DNA of 52,587 nucleotides, taken from contig JAICRU010000011.1 of the NCBI GenBank assembly GCA_025937235.1, forward strand, positions 1-52,587, written 5' to 3'. Source of the stretch: Acidimicrobiia bacterium (lineage in GTDB: Bacteria; Actinomycetota; Acidimicrobiia; Spongiisociales; ZC4RG35). Under the pieces are notes generated by a model. That model was not told the DNA's origin, did not search any database, and worked only from the letters and a program-made list of their open reading frames with translations. A program made the position numbers and the translations under genes. Shown here piece by piece: positions 1-52,587 of the stretch (its first letter is position 1; each line of letters opens with the position of its first letter).

Positions 1-1428
1 CTCGGCTCGAACTTCGACCACCTCGGCCATCTGGTCGACGAACCAGGGATCGATCGAGCTGAGCACCGCCACCTCCGCCACTCCCCAGCCCCGGCGCAAG
101 CCCTCGGCGACGGCGAAGATCCGGATTGGCGTGGGCATGGTGATCGCCTCACGCAAGTCGTGATCGGATAGCTGGAGCAGGCCGTTCTCGCCCGGATCGG
201 CGTTCAGCCCGAACCGGCCGTTCTCCATGCTGCGCAGCGCTTTCTGCAGCGCCTCGGGGAAGGTCCTCCCGATCGACATGGCTTCACCCACGCTTCTCAT
301 GGAGGTTCCGAGCCGATTGGAGGCGGAGGGGAACTTTGAGAAGTCGAAGCGGGGCACCTTGACCACGACGTAGTCGAGGGCCGGCTCGAACGACGCCGGG
401 GTCGCCCCCGTGATGTCGTTAGCGATCTCGTCGAGTGTGTATCCGACAGCGAGGAGAGCGGCGATCTTGGCGATGGGAAAACCCGTGGCCTTGGAGGCGA
501 GTGCCGAGGAACGGCTCACCCTGGGGTTCATCTCGATGACCAGACGCCGCCCGGTGGCAGGGTCGATGGCGAATTGGACGTTGGACCCGCCCGTCTCCAC
601 GCCGATCGCCCGCAGCACGGCGATGCCGTCATCGCGCATCTCCTGGTACTCCCGATCGGAGAGGGTCTGGATGGGGGCCACGGTGATCGAATCCCCGGTG
701 TGCACTCCCATTGGGTCCAGGTTCTCGATGGAGCAGACGACCACCGCGTTGTCGGCGTGATCGCGCATCACCTCGAGCTCGAACTCCTTCCAACCCTCCA
801 CCGATTCTTCGACCAGGATCTCTGACACAGGTGATGTGGCCAGCCCGTTACGTGCGACCTCGATGAACATCTCGTCATCCGAGGCAATGCCGGTGCCTCC
901 CCCACCCAGGATGAACGAGGGGCGGACCATCACCGGGAACCCGATCTCGTGGGCGATCTTGACCGCCTCGGTCATCGATCTCGCATAGCCGGCCCTCGGC
1001 ACCTCGAGACCGGCATGCTCCATCGTCTCTTTGAACAGTCCACGGTCCTCGGCCCGCTCGATCACCTCCAGGTCGGCGCCGATCATCTCCACACCATGCC
1101 GCTGGAGGACCCCGCTGCGGGCCAGTTCGGCAGCGATGTTGAGGGCCGTCTGCCCTCCCAACGTGGGGAGGAGTGCGTCGGGCTGCTCGCGGGCGATGAT
1201 CTCTGCGACCACCTCCACGGTGATCGGCTCGACGTAGGTGGCGTCGGCGAACTCCGGATCGGTCATGATCGTTGCCGGGTTCGAGTTGACCAGGACCACC
1301 CGATAGCCCTCGGCCCGCAGCACCTTCGCCGCCTGGGTGCCCGAGTAGTCGAACTCGCATCCCTGGCCGATGACGATTGGCCCGGATCCGATGAGGAGGA
1401 TCGACCTGAGATCCCGTCTCGCCGGCAT
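1..1428 (-). CDS. carB: Carbamoyl-phosphate synthase large subunit (N-terminal part; gene runs off left edge)
   Basis: Catalyses synthesis of carbamoyl phosphate from bicarbonate, ATP and the ammonia delivered by CarA, for pyrimidine and arginine synthesis. The reading frame is open from the ATG at 1428 to the window edge, giving about 476 of the roughly 1,070-1,100 residues usual for the family. Visible family signatures are the N-terminal [17 protein letters not shown] segment, the [10 protein letters not shown] loop, the [11 protein letters not shown] segment, and the first ATP-grasp domain with [14 protein letters not shown] and [18 protein letters not shown]. The start codon overlaps the carA stop in an ATGA, so the subunits are translationally coupled. 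The C-terminal half, including the allosteric domain, is not in the window. Confidence 0.97.
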
Positions 1429-2591
1429 CAGCCCTCCCCTTCGATCATCTGTGTGAAGCGATCGAACAGCCCTCTTGCGTCCCGGGGCCCGGGGGCGGCC
1501 TCCGGGTGATACTGGACCGAGAAAGCCGGGATCTCCTGCACCCGCATCCCCTCGAGTGTCCCGTCGTTGAGGTTCTGATGGGTGGGGACCACGTGGCCGA
1601 ACTCGGTCTCGACCTCGTTGGGAAGCAGGTCCGATCCGGCCAGACCTTTCCGCTCCGGTGCCGGGCGCCCGGTCAGTGACCAGAGGTCGACGGCAAAGCC
1701 GTGGTTCTGCGCCGTGATCTCGACTCTCCCATCGTCCAGCCTCCGCACCGGGTGGTTCCCGCCGTGATGGCCGAATGGGAGTTTGTAGGTCGAGGCGCCG
1801 ACCGCAAGCCCCAAGACCTGGTGGCCGAGGCAGATCCCGAACAGAGGCACCTTGCCGAGGAGGCCGCGCAGCGTCTCGACTACGCCGATCAGGGGCTCCG
1901 GGTCGCCCGGGCCATTCGAGACGAAGACGCCATCGGGAGCGGACGCCAGTACCCGATCGGCCGTCGTGCCGGCAGGAACCACCTCGGTGTCGAACCCCCG
2001 ACCCGTCAGGTTGGCCAGGATGTCACGCTTCATGCCCAGGTCGATCGCCACCACCCTCCCCCTGCGTTTCCCCCGGGCGTGGATCAGGTACGGGGACGTG
2101 GTGGATACCGTCGTGGCCAGGTCCTGGCCGACCATCGAGGGGGCAGAGGCAGCCATGTCCCGCAACTCGGCCTCACTCACGCCCACCCCGATGGCCACCG
2201 GCATCGCCCCGCGATCACGAAGGTGCCGGGTCAGCCGTCTGGTGTCGACGTCCGCGATGGCCACCACGTCGTGGGCTCGGAGATAATCGCCGATCCCGCC
2301 TTGCGACCGCCAGTTGGAGTCGCGCCGTGACATGCTGCGAACCACGAATCCCGACACAGCCGGGCGAGACGATTGGTCGTCATCGTCGCAGACCCCGTAG
2401 TTCCCTATGTGAGATGTGGTCATGACCACCACTTGCCCCGCGTAGGAAGGATCGGTGAGGATCTCCTGGTAACCGGTCATCGAGGTGTTGAAGACGGCTT
2501 CGCCGGTGGTCACGCCGGCCGCCCCTACCGACCGACCCCGGAAGACCTCGCCGTCTGCGGTGCACAGGAGCCCGGTCTCGGACGAGCTCAA
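1428..2591 (-). CDS. carA: Carbamoyl-phosphate synthase small (glutaminase) subunit
   Basis: Hydrolyses glutamine and channels ammonia to CarB. The 387-residue length is typical. The N-terminal CPSase domain carries [14 protein letters not shown] near residues 40-53. The C-terminal class I glutamine amidotransferase domain has the nucleophile Cys254 in FGICLGHQ and the His362/Glu364 pair in YHPEA. The start is a TTG at 2591 that overlaps the pyrC stop (TTGA). This fits the overlap pattern of the operon and leaves no room for another start. The end overlaps carB by four bases. It is one step of the pyrR-pyrB-pyrC-carA-carB operon. Confidence 0.97.
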
Positions 2592-3856
2592 CCCGAGCCT
2601 CCTTCGTAGGTGATCTTTCCTTCGCGGATCGTCATCAGCACCCGGCCAGTCAACTCCATGCCGACAAATGGGCTGTTCGACGACTTGGACGCAAACCCGG
2701 CAGGGACCCAGCGACGATCCGGGTCGAAGAGGACGAGGTTGGCCGGAGAGCCCTTTTCGACTGCTCTGCCGTGACGAGAAAGACCGGCGATTCGTGCCGG
2801 GGCGATGCTCATCCGCTCGAAGAACAGCTCAGGATCCTTGCCGAGGGCCTTGGAGGACACCACCGCGGCCGCTGTCTCCAGGCCGATCACCCCTCTTGGC
2901 GCTTCCTCGAAGGGCACCTCCTTCTCTGCCGTCGTGTGAGGTGCATGATCGGTAGCCACCACATCGACTGTCCCATCCCTGAGGGCCGCGATGAGGGCCG
3001 TGCGGTCGTCCCGGCCGCGGAGAGGTGGGTACATCTTGAAGTTGGTGTCGAGCCCTTCGACCGCCGTTTCCTCCAGAGCCAGGTGATGCGGGGTGACCTC
3101 GCAGGTGACTTCGACTCCCTCCTCCCGGGCCCGCCTGATGAGGTCGAGCGAGCCGACGGTGGAGACGTGCTGGATGTGGAGCCGGGTGCCCGTCGTGGCA
3201 GCCAGTAACAGATCCCGGGCCACCACCAGCTCCTCGGCGAGGGAAGGCAGCCCGGCGAGGCCGAGCCTGCTGGCGACCGCTCCCTCATGGAGTTGGCCGG
3301 TTCCGGCAACCGACCGATCCTCGGCATGCTCGGCCACCAGAGCGCCAGGCAGATCGAGCAGATAGGCCATCGCCCGGCTCAGGAGCCCGGCCGTGGGGAC
3401 CGAGTCGCCGTCGTCGCTGAATATCCGGATCCCGGCGTCGTACATCCCATCGAAGTCGGCAAGTTCTTCCCCCGAGCGCCCCTTGGTCAGCGCCCCTGAA
3501 GTGACGATCTCCACGTCTTCGATGCCGGCCGCCCGCTCCGCCACGGCCGTTGCCGTGACCCTGTCATCGATCGGTGGTTCGGTGTTGGGCATCGCCACCA
3601 GCGCGGTGTAGCCGCCCGCGGCTGCCGCTTTGGCCCCCGTCACCATGTCTTCTTTCCAGGTTTGGCCCGGGTCACGGAGATGCACATGGAGATCTACCAA
3701 TCCCGGCCCCAGCCAGGCCCCGGGCGCCTCGATGACCTGGTGACCATTCGCCTCCGGCTCGGCCCCCACCGCAGCCACTGTGTCACCGTCGATCACGACG
3801 GAGGTCTCCTCGATCCCAGACGAGGTGAGGACCCGGGCATTGCGGATGACGATCAT
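2588..3856 (-). CDS. pyrC: Dihydroorotase
   Basis: Third step of pyrimidine synthesis: reversible cyclisation of carbamoyl aspartate to dihydroorotate. The protein has 422 residues, normal for a class I (amidohydrolase-fold) dihydroorotase. The metal-binding HVHLRDPG motif has His57 and His59. Further on are MPNTEPPID, a TPHHL segment with a metal-binding His, and VVATDHAPHT with the catalytic Asp. The frame is open further upstream, but the ATG at 3856 is chosen because it overlaps the pyrB stop (ATGA) and directly precedes the usual dihydroorotase N terminus (MIVIRNARVL). The upstream extension has no family similarity. Confidence 0.97.
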   Translation of the reverse strand: MIVIRNARVLTSSGIEETSVVIDGDTVAAVGAEPEANGHQVIEAPGAWLGPGLVDLHVHLRDPGQTWKEDMVTGAKAAAAGGYTALVAMPNTEPPIDDRVTATAVAERAAGIEDVEIVTSGALTKGRSGEELADFDGMYDAGIRIFSDDGDSVPTAGLLSRAMAYLLDLPGALVAEHAEDRSVAGTGQLHEGAVASRLGLAGLPSLAEELVVARDLLLAATTGTRLHIQHVSTVGSLDLIRRAREEGVEVTCEVTPHHLALEETAVEGLDTNFKMYPPLRGRDDRTALIAALRDGTVDVVATDHAPHTTAEKEVPFEEAPRGVIGLETAAAVVSSKALGKDPELFFERMSIAPARIAGLSRHGRAVEKGSPANLVLFDPDRRWVPAGFASKSSNSPFVGMELTGRVLMTIREGKITYEGGSG

Positions 3857-4746
3857 CGGCCACCTTCGAGCGCCTCGGTGATGACCGCCATCCGAACCGG
3901 CACACCGTTGGCCACTTGGCGGAGGACGAGTGAGCGCTCGCCGTCTGCGATGGAATCGTCGATCTCTACTCCACGGTTCATCGGCCCCGGGTGCATGACG
4001 ACACCGGTCGGCTTCATCATCGAGAGTCGCTCCGCGTTCATACCGTATCGGCGGGCATAGCCGGCAATCGACGGGATGGTCGCCGCCGACCCTCGCTCGG
4101 CTTGGATGCGGAGTAGATAGACCACATCGACGTCCCCGAGCTCGTCGTCGAGATCGGTGCTCGTCCTCACGCCCCACGGGTTTTCTTGGGGCAGGAACGG
4201 CGTCGGGCCGACGAGGGTGAGCTCCACGCCCATGGTGGGCAGGGCGATCAGATGACCCCGGGCAACCCGACTGCCCCGGATGTCGCCCACGATGGCCATG
4301 CGCAGGCCATCGAGTCGCCCGAACTCCTGCCTGAGGGTCAGGGCGTCGATCAGAGTCTGTGTCGGGTGCTCCCTGCTCCCGACGCCACCGTTTATGACCG
4401 GTCTCGCGGACCAGCCGGCGGCCAGAGCCGCGGCGTCCGCCAGCCTGTGGCGAACGATCAACACATCGGTTCCGATGGCCGTCAGGGTGAGAATCGTGTC
4501 CTTGAAAGACTCACCTTTGCTGGCCGACGAGAGCTCCGGGCTGAAACTCATCACGTGCGCCCCGAGGCGGTGGGCGGCCCGCTCGAAGGACAACCGGGTC
4601 CGGGTGGATGGCTCGAAGAAGGCGTTGGTGACGGTCGCACCGGAGAAGTCCGTCGACGGGCCGCGCCCCACATAGCCCTCGGCTTTGTCGAGGATGCCGG
4701 TGAGTCGCTCCCTGCCCAGACCGTGAAGGGTGACCAGGCCGCTCAC
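3853..4746 (-). CDS. pyrB: Aspartate carbamoyltransferase catalytic chain
   Basis: Condenses carbamoyl phosphate with aspartate, the committed step of pyrimidine synthesis. The carbamoyl-phosphate-binding STRTR motif is at residues 47-51, followed by the SASKGES loop and HPTQTLID. I place the start at the GTG at 4746, which overlaps the pyrR stop in a GTGA and gives 297 residues. An in-frame GTG at 4770 would add eight residues but lies deep in pyrR. No pyrI regulatory chain is present in the window. Regulation is probably through the upstream PyrR system. Confidence 0.95.
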   Translation of the reverse strand: MSGLVTLHGLGRERLTGILDKAEGYVGRGPSTDFSGATVTNAFFEPSTRTRLSFERAAHRLGAHVMSFSPELSSASKGESFKDTILTLTAIGTDVLIVRHRLADAAALAAGWSARPVINGGVGSREHPTQTLIDALTLRQEFGRLDGLRMAIVGDIRGSRVARGHLIALPTMGVELTLVGPTPFLPQENPWGVRTSTDLDDELGDVDVVYLLRIQAERGSAATIPSIAGYARRYGMNAERLSMMKPTGVVMHPGPMNRGVEIDDSIADGERSLVLRQVANGVPVRMAVITEALEGGR

Positions 4747-5315
4747 GGCGCCCCGTTCCTCTCCACCCACACCCCTTGTTCACGATCGACTGGCGGGATG
4801 CGGACTCGCACCACCTCGTTCTGGCTGGTGGGGAGGTTCTTGCCGACGTAATCGGCCCTGATCGGGAGCTGGCGATGGCCCCGATCCACCAAGACGGCCA
4901 GCTCGGTTCGGTGGGCCCGCCCCACATCGGAGAGGGCGTCGAGAGCAGCCCTGACCGTGCGGCCCGTGTACAGCACGTCATCGACGACGATCACGCTCTG
5001 ATCCGAGATGTCGGTGGGGATCTCGGTCGATGCCGCTTCGTGACCGCGCCTCCGGCGCCGGTCATCACTGCGGATGCCCCGGTCGTCCCGGTACGCACCG
5101 ATGTCGAGCTGACCGACCGGCACCTCGACGCCTTCGAAGTCGGCGATGAGGTTGCCCAGGAGTCGGGCCAGATGGACTCCTCGTGTGTGGATCCCGACGA
5201 TGACGACCGACTCGGCGCCGCGGTGGCGCTCCAGGATCTCGTGGGCGATGCGACGGACGGCTCTCTGGATGTCTTGGCCGTTCATCACCTGTGGCATCGG
5301 GCCTCCGATGCCCAT
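4743..5315 (-). CDS. pyrR: PyrR: pyrimidine operon regulator / uracil phosphoribosyltransferase
   Basis: UMP-responsive RNA-binding regulator of pyrimidine operons with a phosphoribosyltransferase fold. The PRPP-binding motif VIVVDDVLYTGRT is intact, and the N-terminal helix DIQRAVRRIAHEILER and the GIHTRG loop are typical. It is the first gene of the pyr operon. The start is uncertain: ATG 5315 is given here. In-frame ATGs at 5297 and 5285 also exist, and the family homology begins around MNGQDI (5285). An Arg/Asp-rich stretch lies between the GAYRDD and TEIPTDI blocks, where the family is variable. A likely PyrR-binding RNA loop lies just upstream. Confidence 0.94.
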   Translation of the reverse strand: MGIGGPMPQVMNGQDIQRAVRRIAHEILERHRGAESVVIVGIHTRGVHLARLLGNLIADFEGVEVPVGQLDIGAYRDDRGIRSDDRRRRRGHEAASTEIPTDISDQSVIVVDDVLYTGRTVRAALDALSDVGRAHRTELAVLVDRGHRQLPIRADYVGKNLPTSQNEVVRVRIPPVDREQGVWVERNGAP

Positions 5316-5340
5316 GGGTGGCTGCCCATCTCTCTCCTTC

Positions 5341-5356
5341 CCGGCCTCACAGGACC
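5341..5356 (-). promoter_or_regulatory. Probable PyrR-binding RNA loop in the pyrR leader
   Basis: Read on the minus strand, the RNA is GGUCCUGUGAGGCCGG. This closely fits the PyrR recognition pattern (A/G)UCC(A/U)G(A/U)GAGGCU seen in Bacillus leaders and, in modified form, in actinobacterial pyr leaders. GGUC/GGCC-type pairing can close a small hairpin around it. A Shine-Dalgarno-like GAAGGAG follows immediately (5340-5334), so binding of PyrR-UMP could occlude ribosome access. This is the translational-repression mode described for Mycobacterium smegmatis. The regulation is inferred. Confidence 0.72.
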
Positions 5357-5465
5357 GTGCTTAAAGGTGAGAGCGACCTTAGTGGTGGTTCATGCCCATT
5401 CCCAACGTCTCCTCGAAATGGGGACGCAGGAATGCGCTATACGGCACGGTGGCTCCCAGTTTCGC

Positions 5466-5834
5466 TCAGGACCGGGCGCTCCGGGCCAGAGAGGCGAGGA
5501 CGCCATTCACGAATGCGCCGGACCGCTCGGTCGAATAGGTCTTGGCCAGACGGACTGCCTCCGACACCACCACCGCGGTGGGGGTCTCCCGTCCATGATG
5601 GAGCTCGAACAGGCCGAGACGGAGGATGGATCTGTCGATGACGGGCATCCGCGCCACACTCCAGTGCTCCGAGGCCGATTCGATCTCGTTGTCGAGTTCC
5701 TCTTTGTGCTCGAGGACACCACGGACCAGGAATCCCGCCTTGCCCTTGAGTTCGTCGAACTCGCTGCTGTCCCCGGAGATCTCGGCCTGGTAGAGAGCCT
5801 GGAGGGCGACGTCTCGTGGCTCCTCGCTGCTCAT
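5466..5834 (-). CDS. nusB: Transcription antitermination factor NusB
   Basis: All-helical RNA-binding protein that, with NusE (ribosomal protein S10), promotes antitermination of rRNA transcription. The 122-residue length and motifs are typical: RDVALQALYQ at the N terminus, MPVIDRSILRLGLFEL in the middle, and AVVVSEAVRLAKTYSTERSG with FVNGVL near the end. The ATG overlaps the efp stop (ATGA), giving the common efp-nusB pair. A 150-base gap separates it from pyrR and includes the pyr leader. Confidence 0.96.
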   Translation of the reverse strand: MSSEEPRDVALQALYQAEISGDSSEFDELKGKAGFLVRGVLEHKEELDNEIESASEHWSVARMPVIDRSILRLGLFELHHGRETPTAVVVSEAVRLAKTYSTERSGAFVNGVLASLARSARS

Positions 5835-6388
5835 ACCCTGGTCAGATACTCGCCTGACCGGGTATCGACCTTGACCCGATCGCCCTGCTCGACGAAGAGT
5901 GGCACCTGGATCTGGATCCCGGTCTGGAGGGTGACAGGCTTGGTCGCCCCGGTCCGGGTGTCGCCCTTGACCGCCGGCTCCGCATACGTCACTTCGAGCT
6001 CGACTGCGGCCGGGAGCTCGACTGCGATGGGCGTGCCTTTGTACAAAGAGAGGCTTGCCGTCCTCCCCTCGACCAGGTAGCCGGCAGCCGGGCCCACGTC
6101 GTCGCTGCTCAGGGCGATCTGGCCGTAGTCCTCCAGGTTCATGAAATGGAAGCCGAGGTCGTCCTGGTACAGATACTGGTGATCACGACGCTCGATGATC
6201 GCCTGGTCGACGTTCTCGTCGGCCCTGAAGGTGCGGTCGAGGACCTGTCCGGTCTCGATGTTCTTTAGCTTCATCCGCACGAAGGCACGACCCTTGCCCG
6301 GCTTGACGTGTTGATACTCGACGATGGTGAACAGACCGTCGGAGAGCTGCAGCGCCATCCCCGGCTTGACGTCATTGGTGCTGATCAT
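5831..6388 (-). CDS. efp: Translation elongation factor P
   Basis: Binds the ribosome between the P and E sites and relieves stalling at polyproline stretches. The 185-residue length is standard and all three OB-like domains are present. The domain I loop VKPGKGRAF has Lys32 at the tip, the position modified in EF-Ps that use lysine. The C-terminal signature is VDTRSGEYLTRV. The ATG at 6388 gives the usual MISTNDVKPG N terminus. The gene lies 42 bases after aroB and is coupled to nusB. No epmA/epmB-like modification genes are in the window. Confidence 0.97.
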   Translation of the reverse strand: MISTNDVKPGMALQLSDGLFTIVEYQHVKPGKGRAFVRMKLKNIETGQVLDRTFRADENVDQAIIERRDHQYLYQDDLGFHFMNLEDYGQIALSSDDVGPAAGYLVEGRTASLSLYKGTPIAVELPAAVELEVTYAEPAVKGDTRTGATKPVTLQTGIQIQVPLFVEQGDRVKVDTRSGEYLTRV

Positions 6389-6430
6389 CGTCCCAAGTGT
6401 GGTAGCTGCCGATATCGGAACATAAACCGG

Positions 6431-7456
6431 TCAGAGTCCGATTGCGTCGAGCCCGATATCGACGTCCTCCCCTTCGACATGCTCGATGACGGGATCGGCC
6501 AGGGCACGGAGCAGGACCATCCTGATCCCCCCTGCGTCCCTCTTCTTGTCGTGACGGAGCAGATCCTCGACCCGTGCCCGCTCCAGGCCGTCGACCCTGG
6601 TCGGGAGTCCCAGTCCGGCTATGGCCGCGGTGACCCGATCCATGGCCTGGAATCGGAGACGCTGCTCGGAGATCCGACAGGCCGCCACCATGCCCACTGC
6701 GACCGATTCCCCGTGGGACAGGGGCGAGGCGTACTCCACGGCATGACCAATGGTGTGGCCGAAGTTGAGGATGGCCCGGAGACCCATATCTCTCTCGTCC
6801 TCGCCGACCACCCTGACTTTCACCGCTGCGGCTCTCGTCACCACCTCCTCGAGCGGCGCCGCCTCCCGATCCCTCTCCAGAAGCTCGAACAGATCCCGGT
6901 CGCCTACCAACCCGGTCTTCAGCGCCTCGGCCAGGCCCTCACGCCGCAGGATGGAGGGCAGTTGTTCCAGGGTGTCGACATCCACGATGACCCTGATCGG
7001 GTGCCAGAACACCCCGACCAGGTTCTTACCGGCGAGGTTGACGCCGGTCTTCCCCCCGATGGCGGCATCTACCGCCGCCAGCAGAGTTGTGGGCACATGG
7101 ACCACTTCGACGCCGCGCAGCCAGGTTCCCGCAACGAACCCTGCGAGATCGGAGACCGAGCCGCCGCCCACTCCGACCACCGTGTCGTGACGTCCCAGCC
7201 CGAATCGCGCCAGGGCCTCGTAGACGGATCCAGCCACGATCAGGGTCTTCGCTTCCTCGCGGTCGGGAAGGCCGATCACCTCGACCTGCAGCCCGTCATC
7301 CCGCAGCCGTTGTGCCACCTCGAGTGCGATGTGCGTCGCTCCAGGCTGGGTGAGGAGAGCCGCCCGCTGTCGCTCGACGCGGGCGGGGAGTATCGGATGG
7401 GGCAGGCCCCGCCCGACCACCAACTCGGTGACGCCGGCGACGATCAGGGTCTCCAA
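6431..7456 (-). CDS. aroB: 3-dehydroquinate synthase
   Basis: Second step of the shikimate pathway: NAD- and metal-dependent conversion of DAHP to 3-dehydroquinate. Signatures are GVGGGSVSDLAGFVAGTWLRG (NAD binding), PTTLLAAVDAAIGGKTGVNL, KNLVGVFWHP, and metal ligands in EGLAEALKTG, NFGHTIGHAVE and LSHGESVAVGM. The protein has 341 residues, slightly short for the family (about 360) because of a brief N terminus. It lies 24 bases downstream of aroC. The shikimate kinase gene often found between the two (aroK) is absent. Confidence 0.96.
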   Translation of the reverse strand: METLIVAGVTELVVGRGLPHPILPARVERQRAALLTQPGATHIALEVAQRLRDDGLQVEVIGLPDREEAKTLIVAGSVYEALARFGLGRHDTVVGVGGGSVSDLAGFVAGTWLRGVEVVHVPTTLLAAVDAAIGGKTGVNLAGKNLVGVFWHPIRVIVDVDTLEQLPSILRREGLAEALKTGLVGDRDLFELLERDREAAPLEEVVTRAAAVKVRVVGEDERDMGLRAILNFGHTIGHAVEYASPLSHGESVAVGMVAACRISEQRLRFQAMDRVTAAIAGLGLPTRVDGLERARVEDLLRHDKKRDAGGIRMVLLRALADPVIEHVEGEDVDIGLDAIGL

Positions 7457-7480
7457 AGCGGTTCCTTCCTCAGGGCGGCC

Positions 7481-8641
7481 TCATCCTCTAACGGGTCGCT
7501 TGCCGAGACCCGTCTTGTAGCGGTCTGCCGCTGCGACGAACTCCTCGACCGTGTCCCCGCCGAACTTCCTCTGGAACTCCGCGGCGAGGACGAAGGCCAC
7601 CATCTGCTCGCCGACCACCCCCGCCGCGGGCACGGCGCAGACGTCGGATCGCTCCCTGACCGCCTCGGCAGCCTCACCCGTTGTCATGTCGATCGTCCGA
7701 AGCGGTCTCATGAGCGTGGATATCGGTTTCATGGCTCCTCGCACCCGGATCGTCTCCCCGTTGCTCATCCCACCCTCGGTGCCTCCCGCTCGGTTGGTGG
7801 CGCGGGTCAGCCCGGTCCCCTCGAGCAGGATCTCGTCGTGTGACTTCGAGCCGGGAAGTCCCGCCACTTCGAACCCGTCTCCTATCTCGACGCCCTTGAT
7901 GGCCGGGATCGACATGATGGCGGCGGCGAGCTGGCCGTCTAGCTTGCGGTCGTAGTGGACGTGGGAGCCGATGCCCGGCGGGACGCCGAAGGCAAGGATC
8001 TCGAACACGCCTCCCAACGTGTCACGTTCCTCCTTGGCGTCCTCGATGGCGGCGATCATCGCGGCCTCCGCGGCGGGATCGAGACAACGGACTGGGCTGT
8101 CGTCGATTCGATCCTGATCATCCGGCCCGGGCAAGGGACCCTCGCTGCTCGCAGGCCCAATGCCCACCACGTGGCTGAGCACACTCACGCCCACGGTCGC
8201 CAGCATGGTCTTGGACAGGACCCCGGCCACGGTGCGCGCCGCTGTCTCTCGGGCCGAGGCCCTCTCCAGGATGTCCCGGGCGTCGTCGGTGTCGTACTTG
8301 AGCATCCCCGACAGATCGGCATGACCGGGCCGGGGCCGAGTCACCTGCTTCCTGGACGTGCCGGGCTCCGGGCTCATCTCCTCCGACCATCTTGGCCACT
8401 CTGTGTTCCGGATCAGCACGGCGACCGGCGATCCGAGCGTGGTCCCATGACGGATGCCACCCAGGATCTCGATCTCGTCCTTCTCGATCGCCATGCGCTT
8501 GCCACGGCCATATCCCATGCGGCGCCGGGCCAGCTCGTCGGTGATCATCCCGGCGGAGACCTCGAGGCCCCGCGGCAAACCCTCCAGGATCGTGACGAGC
8601 CCCGGCCCGTGGGACTCACCGGCCGTCATGAAGCGCAACAT
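7481..8641 (-). CDS. aroC: Chorismate synthase
   Basis: Last shikimate-pathway step: FMN-dependent trans-elimination of phosphate from EPSP to give chorismate. The 386-residue protein shows TAGESHGPGL at the N terminus, the RMGYGRGKRM loop, RPGHADLSGMLKY, RASARETAAR, and KPISTLMRPLRTIDMTTGE near the C terminus. The ATG at 8641 gives the canonical short MLRFMTAGESHG start. It lies nine bases after the prepilin peptidase gene and 24 before aroB. Confidence 0.97.
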   Translation of the reverse strand: MLRFMTAGESHGPGLVTILEGLPRGLEVSAGMITDELARRRMGYGRGKRMAIEKDEIEILGGIRHGTTLGSPVAVLIRNTEWPRWSEEMSPEPGTSRKQVTRPRPGHADLSGMLKYDTDDARDILERASARETAARTVAGVLSKTMLATVGVSVLSHVVGIGPASSEGPLPGPDDQDRIDDSPVRCLDPAAEAAMIAAIEDAKEERDTLGGVFEILAFGVPPGIGSHVHYDRKLDGQLAAAIMSIPAIKGVEIGDGFEVAGLPGSKSHDEILLEGTGLTRATNRAGGTEGGMSNGETIRVRGAMKPISTLMRPLRTIDMTTGEAAEAVRERSDVCAVPAAGVVGEQMVAFVLAAEFQRKFGGDTVEEFVAAADRYKTGLGKRPVRG

Positions 8642-8650
8642 GGGATGATG

Positions 8651-9430
8651 CTACGTCGGGAGGGGGAAAGCGCCGAGCCCCGCCAGGACGATGCCTAGCC
8701 ACGCACCGAGGATCATCGCCGGCCCGTATGGCACCTCGGTCTTCATGATTTCCCGGATCGAGGTGTCGTCCTGGCCATCACGACGACGACGGGCGCCTAC
8801 CACCCACCCGGCGCCGAGGACTCCGATCGAGATGAGCCCGCCGATCAAAGCGGTGAGGAAGACCGACCATCCCAGGGTCCCCCAGGAGATATATGCGGTG
8901 AACACCCCCAAGATGGCCGACAGTTTCACATCGCCATAGCCAAAGCCCCGGCCTCGGACGAGAAGGAACACGAGGTTGGTGCCGGCGAAATAGGCGAGCC
9001 CTCCCAACAGCCCGCGCACCCAGTTCCCGGGGACGCCGTCGGCCAGCGATGCGGCTCCGAGGGCGAAGATGAGGGCGACCGTGCCCCGAATGTTGAGCCT
9101 GTCGACTATGCGAAACGCGTCGATGTCGGTGATGCCCAGCGCCATCGTCAGCCAGAGGAATCCAAGATACGGGATCAGGGCCCATTCCGGCCCCAAGGTG
9201 TTGGCGAAACCGGCCGCAGCCGCGGTCCCGAGCAGGACGAGGAGGAGCTCCCGCCCCGCATTCCGCCCACATGCTTCACAACGGAACGAGAGCCAACCGC
9301 GGCGCGTGCCACACCCGGGGCACGTGCCGGAGAGTGGGCGGAGCGGCTGATCTCGTAGCACCTGGGTGGCGAGATCGTGGGCGATGAGGGCCCCCAGGAA
9401 GCCAAGTGCACCGGCGATGATCGTGGTCAT
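8651..9430 (-). CDS. Prepilin peptidase (type IV leader peptidase family)
   Basis: Membrane aspartyl protease that cleaves, and in some members N-methylates, type IV prepilins. From the ATG at 9430 it has 259 residues and several membrane helices. The cytoplasmic loop carries two CxxC pairs (Cys37/40 and Cys51/54). The two catalytic aspartates are visible: the ID at residue 104 in ITDIDAFRIVD, and Asp167 in the GYGD motif. The frame is open for another 700 bases upstream, but that part is the complement of the DUF4388 gene and is low-complexity Arg/Ser/Pro. It lies 55 bases after the DUF4388 gene and nine before aroC. No pilin genes are nearby, so the substrate is unknown. Confidence 0.9.
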   Translation of the reverse strand: MTTIIAGALGFLGALIAHDLATQVLRDQPLRPLSGTCPGCGTRRGWLSFRCEACGRNAGRELLLVLLGTAAAAGFANTLGPEWALIPYLGFLWLTMALGITDIDAFRIVDRLNIRGTVALIFALGAASLADGVPGNWVRGLLGGLAYFAGTNLVFLLVRGRGFGYGDVKLSAILGVFTAYISWGTLGWSVFLTALIGGLISIGVLGAGWVVGARRRRDGQDDTSIREIMKTEVPYGPAMILGAWLGIVLAGLGAFPLPT

Positions 9431-9485
9431 CGCCGGAGCAACATAGTGGTCGGGTTGGCGGTGACGGGATGGCGGCTGTCGCCGG

Positions 9486-10670
9486 TCAGTCCTCGTCGAT
9501 GTCCTTGAGGACCGAGCCCATGCGACGTCTCCGCAGCAACCCGTGCCCCTCCTCCTCGACATCGACCTTGTCGCTGGCATCGAGCTGCGAGAACACCTTC
9601 TCGAGGAAGGCTTCGGTGTCCTCCTCGACAGCCTCCCCGGCCTCGCCCTCTTGGGGAGAGGTCTCTGCGGGATCTGTCTGCTCGGCGGCCGCGGTTTCGG
9701 GCTCGTCCGGGGCAGCGGCTCCCTCGGCCGAGCGGCTCGACCAGGCAAAGTGCCCGAATCGGCTCTCCTTGGTCTCGTCCGAGCCGGGCTCCTCGGTGGC
9801 CTCGGGGCCCTGCTCGAAGACGCTGTCGTCATCGGCCCTGGCCGCATCGAGCCGGCTCTCGAAGGCTGAGTCGTCCTCGAGGACGGCGCCCGAGTCGTCC
9901 TGCCCCTCGATCTGAGGCCCGCTCCACCAGGAGTCGACCGGGCTGACCGGCTCGGAGAACCACGATGCCTCCACCGGCTCGGCAGCTGCCTGCTCCGACC
10001 ATCCGTCACTGAAGATGACGAGTTGGCGCTCGGCCATGTCGGCAGCGACCTTGGCGATCCAGAAGTTGGTCGTGCCCAGACGCTCGGCAATGGCCGCCAC
10101 CGAGGCACCTGCGCCGATCTCGCAGAGGAGACGCCAAGCCTCACGGTCGAGGTGGATCTCCTCCTGATCACCCGCCTCTCGATTCATCCGGATGGTGGTG
10201 TCGAGGTCGGAGATGATCTGATGGACTGCGGCCCACTCATCGGCGCGGCGGCGCGAGTCGTCGAGGACTGCCTCCAACTCGAAGACACGCGGGCTGGCAA
10301 ACGGGGTCACCGCGCCTTCTGTCACCTCGAAGGTCGACCCCTTGGTCCCCAGGTGATAGAGGCTCTCGATGGTGATCTCGCGTAGAAGGTCGACGACCGA
10401 GCTCTCACGAGGACCGAGGTCCGAGAACGTCGACTCGCCCGACGCCACCTTGCGGAGGAAGACATCGTCGACGTACCCGGAGTTCACCAGGTGCTTGTGC
10501 AGATCGCGGTCCTCGGCCGTAGTGGCCAGGGCAATTCCCCTCTTGCCAACGAAGATCCGGCCCCGGACATCCTCACCGCGGACTTCGACGGAGCCGCGTT
10601 GGTCTGACCTCATCAGGAGGCGCAGCACTTCCTCCAAGGGGACGAATCCCAGGTTTCCAGAAAGAGCCAC
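9486..10670 (-). CDS. DUF4388 (PATAN) domain protein with acidic C-terminal tail
   Basis: The N-terminal roughly 100 residues (LSGNLGFVPLEEVLRLL followed by GSVEVRGEDVRGRIFVGKRGIALA) look like the DUF4388/PATAN fold, linked in other bacteria to PilZ/response-regulator systems and pilus or motility control. Residues about 175-230 resemble a winged helix (CEIGAGASVAAIAERLGTTNF). The remainder is an acidic, probably disordered tail of Glu/Ala/Ser repeats ending in a basic RRRRM patch. I use the GTG at 10670 (394 residues), because AAGGAG at 10684-10679 lies eight bases upstream. The GTG at 10679 would sit on the Shine-Dalgarno sequence itself. Its neighbour is a prepilin peptidase. The function is inferred. 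Confidence 0.82.
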   Translation of the reverse strand: MALSGNLGFVPLEEVLRLLMRSDQRGSVEVRGEDVRGRIFVGKRGIALATTAEDRDLHKHLVNSGYVDDVFLRKVASGESTFSDLGPRESSVVDLLREITIESLYHLGTKGSTFEVTEGAVTPFASPRVFELEAVLDDSRRRADEWAAVHQIISDLDTTIRMNREAGDQEEIHLDREAWRLLCEIGAGASVAAIAERLGTTNFWIAKVAADMAERQLVIFSDGWSEQAAAEPVEASWFSEPVSPVDSWWSGPQIEGQDDSGAVLEDDSAFESRLDAARADDDSVFEQGPEATEEPGSDETKESRFGHFAWSSRSAEGAAAPDEPETAAAEQTDPAETSPQEGEAGEAVEEDTEAFLEKVFSQLDASDKVDVEEEGHGLLRRRRMGSVLKDIDED

Positions 10671-10692
10671 CTCGACCACTCCTTGGTTTGAA

Positions 10693-10726
10693 GACTCGCG
10701 TTTCGGATCGGCCCCGAACGCGAGTC
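10693..10726 (-). terminator. Long hairpin between aroE and the DUF4388 gene
   Basis: GACTCGCGTTTCGG (10693-10706) pairs with CCGAACGCGAGTC (10714-10726) through 13 base pairs with one bulged base and a seven-base loop. On the minus strand it follows the aroE stop and is trailed only by a weak T run (TTCAAACC). It is therefore a partial terminator or attenuator rather than a textbook intrinsic terminator. Confidence 0.6.
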
Positions 10727-10729
10727 TCT

Positions 10730-11515
10730 TTAGACGTTTCTGGCCGCCTCAGCCATCACCTCGAGGGGGGCCGGACGCCCCAGCCACCACTCGAAGGAGA
10801 CAGCTGCCTGGACCACCAGGAACTCGATCCCGTCCATCACCGGAAGCCCCTCCGCATGTGCATGGGCAACGGCTTGTGTCTCGCCGCTGCCGTAGGCGAG
10901 ATCGATGAGGCCCGAGGCGATCCGGGTGACCGCTTCGGGGAGCCGCTCGCCATTCATCCCGAGTGGGGTGGCGTTCACCACCAGCGCTCCAGCCACACCG
11001 GCGGCGAAAGGAATCACTTCCGCCTCCCTCTTCACCCTCTGGATCAGTTCCCTTGCCCGGCTCTCGTCGCGCGCGGCCAGATACACCTGGCGTCCGGCGG
11101 TCCCGACCAGGGCGGCCGCAGCCGCCCCCCCGGCGCCCAGCACGAGCAAGGGGGCCCTTGTCTCGAAGCGTGGATCCCTGATCGCCCGTGTGAAGGCGAT
11201 GACATCGCTGCTCAGACCCTCGACGACGCCATTTCGGGCTCGCATCGTGTTGACCGATCCAGCGCGGGCCGCCTCCTCGGTCAGGCTGTCGGCGAGGGCG
11301 GCCGCCTCTGTCTTGAGCGGCATCGTGATGTTGAGGCCGTGGAGCGTTCCCTGTCGGAGCTCCTGCACTGCGTCAACCAGTTCCGGAGACCCGGCGCGGA
11401 TCGCCACGTAGCTGCCCTCGATCCCGAGTCGGACGAGTGCGGCGGTGTGAATGGCCGGGGATCTGGAGTGCTCGATGGGATCGCCGAGGACGGCGAAGCG
11501 GAGTGGCCCCTGCAT
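10730..11515 (-). CDS. aroE: Shikimate dehydrogenase
   Basis: NADPH-dependent reduction of 3-dehydroshikimate to shikimate. Shikimate-binding residues are seen in SRSPAIHTAAL (SxS) and in NITMPLK with the catalytic Lys. The Rossmann domain has VLGAGGAAAAAL, followed by NATPLGM. The 261-residue length is slightly short but complete. The ATG at 11515 is chosen because similarity starts at PLRFAVLGDPIEHSRSP. The frame is open upstream, including an ATG twelve residues earlier, but neither start has a clear Shine-Dalgarno sequence. It follows mltG across a 112-base gap filled mostly by tandem repeats. Confidence 0.93.
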   Translation of the reverse strand: MQGPLRFAVLGDPIEHSRSPAIHTAALVRLGIEGSYVAIRAGSPELVDAVQELRQGTLHGLNITMPLKTEAAALADSLTEEAARAGSVNTMRARNGVVEGLSSDVIAFTRAIRDPRFETRAPLLVLGAGGAAAAALVGTAGRQVYLAARDESRARELIQRVKREAEVIPFAAGVAGALVVNATPLGMNGERLPEAVTRIASGLIDLAYGSGETQAVAHAHAEGLPVMDGIEFLVVQAAVSFEWWLGRPAPLEVMAEAARNV

Positions 11516-11557
11516 CGGAGCGCAGTGTGGCACCCACATCGACCGGTCATGAAACGA

Positions 11558-11628
11558 CGCCGGCCACCACCGACCAGGACACCACGCCGGCCACGACCGG
11601 CCAGGACACCACGCCGGCCGCGACCGGC
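11558..11628. repeat. 27-bp tandem repeat, about 2.6 copies
   Basis: Two full units (11558-11584 and 11585-11611) and a 17-base partial unit (11612-11628) begin CGCCGGCC and share GACCxGCCAGGACACCA-type sequence, with only a few differences between copies. The array fills the gap between the mltG stop (TAG, 11628-11630) and aroE. The last partial copy abuts the stop codon. It is not coding on either strand as far as I can judge. Confidence 0.85.
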
Positions 11629-12731
11629 TAGGGCAGGACGCCGTCCTCCCTGGCCTGTGCGACGTTTGCGTTGTGCTCCTCGAGAGTGGCGGCGAAGGCG
11701 TGGTGCCCTTCCAGGTCCGACAGGACGTAGAAGAGGAAGTCGGTCTGCGCCGGGGCGGCTGCTGCCTCGAGAGAGGCCCGACCCGGAGACGAGATCGGCG
11801 TCGGGGGAAGGCCGTTGACCAGGTACGTGTTGTAGGGAGAGTCCACCTCTCGGTCGAAGAGGGCTGGGTCGCGGGTGCCCAGCGCATAGAGCACGGTCGC
11901 GTCGATGTCGAGCTTCATCCCCATCGCCAGTCGGTTGTGGATGACGCTGGACACCGTCGGCCGCTCCTCGTCGAGCTGAGCCTCCGACTCGATCAGGGAG
12001 GCGATCTTGAGCCCGTCGTACGCCGACATCCCTGCCGCTTCGAGCGTCGACCAATCGACGCTCCCGACCCTTTGCTCCATGGTCGACGCGAGGCGCTGCA
12101 GGATGTCGGTTGCCTCGGCTGACGCGGCAAACTCATATGTGTCCGGAAAGAGGAGGCCCTCCCACTCGGACAGTGAGGGCTCTGCCGACATCTCGGCCAG
12201 TGCCGTCTCCACTTCGCCGCTGGTGAGTGCGGTCTCGAACTCCGAGTAAGGGATGCCCGACCCTTCTGCCAGAGCAGTCAGTATCTCGGGCACGCGAAGC
12301 CCTTCGATCACGGTGACCCGGTAGACGTCGGCGACAGGCCCCACCACGAGCACGGCGACCACCTCGTTGGGGTCCATCAGTGTCTGCAGCTCGTAGGTAC
12401 CGGCCTGGAGCCGGGCGTCGGCCTCGTTGTTGCGCACCGCGGCCTCGAATTCGAGAGCGGAGCGCACCACGCCCTGCGCGGCGAGGATGGCCCCGATGTC
12501 CTCGGCCGTGGAGCCGGAGGGAATTTCGATGGTCACATCCTGGCCCGGCTGGACGGAGATCGGGCTCTCCGATGCATCGCCCGACCCGAAGCTCGATCCC
12601 ACGAGACGGCCGAGGTAGGAGCCGCCGCCCACCACTGCCACACCTGCCAAGACCACGAGGCCGACGGTGGCGATGATCTTGCTGGCCCGTACCCAAGGGG
12701 ACGACTGTTGCGGCGCTGGTTCGAAGGTCAT
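11628..12731 (-). CDS. mltG: Endolytic peptidoglycan transglycosylase MltG (YceG-like)
   Basis: Inner-membrane lytic transglycosylase thought to cut nascent glycan strands and terminate their elongation. It has a short cytoplasmic N terminus and one membrane helix (about residues 18-40), then a LysM-like segment (PSGSTAEDIGAILAAQGVV). The catalytic YceG domain has EGLLFPDTYEF (191-201), IASLIESEA with the probable catalytic Glu248, and SPYNTYLVNGLPPTPISSPG. It has 367 residues. The ATG overlaps the ruvX stop (ATGA). The order alaS-ruvX-mltG-aroE matches Mycobacterium. Confidence 0.95.
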   Translation of the reverse strand: MTFEPAPQQSSPWVRASKIIATVGLVVLAGVAVVGGGSYLGRLVGSSFGSGDASESPISVQPGQDVTIEIPSGSTAEDIGAILAAQGVVRSALEFEAAVRNNEADARLQAGTYELQTLMDPNEVVAVLVVGPVADVYRVTVIEGLRVPEILTALAEGSGIPYSEFETALTSGEVETALAEMSAEPSLSEWEGLLFPDTYEFAASAEATDILQRLASTMEQRVGSVDWSTLEAAGMSAYDGLKIASLIESEAQLDEERPTVSSVIHNRLAMGMKLDIDATVLYALGTRDPALFDREVDSPYNTYLVNGLPPTPISSPGRASLEAAAAPAQTDFLFYVLSDLEGHHAFAATLEEHNANVAQAREDGVLP

Positions 12732-13132
12732 CTGAGGTTGTCCAAATAGTCCTGGAGGATCAGTGCCGCCGCCACCTGGTCGATCTTCTCCCGCCGCTCG
12801 CGACGTTTCATGCCGGATTCGAGCAGTGAGCTCTCGGCGATCCTGGAGGTGTACCGCTCGTCCACCAGGACCACTTCGACCCCGGTGGCCGAGCCGAGCT
12901 CGTCGGCGAGTTGTCTGGCTTCGGATGCGGACGTCCCTTCAACTCCGCTGAGTCCGGTGGGGAGGCCGACGACAATGGTACCGACATCCATTTCTTTGAC
13001 GAGGTTCTTCACCGTGGCGACGACATCGGGTCTGGACACCGTTGCCCAGGGACTTGCGGTGATCCCGAGGGTGTCGGACAGGGCCAGCCCGACCCGTTTC
13101 GTCCCGTGATCGACCCCGAGAACCCGGCTCAC
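12728..13132 (-). CDS. ruvX: Putative pre-16S rRNA nuclease YqgF/RuvX
   Basis: RNase H-fold nuclease implicated in maturation of the 5' end of 16S rRNA. The 134-residue protein has the metal-binding GVDHGTKRVGLALSD motif at the N terminus, VVGLPTG in the middle, and VDERYTS with a C-terminal DQVAAALILQDYL. The GTG start overlaps the alaS stop (GTGA), and the stop overlaps the mltG start. It is coupled on both sides. Confidence 0.95.
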   Translation of the reverse strand: MSRVLGVDHGTKRVGLALSDTLGITASPWATVSRPDVVATVKNLVKEMDVGTIVVGLPTGLSGVEGTSASEARQLADELGSATGVEVVLVDERYTSRIAESSLLESGMKRRERREKIDQVAAALILQDYLDNLR

Positions 13133-15750
13133 AGACTCCCGACTGCTCGCTCGGCGCTGTCACGGGCGCGGGCCAGAGCCTCCTCCAGGCGGTCCCCATG
13201 CGGCCCGCCGGCCTGGGCCAGCTCCGGATCACGCGACGCGCCTCCTCCCAGCTCCCCCGCAGCCTCGGAGATGATCTCCGAGGCTGAGAGCCCTGCCTCG
13301 ACCAGGCTCTTGGTGACCACCCCTACCAGCGACCCCTTCCCCCTTTGCTCCGAGCCGAGAACGACGATCGAGGCCGAGCCGAGGCGGTCTCTCACCCCCA
13401 GGGCCAGTTGGCGCAAGCCATTCCCATCGAGACCGGGGGCGGATCCGACCACGATCGACACATCGCCTACGTCGACCGACTGACCGGCCAACTCGACAGC
13501 CAGCTCACCCCTTCTCTGGCGGCGAATCGCATCCAGCTCCGACTCCAGGCCCTCGACCCTCCCCAGCAGGGCCTCCACCCGCGCTGGGACCTCCGACCCC
13601 GATGTCTTGAGCAGCCGTCCGGCCCGATCGAGACCGGAGCGCACCTCGACCAGGTGCTGATATGCGGCCAACCCGGTCAACGCCTCCACCCTTCTCAGAT
13701 TGGATCCGATCGACGACTCCGACGTGACGAGCATCGGCCCGACTTGGGCCGAGGTATGGGTGTGGGTGCCACCGCAGAACTCCACAGAGAAGTCACCAAC
13801 TTGGACCACGCGGACCGTGTCACCGTACTTGTCGCCGAAGAAGGCCAGGGCACCCATCTCCTCCGCTTGCTCCTTGCTGGTGACAATCGTCCTGACCGCC
13901 CCGTTGTCGATGAGCTTCTCGTTGGCCCGGGCCTCGACCTCGGCGAGCTCCTCCGGGGCCACCTGGGCGAAGTGAGAGAAGTCGAATCGAAGGCGGCCCG
14001 GCTCGACCAACGATCCGGCCTGGGCGGCGTGATCGCCGAGCACGTCTCGCAGGGCCCAGTGCAGGACATGGGTACCGGTGTGGCTTCGGCGAATCGAGTC
14101 CCGGCGGGGGACGTCGATCCTGGCTCGGGCCTGCTGGCCCACGGCGAGATAGCCGGACTCGACCCGGAGCCGATGACCGTGAAGACCCTGAAGAGCGTGT
14201 TTGGTGTCAACCACAACGCCGGTGCCGGTCTCGGTCTCGATCAGCCCGGTGTCGCCGATCTGCCCACCGGATTCGCCGTAGAACGGTGTGCGGCTGAGGA
14301 ACAGCTCGATCTGCTGGCCTTCCTCGGCTCGATCGACCGTCTCTCCCTCTGAGACCATGGCCAGGATCTGGCCTTCGGCGCTGTCGGTCTCGTAACCGAC
14401 GAATTCGGTGAGGCCGGTCACGTCGAGGACCGACCGGTAGACGTCCTGGGCTGCCACCTCGTCACCGCCCTTCCAGGCCGCCCGGGCCCTCCTCCTTTGC
14501 TCGGCCATCTCCGCCTCGAAGCCGGCCGTGTCGACGGTGACACCCCGTTCGGCGGCGATCTCGCTGGTCAGCTCTATGGGGAACCCGTAGGTGTCGTGGA
14601 GCTTGAACACGGTCGCCCCCGACAGCTCGGCCGAATCGTCCCTCGTCAACTCGACATCGAGCAGCTGATGCCCCGATTCCAGAGTCCGGCGAAACCGCTC
14701 CTCCTCCCTGGCCACGACCGCAGTGATGAAGTCCTTGCGCTCGACGAGTTCGGTGTACCAGTCGCCGACCGAGTCCACGGTGGCCTCGACGAGCCTGGGG
14801 AACACCAGCCCCTTCCCCCCGTACTGCCAGGCGTGCCTGACCGCTCTGCGCAGGATCCGCCTCAGCACGTAACCACGTCCGTCGTTGGAGGGGATGACCC
14901 CGTCGCCGATCAAGAAGGTGACCGCCCGCCCATGATCGGCCAGGATGCGAAGAGACACGTCATGTCGTTCGTCCTCGCCGTAGGTGAGACCCGTATAGCG
15001 GGCCCCGGCGTCGAGGACATGGGCGATGGTGTCGATGTCGAACACCGACCTGACGCCCTGCATGACCGCAGCTGCCCGGTCCAGCCCCATACCGGTGTCG
15101 ATGCTCTTCGCCGGGAGATCCCCGATCACGTGATATGGCTCGTCCTGGATGTTCTGCATGAAGACCAGGTTCCAGAGCTCGACGAACCGGTCCTCATCGC
15201 CGACAGCCGGCCCGCCCCCCTCGCCGTACTCCGGGCCTTTGTCGAAGAAGATCTCCGAGCACGGCCCACACGGCCCGGGAACGCCCATCTGCCAGAAGTT
15301 CTCCTTCTCGTCGCGTCGCTGGACTCGCTCCGGTGGGACGATCCCCGACCAGATCTCCGCCGCCTCGTCGTCGGTCTCGAAGACCGTGAACCAGAGCAGA
15401 TCGGGATCGAGGCTGAGACGCTCGGTGACGAATTCGTAGGCCCAGGCGATGGCCTCTTCCTTGAAATAGTCGCCGAAGCTGAAGTTGCCCAGCATCTCGA
15501 AGAAGGACAGGTGTCGGAGGGTGGTCCCGATGATGTCGATGTCGATGGTGCGAACCACTTTCTGCACTGTGGTAGCCCGCTGGTACGGAGGTGTCTCCTC
15601 CCCCAGGAAATAGGGCTTGAAGGGCACCATCCCGGCATTGGTCAGCAGCAATGTCGGGTCGTTGGGGATCAGAGAGGCGGACGGGCGCACCACGTGATCC
15701 TTCTCCTCGAAGAAGGTGGTGAAAGCGGTTCGGATCTGATTGCTGTCCAC
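13129..15750 (-). CDS. alaS: Alanyl-tRNA synthetase
   Basis: Charges tRNA-Ala and edits mischarged Ser and Gly. The protein has 873 residues. The class II catalytic core is at the N terminus (LTNAGMVPFKPYFLG, FFEMLGNFSFGDYFKEEAI, DTGMGLDR). The editing domain carries HTGTH near residue 555 and CGGTH near residue 660, which together form the zinc site. The C-Ala oligomerisation domain follows and ends in a glycine-rich GGGASRDPELAQAGG segment. The start is a GTG at 15750 preceded by GAGGA ten bases upstream. Confidence 0.97.
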   Translation of the reverse strand: MDSNQIRTAFTTFFEEKDHVVRPSASLIPNDPTLLLTNAGMVPFKPYFLGEETPPYQRATTVQKVVRTIDIDIIGTTLRHLSFFEMLGNFSFGDYFKEEAIAWAYEFVTERLSLDPDLLWFTVFETDDEAAEIWSGIVPPERVQRRDEKENFWQMGVPGPCGPCSEIFFDKGPEYGEGGGPAVGDEDRFVELWNLVFMQNIQDEPYHVIGDLPAKSIDTGMGLDRAAAVMQGVRSVFDIDTIAHVLDAGARYTGLTYGEDERHDVSLRILADHGRAVTFLIGDGVIPSNDGRGYVLRRILRRAVRHAWQYGGKGLVFPRLVEATVDSVGDWYTELVERKDFITAVVAREEERFRRTLESGHQLLDVELTRDDSAELSGATVFKLHDTYGFPIELTSEIAAERGVTVDTAGFEAEMAEQRRRARAAWKGGDEVAAQDVYRSVLDVTGLTEFVGYETDSAEGQILAMVSEGETVDRAEEGQQIELFLSRTPFYGESGGQIGDTGLIETETGTGVVVDTKHALQGLHGHRLRVESGYLAVGQQARARIDVPRRDSIRRSHTGTHVLHWALRDVLGDHAAQAGSLVEPGRLRFDFSHFAQVAPEELAEVEARANEKLIDNGAVRTIVTSKEQAEEMGALAFFGDKYGDTVRVVQVGDFSVEFCGGTHTHTSAQVGPMLVTSESSIGSNLRRVEALTGLAAYQHLVEVRSGLDRAGRLLKTSGSEVPARVEALLGRVEGLESELDAIRRQRRGELAVELAGQSVDVGDVSIVVGSAPGLDGNGLRQLALGVRDRLGSASIVVLGSEQRGKGSLVGVVTKSLVEAGLSASEIISEAAGELGGGASRDPELAQAGGPHGDRLEEALARARDSAERAVGSL

Positions 15751-15782
15751 AGGGATCGGGTCCTCGGGGGGAGGGGGCGAGG

Positions 15783-15974
15783 TTAACGAGAGGCGGCGGC
15801 TCGCCGGCCTCTATTGGGCCGAACCGCCCGAGCCGCCAGGTCGAGCAGATCGGCCCCGGTAGCAGCGGCGGCGTCTCTCCACTCCACCGATGTCGGGCGC
15901 CGTCGTAGGGCGCGCACGGTGACCCAGCCGCCGGCGACGACACCGGTCACGAACCACCAGATCCGGTCGACCAT
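15783..15974 (-). CDS. Small single-pass membrane protein upstream of alaS
   Basis: A 63-residue protein from the ATG at 15974. It has one hydrophobic segment (IWWFVTGVVAGGWVTV, about residues 5-20), then a basic stretch (RALRRRP) that predicts a cytoplasmic C terminus, an amphipathic helix, and an Arg-rich end. It sits between rarA (16 bases upstream) and alaS (32 bases downstream) and is probably part of that transcript. I do not recognise the family. Small membrane proteins at this place are seen in other actinobacteria, but that is from memory only. No strong Shine-Dalgarno sequence was found. Confidence 0.65.
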   Translation of the reverse strand: MVDRIWWFVTGVVAGGWVTVRALRRRPTSVEWRDAAAATGADLLDLAARAVRPNRGRRAAASR

Positions 15975-15990
15975 GAGACGAGGGTACCCC

Positions 15991-17328
15991 TCAGTCGCTT
16001 CGGTCACGCCCGAGGATGCGGTCGATCTCCTCGAGGCGGCCCCGGATGTCAATCTCCCCGCCCCTGGAGCCGGGGATGTACAGAGCCTCGGGTGAGACCT
16101 CGTCCGGGAAGTACTGCTGGTCTACCACGCCACCGTCGTAGTCATGGGCATACCTGTAACCCGCACCATGGCCCAGCTTGGCCGCACCCGGATAGGCGGC
16201 AGAGCGGAGATGTGGCGGTACGCCCGGTGACGGCCCGTCCGTGACCAGCTCCCGGGCCCTGGTCATCGCCCGCGCCACCGAGTTCGACTTCGGGGCGGTG
16301 GCGAGATAGATGGTGGCCTCGCTCAGGTGATAGGTCGCCTCGGGCAGGCCGACATAGGCCAGGGCATCAGCGGCGGCGACGGCGAGCGGGAGGGCATGGG
16401 CGTCGGCAAGACCCACGTCTTCGGCAGCCAGGATGATCAGCCGACGGGCGATGAACTCCGGGTCCTCCCCGCCCTCCAGCATCAAGAACAGCCAGTAGAG
16501 GGCGGCGTCGGGATCGGAGCCACGCACGCTCTTGATGAACGCCGAGATCACGTCGTAGTGCTGATCCCCGACCTTGTCGTAGCGCACGATGCGACGTTGC
16601 AGTGCTTCCGCCACGTCCTCGACGTAGATGACCGACCGGCCTGCGCCCGAAGCGAGCAGGGCGGCGACCTCGAGTGAGTTCAGCGCCTGACGGGCATCGC
16701 CTCCGGTCCTATTCCCCAGTTCCGAGACCGCGTCGTCATCGATCGTCAGGCCCATGTCACCCAAACCCCTGTGCTCATCACTCAGGGCGCGTTCTACGAG
16801 ATCGGCCAGTTCGTCGGGGTGCAAAGGCTCGAGCCGGAACAAGGTCATCCGGCTCATCAAGGGCGAATTGACCTCGAAGAACGGGTTCTCGGTCGTCGCC
16901 CCGATGAGGATGAGGGTTCCGTCCTCCACCCCCGGGAGCAAGGCATCCTGCTGATTCTTGGCAAAGCGATGAATCTCGTCGAGGAAGAGCACCGTCCGTC
17001 TCTCCTCGGTCTCGAGCCGGGCGCGCGCAGCGGCCAGCACCTCGCGAACGTCCTTGACGCCCGCCGAAGTGGCGGAGAGGGTCTCGAACACGGCGTCGGC
17101 ATTGGACGCGACCAGTCGGGCCAGGGTCGTCTTCCCGGTGCCGGGGGGGCCCCAGAGCAGCATCGACACCGGACGACCCGACTCGACCAGCCGGCGGAAG
17201 GCGGCGTCCGGGCCCATCAGTGCCGGTTGTCCCACCACCTCGTCCAGTTCGCGTGGCCTCATCCGGGTCGCCAGCGGCGCCGCCCCGGCCCTGATCTCAT
17301 CCGCCCGTGCCGAGAACAGATCACTCAT
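15991..17328 (-). CDS. rarA: Replication-associated recombination protein RarA (MgsA), AAA+ ATPase
   Basis: AAA+ ATPase related to clamp-loader subunits and RuvB that acts at stalled forks. Walker A GPPGTGKTT is at residues 60-68, and Walker B is VLFLDEIHRF. Sensor 1 is GATTENPFFEVN. The C-terminal RarA-type part (AALYWLFLMLEGGEDPEFIARRLIILAAEDVGLAD) is complete. The ATG at 17328 (445 residues) gives the normal MSDLFS-type start. A TTG at 17349 would add seven residues and is less likely. It lies 45 bases after aspS. Confidence 0.95.
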   Translation of the reverse strand: MSDLFSARADEIRAGAAPLATRMRPRELDEVVGQPALMGPDAAFRRLVESGRPVSMLLWGPPGTGKTTLARLVASNADAVFETLSATSAGVKDVREVLAAARARLETEERRTVLFLDEIHRFAKNQQDALLPGVEDGTLILIGATTENPFFEVNSPLMSRMTLFRLEPLHPDELADLVERALSDEHRGLGDMGLTIDDDAVSELGNRTGGDARQALNSLEVAALLASGAGRSVIYVEDVAEALQRRIVRYDKVGDQHYDVISAFIKSVRGSDPDAALYWLFLMLEGGEDPEFIARRLIILAAEDVGLADAHALPLAVAAADALAYVGLPEATYHLSEATIYLATAPKSNSVARAMTRARELVTDGPSPGVPPHLRSAAYPGAAKLGHGAGYRYAHDYDGGVVDQQYFPDEVSPEALYIPGSRGGEIDIRGRLEEIDRILGRDRSD

Positions 17329-17373
17329 CTTTGCCGACGGTACCGCCAAGACGAGCCGGGCTCTCCGCGTCGG

Positions 17374-19152
17374 TCAGCCGTCGGTGGGTTGGTCGAGCTC
17401 GTCGCCCTCATCACGACGGGAAACCGCGGCTTCGGTGAGAGTTATGCCCAGCTCGTCCAGCTGGGCATCGTCGACCCAGGTGGGGGCTCCGGTCATGGGA
17501 TCGACGCCACTCTGGGTCTTGGGGAAGGGAATCACCTCCCGGATCGAAGACTCCCCCTGCAAGACCATCACGAGACGGTCGATGCCGAAGGCGAATCCGG
17601 CATGAGGCGGGGTCCCGTAACGGAGCGCTTCGAGGAACCAACCGAATCTGCGTTCGGCCGTCTCTGCGTCGATGCCCAGGATCTCGAACACCTGACGCTG
17701 CACATCAGGGTCGTGGATCCTGACCGAACCCGACCCGAGCTCGACCCCGTTGAGCACGGCGTCATAAGCCCGGGAGACTGCGGTGTTCGGGTTGTCCCTC
17801 ATCTCGTCCAGCGAGGCGGGAGCGGTGAAGGGGTGATGTGAGAAGGTGATCGACCCGTCTTCCTCCTCCTCGAACAAGGGGAAGTCGATCACCCAGAGAA
17901 AGGACAGCTCCTCGTGACCGGCGGGTCGGAGCAGGTCGTTGCGAAGCGTCCCGAGAACCTCGACAGCCAGCTTCCACCTGTCGGCCGCGATCAGAATGAC
18001 ATCGCCCGCTCGGGCCCCGAAGGCGTCCTGCATGCCCCTGAGCTCCGCCGCGTCCAGGAATTTGGCCACCGGTGACCGGAGCGTCCCGTCCTCCTCCACG
18101 ACCATCCACACCAGGCCCATGGCGCCGAGCTCCTTGGCCCGCTCGGTGAGGGCGTCAGCCCGGGCCCGGGACCACTCCACGGGGCCGACGTCGATGCCAC
18201 GAACGGTACCTCCCCCGGCCAAAGCGTCCCTGAAGACGCCGAATCGGGACGTGGCGAAGATGTCGGAGAGATCGACGATCTCCGCCGCGAACCTGAGGTC
18301 CGGCTTGTCGGTCCCGAACCGATCCATGCTCTCCTGCCAGGTGAAGCGGGGGAACGGGCGCGGTATCTCGATGTCGCGGAGCTCGCGGGCCACGGCAACC
18401 AGAACACTCTCGATGGCGTCGAGCACGTCGTCCCGATCCCAGAAAGAGCCCTCGAGATCGAGCTGGGTGAACTCCAGTTGGCGGTCGGCCCGGAAGTCCT
18501 CGTCCCGATAGCACCTTGCGATCTGGAAGTAGCGCTCGACGCCGGCAACCATGAGCAGCTGCTTGAACAGCTGGGGTGACTGGGGCAACGCGTAGAACTC
18601 CCCTTCACGGAGCCGGGAGGGGACGAGCATGTCACGGGCGCCTTCGGGCGTGCTGTTGATCAGCGTCGGCGTCTCCACCTCGAGGAACCCCTGAGCATCG
18701 AGCGTGCGCCGGATGGCGGCCGTAGCCCGGGAGCGTGCCCGGAGATTGGCCCCCATCCGAGGTCGTCGCAGATCGAGATAGCGATGACGGAGACGAGCCC
18801 TCTCATCGATGTCGACCCGATCGTCGATCATGAACGGCAGGGTGTCGGCCGGGGACAGGACGAGCAGGCCCTCCACCCCGATCTCGACCTCCCCCGTGGG
18901 CAGGTCCGGGTTCTGGGTGCCTTCGGGCCGTGCCCTGACCACGCCGGTGACCGAGATGCAGTACTCCATCTTCAGGTCGGCGACCTCATCGTGGGCGGCG
19001 GGGTCCGCCACCACCTGGATTATCCCGGAAGCGTCACGCACGTCGACAAAGGCGATGCCGCCGTGGTCGCGACGTCGCTGCACCCAGCCGGACACGGTCA
19101 CGGTCTCCCCGATCTGAGAGGGTCGGATCGAGCCGGCGGGAGTCCGGTTCAC
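17374..19152 (-). CDS. aspS: Aspartyl-tRNA synthetase (bacterial type)
   Basis: Charges tRNA-Asp. The N-terminal OB-fold anticodon domain has SGWVQRRRDHGGIAFVDVRD. The class II core contains RYFQIARCYRDEDFRADRQLEFTQ (motif 2, cited in part), with the bacterial GAD insertion in the middle and FAFGIDRLVM (motif 3) near the end. I place the start at the GTG at 19152, which overlaps the hisS stop (GTGA) and gives 592 residues. The GTG at 19170 would put a GGAG directly against the codon. The sequence does not tell me whether the enzyme also charges tRNA-Asn. Confidence 0.95.
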   Translation of the reverse strand: MNRTPAGSIRPSQIGETVTVSGWVQRRRDHGGIAFVDVRDASGIIQVVADPAAHDEVADLKMEYCISVTGVVRARPEGTQNPDLPTGEVEIGVEGLLVLSPADTLPFMIDDRVDIDERARLRHRYLDLRRPRMGANLRARSRATAAIRRTLDAQGFLEVETPTLINSTPEGARDMLVPSRLREGEFYALPQSPQLFKQLLMVAGVERYFQIARCYRDEDFRADRQLEFTQLDLEGSFWDRDDVLDAIESVLVAVARELRDIEIPRPFPRFTWQESMDRFGTDKPDLRFAAEIVDLSDIFATSRFGVFRDALAGGGTVRGIDVGPVEWSRARADALTERAKELGAMGLVWMVVEEDGTLRSPVAKFLDAAELRGMQDAFGARAGDVILIAADRWKLAVEVLGTLRNDLLRPAGHEELSFLWVIDFPLFEEEEDGSITFSHHPFTAPASLDEMRDNPNTAVSRAYDAVLNGVELGSGSVRIHDPDVQRQVFEILGIDAETAERRFGWFLEALRYGTPPHAGFAFGIDRLVMVLQGESSIREVIPFPKTQSGVDPMTGAPTWVDDAQLDELGITLTEAAVSRRDEGDELDQPTDG

Positions 19153-20360
19153 AGACGATCCCCGAGCCACTCCGGCACCGCATCCAGACCCATCTGCTCC
19201 CTTTCCCCGCCGATGCGGACATCGACCTCATCGCCGTCACCCTTCAGCACGACCAATGCCCGCGCCCCGGTGCGGCTGGCCGACTTGAACTGAGCCTCGA
19301 CCCGTCGCCCCTCGGTGTCGAAGTCGACGCTGAGCCCGGCGAGACGAAGACCCGATGCCGCGATGAGTGCATTCTCGGGGCCGGTCTCGGAGACCAGATA
19401 TACGTCGGCCTGTGATCCGGCGTCCTTGCCGGACGCCAGGACGATGCGATCCACCCCGAGAGCGAATCCCACCCCGGGAGCGCGGCGGCCGCCGATCGAC
19501 TCGGCCAAGCCGTCATAGCGCCCGCCACCGCCGACGGCGTTCTGCGCAGCATCGAGCTGGGTGGCGATGTATTCGAAGGCCGTCCTGGTGTAGTAGTCGA
19601 GCCCGCGCACCAGCCGGGCGTCTTCCTCGAACGGGATGCTCAGGCCGTCCAACGACTTCTTCACCAGGCCATAGTGCCCGGCGCAGGGCTCGCAGAGATG
19701 ATCCTTCATGGCGGGCGCGTCAGCCAGCACCGGAGCGCACACAGTGCAGTCGAGGATCCGGAGGGGGTTGACATCGATGAGGGCGAGCGAGTCGTCGCAG
19801 AGCATTTCCCTCCGCTCCTCCAGATAGGACCCGAGTGTCGTCATATAGCCGGGTCGGCACACCGTATCGCCCAGAGAGTTGACGACGACCTTCAGACCGG
19901 GAACGTCCACCGCGCTCAGGAAGCGGTAGCCCAACTCGATCACCTCGGCGTCGGCGGCGGGCCCTTCGACATCCAGGTACTCCACGCCAAGCTGCCAGAA
20001 CTGACGCCGTCTTCCCGCCTGAGGACGCTCGTGGCGGAACATGGGCCCGGAGTAGGCACCCTTCCAGGCGCCCCGCGCCCCCGAGTCGAGGAAGGCACGC
20101 ACCACCCCGGCGGTTCCTTCGGGCCGCAGCGTGAGCGACCGACCGCCCCGGTCGGTGAAGGTGTACATCTGCTTGGTCACCACCTCGGTGTCCTCGCCGA
20201 CTCCTCGCTCGAACAGGTCGGTCGATTCGAAGATCGGGGTCATGACTAGGGGGTATCCGAAGCGGTCCGCCCAGGTGTCCCACTGACGAAGGATGTCGCG
20301 CCAGCGATTGGATTCGGGCGCGCCGATGTCATCGGTGCCCTTGGGTGGCCTGAAACTCAT
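19149..20360 (-). CDS. hisS: Histidyl-tRNA synthetase
   Basis: Charges tRNA-His. The 403-residue class II enzyme begins with FRPPKGTDDI, has motif 2 around GPMFRHERPQAGRRRQF, the histidine-binding LVRGLDYYTRTAFE, GGGGRYDGL, and motif 3 at GVGFALGVDRIVL. The HGTP anticodon domain ends the protein. A cysteine-rich stretch (CTVCAPV ... CEPCAGH) is seen in many bacterial HisRS. The ATG at 20360 starts the family similarity. There is no Shine-Dalgarno sequence before it, so initiation may be leaderless. It heads the leftward hisS-aspS-rarA-alaS run and is divergent from the hydrolase gene at 20561. Confidence 0.95.
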   Translation of the reverse strand: MSFRPPKGTDDIGAPESNRWRDILRQWDTWADRFGYPLVMTPIFESTDLFERGVGEDTEVVTKQMYTFTDRGGRSLTLRPEGTAGVVRAFLDSGARGAWKGAYSGPMFRHERPQAGRRRQFWQLGVEYLDVEGPAADAEVIELGYRFLSAVDVPGLKVVVNSLGDTVCRPGYMTTLGSYLEERREMLCDDSLALIDVNPLRILDCTVCAPVLADAPAMKDHLCEPCAGHYGLVKKSLDGLSIPFEEDARLVRGLDYYTRTAFEYIATQLDAAQNAVGGGGRYDGLAESIGGRRAPGVGFALGVDRIVLASGKDAGSQADVYLVSETGPENALIAASGLRLAGLSVDFDTEGRRVEAQFKSASRTGARALVVLKGDGDEVDVRIGGEREQMGLDAVPEWLGDRL

Positions 20361-20560
20361 GAGCGGAGGCAGGTTAATTGTGGGTGTTGCCTTCAACGAC
20401 GACAGTGCTCGGCACAGCAACGGACCCTCGTCCGGGTGCGTCCGCGCCGATCTTGCACTCGACCCTTCATCAAGGGACGTTTGACCCTGTCGCACTCGAC
20501 TGCCGGCCGTCACCCTCGTGGGATGGAGCCATTGCACATGGCTCTCGACGAGGAGTCGAC

Positions 20561-22114
20561 ATGAACATCGAGACGGTCGAAGTAGAAAAGCAACGTCCAC
20601 CGCCCGATCCCGGGAGTGGGAAGCGGCTGCCGGAGTCGCTGTGGGTCAACCGGAAAGTGGGTCTGGCGATGGCTTCGTCACTGGTCGCCGCCTTCGCCCT
20701 GGCCTCGGCCTGGCTGACCCCGCGGGGTCCGGTGACCACCGGTGAGGCATTGATCTCGATGGCTCTAGCCCTCGTGGTCGGCTTGGCAGCCGGCATCCTG
20801 ACCGGAAGCCGTTGGACCGTGCTGATGTCGCCTTTGGTCTTCGTCGTTGTCTTCGAGCTGGCTCGGATAGGCACCATCGGCCCGACCGTGGATGGCATCA
20901 GATTCGGCTCGTTCTTCGGGATCACCGCTTTCGTGCTGGGCCGGGTCGTCCACGGCCTTCTGGTCTTGGCCCCGATGACGCTCGGAGCCGGTTTCGGAGT
21001 GTGGTTGGCGGGGCGGCTGGGTCACCCGACGGCCGCGAAGATGGGAGCCCTGGGATGGGTTCTCACTGGGTTAGCGACCCTGGCCCTGGCCATTGTCGCC
21101 TTCTCGGTGGCCCTCCCCGCCTCCACCGCACCCATCCTCGGGCCGGAGGGCTCGACAGGGCGCGGAGTCGCGGAGTTGACGAGGGTCTCGATCGCTGGTC
21201 ACGACCTCTCGCTGATGATCAGGGGGCGGAGCGTCGAGAACCCGATCCTTCTCTACCTGCCAGGCATTCCCGCCGGCACCGACCTCGGTGCGATGCGTCG
21301 CGACGCCACTCTGGAACAGGAGTTCGTGGTCGCCACCTGGGACCGGCGAGGCGCGGGCAAGTCGTATGCCGCCCTCGACCCCACGGACACCTTCACCCTC
21401 GAGCAAGAAGTGGCCGACACCATCGAAGTCACCAACTACCTCAGGGGCCGTTTCGACGAGGACAGGATCTATCTCGTCGGCCAGTCTGGGGGCACCACCA
21501 TCGGCGCCCTCGCAGTTCAACAGCATCCTGAGCTGTATCACGCCTTCGTCGGGGTGGGCCAGATGGTCAGCCAGCGGGAGACCGATGTCATGTTCTGGGA
21601 GGACACGTTGGCCTGGGCCGAGCAGACGGGGAACACAGCCCTGGCCGAGTCGCTCCGTCGCAATGGGCCACCACCCTATGACGACATCTGGATGTACGAG
21701 CCGATCGTCTCTCACGAGCACGACTGGAATCGCTATCCGGGGCTCGACGTGAGCAACGAGATGCCCTCCATCCTCTTCGTGCCCGAATACGCCTGGATGG
21801 ACCGCATAAACGCCTTTCGCGGCTTCCTGGACGTAGGCGCGGTCCAGTACCCCCAATTGCAGGAACTCGACTTTCGACAGGAGATCCCCCGACTCGAAGT
21901 TCCCTACTACATGGTGCTCGGCGAATACGAGGCCAGGGGAAGAGCCGTCCTGGCCGAGGAATGGTTCACCGCCCTCGAAGCGCCGGTGAAAGAGCGGATC
22001 ATCGTCGAAGGCGGAGGGCATCGGGCCCACTTCGACAAACCCGACCGGTTCGCCCAGATCATGGGAGACGTGCTCGAACAGACCCGCACGACTTCGATCG
22101 GAAACGAAGGCTGA
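20561..22114 (+). CDS. Membrane-anchored alpha/beta hydrolase
   Basis: A 517-residue protein with an AGGAG five bases before the ATG. Residues about 25-200 contain several membrane helices (for example VGLAMASSLVAAFALASAW, ALISMALALVVGLAAGIL and GWVLTGLATLALAIVAFS). Residues about 215-510 form an alpha/beta-hydrolase domain with an oxyanion LPGIPAG, the WDRRGAGKS segment, and a nucleophile elbow GQSGGT (Ser309). A likely catalytic His487 is in VEGGGH. The acid residue may be Glu in LGEYEARG. Similar soluble domains occur in proline iminopeptidase-like hydrolases, but I cannot name a substrate. It is followed one base later by the gene at 22116. Confidence 0.85.
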   Translation: MNIETVEVEKQRPPPDPGSGKRLPESLWVNRKVGLAMASSLVAAFALASAWLTPRGPVTTGEALISMALALVVGLAAGILTGSRWTVLMSPLVFVVVFELARIGTIGPTVDGIRFGSFFGITAFVLGRVVHGLLVLAPMTLGAGFGVWLAGRLGHPTAAKMGALGWVLTGLATLALAIVAFSVALPASTAPILGPEGSTGRGVAELTRVSIAGHDLSLMIRGRSVENPILLYLPGIPAGTDLGAMRRDATLEQEFVVATWDRRGAGKSYAALDPTDTFTLEQEVADTIEVTNYLRGRFDEDRIYLVGQSGGTTIGALAVQQHPELYHAFVGVGQMVSQRETDVMFWEDTLAWAEQTGNTALAESLRRNGPPPYDDIWMYEPIVSHEHDWNRYPGLDVSNEMPSILFVPEYAWMDRINAFRGFLDVGAVQYPQLQELDFRQEIPRLEVPYYMVLGEYEARGRAVLAEEWFTALEAPVKERIIVEGGGHRAHFDKPDRFAQIMGDVLEQTRTTSIGNEG

Positions 22115-22115
22115 A

Positions 22116-23195
22116 ATGCGGTCGACCGACACTGCGGTGCAACCGATCCAGATGAGAAGTAATCCTCTGGACCTGGCAGGGGATGTCCTCGACAAGATGC
22201 TCAACTTCGAGATCAAAGGCAACGCCGAGTACGCCGGTCTGGAAATCCAGGTGTTCGACGACGAGATTCACGGCCGCGGCATGCTGGTGTTCCTCTCCCG
22301 GGCGAAGGACGGCCGCATCGACGTCTACCACGAGCCCGATCTGCGCCTCGACCCCGCCGGATATGCAATCGGCAACGGGCTCGGGGAGTGGAGTGAGACA
22401 CACTTTGCACCGGCACGATTCGAACTCCACGACGACGGCGTCGACGTGGATGTGGGATTTCGTGACCATGCCGGACGCCCGATCCGGATAGTCATCGACG
22501 ACCGATCAGGCAACACCCGTAATCCAGCTTCGCTACTCGCCCCGATGGGCGCGGCGATCCGGCGCCCGAACCGACTCCCTCTCGTGTGGATGAGCCGATT
22601 CGACCTGGTCCGACGTGGCGGACACGTGGAGGTTTCCATCGACGGGAGCCGGGTTCGAATCGGACGTCTTCCAGGTTCGGTCTTCCACCGTCGAGAGCTG
22701 GTGAAGTACGCATCCGACCTATTCGTCGTATCGGTCAATCCCGCATATGACGGTCCCATCCGGGCACCCCTCTTCAGCGACGTCTCCATCGCGACAGGTA
22801 CCCACAACGCCCGTCTCGAGATCGACGAGAGCAGCCTTCTCGAAGATCTCGTCGACCTAGGGCAGACCCAGAGCCGTTGGAGATTGATCGTCGACGACGC
22901 CGTCGATCTGGTCGGTGGGTCGTGGAGCGCCCGCAAGACTGGCTCGCGTTTGACCCTGGACATGGATGTCCTCGATGGATGGCGCCCGAAACGTCTCCCA
23001 CCATTCATGAGACTGGTGACGACAGTGGTCGCCCTGTTCCGGACATGGCCCACCACCTATAGATGGCACGCCGAGATCGAGCTTCACCGCGGGTGGATGA
23101 TCTCGGGTTGGGAGCGAACCGATGTCAGGGGCGATGCCGCGTATCAATCGCTCACTTCGCCCCCCGCACCAAAGAATCGTCGCACCGGACACTGA
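22116..23195 (+). CDS. Hypothetical protein co-transcribed with the alpha/beta hydrolase
   Basis: A 359-residue protein whose ATG lies one base after the stop of the hydrolase gene, so the two are surely one operon. I do not recognise a family. It has no signal peptide. The middle is rich in beta-strand-like stretches (RFELHDDGVDVDVGFRD, IRIVIDDRSG, HVEVSIDGSRVRIG), suggesting a beta-barrel or beta-sandwich such as a lipocalin-like fold. A hydrophobic patch near the end (PFMRLVTTVVALFRTW) may contact membrane or lipid. The pair has no counterpart at this place in mycobacterial gene order. Confidence 0.72.
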   Translation: MRSTDTAVQPIQMRSNPLDLAGDVLDKMLNFEIKGNAEYAGLEIQVFDDEIHGRGMLVFLSRAKDGRIDVYHEPDLRLDPAGYAIGNGLGEWSETHFAPARFELHDDGVDVDVGFRDHAGRPIRIVIDDRSGNTRNPASLLAPMGAAIRRPNRLPLVWMSRFDLVRRGGHVEVSIDGSRVRIGRLPGSVFHRRELVKYASDLFVVSVNPAYDGPIRAPLFSDVSIATGTHNARLEIDESSLLEDLVDLGQTQSRWRLIVDDAVDLVGGSWSARKTGSRLTLDMDVLDGWRPKRLPPFMRLVTTVVALFRTWPTTYRWHAEIELHRGWMISGWERTDVRGDAAYQSLTSPPAPKNRRTGH

Positions 23196-23393
23196 CGACC
23201 TCGGACGCCCCCTGGCCGCGATGGTTCGTGAGTCCTGACAACGGGCGAGGTCCGGCCCAGAACACGTGTGATTTGGACCTTGTGCCCCTTCCGGTGTGGG
23301 CTGCGCCTGCTTCAGACCACCGAATCAATCGGGTCAGTGACCCGGGGCGTGCACTAGTTGGACGGCCTCGACAGTATCCGGATCCTGTGCGGA

Positions 23394-24041
23394 TCAGCCC
23401 CACTCGTTCCGGAACGGGTTGGTTTGCCGCTCCTGACCGATCGTGGTCTCGGGCCCGTGGCCGGGGAGCACTCGCGTCTCGTCATCGAGTGTCATCACCT
23501 TGTCCCGCATCGACCTGAACAAGGCATCTCCGTCCCCATACTCGAAATCGAATCTGCCGATGGAGCCGGCAAAGAGCTGGTCGCCCGAGAACAACATCTC
23601 CTCATCCTGGAGATAGAAGCAGCAGTGCCCGGGGGTGTGACCGGGCGTGTGCCGCACCTCTAGGTCGAATCCTGCCAGCTGGATGTGATCGCCGTCGGTG
23701 AGTGACTCCACCCTCTCCGGCATGTCGTACTCCCCCGGCGGCGTCATGCCGAACATGGCGCGAAGCTGATCCAGGGGGTGAAGGGTGAGGAAGTCGTCAT
23801 CGGGATGGACGTAGACGCTGGCACCCGTGGCCCGGGCCAGCTCGCCACTCCCTCCCGTGTGGTCGATGTGCCCGTGGGTGAGGAGCACGCCGGCCAGGGT
23901 CAGATCATGCTGGATCAGGACCGCCCCGATGGCTTCGGGCTCGGGTGGGGCGTCGACGACCAGCGCCTGCCCCCCGCTCTCCTCGGCCACGACGTACGCG
24001 TTGGTCGCAGCCACCCAGGCCGGCACGGCGATGACGAGCAT
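23394..24041 (-). CDS. Metallo-beta-lactamase-fold hydrolase (glyoxalase II-like)
   Basis: A 215-residue MBL-fold enzyme, probably a thiol-ester hydrolase. Metal ligands are in THGHIDHTGG (HxHxDH), HTPGHTPGH, SGDQLF, and the C-terminal PGHGPETTIGQER. The substrate could be a glyoxalase-type thioester, by similarity to the hydroxyacylglutathione hydrolase family. Actinobacteria generally lack glutathione, so another thiol is likely. The ATG at 24041 overlaps the rel stop by one base. Mycobacterium has a comparable gene at the same position between rel and hisS. Confidence 0.88.
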   Translation of the reverse strand: MLVIAVPAWVAATNAYVVAEESGGQALVVDAPPEPEAIGAVLIQHDLTLAGVLLTHGHIDHTGGSGELARATGASVYVHPDDDFLTLHPLDQLRAMFGMTPPGEYDMPERVESLTDGDHIQLAGFDLEVRHTPGHTPGHCCFYLQDEEMLFSGDQLFAGSIGRFDFEYGDGDALFRSMRDKVMTLDDETRVLPGHGPETTIGQERQTNPFRNEWG

Positions 24042-26203
24042 CAGGTGGCCGGTTCCGTGGCAAGGCGGAATGCGGAGAACACGCCGTCCACGCCACGGAG
24101 ATCGGCCAGGAGCTTGGGCAGCTGACTCGGGTCGGAGAGCTCCACCTCATAGCGGAGAATCGCCACCCGGTCCTCACCGGTGTGTGTCGACGAGGCGGTG
24201 ATGTTGCCCCCGGTGTCGCTGATCACAGCCGTGACGTCACGAAGCAGCCTGGTGCGGTCGAGAGCCTCGACCTGGATCCAGACCACGAAGGCGGCCGTGC
24301 TCCGGGCCGGCCATGCCACCTCTACGGTCCTTTCACGACGCTCGGCCAGCGAGGAGACGTTGGTGCAGTCGGCCCGATGCACCGAGACCCCCCGTCCAAC
24401 GGTGACATACCCCACAATCGGGTCGCCCGGGACCGGGGAGCAGCAGCGGGCGAGGTGGATCAACATGTCGTCCTGTCCCTCGACCACGACCTCGGCGGTG
24501 TCGAGCGGGCGTCTCCTACGGGGATGGAAGAACTCATCTTCGCTCTCCGGGCTGAGCAGACGTGAAAGACGGGTTGCCACGGAATCGATCGACACGGTGC
24601 CCTCGCCCACGGCCACCTGTAGGGATTCGATGTCCCTCTGGCCCAGCTCGGCGGAGATCGAGGTCAGGAGGCTCTCCTTCTCGGCGGCGGGGATCCCCGA
24701 AGCCTCCCTCTTCAACAGGGACTGGAGCGCGTCCTTCCCCTCCGAGAGCGCCTGGTCACGACGCTCCTTGGTGAACCATTGCCTGATCTTGGACTTGGCC
24801 CGTCCGGTTCGCACGAAGGCCAGCCAATCCCGGCTGGGGCCGGCGTCGACCGCCTTCGAGGTCATGACCTCGACGATGTCGCCGGATTGGAGACGGGTGG
24901 ACAATGGCACGAGCCGCCCGTTGACCCTGGCACCCACGCATCGGTGCCCGACCTCGGTGTGGACGGCATAGGCGAAGTCCACCGCGGTTGACCCCGCCGG
25001 CAGGGGCTTGACATCTCCACCGGGGGTGAGGACGAAGACTTCGTCTCGATACAGGTCGAGCTTGAGGTTGGCCAGGAACTCCTCGGGGTCTTCGTCGTCG
25101 CCCCACGAGATGAAGTCCATCCGGGGCAGCTGACCGGCCTCGCCTTCCTTGTATCGCCAGTGTGCTGCAATCCCTGCTTCGGCCCTCTGATGCATGTCCT
25201 CGGTCCGAATCTGAACCTCGAGGGGCTTTCCGTCCGGCCCGATCACCGTGGTGTGCAGCGACTGGTAGAGGTTGATCTTGGGCATGGCGATGTAGTCCTT
25301 GAACCGCCCGGTCACGGGCACCCAGTGGCTGTGGATCAACCCCAGAGCGGCGTAGCAATCCCTCACCGTTGCGGCGATGATCCGGATGCCGATCAGGTCG
25401 TGGATGTCCTCGAAGGGACGGTTCTGCTCCCGCATCTTCCGATAGATCGAATATTGGTGCTTGGGACGACCGGTGACCTCGGCCCCGATCCCTGAATCGC
25501 CGAGGATGCCGGAGATCTCGTCGACCATCTTCTCGATGAAGGCCTCCCGCTCCGGGGCGCGCTCGGCCAGCTTGGCCTGGATCTCGGCATTGGGGCCCGG
25601 ATAGAGGATGGCGAAGCAGCGATCCTCGAACTCGTGTTTGATCTCCTGGACCCCGAGCCTGTGAGCGAGCGGGGCGTACACGTCCAGGGTCTCCTGGGCC
25701 ACACGGCGCTGTTTCTCCTCACGCAGGGCATGAACCGTCCGGAGATTGTGGAGACGGTCGAAGAGCTTGATGATCAGAACCCTGACGTCCTGAGCCATGG
25801 CCACCACCATCTTGCGGATGGTCGCCGCCTGGGCCTGTTCCCGGTTCGAGTAGCGGACCCGGTCCAGCTTGGTGACGCCATCGATGAGCCGGGCGATCTC
25901 CTCGCCGAATTTCATCGACAGGTCGTTGAGCGTCAGGGTGGTGTCCTCGACCGTGTCGTGGAGGAGGGCGGCGGCAAGCGTGGGCTCGTCCAGCCCGTAT
26001 TCGGCCAGCATCAGGGCGACGGCCAGTGGGTGGGTGATGTAGGCGTCACCGGTCTTGCGTACCTGGCCGGCGTGCGCTTCGGCTGCCAGCTCATAAGCTC
26101 GGCGCAGCAGGTCTACATCGCCGTCGGGGTGATGGGCGACGAAGGCTGCGACGACATCTTCGAATGCCGCCTGTCCTTGCTCAGTCGTAGGTGACGAGGG
26201 CAT
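24041..26203 (-). CDS. rel: Bifunctional (p)ppGpp synthetase/hydrolase (Rel)
   Basis: Makes and degrades the stringent-response alarmone. The N-terminal HD hydrolase domain retains HD and ED (LLHDTVEDT), so hydrolysis is expected. The synthetase domain has GRPKHQYSIYRKM and YQSLHTTVIG. A TGS domain (VFVLTPGGDVKPLPAGSTAVDFAYAVHTEVG) and a C-terminal ACT domain follow. From the ATG at 26203 it has 720 residues and overlaps apt by 23 bases. An ATG at 26218 would add five residues. Downstream of apt in the usual actinobacterial order. Confidence 0.96.
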   Translation of the reverse strand: MPSSPTTEQGQAAFEDVVAAFVAHHPDGDVDLLRRAYELAAEAHAGQVRKTGDAYITHPLAVALMLAEYGLDEPTLAAALLHDTVEDTTLTLNDLSMKFGEEIARLIDGVTKLDRVRYSNREQAQAATIRKMVVAMAQDVRVLIIKLFDRLHNLRTVHALREEKQRRVAQETLDVYAPLAHRLGVQEIKHEFEDRCFAILYPGPNAEIQAKLAERAPEREAFIEKMVDEISGILGDSGIGAEVTGRPKHQYSIYRKMREQNRPFEDIHDLIGIRIIAATVRDCYAALGLIHSHWVPVTGRFKDYIAMPKINLYQSLHTTVIGPDGKPLEVQIRTEDMHQRAEAGIAAHWRYKEGEAGQLPRMDFISWGDDEDPEEFLANLKLDLYRDEVFVLTPGGDVKPLPAGSTAVDFAYAVHTEVGHRCVGARVNGRLVPLSTRLQSGDIVEVMTSKAVDAGPSRDWLAFVRTGRAKSKIRQWFTKERRDQALSEGKDALQSLLKREASGIPAAEKESLLTSISAELGQRDIESLQVAVGEGTVSIDSVATRLSRLLSPESEDEFFHPRRRRPLDTAEVVVEGQDDMLIHLARCCSPVPGDPIVGYVTVGRGVSVHRADCTNVSSLAERRERTVEVAWPARSTAAFVVWIQVEALDRTRLLRDVTAVISDTGGNITASSTHTGEDRVAILRYEVELSDPSQLPKLLADLRGVDGVFSAFRLATEPAT

Positions 26204-26699
26204 GAAACGGGACACCATCCAGCTTCTTGGCGCCGTCGAGGAAGGACAGCTCGATGAACACGGAGAACCCGACCACTTCGGCGCCTATCTTCCTCAACAA
26301 CCGAATCGCTGCTGCGGCTGTTCCGCCGGTGGCGATGACATCGTCGACGAGCAGGACTTTCTCCCCAGTCCTTGCGGCATCGGTGTGGATCTCCAGCGAG
26401 TCGGTCCCGTATTCCAGCGAGTAGTCCTCTCGGACCGTCTCGTACGGCAGCTTGCCCGGTTTGCGGACCGGGATGAATCCGGCGCCGAGGCGCTCGGCGA
26501 CCGGCGTGGCGAGCGTGAACCCTCGTGCCTCGATGCCGGCCACCTTGTCGACGCCCAGGTCGCGGAATGGCTCCGCCAGAGCATCCACCAGGGCCGCGAA
26601 CGCCTCCCTGTCGGCCAGGACCGGTGTTATGTCCTTGAAGACGACTCCGGGCTCGGGAAAGTCCGGGATGTCGCGGATTAGCGAGGTGAGGTTGTCCAC
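26181..26699 (-). CDS. apt: Adenine phosphoribosyltransferase
   Basis: Salvages adenine with PRPP to AMP. The 172-residue protein has IRDIPDFPEPGVVFKDITPVL at the N terminus (cited in part), GIEARGF, PVRKPGKLP, and the PRPP loop VLLVDDVIATGGTA. It starts with GTG at 26699. In many actinobacteria secF and secD lie between apt and yajC. Here only 20 bases separate them. Confidence 0.96.
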   Translation of the reverse strand: MDNLTSLIRDIPDFPEPGVVFKDITPVLADREAFAALVDALAEPFRDLGVDKVAGIEARGFTLATPVAERLGAGFIPVRKPGKLPYETVREDYSLEYGTDSLEIHTDAARTGEKVLLVDDVIATGGTAAAAIRLLRKIGAEVVGFSVFIELSFLDGAKKLDGVPFHALVTYD

Positions 26700-26719
26700 T
26701 CGCAGAGTCTACGGCCGGA

Positions 26720-27034
26720 TCAGGGGGTTTCCGTGTCCGGCTTGTCTTCACCAACCCGAGAGCCGATGGCCCGCCTGGAGACCCGGATCTTCCCTTCCTC
26801 CACCCGGAGCACCACGCTGTCCTCGTCGACAGAGACAACGGTGCCATGGATGCCCCCGATGGTGCGCACCTCCTCACCCGGGCTCAGAGATTGCGAGAGC
26901 GTCTGCTGGGCCTTGGCCCGCTGGCGCTGGGGTCGGATGATGAACAACCAAAACACCGCAACCATCAAGCCCAGGAAGAGCAACGACGGCAGCGGGCTGG
27001 CCGCGGCCTCCTGAGCAAGGACGACGTGGGTCAA
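26720..27034 (-). CDS. yajC: Preprotein translocase subunit YajC
   Basis: Small membrane protein associated with SecDF in the Sec translocon. The 104-residue protein has one membrane helix (about residues 17-34, SLLFLGLMVAVFWLFII) followed by the family motif RPQRQRAKAQQ and a conserved cytoplasmic segment (LSPGEEVRTIGGIHGTVVSVD). The start is a TTG at 27034, supported by GGGAGG five bases upstream. secD and secF do not follow it, which is unusual. Confidence 0.93.
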   Translation of the reverse strand: MTHVVLAQEAAASPLPSLLFLGLMVAVFWLFIIRPQRQRAKAQQTLSQSLSPGEEVRTIGGIHGTVVSVDEDSVVLRVEEGKIRVSRRAIGSRVGEDKPDTETP

Positions 27035-27089
27035 TTGGTCCTCCCGATCGGGTGCATCAGACCCGGCGAGGTTAGGCGGGCGGATACCC

Positions 27090-28199
27090 CTACGACGAAC
27101 CGCCCGAGCGGGCCCGCGCCACGTCTTCGAGGTATTGCGTGAACACCCCGCCCTCGATGGCGTCGCCGGCGCCTGAGATCAGGTCGAGGGTGTAGCGAAG
27201 GTTGTGGATCGTGAGCAGCCGATGGGATGAGAGCTCCTTGACCTGGACGAGGTGGCGCAGATAGGCCCGGCTGTGCACCGCGCAGGTGCGACACGGGCAC
27301 TCCTCATCGATGGGCCGGTCGTCGGTCTCGTATGCCGCGTTCCGTAGGTTCATGTCGCCGTTGCGGGCCAGGGCTTTGCCGTGGCGGGCGAGACGAGTGG
27401 GGATGACGCAATCGAAAATGTCCGCCCCCCTGGCGATGGCGTCGAGCAGGCCCTCGGTGTCACCCAGCCCCATCACATACCGGGGCTTGTCCCCGGGAAG
27501 CTCCTGGAAACTCGCTTCCAGGGCGGTCACACGCTCCCCGGCGGTCTCCCCGACGGAGAGCCCGCCGATGCCGAAGCCCGGGAATCCAAGAGCCGCGGTG
27601 TGCGCGGCACTCTTCGCCCTGAGATCAGGATCGACCCCGCCCTGGACGATCCCGAATAGGGCCTGATCGGCCCTGCTGTGGGCTTCCAGGCAACGCTCTG
27701 CCCAACGCAGGGTCCGATCCATCTCGGACTCGACCACCTGGCGCGGGGCGGGGAGCCCCACGCAGACGTCGAGCGCCATGGCGATATCCGCCCCCAGCTC
27801 CTCCTGAATCTTCACCGCGACCTCCGGGGTGAGCTCGACCTCTGCGCCGTCGTAGACCGACCTGAACCTGGCGCCGTATTCATCGATCGTTGGAACGAGG
27901 GAGAAGATCTGAAAGCCACCGGAGTCGGTCAGGATCGGGCCGTCCCAGCCCATGAATCGGTGCAGCCCGCCCCGGTCGGCGATCATCGGCGATCCGGGGC
28001 GGAGCATCAGGTGATAGGTGTTGGCCAGCACTATCCCGGCGCCGGCCTCGACGAGATCCCGTGTGTCGACAGCCTTGACCGCCGCCCTGGTCCCGACCGG
28101 CATGAACGTAGGTGTTCGCACCGGGCCATGGGGGGTATCGAGCACGCCGGTGCGGGCCGACCCGTCTCTCGCCGCCAAGGTCCATGTGACCGAGCCCAT
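27090..28199 (-). CDS. tgt: Queuine tRNA-guanine transglycosylase
   Basis: Exchanges guanine-34 of GUN-anticodon tRNAs for preQ1. The 369-residue TIM-barrel enzyme has TDSGGFQIFS with catalytic Asp92, GGLSVGE, the nucleophile Asp in FDCVIPTR, and the zinc site CPCRTC with a downstream His. It lies eight bases after queA, so base exchange and the next step are encoded together. Other queuosine genes (queC, D, E, F) are not in the window. Confidence 0.96.
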   Translation of the reverse strand: MGSVTWTLAARDGSARTGVLDTPHGPVRTPTFMPVGTRAAVKAVDTRDLVEAGAGIVLANTYHLMLRPGSPMIADRGGLHRFMGWDGPILTDSGGFQIFSLVPTIDEYGARFRSVYDGAEVELTPEVAVKIQEELGADIAMALDVCVGLPAPRQVVESEMDRTLRWAERCLEAHSRADQALFGIVQGGVDPDLRAKSAAHTAALGFPGFGIGGLSVGETAGERVTALEASFQELPGDKPRYVMGLGDTEGLLDAIARGADIFDCVIPTRLARHGKALARNGDMNLRNAAYETDDRPIDEECPCRTCAVHSRAYLRHLVQVKELSSHRLLTIHNLRYTLDLISGAGDAIEGGVFTQYLEDVARARSGGSS

Positions 28200-28207
28200 T
28201 ACTGCGA

Positions 28208-29212
28208 TTATCGCTCGGCGTACATCGCATCCCCGAAGGAGAGGAAGCGGTAGCCCCGCTCCAGAGCGGTTCGGTAGGCCTCACGCCACCGTGGCCCCAT
28301 GAATGCCGCCACCAGCACCACCAGTGTGGAGCCGGGGACGTGGAAGTTCGTGACCAACCCGTCGACGACCCTGAACGGGTCTCCGGGCTTGAGGAACAGC
28401 TCGGTTAGGCCCTGAGTGGCGAGCACCAGGCCTTCCTCATCGGCGAACGACTCCAGGGCCCGGACCACGGTCGTGCCGACGGCCACTACCCGACCCCCGG
28501 ACCGACGTGCCTCCCGGACGGCTGCTGCGGTCGCCTCGGGGACGGCACACCATTCCGAGTGCATCCGGTGACCCTCGACCTCGTGTGTGGTGATGGGTCG
28601 GAACGTGTCGATCCCGACATGGAGGTCCACCGTCGCCATGGCGACACCCGCCTCGTCCAGCGCCCGGACCACCTCGGGCGTGAAGTGCAGGCCGGCGGTG
28701 GGTGCTGCCGCCGAGCCGGTGTTACGGGCGAACATCGTCTGATAGCGAGAGCTGTCCTCGAGGGTGCCTTGGAAGTAGGGGGGCAAAGGCACCTCACCAG
28801 CGGCTGCTATCGCCGACTCCACGTCGGGAGCCTCCAGGTCGACTACGACCATCCCTTCGCGCGGCCCATCGACCACGGTGGCCGTCAATCCCTCGAAGTC
28901 GATGATGACCCCAGGGCGAAGACGTCTGGCGGGGCGGGCCAGGGCCTCCCAAAGGCCGCCCCGGCCCTCCGACAGGATCAGCAGCTCTACCGATCCTCCT
29001 GTCTGGCGTCTCGTGCCCGTGAGACGCGCCGCCCTCACCCTGGTCTCGTTGACGACGACCAGGTCGCCGGATCTGAGGAGAGAGGCCAGATCGATGAACC
29101 GGTGATCGGACAGGTCGCGGGTGTCCAGGAGCCGAGAATCGTGTCGTGGCTCGATGGCCTCCTGGGCGATCGAGGAATCCGGCAGTGCATATGTGAACTC
29201 CTCGACCCTCAT
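28208..29212 (-). CDS. queA: S-adenosylmethionine:tRNA ribosyltransferase-isomerase
   Basis: Transfers and isomerises ribose from SAM onto preQ1-tRNA to make epoxyqueuosine. The 334-residue protein has YALPDSSIAQ near the start, LVVNETRV-type sequence (VVVNETRVRAARLTG), PLPPYFQG, TAGLHFTPE, HVGIDTFRPI and TNFHVPGSTL. It lies 12 bases after ruvB and eight before tgt. Its link with the ruv genes is seen in many bacteria. Confidence 0.96.
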   Translation of the reverse strand: MRVEEFTYALPDSSIAQEAIEPRHDSRLLDTRDLSDHRFIDLASLLRSGDLVVVNETRVRAARLTGTRRQTGGSVELLILSEGRGGLWEALARPARRLRPGVIIDFEGLTATVVDGPREGMVVVDLEAPDVESAIAAAGEVPLPPYFQGTLEDSSRYQTMFARNTGSAAAPTAGLHFTPEVVRALDEAGVAMATVDLHVGIDTFRPITTHEVEGHRMHSEWCAVPEATAAAVREARRSGGRVVAVGTTVVRALESFADEEGLVLATQGLTELFLKPGDPFRVVDGLVTNFHVPGSTLVVLVAAFMGPRWREAYRTALERGYRFLSFGDAMYAER

Positions 29213-29224
29213 CCAACCGTGAGG

Positions 29225-30238
29225 CTAGATAAGGGTGCCCTGGGCGTCTGCCGGCGGCTCGCGGCCCAGATGGGCATACCCACGCGAGGTTGCCATCCGG
29301 CCCCTCGGTGTCCGCTTGATCAGCCCGGACTGGAGCAGGAAGGGCTCGTATGCGTCCTCGACGGTCTCGGGCTCCTCCCCGACGGCGATCGAAAGAGTGG
29401 ACAGGCCAACCGGCCCCCCACCGAAACGTTCGATGATCGACTCCAGGATGGCCCGGTCCACCTTGTCTAGGCCCAGGTCGTCCACCTCGAAGACCCGTAG
29501 CGCCTCGTCTGCGACCTGAGGGTCGATGACACCCGACGCCCGTGCCACCGCGTAATCCCTCACCCGGGCCAGCAGCCTGTTGGCGATACGGGGCGTAGAG
29601 CGGCTGCGACCGGCGATGATCTCGGCCGCATCGGCGCTGATCTCCACCCCGATGATCCCGGCCGATCGCTTGATGATCGTCGCCAGCTCTTCTGTCTCGT
29701 AGTAGTCGAGCTTCTCCTCGATTCCGAAGCGATCGCGCAGCGGTGCTGTCACCGTGCCCTTCCTGGTTGTGGCTCCCACCAGGGTGAATCGGGGGAGATC
29801 GAGCCGAATCGACTGCGCCGTCGGCCCCTTACCCAGCACGATGTCCAGCTGGAAGTCCTCCATGGCCGGGTACAGCACCTCTTCCACGACCCGCGGGAGG
29901 CGATGGATCTCGTCTATGAAGAACACATCGCCCACGTCGAGATTGGAGAGGATCGCCGCCAGATCGCCTGGGCGGTCCAGCGCCGGACCGGAGGTGACGC
30001 GCACCTTCACCTCGAGCTCGTGCGCGATCACCCCGGCCAGCGTCGTCTTGCCAAGGCCGGGAGGCCCGGAGAAGAGGACGTGATCGAGCGGCCGACCCTC
30101 CTTGCGGGCGGCCTCGAGCGAGATCTGAAGACGCTCCCTGACTCTGTCCTGTCCGATGAACTCGTCGAGGCGCTTCGGCCGCAACGTCACCTCTTCCTCG
30201 GTCTCGACCGCGGGGTTGAGCAGTGAGTCCTCCCGCAC
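29225..30238 (-). CDS. ruvB: Holliday junction branch-migration helicase RuvB
   Basis: Hexameric AAA+ motor that drives branch migration with RuvA. Walker [10 protein letters not shown] is near residues 58-66. Walker B is FFIDEIHRL, followed by the sensor/arginine-finger region [18 protein letters not shown]. The winged-helix domain ends in [14 protein letters not shown]. The 337-residue protein starts with GTG at 30238, two bases after the ruvA stop. Confidence 0.97.
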
Positions 30239-30240
30239 GG

Positions 30241-30810
30241 CTAGCCACGGCCCAGGGCACGGAGAGCGGTCTTGATCTGTGTCTCGATGCTCGTCTCGGC
30301 GTCGAGCTCCCCGATGACTGCATTGATCTCCTCGGTGGTGTACCCCAGTCCCTCCAATGCCTGGCGCACGGTGACGGTGTTGGTTGGAGCAACCACTTCT
30401 GCTTCAACGCCGGCCAGCTTGGGAGAGAGCTCGAGGACGATCTTCTGCGCCCCCCTCTTCCCGACTCCGGGGACCACGGTGAGGGCGTCGGAGTCCTCGG
30501 TGACGATGGCGCGGACCACCTCCTGATGCGTCATGGCGCCGAGGATGGACATGGCCAGCTTCGGTCCCACTCCCCCGGCGCCGAGCAATATTCGAAAGAG
30601 GTCGCGGTCGGCTTCCGCCTCGAAGCCATAGAGACTCATCTCGTCTTCACGGACATGGGTGTGGGTGTGGACCACCACTTCCTCACCGACGCCGGGCAGC
30701 CCGCCCAGGCTGCGGAGGGTCATAGTCACCTCGTAGCCGACACCGCCGACTTCAACACAGGCCATGTCTCCCCGTCTGGCCACGAGGACTCCACGGAGCC
30801 GGCCGATCAC
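30241..30810 (-). CDS. ruvA: Holliday junction DNA-binding protein RuvA
   Basis: Tetrameric protein that binds four-way junctions and recruits RuvB. From the GTG at 30810 it has 189 residues starting [12 protein letters not shown] (the normal RuvA N terminus). It has the two helix-hairpin-helix motifs ([16 protein letters not shown] and [19 protein letters not shown]) and a C-terminal three-helix RuvB-binding domain. The start overlaps the ruvC stop in a GTGA. The longer open frame upstream is antisense-like sequence over ruvC. Confidence 0.96.
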
Positions 30811-31289
30811 CTGGCCCGCTCCAGCGGGGCGGCCCTGAGATGGCACAGTGCGATGGCCAGGGCGTCGGCGGCGTCTGCAGGCTTCGGGGGGTCGGTGAGC
30901 CTGAGCAGTCTTGCCACCATCGACTGGATCTGGGTCTTATTGGCGGCACCGTCGCCGGTGACCGCGGACTTGACCGCGGTCGGGGCGTATTCCGATACGT
31001 TGACACCGGCCCGAGCGGCGACGAGCAGGGCGACTCCGGAGGCACGTCCCACCGCGATGGCCGTTTGCAGGTTCCGGTTGGTGAATACCGTCTCCACAGC
31101 CACCGCGTCGGGCCGTGACTCCTCGATCACCTGAGTCAGACCCAGGAACAGCTCATGCAGTCGTACGGCCATCGTCGCCCCCGGATCGGTCCTGATCACC
31201 CCGGCCAGCCGGGCGATCGGGGGGTACCCACCCTCGACCAACCCGTACCCGGTGGCGGAGAGCCCGGGGTCGATGCCCATGACGAACAT
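30807..31289 (-). CDS. ruvC: Holliday junction resolvase RuvC
   Basis: Endonuclease that cleaves Holliday junctions. The RNase H-like fold shows the acidic residues in MGIDPGLSATGYG, AVETVF, and the C-terminal KPADAADALAIALCH. From the ATG at 31289 it has 160 residues. An ATG three codons later (31280) is also possible. No Shine-Dalgarno sequence is present. A TATTCT lies at 31305-31300, so the mRNA may be leaderless or nearly so. An SOS-box-like palindrome overlaps the start. It is first in the ruvC-ruvA-ruvB-queA-tgt run. Confidence 0.95.
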   Translation of the reverse strand: MFVMGIDPGLSATGYGLVEGGYPPIARLAGVIRTDPGATMAVRLHELFLGLTQVIEESRPDAVAVETVFTNRNLQTAIAVGRASGVALLVAARAGVNVSEYAPTAVKSAVTGDGAANKTQIQSMVARLLRLTDPPKPADAADALAIALCHLRAAPLERAR

Positions 31290-31297
31290 ATGTTTGG
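31282..31297. promoter_or_regulatory. Probable LexA (SOS) box over the ruvC start
   Basis: The sequence ACGAACATATGTTTGG contains the inverted repeat CGAAC-N4-GTTTG. It differs by one base in each outer half from the Gram-positive LexA consensus CGAAC-N4-GTTCG. It overlaps the ATG at 31289 and sits just downstream of a TATTCT -10 element (31305-31300), where repressor would block transcription. Mycobacterial ruvC is known to be SOS-controlled, which supports the assignment. Binding is inferred. Confidence 0.75.
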
Positions 31298-31344
31298 TGA
31301 GAATAGGCAACGACGACCCGATTGCCCGCCATTTCCTCACGACG

Positions 31345-31377
31345 CGATGGTGGGCGCCGTCCCGGCGCCCACCATCG
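31345..31377. terminator. Perfect 15-bp hairpin between ruvC and the GlsB-like gene
   Basis: CGATGGTGGGCGCCG (31345-31359) and its exact reverse complement (31363-31377) flank a three-base TCC loop. It lies 20 bases beyond the stop of the leftward GlsB-like gene. There is no T run on either side, so it is either a GC-rich transcript-end stabiliser or a Rho-assisted terminator that insulates the ruv operon. Confidence 0.65.
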
Positions 31378-31396
31378 ATCTGGCCAGTTGTCTTGG

Positions 31397-31657
31397 CTAC
31401 GTGGCCGTGCTGGACGACCTCATCGCCCGGTAGAGCAGCAGGGCGATGATCGCACCGATGATCGACCCGATGATTCCGGCTGCGGTCACGTCCCATTGTC
31501 CGTCGAAGAACAAGTTCCCGAGGAAGCCGCCGACCAGAGAGCCGATCAGCCCGAGGACAATCGTGCCGAGCACTCCCATCGGGTCGGACCCGGGCACCAG
31601 TGCCCTAGCGATCAGACCGGCGATGAGGCCGACGAGCAGCCATATGAGAATTCCCAT
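31397..31657 (-). CDS. GlsB/YeaQ/YmgE family small membrane protein (copy 1)
   Basis: An 86-residue, very hydrophobic protein with three predicted membrane helices and the glycine-rich family pattern (GLIAGLIARALVPGSDPMG ... GSLVGGFLGNLFF ... GSIIGAIIALLLY). The family (Transgly_assoc) is often stress-induced and of unclear function. AGGAGGG lies six bases before the ATG at 31657, ruling out the longer open frame. It is divergent from a second family member at 31785. Confidence 0.9.
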   Translation of the reverse strand: MGILIWLLVGLIAGLIARALVPGSDPMGVLGTIVLGLIGSLVGGFLGNLFFDGQWDVTAAGIIGSIIGAIIALLLYRAMRSSSTAT

Positions 31658-31784
31658 GTATTTCCCTCCTGCTGGGTGTGGGGTAGCCCACTTACCACCA
31701 CAGCAAGACGGCAAAACCGTCCTGCCCGCACGGTCCGGCATGTGATGCGTAGGGTGTTATCAGCCCTAGAGAAGGAGCATTTGC

Positions 31785-32090
31785 ATGGATTGGCTCTCGA
31801 CGATCATCGGAGCACTACTCGGAGGCATCATCATCGGCCCCCTGGCCCGCCTGGTCCTGCCCGGCCGGCAGAACATCTCCTTGGGCCTGACCATCCTGAT
31901 CGGGGCGGTCGGCGCCTTCGTCGGCGGCTTGATCGCCGATTGGATGGGCGTCGGGGAGACCTCTGGCATCGACTGGACCAAGCTCCTCATCCAGGTCGCA
32001 GTCGCCGCCGTCCTGGTGCTGCTCTACGGCGCCATGGCGTCAAGAGGGACCACCGGAGGCACGAGCACCCCGCCGCCACCCGCCACCTGA
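31785..32090 (+). CDS. GlsB/YeaQ/YmgE family small membrane protein (copy 2)
   Basis: A 101-residue paralogue with three membrane helices (IIGALLGGIIIGPLARLVLPG, then LGLTILIGAVGAFVGGLIADW, both cited in part, and LLIQVAVAAVLVLLYG). It has a Thr/Gly/Pro-rich tail absent from copy 1. AAGGAG lies seven bases before the ATG. The 127-base gap to copy 1 must hold both promoters. A TGTTAT at 31755-31760 is a possible -10 for this gene. It converges on yebC with a 19-base gap. Confidence 0.88.
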   Translation: MDWLSTIIGALLGGIIIGPLARLVLPGRQNISLGLTILIGAVGAFVGGLIADWMGVGETSGIDWTKLLIQVAVAAVLVLLYGAMASRGTTGGTSTPPPPAT

Positions 32091-32109
32091 CACGCCGGCC
32101 GCGAACTGA

Positions 32110-32859
32110 TCAGACTTCTTCGAGGACGCGCTCCATGACGTCGTCGTCGATGTCGTAGTTCGAGAACACGGCCTGCACGTCGTCGAGATCATCCAGGGCG
32201 TCGATCAGACGCAGGAGTTTGCGCGCCTCGGTCTCGCCGACGGGGACCGTGGAGGACGGCAGTTGGGTCACATCGGCCGAGTCGACCTCGAGCCCGGCCT
32301 CGTCGAGGGCCGCGCGCACCTGTTGCACCTCCCCCGGCGACGTGATCACCTCGAACCATCCGTCGCCGCTGTCGCGCACGTCTTCGGCGCCCGCGTCCAG
32401 GGCGGCCATCATGACTTCGTCTTCGACCCCCTTGACGTCGATCAGGCCTCGTTGTGTGAACAGATATCCGACCGAGCCGGGCTCACCGAGGTTGCCCCCG
32501 CTCCTGGTGAAGGTCGAACGGACGTCGGAGGCGGCCCGGTTGCGATTGTCGGTGAGGATCTGCACGAAGAGGGCCACACCGCCGGGCCCGTAGCCCTCGT
32601 ACCAGATCTCCTCGTAGTGCGCGCCTGCGACCTCACCCGTGCCCCTCTTGATGGCGCGCTCGATGTTGTCGTTCGGCATCGACGCCGCCTTCGCTTTGAA
32701 TACCGCCGTGGCCAGGGTCGGGTTGAAGTCGGGGTTGCCGCCGCCCTCCCGGGCCGCGATCTCGATCGCCTTGGCCAGCTTCCCGAAGAGCTTGCCCCGT
32801 GCCGCGTCCTGGCGCCCCTTGCGGTGCTTGATGTTCGCCCACTTGGAATGACCGGCCAC
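32110..32859 (-). CDS. yebC: YebC/PmpR family protein
   Basis: Family of DNA-binding transcription regulators; recent work also links some members to translation of polyproline stretches. The 249-residue protein has the invariant AGHSKWANIKHRKGRQD N terminus, MPNDNIERAIKRGTGE, YEGYGPGGVALFV, and DNRNRAASDVR. It starts with GTG at 32859, preceded by GAGGAGG four bases upstream. It follows pdxT by nine bases and ends the pimA-pdxS-pdxT-yebC cluster. Confidence 0.95.
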   Translation of the reverse strand: MAGHSKWANIKHRKGRQDAARGKLFGKLAKAIEIAAREGGGNPDFNPTLATAVFKAKAASMPNDNIERAIKRGTGEVAGAHYEEIWYEGYGPGGVALFVQILTDNRNRAASDVRSTFTRSGGNLGEPGSVGYLFTQRGLIDVKGVEDEVMMAALDAGAEDVRDSGDGWFEVITSPGEVQQVRAALDEAGLEVDSADVTQLPSSTVPVGETEARKLLRLIDALDDLDDVQAVFSNYDIDDDVMERVLEEV

Positions 32860-32868
32860 GAGCCCTCC

Positions 32869-33432
32869 TCAGACCATCTCGAGCAACATGTGATGGATCC
32901 GATTATCACCCGTGAGCTCGGGATGAAAGGAGCTGGCAAGGATGTTGCCCTGACGCACCATGACCGGATGGTCCGCGACGTTGGCCAGGACCTCGACATC
33001 GCTCCCCGCCTTCTCGACCCAGGGAGCGCGGATGAACACGGCGTGGAACGTCTCGTCCAACCCTTCCACGTCGAGATCGGCCTCGAAAGACTCGTTTTGA
33101 CGGCCGAATGCGTTGCGGCGCACCAGCACATCGAGGGCGCCGATCAGCGGCTGGTCTCCCTCCGTGACCGCGCCGGCGAGGAGGATCATCCCTGCGCAGG
33201 TCCCAAAGGTGGGCTGGCCCGACTCGATCGACTCCCTGAGCGGCTCGATGAGGCCGAACCGGGTCGCCATCTTCCCGATCGTGGTCGACTCTCCCCCCGG
33301 AATGACGAGCGCATCGACTTCGCCAAGCTGCTCGGGCTTCTTGACAGTGACCGTGCTCACCCCCAGCGAGTCGAGGATGTTCAGGTGCTCCCGAAAGTCG
33401 CCCTGCAGGGCCAGGACACCGACGCGGGTCAT
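32869..33432 (-). CDS. pdxT: Pyridoxal 5'-phosphate synthase glutaminase subunit PdxT
   Basis: Glutaminase partner of PdxS that supplies ammonia for PLP synthesis. The 187-residue class I amidotransferase has GVLALQGDFREH, IPGGESTTIG, the nucleophile Cys in FGTCAGMILLA, and the His-x-Glu of SSFHPEL. The ATG at 33432 is separated from the pdxS stop by a single base (TGAGATG), so the subunits are co-translated. The upstream open extension lies inside pdxS and is not coding. Confidence 0.96.
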   Translation of the reverse strand: MTRVGVLALQGDFREHLNILDSLGVSTVTVKKPEQLGEVDALVIPGGESTTIGKMATRFGLIEPLRESIESGQPTFGTCAGMILLAGAVTEGDQPLIGALDVLVRRNAFGRQNESFEADLDVEGLDETFHAVFIRAPWVEKAGSDVEVLANVADHPVMVRQGNILASSFHPELTGDNRIHHMLLEMV

Positions 33433-33433
33433 C

Positions 33434-34315
33434 TCACCAGCCCCGGCCGGCGAGGCGCTCCGTGTCTCCCAGGGTCTCGAGTGCGATACCGGGCATGGCC
33501 TCACCCAGGCCACGCGACACCTTGGCCACCACTTCCGGCTCGTTCCAGAACGTGGTCGCCTCGACGATGGCGCGGGCATACGCCTCGGGGCTGGAGCTCT
33601 TGAAGATCCCTGAGCCGACGAACACGCCTTCGACGCCCAGCGACATCATGAGGGCTGCGTCGGCGGGTGTCGCGATTCCCCCCGCCGCGAAGTTGACCAC
33701 TGGCAGTTTGCCGGTCGATGCCACCTCACGGATGAGATCGAAGGGGGCACCATGGTCCCGGGCCGCGGACATCAACTGTTCGTCGTCCATGGTGGTGAGG
33801 GCCCTCATCTGGTTGGTGACCGTCCGTATGTGACGGACGGCCTCTACCACGTTCCCGGTGCCGGCCTCGCCTTTGGTGCGCACCATCGCCGCCCCCTCGC
33901 CGATGCGCCGAAGGGCCTCACCCAGGTTCCGGGCGCCACAGACGAAAGGTGTGGTGAAGGCCCATTTGTCGACATGGTGCTCCTCGTCGGCGGGCGTCAG
34001 CACCTCGGACTCGTCGATGTAGTCGACGCCCAGCGCCTGGAGCACGGCGGCCTCGGCAACGTGTCCGATTCGGCACTTGGCCATCACCGGGATGGTGACC
34101 GAAGCCTGGATCTCCTCGATCTTGGTGGGATCGGCCATCCGGGCGACGCCCCCGTGCTTGCGAATGTCGGCAGGGACCCGTTCCAGGGCCATCACCGCAA
34201 CCGCCCCGGCCTCTTCGGCGATCCTGGCCTCGTCGGCGGTCACGACGTCCATGATCACCCCGCCCTTCAGCATTTCGGCGAGGCCCCTCTTGACGCGATC
34301 TGTACCGGTTTGCAC
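33434..34315 (-). CDS. pdxS: Pyridoxal 5'-phosphate synthase subunit PdxS
   Basis: Builds PLP from ribose 5-phosphate, glyceraldehyde 3-phosphate and ammonia. The 293-residue TIM-barrel protein has [51 protein letters not shown], and [13 protein letters not shown]. The GTG at 34315 is chosen because GGAG lies eight bases upstream and family similarity starts at TGTDRVKRG. An ATG further upstream is out of the homologous region. The PLP made could serve the two PLP enzymes at 45457 and 46449. Confidence 0.95.
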
Positions 34316-34368
34316 TTTCTCGGCTCCATATGGGAAGGCTTCGATTCTACAGGGTCGCAGCCGCTGCC

Positions 34369-35421
34369 CTAAGAGACCGCCTGTTGGTACACCTCGCGGT
34401 AGGCCGCCCCGATGACGCTCCAATCGAAGATGCTTGCCCTCGCCCTGGCGGCGCCGCCCAGGGCACGCGCCTCCTGCGGCCGGGCCAACAGCGAACAGAC
34501 TGTGTCCGCAAGCATGTCGGGGTCACCGATCGGCACCAACCGGCCCGCGTCGCCAAGGACGGCGCGGAAGGCAGGAAGGTCTGAGCAGACCACGGCACAT
34601 CCGGAGGCCATCGCCTCGGCGATCACTATCCCGAAGCTCTCGCCACCTGTGTTGGGTGCGGCACACACCAGGCTGGAAGCGAGGAGTCGCTTCTTCTCAC
34701 CGCTACTCACCCGTCCCAGATATTCGACTCCAGGCAGAGAGTCGGGTCGATTCGCCCCGATGACCTTCAGCTCGGCCTGCGGGATCCGCTCCGTTATCAG
34801 TGGCCATGCCCGCAACAGGACCTCCAAACCCTTGCGCGGCTCGTCACGCCCGAGAAAGCAGACCCGGCGATCCACCCTGCCGACCGGGAGCGAATACGAC
34901 GTGGTGTCGATGCCGTTGGGGATGATCCTCACCGAGCCCCACTCCGCAGGTATCGCCGCCGCAGCCGTCTCGCTCACGGCGGTCAGCATGGCTCGCCGCA
35001 TCCGCCGGCCCACATAAGGAGCCTTGTAGAGACGCCGGGCCCATTTGGGGGGATCCGCATGAAAAGTCGCCACGGTCGGCTTGTCCCCACCGAGAGCGAG
35101 CCAACCCAGGATCGGGACAAGCGGCTCGTGGACGTGTACCACATCGACGTCGGCCAGCGCTCGACGGACCCGACGCCAGGAGGGAGTCACGGTGAGCGGC
35201 ACCACCGAATCGTTTGCTCGAACCCGAAGCGGGCGACCGGTCAAGACCGTAACCTCGTCCAGCCCGGGCCCACCCAGGCTGGCCTTGTTCCCGGCACCGA
35301 GCAGGACGACTTCATCCCCGAGCCGTAGCAATTCCTCGGCGAGCTCCAGGGTGATCTGTTGCACGCCCCCGGGGACGGCCATGTCGTAGGGGCTGACCAG
35401 ACCCACCCGCAGGCGGCTCAT
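34369..35421 (-). CDS. pimA: GT4 glycosyltransferase, PimA-like phosphatidylinositol mannosyltransferase
   Basis: Probably transfers the first mannose from GDP-mannose to phosphatidylinositol at the inner face of the membrane. The 350-residue GT-B protein has the acceptor-side [13 protein letters not shown] and VHVHEP motifs. It has the donor-side [36 protein letters not shown], and FDWSVI near the end (longer motifs cited in part). These match mycobacterial PimA closely. The ATG overlaps the stop of the acyltransferase gene (ATGA). The pgsA-patA-pimA order is the same as in Mycobacterium. Confidence 0.9.
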
Positions 35422-36323
35422 CTCTGCCTCGTGCCGCCCTCAACAACCCGGCCGTCGGACGGCCAGTTGGGCTGGACCAGATGCCACTGCTCGGGTGCCA
35501 CCCGGATCAAAGACTCCATCTCATCGGCCAGCGCCTGGGTCATCAGCTGCACCTTCTCCGTGCGGGAGCCTTCGGCCGGGATCGGTATCGCCGGCCTCAC
35601 CACCACCCGGTACCCATCGTCACCCTCGTAGTAGGAGGCGGCTGGGAGCAGCGGCGCCCCGGTGCGGAGGGAGAGGGTGGCCGGGCCAGGAGGCAGGGTG
35701 GTCGGCTCACCGAAGAAGGTCACTGCCACGCCCCGCCCCTTGAGGTCCCTGTCGGAGAGCAGGGCCACTGCCTTGTTGGCGCCCAGGGCCGCCTCCAGTG
35801 ACCTCATCACCTCGGTACCTCCGGTAGCGAGGACGATCTCGATCCCGAAATCGGCGCGCATGGCCGTGAACCAATCGGTGATCCTGGCATTGGGAAGCCT
35901 CTCCGCCACGGCAACGACGGGAACATGCTCGGCGACCGCGACGGGGGCGGCCACTTCCCAGTTCCCGACGTGGGGCAGCCCGTAGATCATCCCCAGCCCC
36001 CGCTCCCGCGCCTCGATGATGTGCTCCAAGCCATCGACCTTCGTCTGCCGTTGAAGCTCCGCCACCCGGCTCCCCCGCACCCAGAGCGTCTCCGCGTAAT
36101 ACCGGCCATATGACTTCATCACAGCCCGGCCCGCAGCGCGGGCATCGGAGCCGTTGCCGAGGACCCTCCTCATGTGCCGCTCCGCCATCCGGCGGCGGCC
36201 CGGGTCGGTCGCATGCCACACCCGCCCGACCAGTCTCCCCAGGGAGCGAGCGGCGGAGGAGGGGAGCAATCCGATCAGGCCAGCCCCGGCCCTCAGGGCG
36301 AGATACCCGGGGAGGTCGCTCAC
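35418..36323 (-). CDS. patA: Lysophospholipid-type acyltransferase, PatA-like (PIM acyltransferase)
   Basis: LpxL/HtrB-family acyltransferase; in mycobacteria PatA palmitoylates the mannose of PIM1/PIM2. The 301-residue protein has the HX4E active site (PHVGNWE), a DRDLKGRGVAVTFFGE segment, and a C-terminal PEQWHLVQPNW. The N terminus has a hydrophobic stretch (ALRAGAGLIGLLP). I use the GTG at 36323, which overlaps the pgsA stop in a GTGA. The open extension upstream is antisense-like. The substrate is inferred from context. Confidence 0.88.
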   Translation of the reverse strand: MSDLPGYLALRAGAGLIGLLPSSAARSLGRLVGRVWHATDPGRRRMAERHMRRVLGNGSDARAAGRAVMKSYGRYYAETLWVRGSRVAELQRQTKVDGLEHIIEARERGLGMIYGLPHVGNWEVAAPVAVAEHVPVVAVAERLPNARITDWFTAMRADFGIEIVLATGGTEVMRSLEAALGANKAVALLSDRDLKGRGVAVTFFGEPTTLPPGPATLSLRTGAPLLPAASYYEGDDGYRVVVRPAIPIPAEGSRTEKVQLMTQALADEMESLIRVAPEQWHLVQPNWPSDGRVVEGGTRQR

Positions 36324-36898
36324 TCGAACGAACGATAGGTGTCGATGAACCGCATCAGGGCGGTCAGCCACACCAGAACCACGAAGATCCACAGCATCGG
36401 CTCGATGACGCCGGCTATCAGCCCGACGGTGAACAGAAGGACCCGCTCGGCACGACCCATCAACCCGACCTTGCCGTTGAACCCCTCGACCTCGGCTCGA
36501 CTCCTGATATAGGGGACCAGCATCGCCCCGCCGATGGCGAGGCTGATCAGGAGCAACACCGCTTCGTCACCCGTCTCTCGGGCCACTGCCACTCCCAGGC
36601 CGGCGAATGCGGCGATCTCACCGACACGATCGAACACCGAGTCGAGGAAGGCCCCGCGGGCCGTCACGGTCCCGGCGGCGCGTGCAACCGAGCCGTCGAG
36701 CCCGTCCAGGATCGATCCCACCAGGACGATCACGGCGCCGGAGCGCATCGCCCCGGTCGAGATCACGATCGAGCCCACGATCACGATCACTAGCCCGATC
36801 GAGGTCATGAAGGTGGGTGTGACCCCTGCTGAGGCCAGCGCCTTGCCTATGGGCTCGAGAAAGCGGGAAACCCGAGGTCGAACCCGTGTGTCGATCAC
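36320..36898 (-). CDS. pgsA: CDP-alcohol phosphatidyltransferase, probable phosphatidylinositol phosphate synthase
   Basis: Integral membrane enzyme joining CDP-diacylglycerol to an alcohol, most likely inositol phosphate given the pimA/patA neighbours. The complete CDP-alcohol signature D-x2-DG-x2-AR-x8-G-x3-D-x3-D is present (DGLDGSVAR ... GAFLDSVFD). About six membrane helices fit the 192-residue length. The start is the GTG at 36898; no Shine-Dalgarno sequence is seen and initiation may be leaderless. It is divergent from the EF-G-like gene across 82 bases. Confidence 0.88.
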   Translation of the reverse strand: MIDTRVRPRVSRFLEPIGKALASAGVTPTFMTSIGLVIVIVGSIVISTGAMRSGAVIVLVGSILDGLDGSVARAAGTVTARGAFLDSVFDRVGEIAAFAGLGVAVARETGDEAVLLLISLAIGGAMLVPYIRSRAEVEGFNGKVGLMGRAERVLLFTVGLIAGVIEPMLWIFVVLVWLTALMRFIDTYRSFE

Positions 36899-36924
36899 GA
36901 CGCAGGAAAGTAGCAGGCCGGCCC

Positions 36925-36955
36925 TTGTCGTCCGCTTCCGGGGCAGGGTTAGGAT
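36925..36955 (+). promoter_or_regulatory. Possible promoter for the EF-G-like gene
   Basis: TTGTCG at 36925-36930 and TAGGAT at 36950-36955 resemble -35 and -10 elements with a 19-base spacer, 25 bases before the start codon. The spacing is slightly long. It is the best candidate in the divergent gap. Confidence 0.4.
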
Positions 36956-36980
36956 CGGCGTTTCAACGCAGCTGGAGGTC

Positions 36981-39035
36981 ATGTTGTCAGCCGAGAAAGT
37001 CCGCAACGTCGCTCTCGTCGGCCACGGCGGGAGCGGCAAGACGACGCTGGCCGAGGCCCTTCTCTACGTGGCCGGAGCGACCACTCGCCGTGGCAGCGTC
37101 GAGCAGGGCACGACCATCCTCGACTATGAGCCCGAGGAGATCGAGCGAGGCATCTCCCTCGGGTTGTCCACCGCCACCTTCGCCTGGAACGACCATCAGA
37201 TCAATCTCATGGACACCCCAGGGTCAAGCGACTTCTCGGGGGATGCGCGAGCCGCCCTTCGTGCCGCGGACCTGGCCCTCTTCGTGGTGTCCGGCGTCGA
37301 TGGGGTCGAGGTCCAGACCGAGCAGCTGTGGAAGGTGGCAGGGGATGAGGGCATCCCCCGCGCCATCGTCGTGACCAAGCTCGACCGTGACCGATCTTCG
37401 TTCGAAAGGGTGCTGGACCAACTCCGGGAGTCGTTCGGCAAGTCGATAGCGCCGATCCAGGTGCCGATTGGGAGCGAGGAAGGCCTGCGCGGCGTGGTCA
37501 GGGTCGCCTCGGAGCGAGCTTACGAATACGCCGAGGGCGAAAAGACGGGCAAGGAGGTCGACCTGCCCACGGAGGTAGAGGATCTGGTTCACGCCGCCCA
37601 CACCTCGCTCGTCGAGACAGTGGTCGAGACCGACGACGAGATGATGGAGGCCTACTTCGAGGGCAAAGAGCCCACCAGGGAGCAGATCGTCTCCACTGTC
37701 CACCACGGCATTGTTTCCGGTGACATCCACCCCGTCCTGGTCGCTTCGGCCGAGAAGATGATCGGCATCGACCTGCTCGCCGAGTTCATCGTCGACTACG
37801 GGCCAAACCCGTTGGAGCGCACCCTGCCGGCCTCGAACGGCGGCAGTGACCTCGCCCCTTCCACCGACGGGCCGACCATCGCCTACGTCTTCAAGTCCTT
37901 CTCCGACCCCTTCGTCGGCCGCATCTCCCTATTCCGCATCTACTCGGGCGCGGTGAAGGCCGATCAAGAGCTCGAGGTCGCCCGAGGGGGCAAGGTGCGG
38001 TTGCACAACCTCTTCATGCTTCAGGGCAAGGAGCACAACGACGTGCCCGACCTGCCCACGGGGGGCATCGGCGCCGTGGCCAAGGTCGAGAACCTCCGGG
38101 TCGGTGACACCATGCGCAGCAACGGGAGCGATGTGGCCATCGACCACATCGCCTATCCCCGGCCGGTGGCCGAAGTCTCGATCACCCCTCGATCCCACCA
38201 CGACGAGGAGAAGCTTTCGACCGCCCTGCACCGAATCGAGGAGGAGGACCCGACCATAAGGATCGATCGACGAGCGGACACCGGGGAGACGATCCTGGCC
38301 GGGTTGGGCGACACCCACCTGGATGTGACCGTCGCCCGCATACATCGCAAGTTCGGTGTGGACGTCGACACCGCCCTCCCGATCATCCCTTACCGGGAGA
38401 CCATCACGGCATCGGCTCAGGCCGAGGGCAAGCACAAGAAGCAGTCCGGGGGCCGCGGCCAGTTCGGCGTGGCGCTCGTCAAGTTCGCCCCGCTTCCCCG
38501 CGGCACGGGATACGAGTACATCGATTCGATCAAGGGAGGTTCGATCCCCCGCCAGTTCATCCCGGCGGTGGACAAGGGTATCCAGGAGGCCCTGGCCAGG
38601 GGCATCCTGGCCGGATACCCGGTGATCGACATATCGGCCGAGGTGTACGACGGGAAATATCACACCGTGGACTCGGATGAGATGTCGTTCCGAATGGCAG
38701 GCATCCAGGCGGTGAAGGCTGCGACACAAGATATGAAGCCGATCCTCCTCGAGCCGGTGATGAAGATCACCGTGACGGTGCCCGAGGACCATCTCGGCGA
38801 CGTCATGGGCGACATCAACTCCAAGCGGGGCAGGGTTCTGGGCATGGAGGGAGAAGGGACCCTTCGCTCCGTCGTCGCCGAAGTCCCGATGGCGGAGATA
38901 CAGCAGTACGCCGCGGAGCTGCGATCATTGACTTCTGGAAGAGGAACCTTCGACGTTGAGTTCGATCACTACGCCGAGGTCCCCCACAACGAAGCGCAGC
39001 AGGTGATTTCCGCCGCTCGTTCGGCAGAAGACTGA
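36981..39035 (+). CDS. Elongation factor G-like GTPase (EF-G2 type)
   Basis: A 684-residue EF-G paralogue. The G domain has a P-loop GHGGSGKTT in place of the AHVDAGKTT-type loop of true EF-G, DTPGSSDF for G3, and TKLD for G4 instead of NKMD. Domain IV has HKKQSGGRGQFG, and domain V has the usual DVMGDINSKRGRVLGME. This matches actinobacterial EF-G-like proteins (FusA2 type) rather than the main factor, and no rps12/rps7 neighbours are present. GGAGG lies two bases before the ATG; the next codon, TTG at 36984, would give better spacing. The role is uncertain. Confidence 0.9.
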   Translation: MLSAEKVRNVALVGHGGSGKTTLAEALLYVAGATTRRGSVEQGTTILDYEPEEIERGISLGLSTATFAWNDHQINLMDTPGSSDFSGDARAALRAADLALFVVSGVDGVEVQTEQLWKVAGDEGIPRAIVVTKLDRDRSSFERVLDQLRESFGKSIAPIQVPIGSEEGLRGVVRVASERAYEYAEGEKTGKEVDLPTEVEDLVHAAHTSLVETVVETDDEMMEAYFEGKEPTREQIVSTVHHGIVSGDIHPVLVASAEKMIGIDLLAEFIVDYGPNPLERTLPASNGGSDLAPSTDGPTIAYVFKSFSDPFVGRISLFRIYSGAVKADQELEVARGGKVRLHNLFMLQGKEHNDVPDLPTGGIGAVAKVENLRVGDTMRSNGSDVAIDHIAYPRPVAEVSITPRSHHDEEKLSTALHRIEEEDPTIRIDRRADTGETILAGLGDTHLDVTVARIHRKFGVDVDTALPIIPYRETITASAQAEGKHKKQSGGRGQFGVALVKFAPLPRGTGYEYIDSIKGGSIPRQFIPAVDKGIQEALARGILAGYPVIDISAEVYDGKYHTVDSDEMSFRMAGIQAVKAATQDMKPILLEPVMKITVTVPEDHLGDVMGDINSKRGRVLGMEGEGTLRSVVAEVPMAEIQQYAAELRSLTSGRGTFDVEFDHYAEVPHNEAQQVISAARSAED

Positions 39036-39056
39036 CCTGGGACAGGAAGGGCTGGG

Positions 39057-40346
39057 ATGGCCGACGCCGTGATCCGTTTCGGGGACAAAGAGTCCCGGCT
39101 CGAGGTCGTCCAGAGCGTCGAGGGCCAGGTGGCAGTGGACATAAGCCGCCTCCGGACCGAGGTGGGGCTCACCACGATCGATCGAGGCTTCGCCAACACC
39201 GCCGAGAGCGAGTCGAGTGTGTCATACGTCGGTGGCGAGGAGGGCGTGCTCCATTATCGGGGCTACCTGATCGAAGAGCTGGCCGAACATGCCTCCTTCC
39301 TCGAAGTGGCCTACCTGCTCCAGTACGGCGAGCTGCCCACCAGGACCGAGCTCGAGGCCTATCAGGAGTCGATCTCACTCCACACCCTCCTCAGGGAGGA
39401 CATGAAGCATCTATTCGAGGCTTTCCCGCACACGGCGCACCCGATGCAGATCCTCGCCTCGGCCACCTCGGCCCTGGCCACCTACTACCCCGATGCGCTC
39501 GACCCACATGACGAAGAGGCCGTGGACATCAGCGCGAGACGGCTCATCGCTAAGACCCCGACGATGACCGCCTGGTCTTACAAGTACTCGGTCCACCAGC
39601 CCTACATCTATCCCCAGAACGATCTGGGCTATCTGTCCAACTTCCTCCACTTGATGTTCTCGGTGCCGGCCGAGCCCTACACGGCCGATCCCGTTGTCGT
39701 CCGCGCCCTGAACATGCTCCTTGTCCTCCATGCCGACCATGGCCAGAATTGCTCGACCTCGGCGGTCCGTTTGGTCGGGTCGAGCCAGGCCAACATCTTC
39801 AGCTCGGTAGCCGCCGGGATTCACGCACTCTCCGGGCCTCTCCATGGTGGCGCCAACCAGGAGGTGCTGGAGATGTTGGAGGAGATCGTCGCCCACGGTG
39901 GCGATGTCGCTCCCTTCGTGGCCCGGGCCAAGGACAAGGAAGACCCGTTCCGCCTGATGGGGTTCGGCCACCGGGTGTACAAGAACTTCGACCCGAGGGC
40001 CAAGATCATCAAACGGGCCGCCGACGACGTGCTCGATGCGCTTGGAATCGACGACGATCCATTGCTCGATGTCGCCCTTCAGCTCGAGGAGGTAGCCCTG
40101 TCCGACGATTACTTCGTGGAGCGAAAGCTCTACCCCAATGTCGACTTCTACTCGGGCATCATCTACCGGGCCATCGGGTTTCCCACCGAGATGTTCACCG
40201 TCCTCTTCGCCATCGGCCGCCTACCCGGGTGGATCGCCCAGTGGCGCGAGCTCCTGGCGGATCCGACCACCAGGATCTTCAGGCCCACCCAGGTGTACGT
40301 CGGCCCGGAGAGGCGTCCTTATGTCCCGATCGAGCAGAGGTCCTAG
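39057..40346 (+). CDS. gltA: Citrate synthase
   Basis: Condenses acetyl-CoA and oxaloacetate. The 429-residue type II-like enzyme has LHADHGQNCSTS and GPLHGGANQEVL, with the active-site His at HGG. GFGHRVYKNFDPRA follows, and the catalytic Asp is in YPNVDFYSG. AGGAAGG lies six bases before the ATG. It is 21 bases downstream of the EF-G-like gene and probably co-transcribed with it. Its TAG stop overlaps the stop of the leftward membrane-protein gene (CTAG). Confidence 0.95.
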   Translation: MADAVIRFGDKESRLEVVQSVEGQVAVDISRLRTEVGLTTIDRGFANTAESESSVSYVGGEEGVLHYRGYLIEELAEHASFLEVAYLLQYGELPTRTELEAYQESISLHTLLREDMKHLFEAFPHTAHPMQILASATSALATYYPDALDPHDEEAVDISARRLIAKTPTMTAWSYKYSVHQPYIYPQNDLGYLSNFLHLMFSVPAEPYTADPVVVRALNMLLVLHADHGQNCSTSAVRLVGSSQANIFSSVAAGIHALSGPLHGGANQEVLEMLEEIVAHGGDVAPFVARAKDKEDPFRLMGFGHRVYKNFDPRAKIIKRAADDVLDALGIDDDPLLDVALQLEEVALSDDYFVERKLYPNVDFYSGIIYRAIGFPTEMFTVLFAIGRLPGWIAQWRELLADPTTRIFRPTQVYVGPERRPYVPIEQRS

Positions 40347-40834
40347 ACGCCCTCGACGTCCTCCACGTACGGCTCGCCGGTGATTTCCCCGGACACCGCA
40401 TCGACCACGACCAAGGCCCGTTGATCAGGCGGCTCCTTCGCCGAGTAGAGGACCACAGTCCACTGTGGCCGTGAGCGGAGGCCCCGGAAGGTGATCGCGG
40501 CCGAAGCATGGCCGATCGGGAAGTCGATCGCCGCGCCAGCAAGCGAGAGAGCACGCGACTCATCGACCGAGAGCGGCCAGGCCGAGGCGAAGTTCCAGGC
40601 GGCCAGGGAGAACAGGCCAATGGCGGGCAGCCATCCCCCGTCGATGACCACCATGGCAAGGACGGCCCCCACCACGAAGACCCACCCTGAGATGCGCCGA
40701 CGGGTTGGTGACGGGAACCGGTACGGCCCCACCACGTTGGAGTCGAGCTCATCTTCGATCGATAGCGACTCGGCCAGGTCGCGCTCGATGTGGATTCCAG
40801 AACGGTCGACCCTGGGGGTCTCCGACTCCGTCAT
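40343..40834 (-). CDS. Hypothetical membrane protein coupled to thrS
   Basis: A 163-residue protein. Residues about 48-85 hold one or two membrane segments (GWVFVVGAVLAMVVIDGG and LPAIGLFSLAAWNFASAW). The C-terminal part (WTVVLYSAKEPPDQRALVVVDAVSGEITGE) resembles a PepSY-like strand pattern. The ATG overlaps the thrS stop (ATGA), so translation depends on thrS. I do not recognise the family. Confidence 0.75.
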   Translation of the reverse strand: MTESETPRVDRSGIHIERDLAESLSIEDELDSNVVGPYRFPSPTRRRISGWVFVVGAVLAMVVIDGGWLPAIGLFSLAAWNFASAWPLSVDESRALSLAGAAIDFPIGHASAAITFRGLRSRPQWTVVLYSAKEPPDQRALVVVDAVSGEITGEPYVEDVEGV

Positions 40835-42804
40835 CGCCCAGGCGCCCGCCCGGAGAGGTCTGGGGGTCGACCCCCAGGTTTGACAGACATGTCGACCAGG
40901 CGATTGGTGGCCTCGATCAACGGCACTCCCCTCGTGTCTCGCTCCTCGCCGTAGAGACGCAGCCCGACGGTCGTGCCGGAGACGTCGTCGTCGCCAACCA
41001 CGATCACGGCGGGATGCTTTTGGGTCAGGGCCTTGCGGATCTTGTCGCCGACGGTGTCGTCACCGCTCTCGACCTCGACGCGGAGCCCGCCGTCCCGCAG
41101 TCGGTTCGCCACCTGGTCCGCATACTCCTGGTGCCGGTCGGCCACGGGGATGATCGACACCTGGACCGGGGCCATCCACATCGGGAAGGCGCCGGCGTGG
41201 TGCTCGATGAGAACTCCCATGAATCGCTCCATCGACCCGGCCTTGGCACAGTGGATCATGTACGGCCGCTCGGCGACATTGCCGGCGGCGGTGTACTCGA
41301 GATCGAACCGCTCGGGGAGTATCAAGTCGAGCTGGATCGTGGACAACTGCCAGCGACGACCTATTGCGTCCTTGACGTGCATGTCGATCTTGGGCCCGTA
41401 GAAGGCGCCCTCGCCGACCGCCACACGGAAGCCGACCCCAGAGTCCTCGAGACACTTGGCCAGGGTCTTCTCGGCGAATTCCCAGCGATCACGCTGCCCC
41501 GGCGGGGCCTTGTCCGGCTGCGTGCTGAGATCGGCCTCGAACTCGGTGAACCCGGTGTCCTTGAGCCAGGTGATGACGAAATCGAGGTGGAGGGCGAGCT
41601 CGGAAGCAAGCTGGTCCTCGGTGCAGAAGGTGTGCGAATCGTCCTGGGTGAAGCCGCGGGCGCGGAGCAGCCCGTGGATCACGCCGGACTTCTCGTACCG
41701 GTAGACCGCGCCCAGCTCGGAGAGCCGCAGCGGCAGGTCTCGATACGACCTCGCCCGGCTTCGGTAGACCAAGATGTGAAACGGGCAGTTCATCGGCTTG
41801 ACCCGATACTCCTGGTCGTTGTCCAGGGTCATGCCGGGGTACATGTAGTCGGCGTAGTAGTCGAGATGGCCCGAGATCGACCACAGGTCCGACTTGGCGA
41901 GATGCGGGGTGGTGACGAAGTCGAACCCAAAGCGCTGGTGGAGGTCCCTGCTGTGGTCTTCGATGAGCTTGCGGAGCATCCCGCCCTTGGGATGCCAGAC
42001 CACGAGCCCCGAGCCGAGCTCTGGTGGGAAGCTGAACAGGTCGAGCTCGGCGCCGAGCCGCCGGTGATCACGCTTCTCGGCCTCTTCCAACCGAGTCAGG
42101 TAGGAGTCCAGCTCCTTGGTCGAGGCCCATGCCGTCCCATAGATCCGCTGCAGCTGGTCGCGCTTCTCGTCACCACGCCAGTAAGCACCCGAGCTGCGCA
42201 GCAGCTTGACCGCCGGGATACGACCCGTCGACGGAAGGTGCGGTCCCCGGCACAGATCGATGAATTCCAGGTTCCTGTAGACGGTGACCTCCTCGCCGGC
42301 CGAGACCTCACTCGGCTCCACGCTTTCGATGATCTCGGTCTTGAAGGGGTGCGCGGCAAACAGGGCCATGGCGTCCGATCGCGACAGCGCCCCCCGTTCG
42401 AAAGGCTGGTCCTCGGAGATGATCTCGTTCATCCTGGCCTCGATCCGCTCCAGGTCTTCAGGAGTGAACGGCTCGGCCACCTTGAAGTCGTAGTAGAAGC
42501 CGTCCTCGATGGCCGGGCCGATGGCGAAGGTCGAGCCTTCGAACAGACTCAGCACCGCCTGAGCCAGGACATGGGCCGAAGAGTGCCTCAAAATGTCCAG
42601 GCCTAGATCGCTGTCCAGCGTCACGACGGCGAAGTCCCCCGACTCACCGAGGGGACGGGACAGATCCAGGAGCTGGCCATTCAACTCGACCGCAACCGCA
42701 GACCGGGCGAGACCAGGCCCGATCGAACGAGCTACGTCGAGACCGGTCGAACCCTCGGGATGCTCGACGACGGTTCCGTCGGGATAACGAAGCTCTAGTG
42801 ACAC
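40831..42804 (-). CDS. thrS: Threonyl-tRNA synthetase
   Basis: Charges tRNA-Thr and removes Ser. The 657-residue protein has a TGS domain, the editing domain with HSSAHVLAQAV (HxxxH) and the core motifs. Zinc ligands are the Cys of KPMNCPFH, the His of GFTQDDSH, and the His of PYMIHCAKAG. The anticodon-binding domain (VQVSIIPVADRHQEYA) ends the protein. The start is GTG at 42804. GATAAC lies about five bases upstream on the minus strand, so the message may be leaderless. I see no T-box leader. Confidence 0.96.
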   Translation of the reverse strand: MSLELRYPDGTVVEHPEGSTGLDVARSIGPGLARSAVAVELNGQLLDLSRPLGESGDFAVVTLDSDLGLDILRHSSAHVLAQAVLSLFEGSTFAIGPAIEDGFYYDFKVAEPFTPEDLERIEARMNEIISEDQPFERGALSRSDAMALFAAHPFKTEIIESVEPSEVSAGEEVTVYRNLEFIDLCRGPHLPSTGRIPAVKLLRSSGAYWRGDEKRDQLQRIYGTAWASTKELDSYLTRLEEAEKRDHRRLGAELDLFSFPPELGSGLVVWHPKGGMLRKLIEDHSRDLHQRFGFDFVTTPHLAKSDLWSISGHLDYYADYMYPGMTLDNDQEYRVKPMNCPFHILVYRSRARSYRDLPLRLSELGAVYRYEKSGVIHGLLRARGFTQDDSHTFCTEDQLASELALHLDFVITWLKDTGFTEFEADLSTQPDKAPPGQRDRWEFAEKTLAKCLEDSGVGFRVAVGEGAFYGPKIDMHVKDAIGRRWQLSTIQLDLILPERFDLEYTAAGNVAERPYMIHCAKAGSMERFMGVLIEHHAGAFPMWMAPVQVSIIPVADRHQEYADQVANRLRDGGLRVEVESGDDTVGDKIRKALTQKHPAVIVVGDDDVSGTTVGLRLYGEERDTRGVPLIEATNRLVDMSVKPGGRPPDLSGRAPGR

Positions 42805-42888
42805 AGGGTTATCTCGCTAGCCTGAGTGGACCGGCATGAGGCTAACTGGCCACAGGGCGCAAGCCGCCACAGGGGGAAGCGACAACTG

Positions 42889-43716
42889 ATGGACGCAAGA
42901 GAGCTCGTAACGAAGCTTCATCCGAACGCGCTGGTGAGGGAGCTCTCCTCGGGCGCAAACAAGGTGTTCCGGGTCATCGACGGGGACCAGAGCACCGTCA
43001 TCAAGGTCTACCCGGTCGCTTCCAGGGAGCGGCGCGAGCGTCATGCCCTGGAGGCACTCGCCGGCCTCCCCGCGGTGCCAAAGATCATCGATCACGGCAC
43101 CCAGGACGAGATGGCTTGGCTGGAGATGAACGATGCCGGGCACTGGAGCCTGGCCAACCTCCCCAAGAACCTGGAGACGATCGAGGCCGCCGGGGCTGCG
43201 TTGCGTCAGATACACACCTCGAATGCGGACATCACCAACCTGGCCGCCGGGATCGACGCCGATTACGTGCTGAGCCATTACCGGTCCACCATCGAGCGCC
43301 TGGGCCGTTATCGACGCCGATTCGGAATGGATCAGGCGGTGCTCGAACGGGCTCTTCAGCTCGAGCCACCCACTGCGACATCCCCGGTCCCCGCCCACAC
43401 CAAGCCCACCCTCTCCAAGTTCATAGTCGACGAATCGGGGACGATCACCATCGTCGACTGGGAATGGGCCACGAAGGCCCCACCCGAATGGGACCAGACC
43501 CATGCCGTCTGGCGACTGGCCGCCAGGATCGGCGAAGATGCCGCCGCTGCGTTCCGCAGCGGCTACGGATCCGAGCTACCCGAGAGCAGCTACCGACCGT
43601 GGGTCGCCTACCACTCGGCGATGATGATGCTCGAAGCCGCCGAGTTGCGCGAGGGCAAGCTCGGAGATCTCAGCTATCTGGTCGACGACCTCACCGAGGC
43701 CGTACTCGGGACCTGA
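42889..43716 (+). CDS. Aminoglycoside-phosphotransferase-fold protein with degenerate active site
   Basis: A 275-residue protein of the APH/choline-kinase-like superfamily. The N-lobe has SSGANKVFRV and the ATP-binding Lys39 in TVIKVYP. In the C-lobe the metal-binding Asp190 is in IVDWEWA. The usual HGDxHxxN catalytic loop reads HTKPTLSKFI (170-179): the catalytic Asp is Lys172 and the Asn is Lys177. It may be a pseudokinase or bind without phosphorylating. It is divergent from thrS. The function is unknown. Confidence 0.82.
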   Translation: MDARELVTKLHPNALVRELSSGANKVFRVIDGDQSTVIKVYPVASRERRERHALEALAGLPAVPKIIDHGTQDEMAWLEMNDAGHWSLANLPKNLETIEAAGAALRQIHTSNADITNLAAGIDADYVLSHYRSTIERLGRYRRRFGMDQAVLERALQLEPPTATSPVPAHTKPTLSKFIVDESGTITIVDWEWATKAPPEWDQTHAVWRLAARIGEDAAAAFRSGYGSELPESSYRPWVAYHSAMMMLEAAELREGKLGDLSYLVDDLTEAVLGT

Positions 43717-43808
43717 TCCGGTCCCGGCCGCCGGTCGCGGCTCGCAAATCCCCGGTTCCCGGCGCCTCGTCTCTTAGCCTCATAGCGGCTGAAGCAAGGA
43801 GGACGGGC

Positions 43809-44015
43809 TTGTTCGAGGTATTGGTCGCGGTGACAGCGACGAGTGGTCTGTTCGCCCTGGCCAAGGGGATAAAGGGCAACCACCAGTACCGGGTCGACCC
43901 ACAACTGGTGGTGCCACGGGATGAGCGAGGCGACGACCTCCCATGCCCATGGTGTTATGCACCAACCTTCGAGGAGGACACCCGCTGCTCGGGGTGCGGG
44001 CGCTCCTTCGGCTGA
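43809..44015 (+). CDS. Small membrane protein with C-terminal zinc ribbon
   Basis: A 68-residue protein starting with TTG at 43809, supported by AAGGAGG about six bases upstream. The N terminus is one hydrophobic helix (LFEVLVAVTATSGLFALAKG). The C terminus has CPWC and CSGC pairs (CPWCYAP ... TRCSGCG), a zinc ribbon. A much longer open frame covers the same strand but overlaps the kinase-fold gene. The function is unknown. Confidence 0.78.
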   Translation: MFEVLVAVTATSGLFALAKGIKGNHQYRVDPQLVVPRDERGDDLPCPWCYAPTFEEDTRCSGCGRSFG

Positions 44016-44069
44016 GGCGGGGTTTCGAGACCCTAGACCTCTCGGAAACGACGCCGGCGCATTTATGGT

Positions 44070-45053
44070 GTGGGTGTGAGCAGGGTAGGACTGGTGCTCG
44101 GAGGTGGGGGGATCACCGGTGCGGCCTACGAGATGGCCGCCCTGATGTCGCTCCGTCTTGCCACGGGGTGGGACCCGAACGAGGCCGAAGTGGTGGTGGG
44201 GACATCCGGGGGCGCATTCGTCACGGCTCTGGTGAGGAACGATGCCCTCTCACTCGACTCCCTGGTCCTACCTCACGACGAACGAGCAGACGTGGCAGAA
44301 CGGATCCGCAATCATGTCTACACCCGGAACGACGGTGTCAAGGTTCGCCACTGGGTCCGCCACGGGATCGTCCCCGGGATTCGTGATCCGGGGCTCACCC
44401 TGTTCCTCGGATCGCCCGCCCCGTATCATGCCGCCGGGTTGACCGACTGGGTGAAGAGCCACATCGGGGAGGACTCCGGGAATAGCTGGCCGACGAAGCC
44501 CACGGCAGTGGTGGCCTTCGATCTGGCCGCGAGGAAGCGCGAGGTGTTCGGATCAGAGTCTGCGCCAGAGGTAGGGATGGCCGACGCGGTGGCGGCCTCC
44601 TCCGCCATCCCGGTGTTGTTCTGCCCCTACCCGATCGATGATCGTCTGTACGTGGACGGAGGTGTCGTCTCCGGCACCCATGCCGACGTCGTGCTCGGCT
44701 CGGACCGCCCGCTCGATCTCGTGCTGGTGCTGGCCCCAATGGCTGCCGACGTCTCGCGCAAGCGGGCCCGCTTCTACGAGAAGATGTTCGATCGGGTCGG
44801 TCAACGCTCGCTCAGCGAGGAGTTGGGGTCGATCCGCGGGGCCTGGCCAGACTGCGAGATCGTGGTGCTGAGCCCACCCCCTTCGGTTCAGAACGCGATG
44901 CGTCCGAACCCGATGGATGCGGGAAGGTCCGTGGCCACTTTCATGAGGACCCTCATCTCCATGAAGCGAACCCTTGCCCAGCCCGAAATCTGGGAGCTTC
45001 TCGACCATCACCTCGTCCACCGGCCTCGATCCAAGAGGGCGGCCGTCCGATAG
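44070..45053 (+). CDS. Patatin-like phospholipase
   Basis: Serine-aspartate dyad lipid acyl hydrolase. The oxyanion loop GGGGITGAAYE, the nucleophile Ser46 in GTSGG, and Asp196 in YVDGG are all present in a 327-residue protein with no signal peptide. It could hydrolyse membrane lipids. The start is GTG 44070 or GTG 44076. A TATGGT at 44064-44069 lies seven bases before the latter, so a leaderless message starting at 44076 is plausible. Confidence 0.9.
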   Translation: MGVSRVGLVLGGGGITGAAYEMAALMSLRLATGWDPNEAEVVVGTSGGAFVTALVRNDALSLDSLVLPHDERADVAERIRNHVYTRNDGVKVRHWVRHGIVPGIRDPGLTLFLGSPAPYHAAGLTDWVKSHIGEDSGNSWPTKPTAVVAFDLAARKREVFGSESAPEVGMADAVAASSAIPVLFCPYPIDDRLYVDGGVVSGTHADVVLGSDRPLDLVLVLAPMAADVSRKRARFYEKMFDRVGQRSLSEELGSIRGAWPDCEIVVLSPPPSVQNAMRPNPMDAGRSVATFMRTLISMKRTLAQPEIWELLDHHLVHRPRSKRAAVR

Positions 45054-45122
45054 GGCTGTCCGGCTCCTGCCTGCGCCGGGACTACGTTGTGCGGAAGCGA
45101 GGAGCCCCAAGAGAGGTGCCCA

Positions 45123-45479
45123 GTGGCAGTCAGACCAACCCATTTTGAGTTCTATTCGTCCGACCCCGAGGCCACCGTCGAGTTCCTCGCCACGGTCTTC
45201 GGCTGGAGGGCCGAGCGTTGGGGTGACCAGGAGTACTGGCTCATCGACACCGGGGACGGCCCGGGCATCAACGGTGTTGTCGCCCCAGCGGGAGACGAGG
45301 GCCCGAGGACGCTCAATACTTGCGATGTGGAGGACCTGGACGCAGCCATCGAGGCCGTCCAGATCGGTGGGGGCAAGCTCCTCACCGACGTGATGGAGGT
45401 CGAGGGCGTCGGTAGATGGGTTCAGGTCGAGGGACCGGGCGGGGAGGAGTTCGGGCTCATGGAGCCGATTCCGGAGTGA
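45123..45479 (+). CDS. VOC (glyoxalase/bleomycin-resistance) family protein
   Basis: A 118-residue protein with one vicinal-oxygen-chelate domain: HFEFYSSDPEATVEFLATVFGW at the start (cited in part) and VEGPGGEEFGLME at the end with a metal-binding Glu. The GTG at 45123 is preceded by AGAGG about seven bases upstream. The last 23 bases overlap the convergent dehydratase gene. The substrate is unknown. Confidence 0.85.
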   Translation: MAVRPTHFEFYSSDPEATVEFLATVFGWRAERWGDQEYWLIDTGDGPGINGVVAPAGDEGPRTLNTCDVEDLDAAIEAVQIGGGKLLTDVMEVEGVGRWVQVEGPGGEEFGLMEPIPE

Positions 45480-46398
45480 TCTCAGGTCCCCGGGTGTTTG
45501 CCCCGGAGACCACCGCCACGACGATCTCGCCCGGTGCCGGGCGACAAGCTCCGGTGGCCAGTGCAGCAACCGGAGCACACGCCGCCGGCTCGGCCAGGAC
45601 CCGACAGACATCCCAGAGCCACTCCTGCGCTCTGAGGATCGCCCGATCGGATACGAGGACGTCGTCATCGATCCAGGGGTCGGTTTCCCATGCGATCTGG
45701 CCGACCCGGGTCGCCCCCAAGGATGACACCGCCACTCCCCCGACTGGGACGTCCACCGGCTCCCCGGCCGCCCTCGCCGCATGAAGCGTTGGGCAGGCCT
45801 CCGGCTCGACACCGATGACCCTCAGATCGTGGCGTGCCCAGCTTGCGATCCCACCGATTAGCCCCCCACCCCCGACCGCCACGAGGATCGACGTAGCGGT
45901 GGGAACCTGATCCATGATCTCACTACCGCATGTTCCCTGACCGGCCACCACGTCGGCCTGGTCATAGGCGTGAAGCTCTTGGGCGCCAGATTCGTTCGCC
46001 CAGCTCGTCGAAGCAGCCAGGGCGTCTACGTAGTGACCTGGGATGACCGCCACCTCGGCTCCGAGCTGCGAGATGCGGCCGATCTTCTCGGGGGGCGAGG
46101 TGTCGGGAACGAAGATCCTGGCCGTGACTCCGAGGGTTCGCGTCGCGTGTGCCACGGCGAGCCCGAAGTTGCCTCCAGACGCGGCCACCACCCCAGCTTC
46201 CGGCGGTGACGTCGCCGTCAGCGCAGAAAAAGCGCCCCGCACCTTGAAGGAGCCGGTGGGCTGCATGGACTCGAGCTTGAGAAAAAGCCGGTAGTCGGTT
46301 GACATGGCGCTGCCGAGATCGAGGGCCGGTGTCCGCCGGGTGTATTTGGAGATCCGTCCCGCCGCCGCCGTGATGTCGGCCCTGGTTATCTCTCCCAT
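45457..46398 (-). CDS. PLP-dependent threonine/serine dehydratase-like enzyme
   Basis: Fold-type II PLP enzyme of the threonine dehydratase/serine racemase group. The PLP Lys52 is in TGSFKVRGA, with SGGNFGLAVA and the phosphate-binding GGGGLIGG. From the ATG at 46398 it has 313 residues and lacks the C-terminal ACT regulatory domain of biosynthetic IlvA, so a catabolic or racemase-like role is likelier. A GTG at 46419 could add seven residues. It is divergent from kynureninase. Confidence 0.88.
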   Translation of the reverse strand: MGEITRADITAAAGRISKYTRRTPALDLGSAMSTDYRLFLKLESMQPTGSFKVRGAFSALTATSPPEAGVVAASGGNFGLAVAHATRTLGVTARIFVPDTSPPEKIGRISQLGAEVAVIPGHYVDALAASTSWANESGAQELHAYDQADVVAGQGTCGSEIMDQVPTATSILVAVGGGGLIGGIASWARHDLRVIGVEPEACPTLHAARAAGEPVDVPVGGVAVSSLGATRVGQIAWETDPWIDDDVLVSDRAILRAQEWLWDVCRVLAEPAACAPVAALATGACRPAPGEIVVAVVSGANTRGPEITPESAP

Positions 46399-46448
46399 GG
46401 TCGAAGGGTATGTGGCCACGCAACGACTCAGGACCGTAGCCTTTCGCC

Positions 46449-47732
46449 GTGACCGGATTCCACCTCGGCCCCTTTGCGGGTGCCACCGGCTTCTCCGACG
46501 CGGTCGGGCTCGATGAAGCCGATCCCATTTTCGATTTCAGAGAGCGGTACCACGTGGCCGACCCGGAGCTCATCTACCTCGACGGCAACTCACTCGGCCG
46601 TCTTCCCCGCGCAGTCCTCCCGCGCCTCGAGGAGCTGGTGGTCGATCAGTGGGGAGATGGCCTGATCAGGTCGTGGAATGAGACTTGGTGGGACCTCCAG
46701 ATTGCCATCGGAGAACGTCTGGCCCCGCTGATCGGCGCCCTTCCCGGCGAAGTCATCATCTCTGACTCCACATCGGTGAATCTCTACAAGCTGGCGATGG
46801 CAGCGCTCGGGGTCTCTGAGAGCAGACGCAAGATAGTCACCGACGACGCCAACTTTCCCACCGACCTCTACGTGCTACGCGGCGTGGCAGGCGCCCTGGG
46901 CGGCTATGTCGAGATGGTGAGGACAGAGGGCTCGACATCACCGATGGCGAGCCTCGAAGCAGCCCTCGATGAAGAGGCTGCCCTCCTCTCCCTGTCCTCT
47001 ACCGCGTTCAAGAGTGGCTACACGTATGACATTGCCGGTGTGACTGCGTTGGCTCATCGTGCTGGGGCGTCGGTTCTCTGGGACCTGAGCCATTCGGCCG
47101 GTGTCATGCCGATCGACCTCGAGGCCTCGGGAGCCGACATGGCGGTGGGATGCACCTACAAGTACCTGAACGGAGGCCCTGGAGCGCCGGCGTTCCTCTA
47201 CGTGAGACGGGACCTGCAGGGATCGCTGGCCAGCCCGATCCCGGGCTGGTGGGGCCACGCCGAGCCTTTTGCCTTCGATCTCGACTACCAACCTGCGGAG
47301 GGGATCCGCAGTTTTCACAGCGGCACCATGCCGATCCTGTCGCTGGCTGCCATGGAGGCGGGGTTCACAGACGTGGCCGAGGCAGGGATCGACCGAATCA
47401 GGGCCAAGTCGGTGTCGCTCACGGAGTTCTTCATCAGACAGTGGGAGGAGCATCTCGCCCCCCTCGGCTTCGCCTTGGCCTCTCCGCTCGACCCCGAGCG
47501 GAGAGGCTCTCACGTCTCGCTCTCCCATCCCGAGGCTTGGCCCCTCGATCGGGCACTGATCGAGATCGGGATGGTGATTCCCGATTTCCGGGCCCCGGAC
47601 AACCTCCGGTTCGGGCTCGCCCCTCTCTACAACACCCACTTGGAGGTGCACACCGCCGTGCAGCGGATAAGGGCCATCGCCATGACCGGCGCGCACGCTC
47701 CGTTCGCGGGAGAGAAGCTCACAGTCACCTGA
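46449..47732 (+). CDS. kynU: Kynureninase
   Basis: PLP enzyme that cleaves kynurenine to anthranilate and alanine. The 427-residue protein has YLDGNSLGRLP, WNETWWDL, the Asp212 and His215 of LWDLSHSAG, and the PLP Lys238 in GCTYKYLNGGPG, then SFHSGTMPIL. It starts with GTG at 46449. TAGCCT lies at 46437-46442, six bases upstream, consistent with a leaderless message. No kynA or kynB is nearby, so the rest of tryptophan degradation, if present, is elsewhere. Confidence 0.94.
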   Translation: MTGFHLGPFAGATGFSDAVGLDEADPIFDFRERYHVADPELIYLDGNSLGRLPRAVLPRLEELVVDQWGDGLIRSWNETWWDLQIAIGERLAPLIGALPGEVIISDSTSVNLYKLAMAALGVSESRRKIVTDDANFPTDLYVLRGVAGALGGYVEMVRTEGSTSPMASLEAALDEEAALLSLSSTAFKSGYTYDIAGVTALAHRAGASVLWDLSHSAGVMPIDLEASGADMAVGCTYKYLNGGPGAPAFLYVRRDLQGSLASPIPGWWGHAEPFAFDLDYQPAEGIRSFHSGTMPILSLAAMEAGFTDVAEAGIDRIRAKSVSLTEFFIRQWEEHLAPLGFALASPLDPERRGSHVSLSHPEAWPLDRALIEIGMVIPDFRAPDNLRFGLAPLYNTHLEVHTAVQRIRAIAMTGAHAPFAGEKLTVT

Positions 47733-47770
47733 ATGCCGCACTCATCTGGGCAGCCGAATGATTTCGAGGG

Positions 47771-47845
47771 TGGGCGATACTGGACTTGAACCAGTGACCT
47801 CTCGCGTGTGAGGCGAGCGCTCTAGCCGGACTGAGCTAATCGCCC
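47771..47845 (-). tRNA. tRNA-Val (CAC)
   Basis: The minus strand folds as a complete cloverleaf: acceptor GGGCGAT/ATCGCCC, D stem GCTC/GAGC, anticodon stem CTCGC/GCGAG with loop CTCACAC (anticodon CAC), and T stem ACTGG/CCAGT with TTCAAGT. The discriminator is A. CCA is not encoded. It shares its T arm, D arm and most of its body with the tRNA-Val at 52369. Confidence 0.95.
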
Positions 47846-48037
47846 TGGGTGAGCAAGGATACCGATTAGCCCTCTCTCTACACACTCGACGCGCGGCAAA
47901 CGCCGAAGCCAGATCCTTACTGTGGAGGGGATGATCGAACCGGTGAGGGCAGGAGATCCGGAGAGCCGCCGGTTTTTGCGTTCACGCTCATCGATACCCA
48001 CCGCCGTTTGCGATGTCTTCCCACGAGGATTGGCACC

Positions 48038-48379
48038 GTGAACGCCTCGGAATTCGACGCCGCCGTCGATCGAGCCATTGAGAGCCTGCCCGAGTGGGTG
48101 ACGCAGCGCATGGACAATATCCATGTGGTGGTCCAGGACCGTCCGACTCCCGAACAGGGAGACGTTCTTGGCATATATGAGGGCGTTTCACTCCTCGAGA
48201 GATCGTCAGACTACTGGGGAGCCTTACCGGACCGAATCATCGTGTTCCGAAGGCCACATCTAGAGCTCGACCTCAGCGACGAGGAGTTGGAGGAGGAGAT
48301 ACGTAGGACAGTGTTACATGAGATTGCCCATCATCTCGGCATCGATGACGAGCGTCTCCACGAGCTGGGTTGGGACTAA
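48038..48379 (+). CDS. Small zincin-like metallopeptidase family protein
   Basis: A 113-residue protein with the metal-binding HEIAHHLGIDDERLHELG motif (HExxH with a downstream third ligand). This matches the short actinobacterial metallopeptidase family formerly called DUF1025. It has no signal peptide, so it is probably cytoplasmic. The GTG at 48038 is preceded by GAGGA about nine bases upstream. The stop is one base from the stop of the convergent gene at 48381. Confidence 0.88.
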   Translation: MNASEFDAAVDRAIESLPEWVTQRMDNIHVVVQDRPTPEQGDVLGIYEGVSLLERSSDYWGALPDRIIVFRRPHLELDLSDEELEEEIRRTVLHEIAHHLGIDDERLHELGWD

Positions 48380-48380
48380 C

Positions 48381-48782
48381 TCACGACCCGCGGCGTCTCG
48401 TCTGTGGTATCCCCGCCTTACGCAGGACCTCTGCTGGGACACCGAATTCACGCCATGTCGCGTAACTGATCCCCTTCCGGGCAGAGTAGGCCTTTGCATG
48501 CTTCACGAATTCGGCAGCAAGGGCCTCCTGGTCCGGCCCGCTGCCGGCGGCACCGAGAGCCTGCTCGGCCTCGGCCCTCGACTGCATCAAATCGAGCCGC
48601 CGTAAGGGGTTGGCCTCAGCCTTCAACCTGGTGTCGATGTCCGAGATCTTCTTCTGCAGGCTGTCTTTGGTCACGGGGCGGCCGCGCTTCTTGGGTCCTA
48701 ACGACGCCAGATAAGCCTTCACAGATCGGGCTTCCAATCGTCCTTGTGCCAGGGCAGCCTTGTGCTCCTTTGACATGGCCAT
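48381..48782 (-). CDS. Conserved actinobacterial hypothetical protein with AT-hook-like motif
   Basis: A 133-residue, helical, basic protein from the ATG at 48782, with AAGGAG eight bases upstream. The N terminus (MAMSKEHKAALAQGR) is followed by KKRGRPVTKDSL, an AT-hook-like GRP core, and then a coiled-coil-like region. The C terminus GISYATWREFGVPAEVLRKAGI resembles a nucleoid-protein-type helical motif. I recall similar proteins in other actinobacteria but know no function. DNA binding is inferred. Confidence 0.8.
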   Translation of the reverse strand: MAMSKEHKAALAQGRLEARSVKAYLASLGPKKRGRPVTKDSLQKKISDIDTRLKAEANPLRRLDLMQSRAEAEQALGAAGSGPDQEALAAEFVKHAKAYSARKGISYATWREFGVPAEVLRKAGIPQTRRRGS

Positions 48783-48969
48783 GGGAATCACTCCTTGTTG
48801 CGACCTGTCGATCATACATCTAAAGACCATCGGAGGTCCGTGGGGAATAAGACAGAAAAGAGCACGGCCTTCAGTTGGTTTTCCCTGGCTGCTTCAGGAA
48901 TTGGGGGACAAGCTCGCCGTAGGTGAGAAGAGGTTTGTGGGTGCTGGACACGTGGGTAAGTGGCCGATC

Positions 48970-49206
48970 ATGACAGCACCAAACTGGCCGCCCCAAGACC
49001 ACCCTCTGGAGGAGTGGTCGGATCACGAGCTCATCGACCAGTACCGCTATGTCAAAGGCGAGCTCGCCGACGAAGACCCCGGGTATCGGAAGAGCGACGA
49101 GAGCCCTCTGGCCGCCTTGGTCGAAGAGATCGCAAGACGAGGCCTCGAAGTACTGGCTGACGACGTAGAGGCTGACCCGGCCAGCGCCGGCCGCGAGAAG
49201 TCGTGA
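48970..49206 (+). CDS. Small acidic hypothetical protein, paralogue A
   Basis: A 78-residue protein without membrane segments. Its core reads WPPQDHPLEEWSDHELIDQ, then RYVKGELADEDPGY, then EIARRGLEVL and DPASAG. It is clearly paralogous to the gene at 50012. No Shine-Dalgarno sequence precedes the ATG. An in-frame GTG at 48952 (start GKWPIM) aligns with an ATG upstream of the paralogue (GKATVM) and may be the true start. The stop overlaps the next gene by GTGA. I do not recognise the family. Confidence 0.75.
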   Translation: MTAPNWPPQDHPLEEWSDHELIDQYRYVKGELADEDPGYRKSDESPLAALVEEIARRGLEVLADDVEADPASAGREKS

Positions 49207-49340
49207 GAAACATCCCCTTGTCCCGGACCAGAGGCAGACCGCTACCTGGCGACCAGACGGACCACCGTTGGTTCCACCAGCTCGCCATCGCCCTCGGGAT
49301 AATCGCCACCATCATCATCATCCTGATGATCTTCCTCTAG
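49203..49340 (+). CDS. 45-residue single-pass membrane peptide coupled to paralogue A
   Basis: The GTG at 49203 overlaps the stop of paralogue A (GTGA) and opens a 45-codon frame ending in TAG. The N terminus is basic and polar (RNIPLSRTRGRPLPGDQTDH). The C terminus is one strongly hydrophobic helix (LAIALGIIATIIIILMIFL) that ends at the last residue. The coupling and the membrane helix argue that it is real. The function is unknown. Paralogue B has no equivalent. Confidence 0.65.
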   Translation: MRNIPLSRTRGRPLPGDQTDHRWFHQLAIALGIIATIIIILMIFL

Positions 49341-49419
49341 GAGCATGACGCCGACGGGGCGCGACGTTCCCGGGGCCCCGGTTACGATCGATAGTGGACA
49401 TCGCTTGTCCTGCCGGTCT

Positions 49420-49434
49420 CAACTTCCGAAGTTG
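49420..49434. promoter_or_regulatory. Operator-like palindrome upstream of the secreted-protein pseudogene
   Basis: CAACTTC-C-GAAGTTG is a perfect inverted repeat with 7-base arms, 31 bases before the ATG at 49466. TACGAT at 49384-49389 is a possible -10. It may be an operator or a leader hairpin. The gene it would control is broken. Confidence 0.4.
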
Positions 49435-49465
49435 CGGTATGTGCGCGACGCCGAGAGGAGACAAG

Positions 49466-49952
49466 ATGCGTCGCATCGCCGTTGCCTTCATGACCGTCGT
49501 TGTTCTTGGCCTATCCGCCCCTGCGGTTGCCCGGGAAGGGTCGGTAGGGAATCGTCGACATCTCAACCGGGGGAGTGGTATCTCCTCGATCTTGCAGGTA
49601 ACACCACAAGGTTGTTCTATTGCAGTCCGGGCGATCTCCCCATCGTCGGTGATCGGGATCATGACGGCGATGGGACACCTGGCCTGTACTGGCGGTCTGA
49701 TGGGTCCATCTACCTACGCAACTCGAACAGGGTATCGCCAACATCAGGTTCTTATCTGGCAACCCCGGTGACACCCCTCTCGCCGGTGACTTGGACGATG
49801 ACCGGATCGATGAGGTTGGGCTGCCCAGCGGCCTGCCGGTGGCGGGAGACTTCGGGGACCCTGGTCGCCGGGGGCACGCCACCACCGGGATGCCCGGCGT
49901 CCCCGCCGCCGCTCCCATTCAATCAGACTCCGCCACCGCCACCGTTGATTGA
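49466..49952 (+). pseudogene. Broken secreted GDxDxDG-repeat protein (three reading frames)
   Basis: GAGAGGAG precedes the ATG at 49466, which opens a clear signal peptide (MRRIAVAFMTVVVLGLSAPAVA). After about 25 codons the similarity moves to a second frame (PGEWYLLDLAG, LPIVGDRDHDGDGTPGLYW, YLRNSN), then near 49725 to a third (QGIANIRFLSGNPGDTPLAGD, cited in part, and DLDDDRIDEVGL) ending at TGA 49952. Joined, they read as one continuous secreted protein of the FG-GAP/VCBS-like repeat type common in actinobacteria. At least two frameshifts are needed. Sequencing error or true decay are both possible. Confidence 0.82.
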
Positions 49953-50011
49953 CAAACCCGGGCTGGGGTGAAGCGTTTGCACCCGCTCATGTGATGGGTA
50001 AAGCGACCGTC

Positions 50012-50242
50012 ATGGATGCACCAAGCTGGCCGCCGCGGGAGGATCACCCGGTTGAGAATTGGACGGACGACGAGCTCATCGACCAGTACCGGTACATCAA
50101 AGCGGGGTTTGCCGGCGACGACTCCGAGTATCTGGACAATGACGAGAATGTCGCCGCGTTGATCCAGGAGATCATCCGAAGAGGCCTCGACGACCTGGCG
50201 GAGGCGGTCGAGGAGGACCCGGCGAGTGCCGGGACGGATTAG
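50012..50242 (+). CDS. Small acidic hypothetical protein, paralogue B
   Basis: A 76-residue protein paralogous to the gene at 48970: SWPPREDHPVENWTDDELIDQ (cited in part), RYIKAGFAGDDSEY, EIIRRGLDDLAEAVEEDPASAG. Identity extends into the bases just upstream, and an ATG at 49994 is an alternative start. It has no coupled membrane peptide; the next gene is the ferritin-like protein 92 bases away. The function is unknown. Confidence 0.75.
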   Translation: MDAPSWPPREDHPVENWTDDELIDQYRYIKAGFAGDDSEYLDNDENVAALIQEIIRRGLDDLAEAVEEDPASAGTD

Positions 50243-50334
50243 GGCACGAAGACCTCATTGCTATCCGGGCGGGCGGGTTACACGTCGGGACTTCGGGGTA
50301 ATTGGCTATGTCACCGAGGTCAAGGAGGCCCCCC

Positions 50335-50928
50335 ATGGACGATGCGCAAGTAACCGAGCTGCTCTATCAGGCGTTGGAGACCGAGATCGGGGGAGTCCAG
50401 GTGTATCAGACCGCTCTCCGCTGCGCGGTCAACGAGGATCTGCACAAGGAGTGGGAGAAGTACCTGTCCGAGACCGAGAACCACGTCCGCATCGTCACTG
50501 ATGTGTTCAACGAGCTCGATCTGGACACCGCTACCGAGACTCCGGGACGGAAGATCGTGCGAATGAAGGGTGAGGCCCTCGTGCAAGCGATGGAGACAGC
50601 GCTGTCAGAGGGAGATCCCGCTGCGGCCCAGCTGGTTGCAGCCGAATGCGTCGTCGACGCCGAGACGAAGGATCACGCCAACTGGGAGCTGATCGGCAAG
50701 GTCGCCGAGAAGGCTTCGGGCCAGAAGAAGACCGTGCTCAGTGAGGCCTATGGCCAGGTGGAGGAGGAAGAGGACATGCACCTCTATCACACGATGGGCT
50801 GGGCTCGTGAACTGTGGATCGAATCGCTGGGCCTTCCGGCTGTGCTACCTCCACCCGAGGAGGAGAAGAAGGTCACGACTGCCATCGGCGCCTCGCGGGC
50901 CGAGCAGTCCCGGGACGACATGCTCTGA
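50335..50928 (+). CDS. Ferritin-like four-helix protein
   Basis: A 197-residue, mostly helical protein with AAGGAGG six bases before the ATG. Helix A has LETEIGGVQVY (Glu17) and helix B has SETENHVRIV (Glu46, His50). Later helices have AETKDHANWE and EEEEDMHLYHTMGW. Together these provide an ExxH-type diiron or metal site as in ferritin/rubrerythrin-like proteins. A role in iron or oxidative-stress handling is an inference. An intrinsic terminator lies about 110 bases downstream. Confidence 0.82.
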   Translation: MDDAQVTELLYQALETEIGGVQVYQTALRCAVNEDLHKEWEKYLSETENHVRIVTDVFNELDLDTATETPGRKIVRMKGEALVQAMETALSEGDPAAAQLVAAECVVDAETKDHANWELIGKVAEKASGQKKTVLSEAYGQVEEEEDMHLYHTMGWARELWIESLGLPAVLPPPEEEKKVTTAIGASRAEQSRDDML

Positions 50929-51035
50929 TAGCACACTCACACCGGGCCGGAAGCGGTGCTTGGGGGAGTCCAATGGCTCCTCCGATGATCAACTCCTCGA
51001 AGATCCCACCTTTCCGTTTCCGGTTTGAACATCGA

Positions 51036-51066
51036 GAAAGCCCCTGGAGTACCAGGGGCTTTCTTT
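51036..51066 (+). terminator. Intrinsic terminator after the ferritin-like gene
   Basis: GAAAGCCCCTGG (51036-51047) pairs perfectly with CCAGGGGCTTTC (51052-51063) across a four-base AGTA loop, followed by TTT. A 12-base-pair GC-rich stem and T run fit a Rho-independent terminator for the plus strand. Confidence 0.88.
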
Positions 51067-51215
51067 GGTGGGCCTACTGCACTCGCGGCCGACCGGGCCA
51101 CCGGCGGAGGGTGTCAAGCAGTCCCGCCATTTCAGGGATGATCGGCACGCACGGTTTGGCGGGGTCATCGGCGGGGAATGATTAGCCACTAGTAGCGCAG
51201 GAGGGACCCACCCGT

Positions 51216-51983
51216 ATGTACGTGTTCGGCCAAATCGATTTGGGAGAGACTCTCGAGAACGCTTGGGCCCGAGTGGTCGAACTGACCCCCCAGATCGCCC
51301 TGTTCCTGGTCATTCTGATCGCTGGTTGGTTCGTGGCCAAGCTCATTGCGCGAGTCCTGGACACCGTCTTGGAAAAGGTCGGCTTCGACCGATGGGTCGA
51401 TCGGGGCGGTGTGCGCAGAGCGTTAGGTCATACCACCTATGACGCCAGCGACCTGTTGTCCAAGATCGTCTTCTATGCCCTGTTCCTGATCGTCCTGCAA
51501 TTGGCGTTCGGTGTATTCGGCGAAAATGCGGTGTCGGACCTGATCGATGGAATAGTCGCCTACCTCCCCAACATCTTCGTGGCCATCCTTATCATGGTGG
51601 TGGCCGCTTATCTGGCGGCCGCGGTACGGGACATCGTGCGGGGGGCCATCGGTGGGACCCAGTACGGCATTTTCCTCGCAACGGGCGCTTACGCCGCGGT
51701 CCTGGTCATCGGTGTGTTCGCCGCCCTCGACCAGTTGCGCATCGCCCCCAGTATCACCACCGGTCTGTTCTATGCCCTCCTGGCTATCGTCGCAGGGTCT
51801 GCCATCGTCGCCATCGGCGGAGGCGGCATCGTCCCGATGAGGAGCCGGGTCGAGCGGTGGATGAGTTCGATGGAGAGCGACATGAGCCGGGCCGACGCCT
51901 CACGCACAGCCGCGGCAGCCCGACCTCTCGAAGCGGAGCCAGAGCGGCTCGAGGATGAGACTCTTCACAGACCAGATCGCTGA
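51216..51983 (+). CDS. TM-helix repeat protein, mechanosensitive-channel-like
   Basis: A 255-residue membrane protein with two copies of the conserved TM-helix repeat (VELTPQIALFLVILIAGWFVAKLIARVL, cited in part, and VAYLPNIFVAILIMVVAAYLAAAVRD) and two to three further helices. These repeats occur in MscS-like and related small-conductance channel proteins, but the MscS beta domain is missing. The C-terminal tail is charged and cytoplasmic. GGAGGG lies ten bases before the ATG. The transport activity is not shown by the sequence. Confidence 0.82.
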   Translation: MYVFGQIDLGETLENAWARVVELTPQIALFLVILIAGWFVAKLIARVLDTVLEKVGFDRWVDRGGVRRALGHTTYDASDLLSKIVFYALFLIVLQLAFGVFGENAVSDLIDGIVAYLPNIFVAILIMVVAAYLAAAVRDIVRGAIGGTQYGIFLATGAYAAVLVIGVFAALDQLRIAPSITTGLFYALLAIVAGSAIVAIGGGGIVPMRSRVERWMSSMESDMSRADASRTAAAARPLEAEPERLEDETLHRPDR

Positions 51984-52336
51984 GCGGCCCCAAACCCCAC
52001 CTTCGTTTTGGGTCTGGACGGGTCTGGAACCAACGGCCGACGCGCGGGACCTCGAAATTGGGGGGTTCTCTGGTCTGAGCCGCTCCCGATGTTCCCCCCA
52101 GCGGCTGCCAGCCGCAGGCTTTTGGCAGGTTGGACTGTGGGTGTCCACAGACTCGGTCCAAGGACACCGAGAAAGGCTCTCCCTGGCTTGCGAGTTGCCT
52201 TTCCAGGATCTTCACTCTCGCTTCCAACTGGTCCATCGAGGCTGAGGGGCATCGCAGGTTGAACGTAAGAGTTGGCACCCTAAATGGCACCCTGACCCGT
52301 GATCGTTCCTGACTCTGGCCGATGCTCAGACATAGG
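51984..52336. other. Unassigned 350-base stretch before the tRNA cluster
   Basis: I find no convincing gene here. Open frames on both strands are of shadow type, although a short minus-strand stretch (DQLEARVKILERQLASQG) could be a coiled-coil remnant. A direct repeat TGGCACCCT occurs at 52273-52281 and 52285-52293. The composition has more T and homopolymer runs than its neighbours, which would suit decayed mobile-element DNA next to tRNA genes, but nothing proves it. Confidence 0.45.
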
Positions 52337-52340
52337 AAAA

Positions 52341-52358
52341 CCCCAGGGATGCCTGGGG
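52341..52358 (-). terminator. Intrinsic terminator of the tRNA cluster
   Basis: CCCCAGG (52341-52347) pairs with CCTGGGG (52352-52358) over a four-base loop. Read leftward it follows the tRNA-Val 3' end by ten bases and is trailed by TTTTCC, fitting a terminator for the Gly-Cys-Val tRNA transcript. Confidence 0.8.
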
Positions 52359-52368
52359 ATTTCTGTTG

Positions 52369-52443
52369 TGGGCCCTACTGGACTTGAACCAGTGACCTCT
52401 TGCGTGTCGAGCAAGCGCTCTAGCCGGGCTGAGCTAAGGGCCC
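52369..52443 (-). tRNA. tRNA-Val (GAC)
   Basis: Minus-strand cloverleaf: acceptor GGGCCCT/AGGGCCC, D stem GCTC/GAGC, anticodon stem CTTGC/GCAAG with loop TCGACAC (anticodon GAC), T stem ACTGG/CCAGT. The discriminator is A; no CCA is encoded. The base before the anticodon is C (position 33, at 52409) where U is nearly universal. Confidence 0.94.
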
Positions 52444-52447
52444 CCCG

Positions 52448-52518
52448 AGGCGACGACCGGAATCGAACCGGTGTGACGGGTTTTGCAGACCCGCGCCTAA
52501 CCACTCGGCCACGTCGCC
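52448..52518 (-). tRNA. tRNA-Cys (GCA)
   Basis: Minus-strand cloverleaf: acceptor GGCGACG/CGTCGCC, anticodon stem CGGGT/ACCCG with loop CTGCAAA (anticodon GCA), T stem ACCGG/CCGGT. The discriminator is U, as expected for tRNA-Cys. It lies four bases upstream of tRNA-Val (GAC) in the same transcript. Confidence 0.94.
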
Positions 52519-52533
52519 GAGACCGGGCGTCGG

Positions 52534-52587
52534 AGCGGAAGACGGGATTCGAACCCGCGACCTCAACCTTGGCAAGGTTGCGCTCTA
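52534..52587 (-). tRNA. tRNA-Gly (GCC), 5' end cut by window edge
   Basis: The visible part is the anticodon stem CAACC/GGTTG with loop TTGCCAA (anticodon GCC), a T arm CGGGT/CCCGT type, and the 3' acceptor strand CTTCCGC with discriminator U. The 5' acceptor and D arm lie beyond the right edge. It is probably first of the three-gene tRNA cluster seen here. Confidence 0.88.

Follow-up and report, generated by a model that had tools for sequence, protein, structure and literature searches.

A predicted LexA operator centered on the start codon of a leaderless-type ruvC gene in Acidimicrobiia

The window, by which we mean the whole 52,587-nt stretch of Acidimicrobiia DNA analyzed here, is one contig (C125) of a 3.08-Mb genome in 171 contigs. 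On its minus strand it carries ruvC, ruvA, ruvB, queA, tgt, yajC, apt, and a gene for a RelA/SpoT protein (rel), and the identities of all of these are backed by NCBIfam. The genes and the features around the ruvC start are as follows.

31345 to 31377, no strand assigned: perfect 15-nt inverted repeat with a 3-nt loop and no T-run, between a GlsB-like gene and ruvC
31300 to 31305, minus strand: TATTCT, the -10 element of a predicted leaderless-type ruvC promoter (TANNNT 5 to 11 nt before ruvC in 29/30 genera)
31293, minus strand: predicted ruvC transcription start, the 7th base after the -10 element, leaving a 4-nt leader (from the usual -10 to +1 distance)
31282 to 31297, minus strand: candidate LexA (SOS) box, the 16-mer CCAAACATATGTTCGT, centered on the ruvC ATG; the window's best matrix score (20.9), same position at 44/54 loci
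30807 to 31289, minus strand: ruvC (NF000711 and TIGR00228, above cut-off); its first codons, ATG TTC G, form the right half of the box
30241 to 30810, minus strand: ruvA (TIGR00084); GTG start overlaps the ruvC stop
29225 to 30238, minus strand: ruvB (TIGR00635)
28208 to 29212, minus strand: queA (TIGR00113)
27090 to 28199, minus strand: tgt (TIGR00430)
26720 to 27034, minus strand: yajC (TIGR00739)
26181 to 26699, minus strand: apt (TIGR01090)
24041 to 26218, minus strand: rel (TIGR00691); start overlaps apt

A 14-bp palindrome, CGAACATATGTTTG, lies at 31283 to 31296 and spans the ruvC ATG. On the minus strand it reads CAAACATATGTTCG (31296 to 31283), with the ATG (31289 to 31287) in its middle, so that the order of elements is TATTCT, CAC, CAAACAT, ATG, and TTCG, and the gene begins ATG TTC GTC. 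The TATTCT element (31305 to 31300) is 3 nt upstream of the palindrome and ends 10 nt before the ATG. The initial annotation had placed a box across the ruvC start codon with TATTCT three bases upstream, and we found that both the sequence and the coordinates agree.

For scoring, we made a matrix from 20 further sites in the same genome, some of them unproven, leaving ruvC out. The ruvC site scored 20.9, compared with 13.1 for the next best place in the window. With the same matrix, recA scored 18.6, uvrA scored 17.1, and lexA scored 20.5 to 25.0, within a regulon range of 17.1 to 30.7. The ruvC box differs from the commonest form in the genome, TCGAACATATGTTCGA, at one core base and both outer bases, and this variant is letter-identical to one of the four boxes of lexA. 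As a background, we drew 180-nt pieces from elsewhere in the ruvC loci of relatives, and a score of 10 was reached in 28 of 2,028 draws. The ruvC box is more than a chance match. A second exact match in the window, CGAACTCGTGTTTG at 25627, was taken as chance, being inside the rel coding sequence with a score of 12.7.

Upstream of the box, the inverted repeat at 31345 to 31377 may insulate ruvC. In many bacteria yebC and ruvC are adjacent; here two small GlsB/YeaQ-like membrane protein genes, 31397 to 31657 (minus strand) and 31785 to 32090 (plus strand), lie between them and point apart.

Absence of lexA from the genome had been named as a refutation of the operator. We found one lexA gene in single copy (PF01726, 86.9 bits against a cut-off of 23.7), whose translation contains what we take to be an Ala-Gly cleavage site and Ser/Lys-type peptidase motifs. 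The pattern CGAACNNNNGTTYG matched the 3.08-Mb genome 26 times forward and 25 times in reverse, compared with 3 and 3 for the reversed control. Four boxes lie upstream of lexA, and others precede recA, uvrA, dnaE2, an exonuclease/GIY-YIG gene, an AlkB-like 2OG-Fe(II) oxygenase gene, and DUF222-HNH genes.

Several of these loci drew our attention on their own account. A small LysM protein gene (L023, G000:C129, 2215 to 2556, minus strand) is divergent from lexA and starts within one of the four shared SOS boxes; other actinobacteria have lexA/divS-type gene pairs for SOS division block, which this arrangement presumably resembles. Contigs C51, C52, C57, C126, C140, C150, and C170 of the same genome (G000) carry several DUF222/HNH-type loci that resemble one another and have perfect SOS boxes. 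Many of these loci lie at or near contig ends, which suggests that the assembly breaks at the copies of one family. An overlapping double box, CAAACGAACGTTCGTTTG, lies at G000:C51:736-753, about 30 nt before a 309-codon frame.

To follow the box through relatives, we used 60 genomes of the same order and closer, the window's own included. The search found ruvC in 54 of them and no ruvC match in G007, G008, G012, G023, G044, and G059. Absence of the motif from ruvC starts in close relatives had been put forward as evidence against the operator; instead, we found a box at 48 of the 54 loci, 44 of them exactly at -8 (centered on the start codon) and 4 upstream, with 6 loci having none. The left half of the box is degenerate in many relatives (CGTACAT, AGAACAT). 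We found no box at the starts of the downstream genes (0/245: ruvA, 0/52; ruvB, 0/54; queA, 0/34; tgt, 0/34; yajC, 0/28; apt, 0/20; rel, 0/23).

Two genera depart from the common arrangement. In genus g23 (4 loci), the box is at -37 to -43 from the ruvC start; the pair of -10 element and box is retained, and the start codon lies 29 to 35 nt past the ATG of the box (G038, G051, and G058, read by eye). In genus g10 (6 loci), the ruvC start codon and the -10 element are retained and the box is lost. Loss of LexA, the expected cause, was ruled out, since five of the six genomes have LexA and normal boxes before lexA. Because g10 lost the ruvC box yet kept the boxes at lexA, SOS control of ruvC is not essential. 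The g10 RuvC proteins (L092 to L097), whose genes begin GTG TTG GTA, are about 44% identical to that of the window; replacement of ruvC and relaxed SOS control are both possible.

In 29.0 of 30 genera, a TANNNT ends 5 to 11 nt upstream of ruvC, most often at 9 or 10 nt (300 shuffles: mean, 1.7; maximum, 5.2). Leaderless-type spacing puts TANNNT about 6 to 10 nt before the start codon, and ruvC, with 10 nt, fits. From such spacing, the ruvC mRNA is predicted to start within the box, no more than a few bases from the ATG. These results support the initial proposal of a LexA operator on a leaderless-type promoter at ruvC.

We also collected 80 ruvC loci from a public genome collection using the MFV peptide as the search pattern, which favors box-bearing starts. 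At a cut-off of 12, the box was at -8 in 27 and further upstream in 16, and 37 had none above the cut-off, a group that includes the weaker -8 boxes of L161 (7.3) and L179 (12.0, rounded). The leaderless TANNNT was present at 27/27 loci with the box at -8, compared with 1/16 with the box further upstream. As labeled, the -8 group comprises Acidimicrobiia, Acidimicrobiales, and Acidimicrobiaceae, other actinobacterial MAGs, and a few MAGs filed elsewhere. Actinomycetia make up most of the upstream-box group (Kribbella, Nonomuraea, Nocardiopsis, Actinoplanes-like, and others), and in several of these loci a purine-rich, Shine-Dalgarno-like stretch separates the box from the start. Where a ruvC box occurs in Streptomyces-type actinobacteria, it lies upstream of a leadered start. 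Two of the MAGs filed elsewhere, L129 (JACZUI010000003.1) and L135, are filed as Acidobacteria and have Acidimicrobiia-type ruvC loci; these labels are probably wrong.

The same module occurs at other genes. We searched 99 genomes of the order for TANNNTNNGAACNNATGTTCG, which combines the -10 element, the box, and the embedded ATG, and found 43 occurrences in 33 genomes, compared with 1 for the reversed control. At 25 of the 30 loci examined, a frame of 100 amino acids or more begins with the embedded ATG. On the opposite strand of the same palindrome, a start codon is present in 28, and only 1 of these 28 opens a frame of at least 100 amino acids. The products among the loci examined include RuvC, DUF222 and HNH proteins, a DnaE2-type polymerase, and a LysM protein. 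In the window's own genome, the AlkB-like gene and three DUF222-HNH-type loci (of which only L027 was Pfam scanned) have this arrangement. We think it somewhat probable that leaderless genes of Acidimicrobiia (ruvC, dnaE2, DUF222-HNH, LysM, and AlkB-like genes) routinely have their start codon fused with the SOS operator. One 14-bp element would then be operator, transcription start, and translation start at once and would fix Phe as the second residue, so that the N terminus of RuvC would be set by repressor binding and not by RuvC function.

Our main reading, to which we give a probability of about 0.86, is that a LexA operator covers the start of a leaderless-type ruvC promoter, that ruvCAB and perhaps queA-tgt are released on DNA damage, and that yajC and apt-rel depend little on LexA. 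What the computation shows is the motif with its position and conservation, the -10 element, the recurring module, and internal promoter motifs; from these we infer LexA binding, the start site, repression and induction, and the degree of read-through. With TATTCT as the -10 element, transcription would start within the operator, some 4 nt upstream of the ATG, and a single 14-bp palindrome would serve as repressor site, transcription start, and start codon, with the N terminus fixed as Met-Phe. LexA bound over the start point and the flank of the -10 element would block RNA polymerase. Upon DNA damage, RecA filaments would trigger LexA cleavage and a short-leader or leaderless ruvC mRNA would be made. 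The ruvA and ruvB genes would follow ruvC, with ruvA coupled by the GTGA overlap, and transcripts may continue into queA-tgt; yajC and apt-rel would use their own promoters, mostly independently of LexA.

How far SOS control extends depends on the promoters within the run. Three -10 motifs in the window are predicted to serve downstream genes.

29222 to 29227, minus strand: TAGCCT, predicted -10 element of a leaderless-type queA promoter; overlaps the ruvB stop codon; 7.3/19 genera
27069 to 27074, minus strand: TAACCT, predicted -10 element of a leadered yajC promoter; CTA[AG][CT]CT in 8.0/17 genera
26706 to 26711, minus strand: TAGACT, predicted -10 element of a leaderless apt promoter; 6 nt before the GTG; 14/14 genera

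Before apt, TANNNT lies 5 to 11 nt upstream in 14.0/14 genera (shuffle mean, 0.4; maximum, 2.3) and still in 12.0/14 when starts are not snapped to a start codon. For yajC, CTA[AG][CT]CT lies 24 to 40 nt before the start in 8.0/17 genera (shuffle mean, 0.06), TANNNT is found in 11.0/17 (shuffle mean, 1.7), and a purine-rich GGGAGG precedes the TTG start. For queA, a -10 motif at leaderless spacing is present in 7.3/19 genera (shuffle mean, 0.6; maximum, 3.5), or 8.0/20 with a wider search span, and TAGCCT has this spacing in the window and its two congeners. Conserved -10 motifs were at background before ruvA (0.2/29 genera), ruvB (0/27), tgt (2.0/21), and rel (0/15). A sigma-70 consensus scan of 23500 to 32900, which does not model leaderless actinobacterial promoters and is therefore no evidence against them, gave 0 promoter-like sites, compared with 0.9 in shuffles. 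The initial annotation had expected SOS control of the whole run unless internal promoters exist, and the comparison with relatives indicates that they probably do.

The order ruvCAB-queA-tgt-yajC-(secDF)-apt-rel is found in many relatives, several of which have inserted genes between ruvB and queA or between yajC and apt. In most relatives, yajC and apt are separated by about 2.4 kb, where secD/secF usually lie; this stretch is missing at this locus (window 26700 to 26720) in the window's genus (G001 and G002) and in G010. A SecD-type frame of 774 amino acids lies elsewhere in the genome (C135).

One alternative, compatible with our main reading, is that the box is real and that SOS induction extends no further than ruvCAB and, through read-through, queA-tgt. 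We give this about an even chance. The gaps are 12 nt (ruvB-queA) and 8 nt (queA-tgt), no terminator was seen, and the queA promoter motif is present in under half of the genera; against it, the queA TAGCCT of the window and its two congeners could supply a baseline that masks induction. A passage of PMC11703503 states that tgt goes up after mitomycin C in Vibrio cholerae by indirect SOS induction, and an SOS-tgt link is therefore not without precedent. The word tgt is absent from the main text of Krin et al. 2018, which is cited elsewhere for tgt and mitomycin. SOS read-through could reach queA-tgt at most.

The fuller version put forward initially, a single LexA-controlled polycistronic transcript from ruvC to rel through which damage raises both queuosine and stringent-response genes, we consider improbable. 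All the genes are on one strand with short gaps or overlaps, the minus strand showed no terminator-like site from ruvC to rel, the gene order recurs in many relatives, and the V. cholerae statement (PMC11703503, in the passage cited above) lends some support. However, fixed-spacing -10 motifs precede apt (14/14 genera), yajC (8 to 11/17), and queA (7.3/19) and fall to background at ruvA, ruvB, tgt, and rel; insertions split ruvB-queA or yajC-apt in several relatives; and genus g10 has the gene order without the box. One LexA-covered start for the entire run does not fit these motifs or the lack of downstream boxes. Since rel overlaps apt, it is presumably cotranscribed with apt, most likely from the apt promoter. 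Of the proposed coupling, possible read-through into the queuosine genes is left; a link of SOS to stringent-response genes is unlikely because yajC and apt-rel appear to have their own promoters.

It is very improbable that the palindrome is no LexA site but arises from an AT-rich translation start together with a protein start conserved as MFV: half of the box is coding and MFV is invariant in nine aligned RuvC proteins, but the upstream, noncoding half is conserved too, no box is found at 20 apt or 34 queA starts, the box persists in g23 despite the moved start codon, MFV becomes MLV where the start moved (g23) or the box was lost (with the exception of G045), and the same element precedes lexA, recA, and uvrA.

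Under our main reading, that of a LexA operator at the ruvC start, SOS control probably extends to ruvC in an actinobacterial class that has been little studied, and a repressor operator could persist as coding sequence through fusion with a leaderless start codon. Searching for a -10 element followed by a box containing ATG would then be an easy way to locate SOS genes in this class and to place their starts correctly. Relatives offer a natural experiment, one genus having shifted the start out of the box and another having lost the box. Induction of rel by DNA damage also becomes less likely in these bacteria. In the open literature searched, which covers part of the published work, we found no description of a leaderless start codon lying within an SOS box; nor did we find there the variant predicted here, a fusion of operator and start codon that is conserved across the class and recurs over the regulon.

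SOS regulation of ruvC is itself of a known kind. Bacillus subtilis has a ruvAB-queA group, in which we know of no ruvC. The consulted parts of PMC6051672 place queA directly downstream of ruvAB in B. subtilis, the order found here, and ascribe a queA transposon phenotype to that position; the LexA box context there differs from ours. In Mycobacterium tuberculosis, the sections of PMC2897130 consulted describe lexA as leaderless, its translational start being its transcriptional start. This is an actinobacterial SOS gene with coinciding starts, known for lexA and predicted here for ruvC; that case concerns lexA, and those sections make no claim of a box embedded in a start codon. In Streptomyces venezuelae, as described in the excerpts of PMC9380542, LexA gives a ChIP-seq peak at ruvC-ruvA, which mitomycin induces, and ruvC is counted among the core SOS targets. 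The targets there also include dnaE2, lexA, recA, and alkB, and a TCGTAC-type half site is accepted at dnaE2. As an SOS target, ruvC is known there and predicted here; according to the same excerpts, the S. venezuelae box starts at -23 from the ruvC start codon, whereas the box here has at its center the start codon of an mRNA predicted to be leaderless. Judged from sequence, ruvC would belong to the SOS regulon in the ordinary way; what is unusual, and conserved in the lineage, is an architecture that would place operator, transcription start, and start codon at the same spot.
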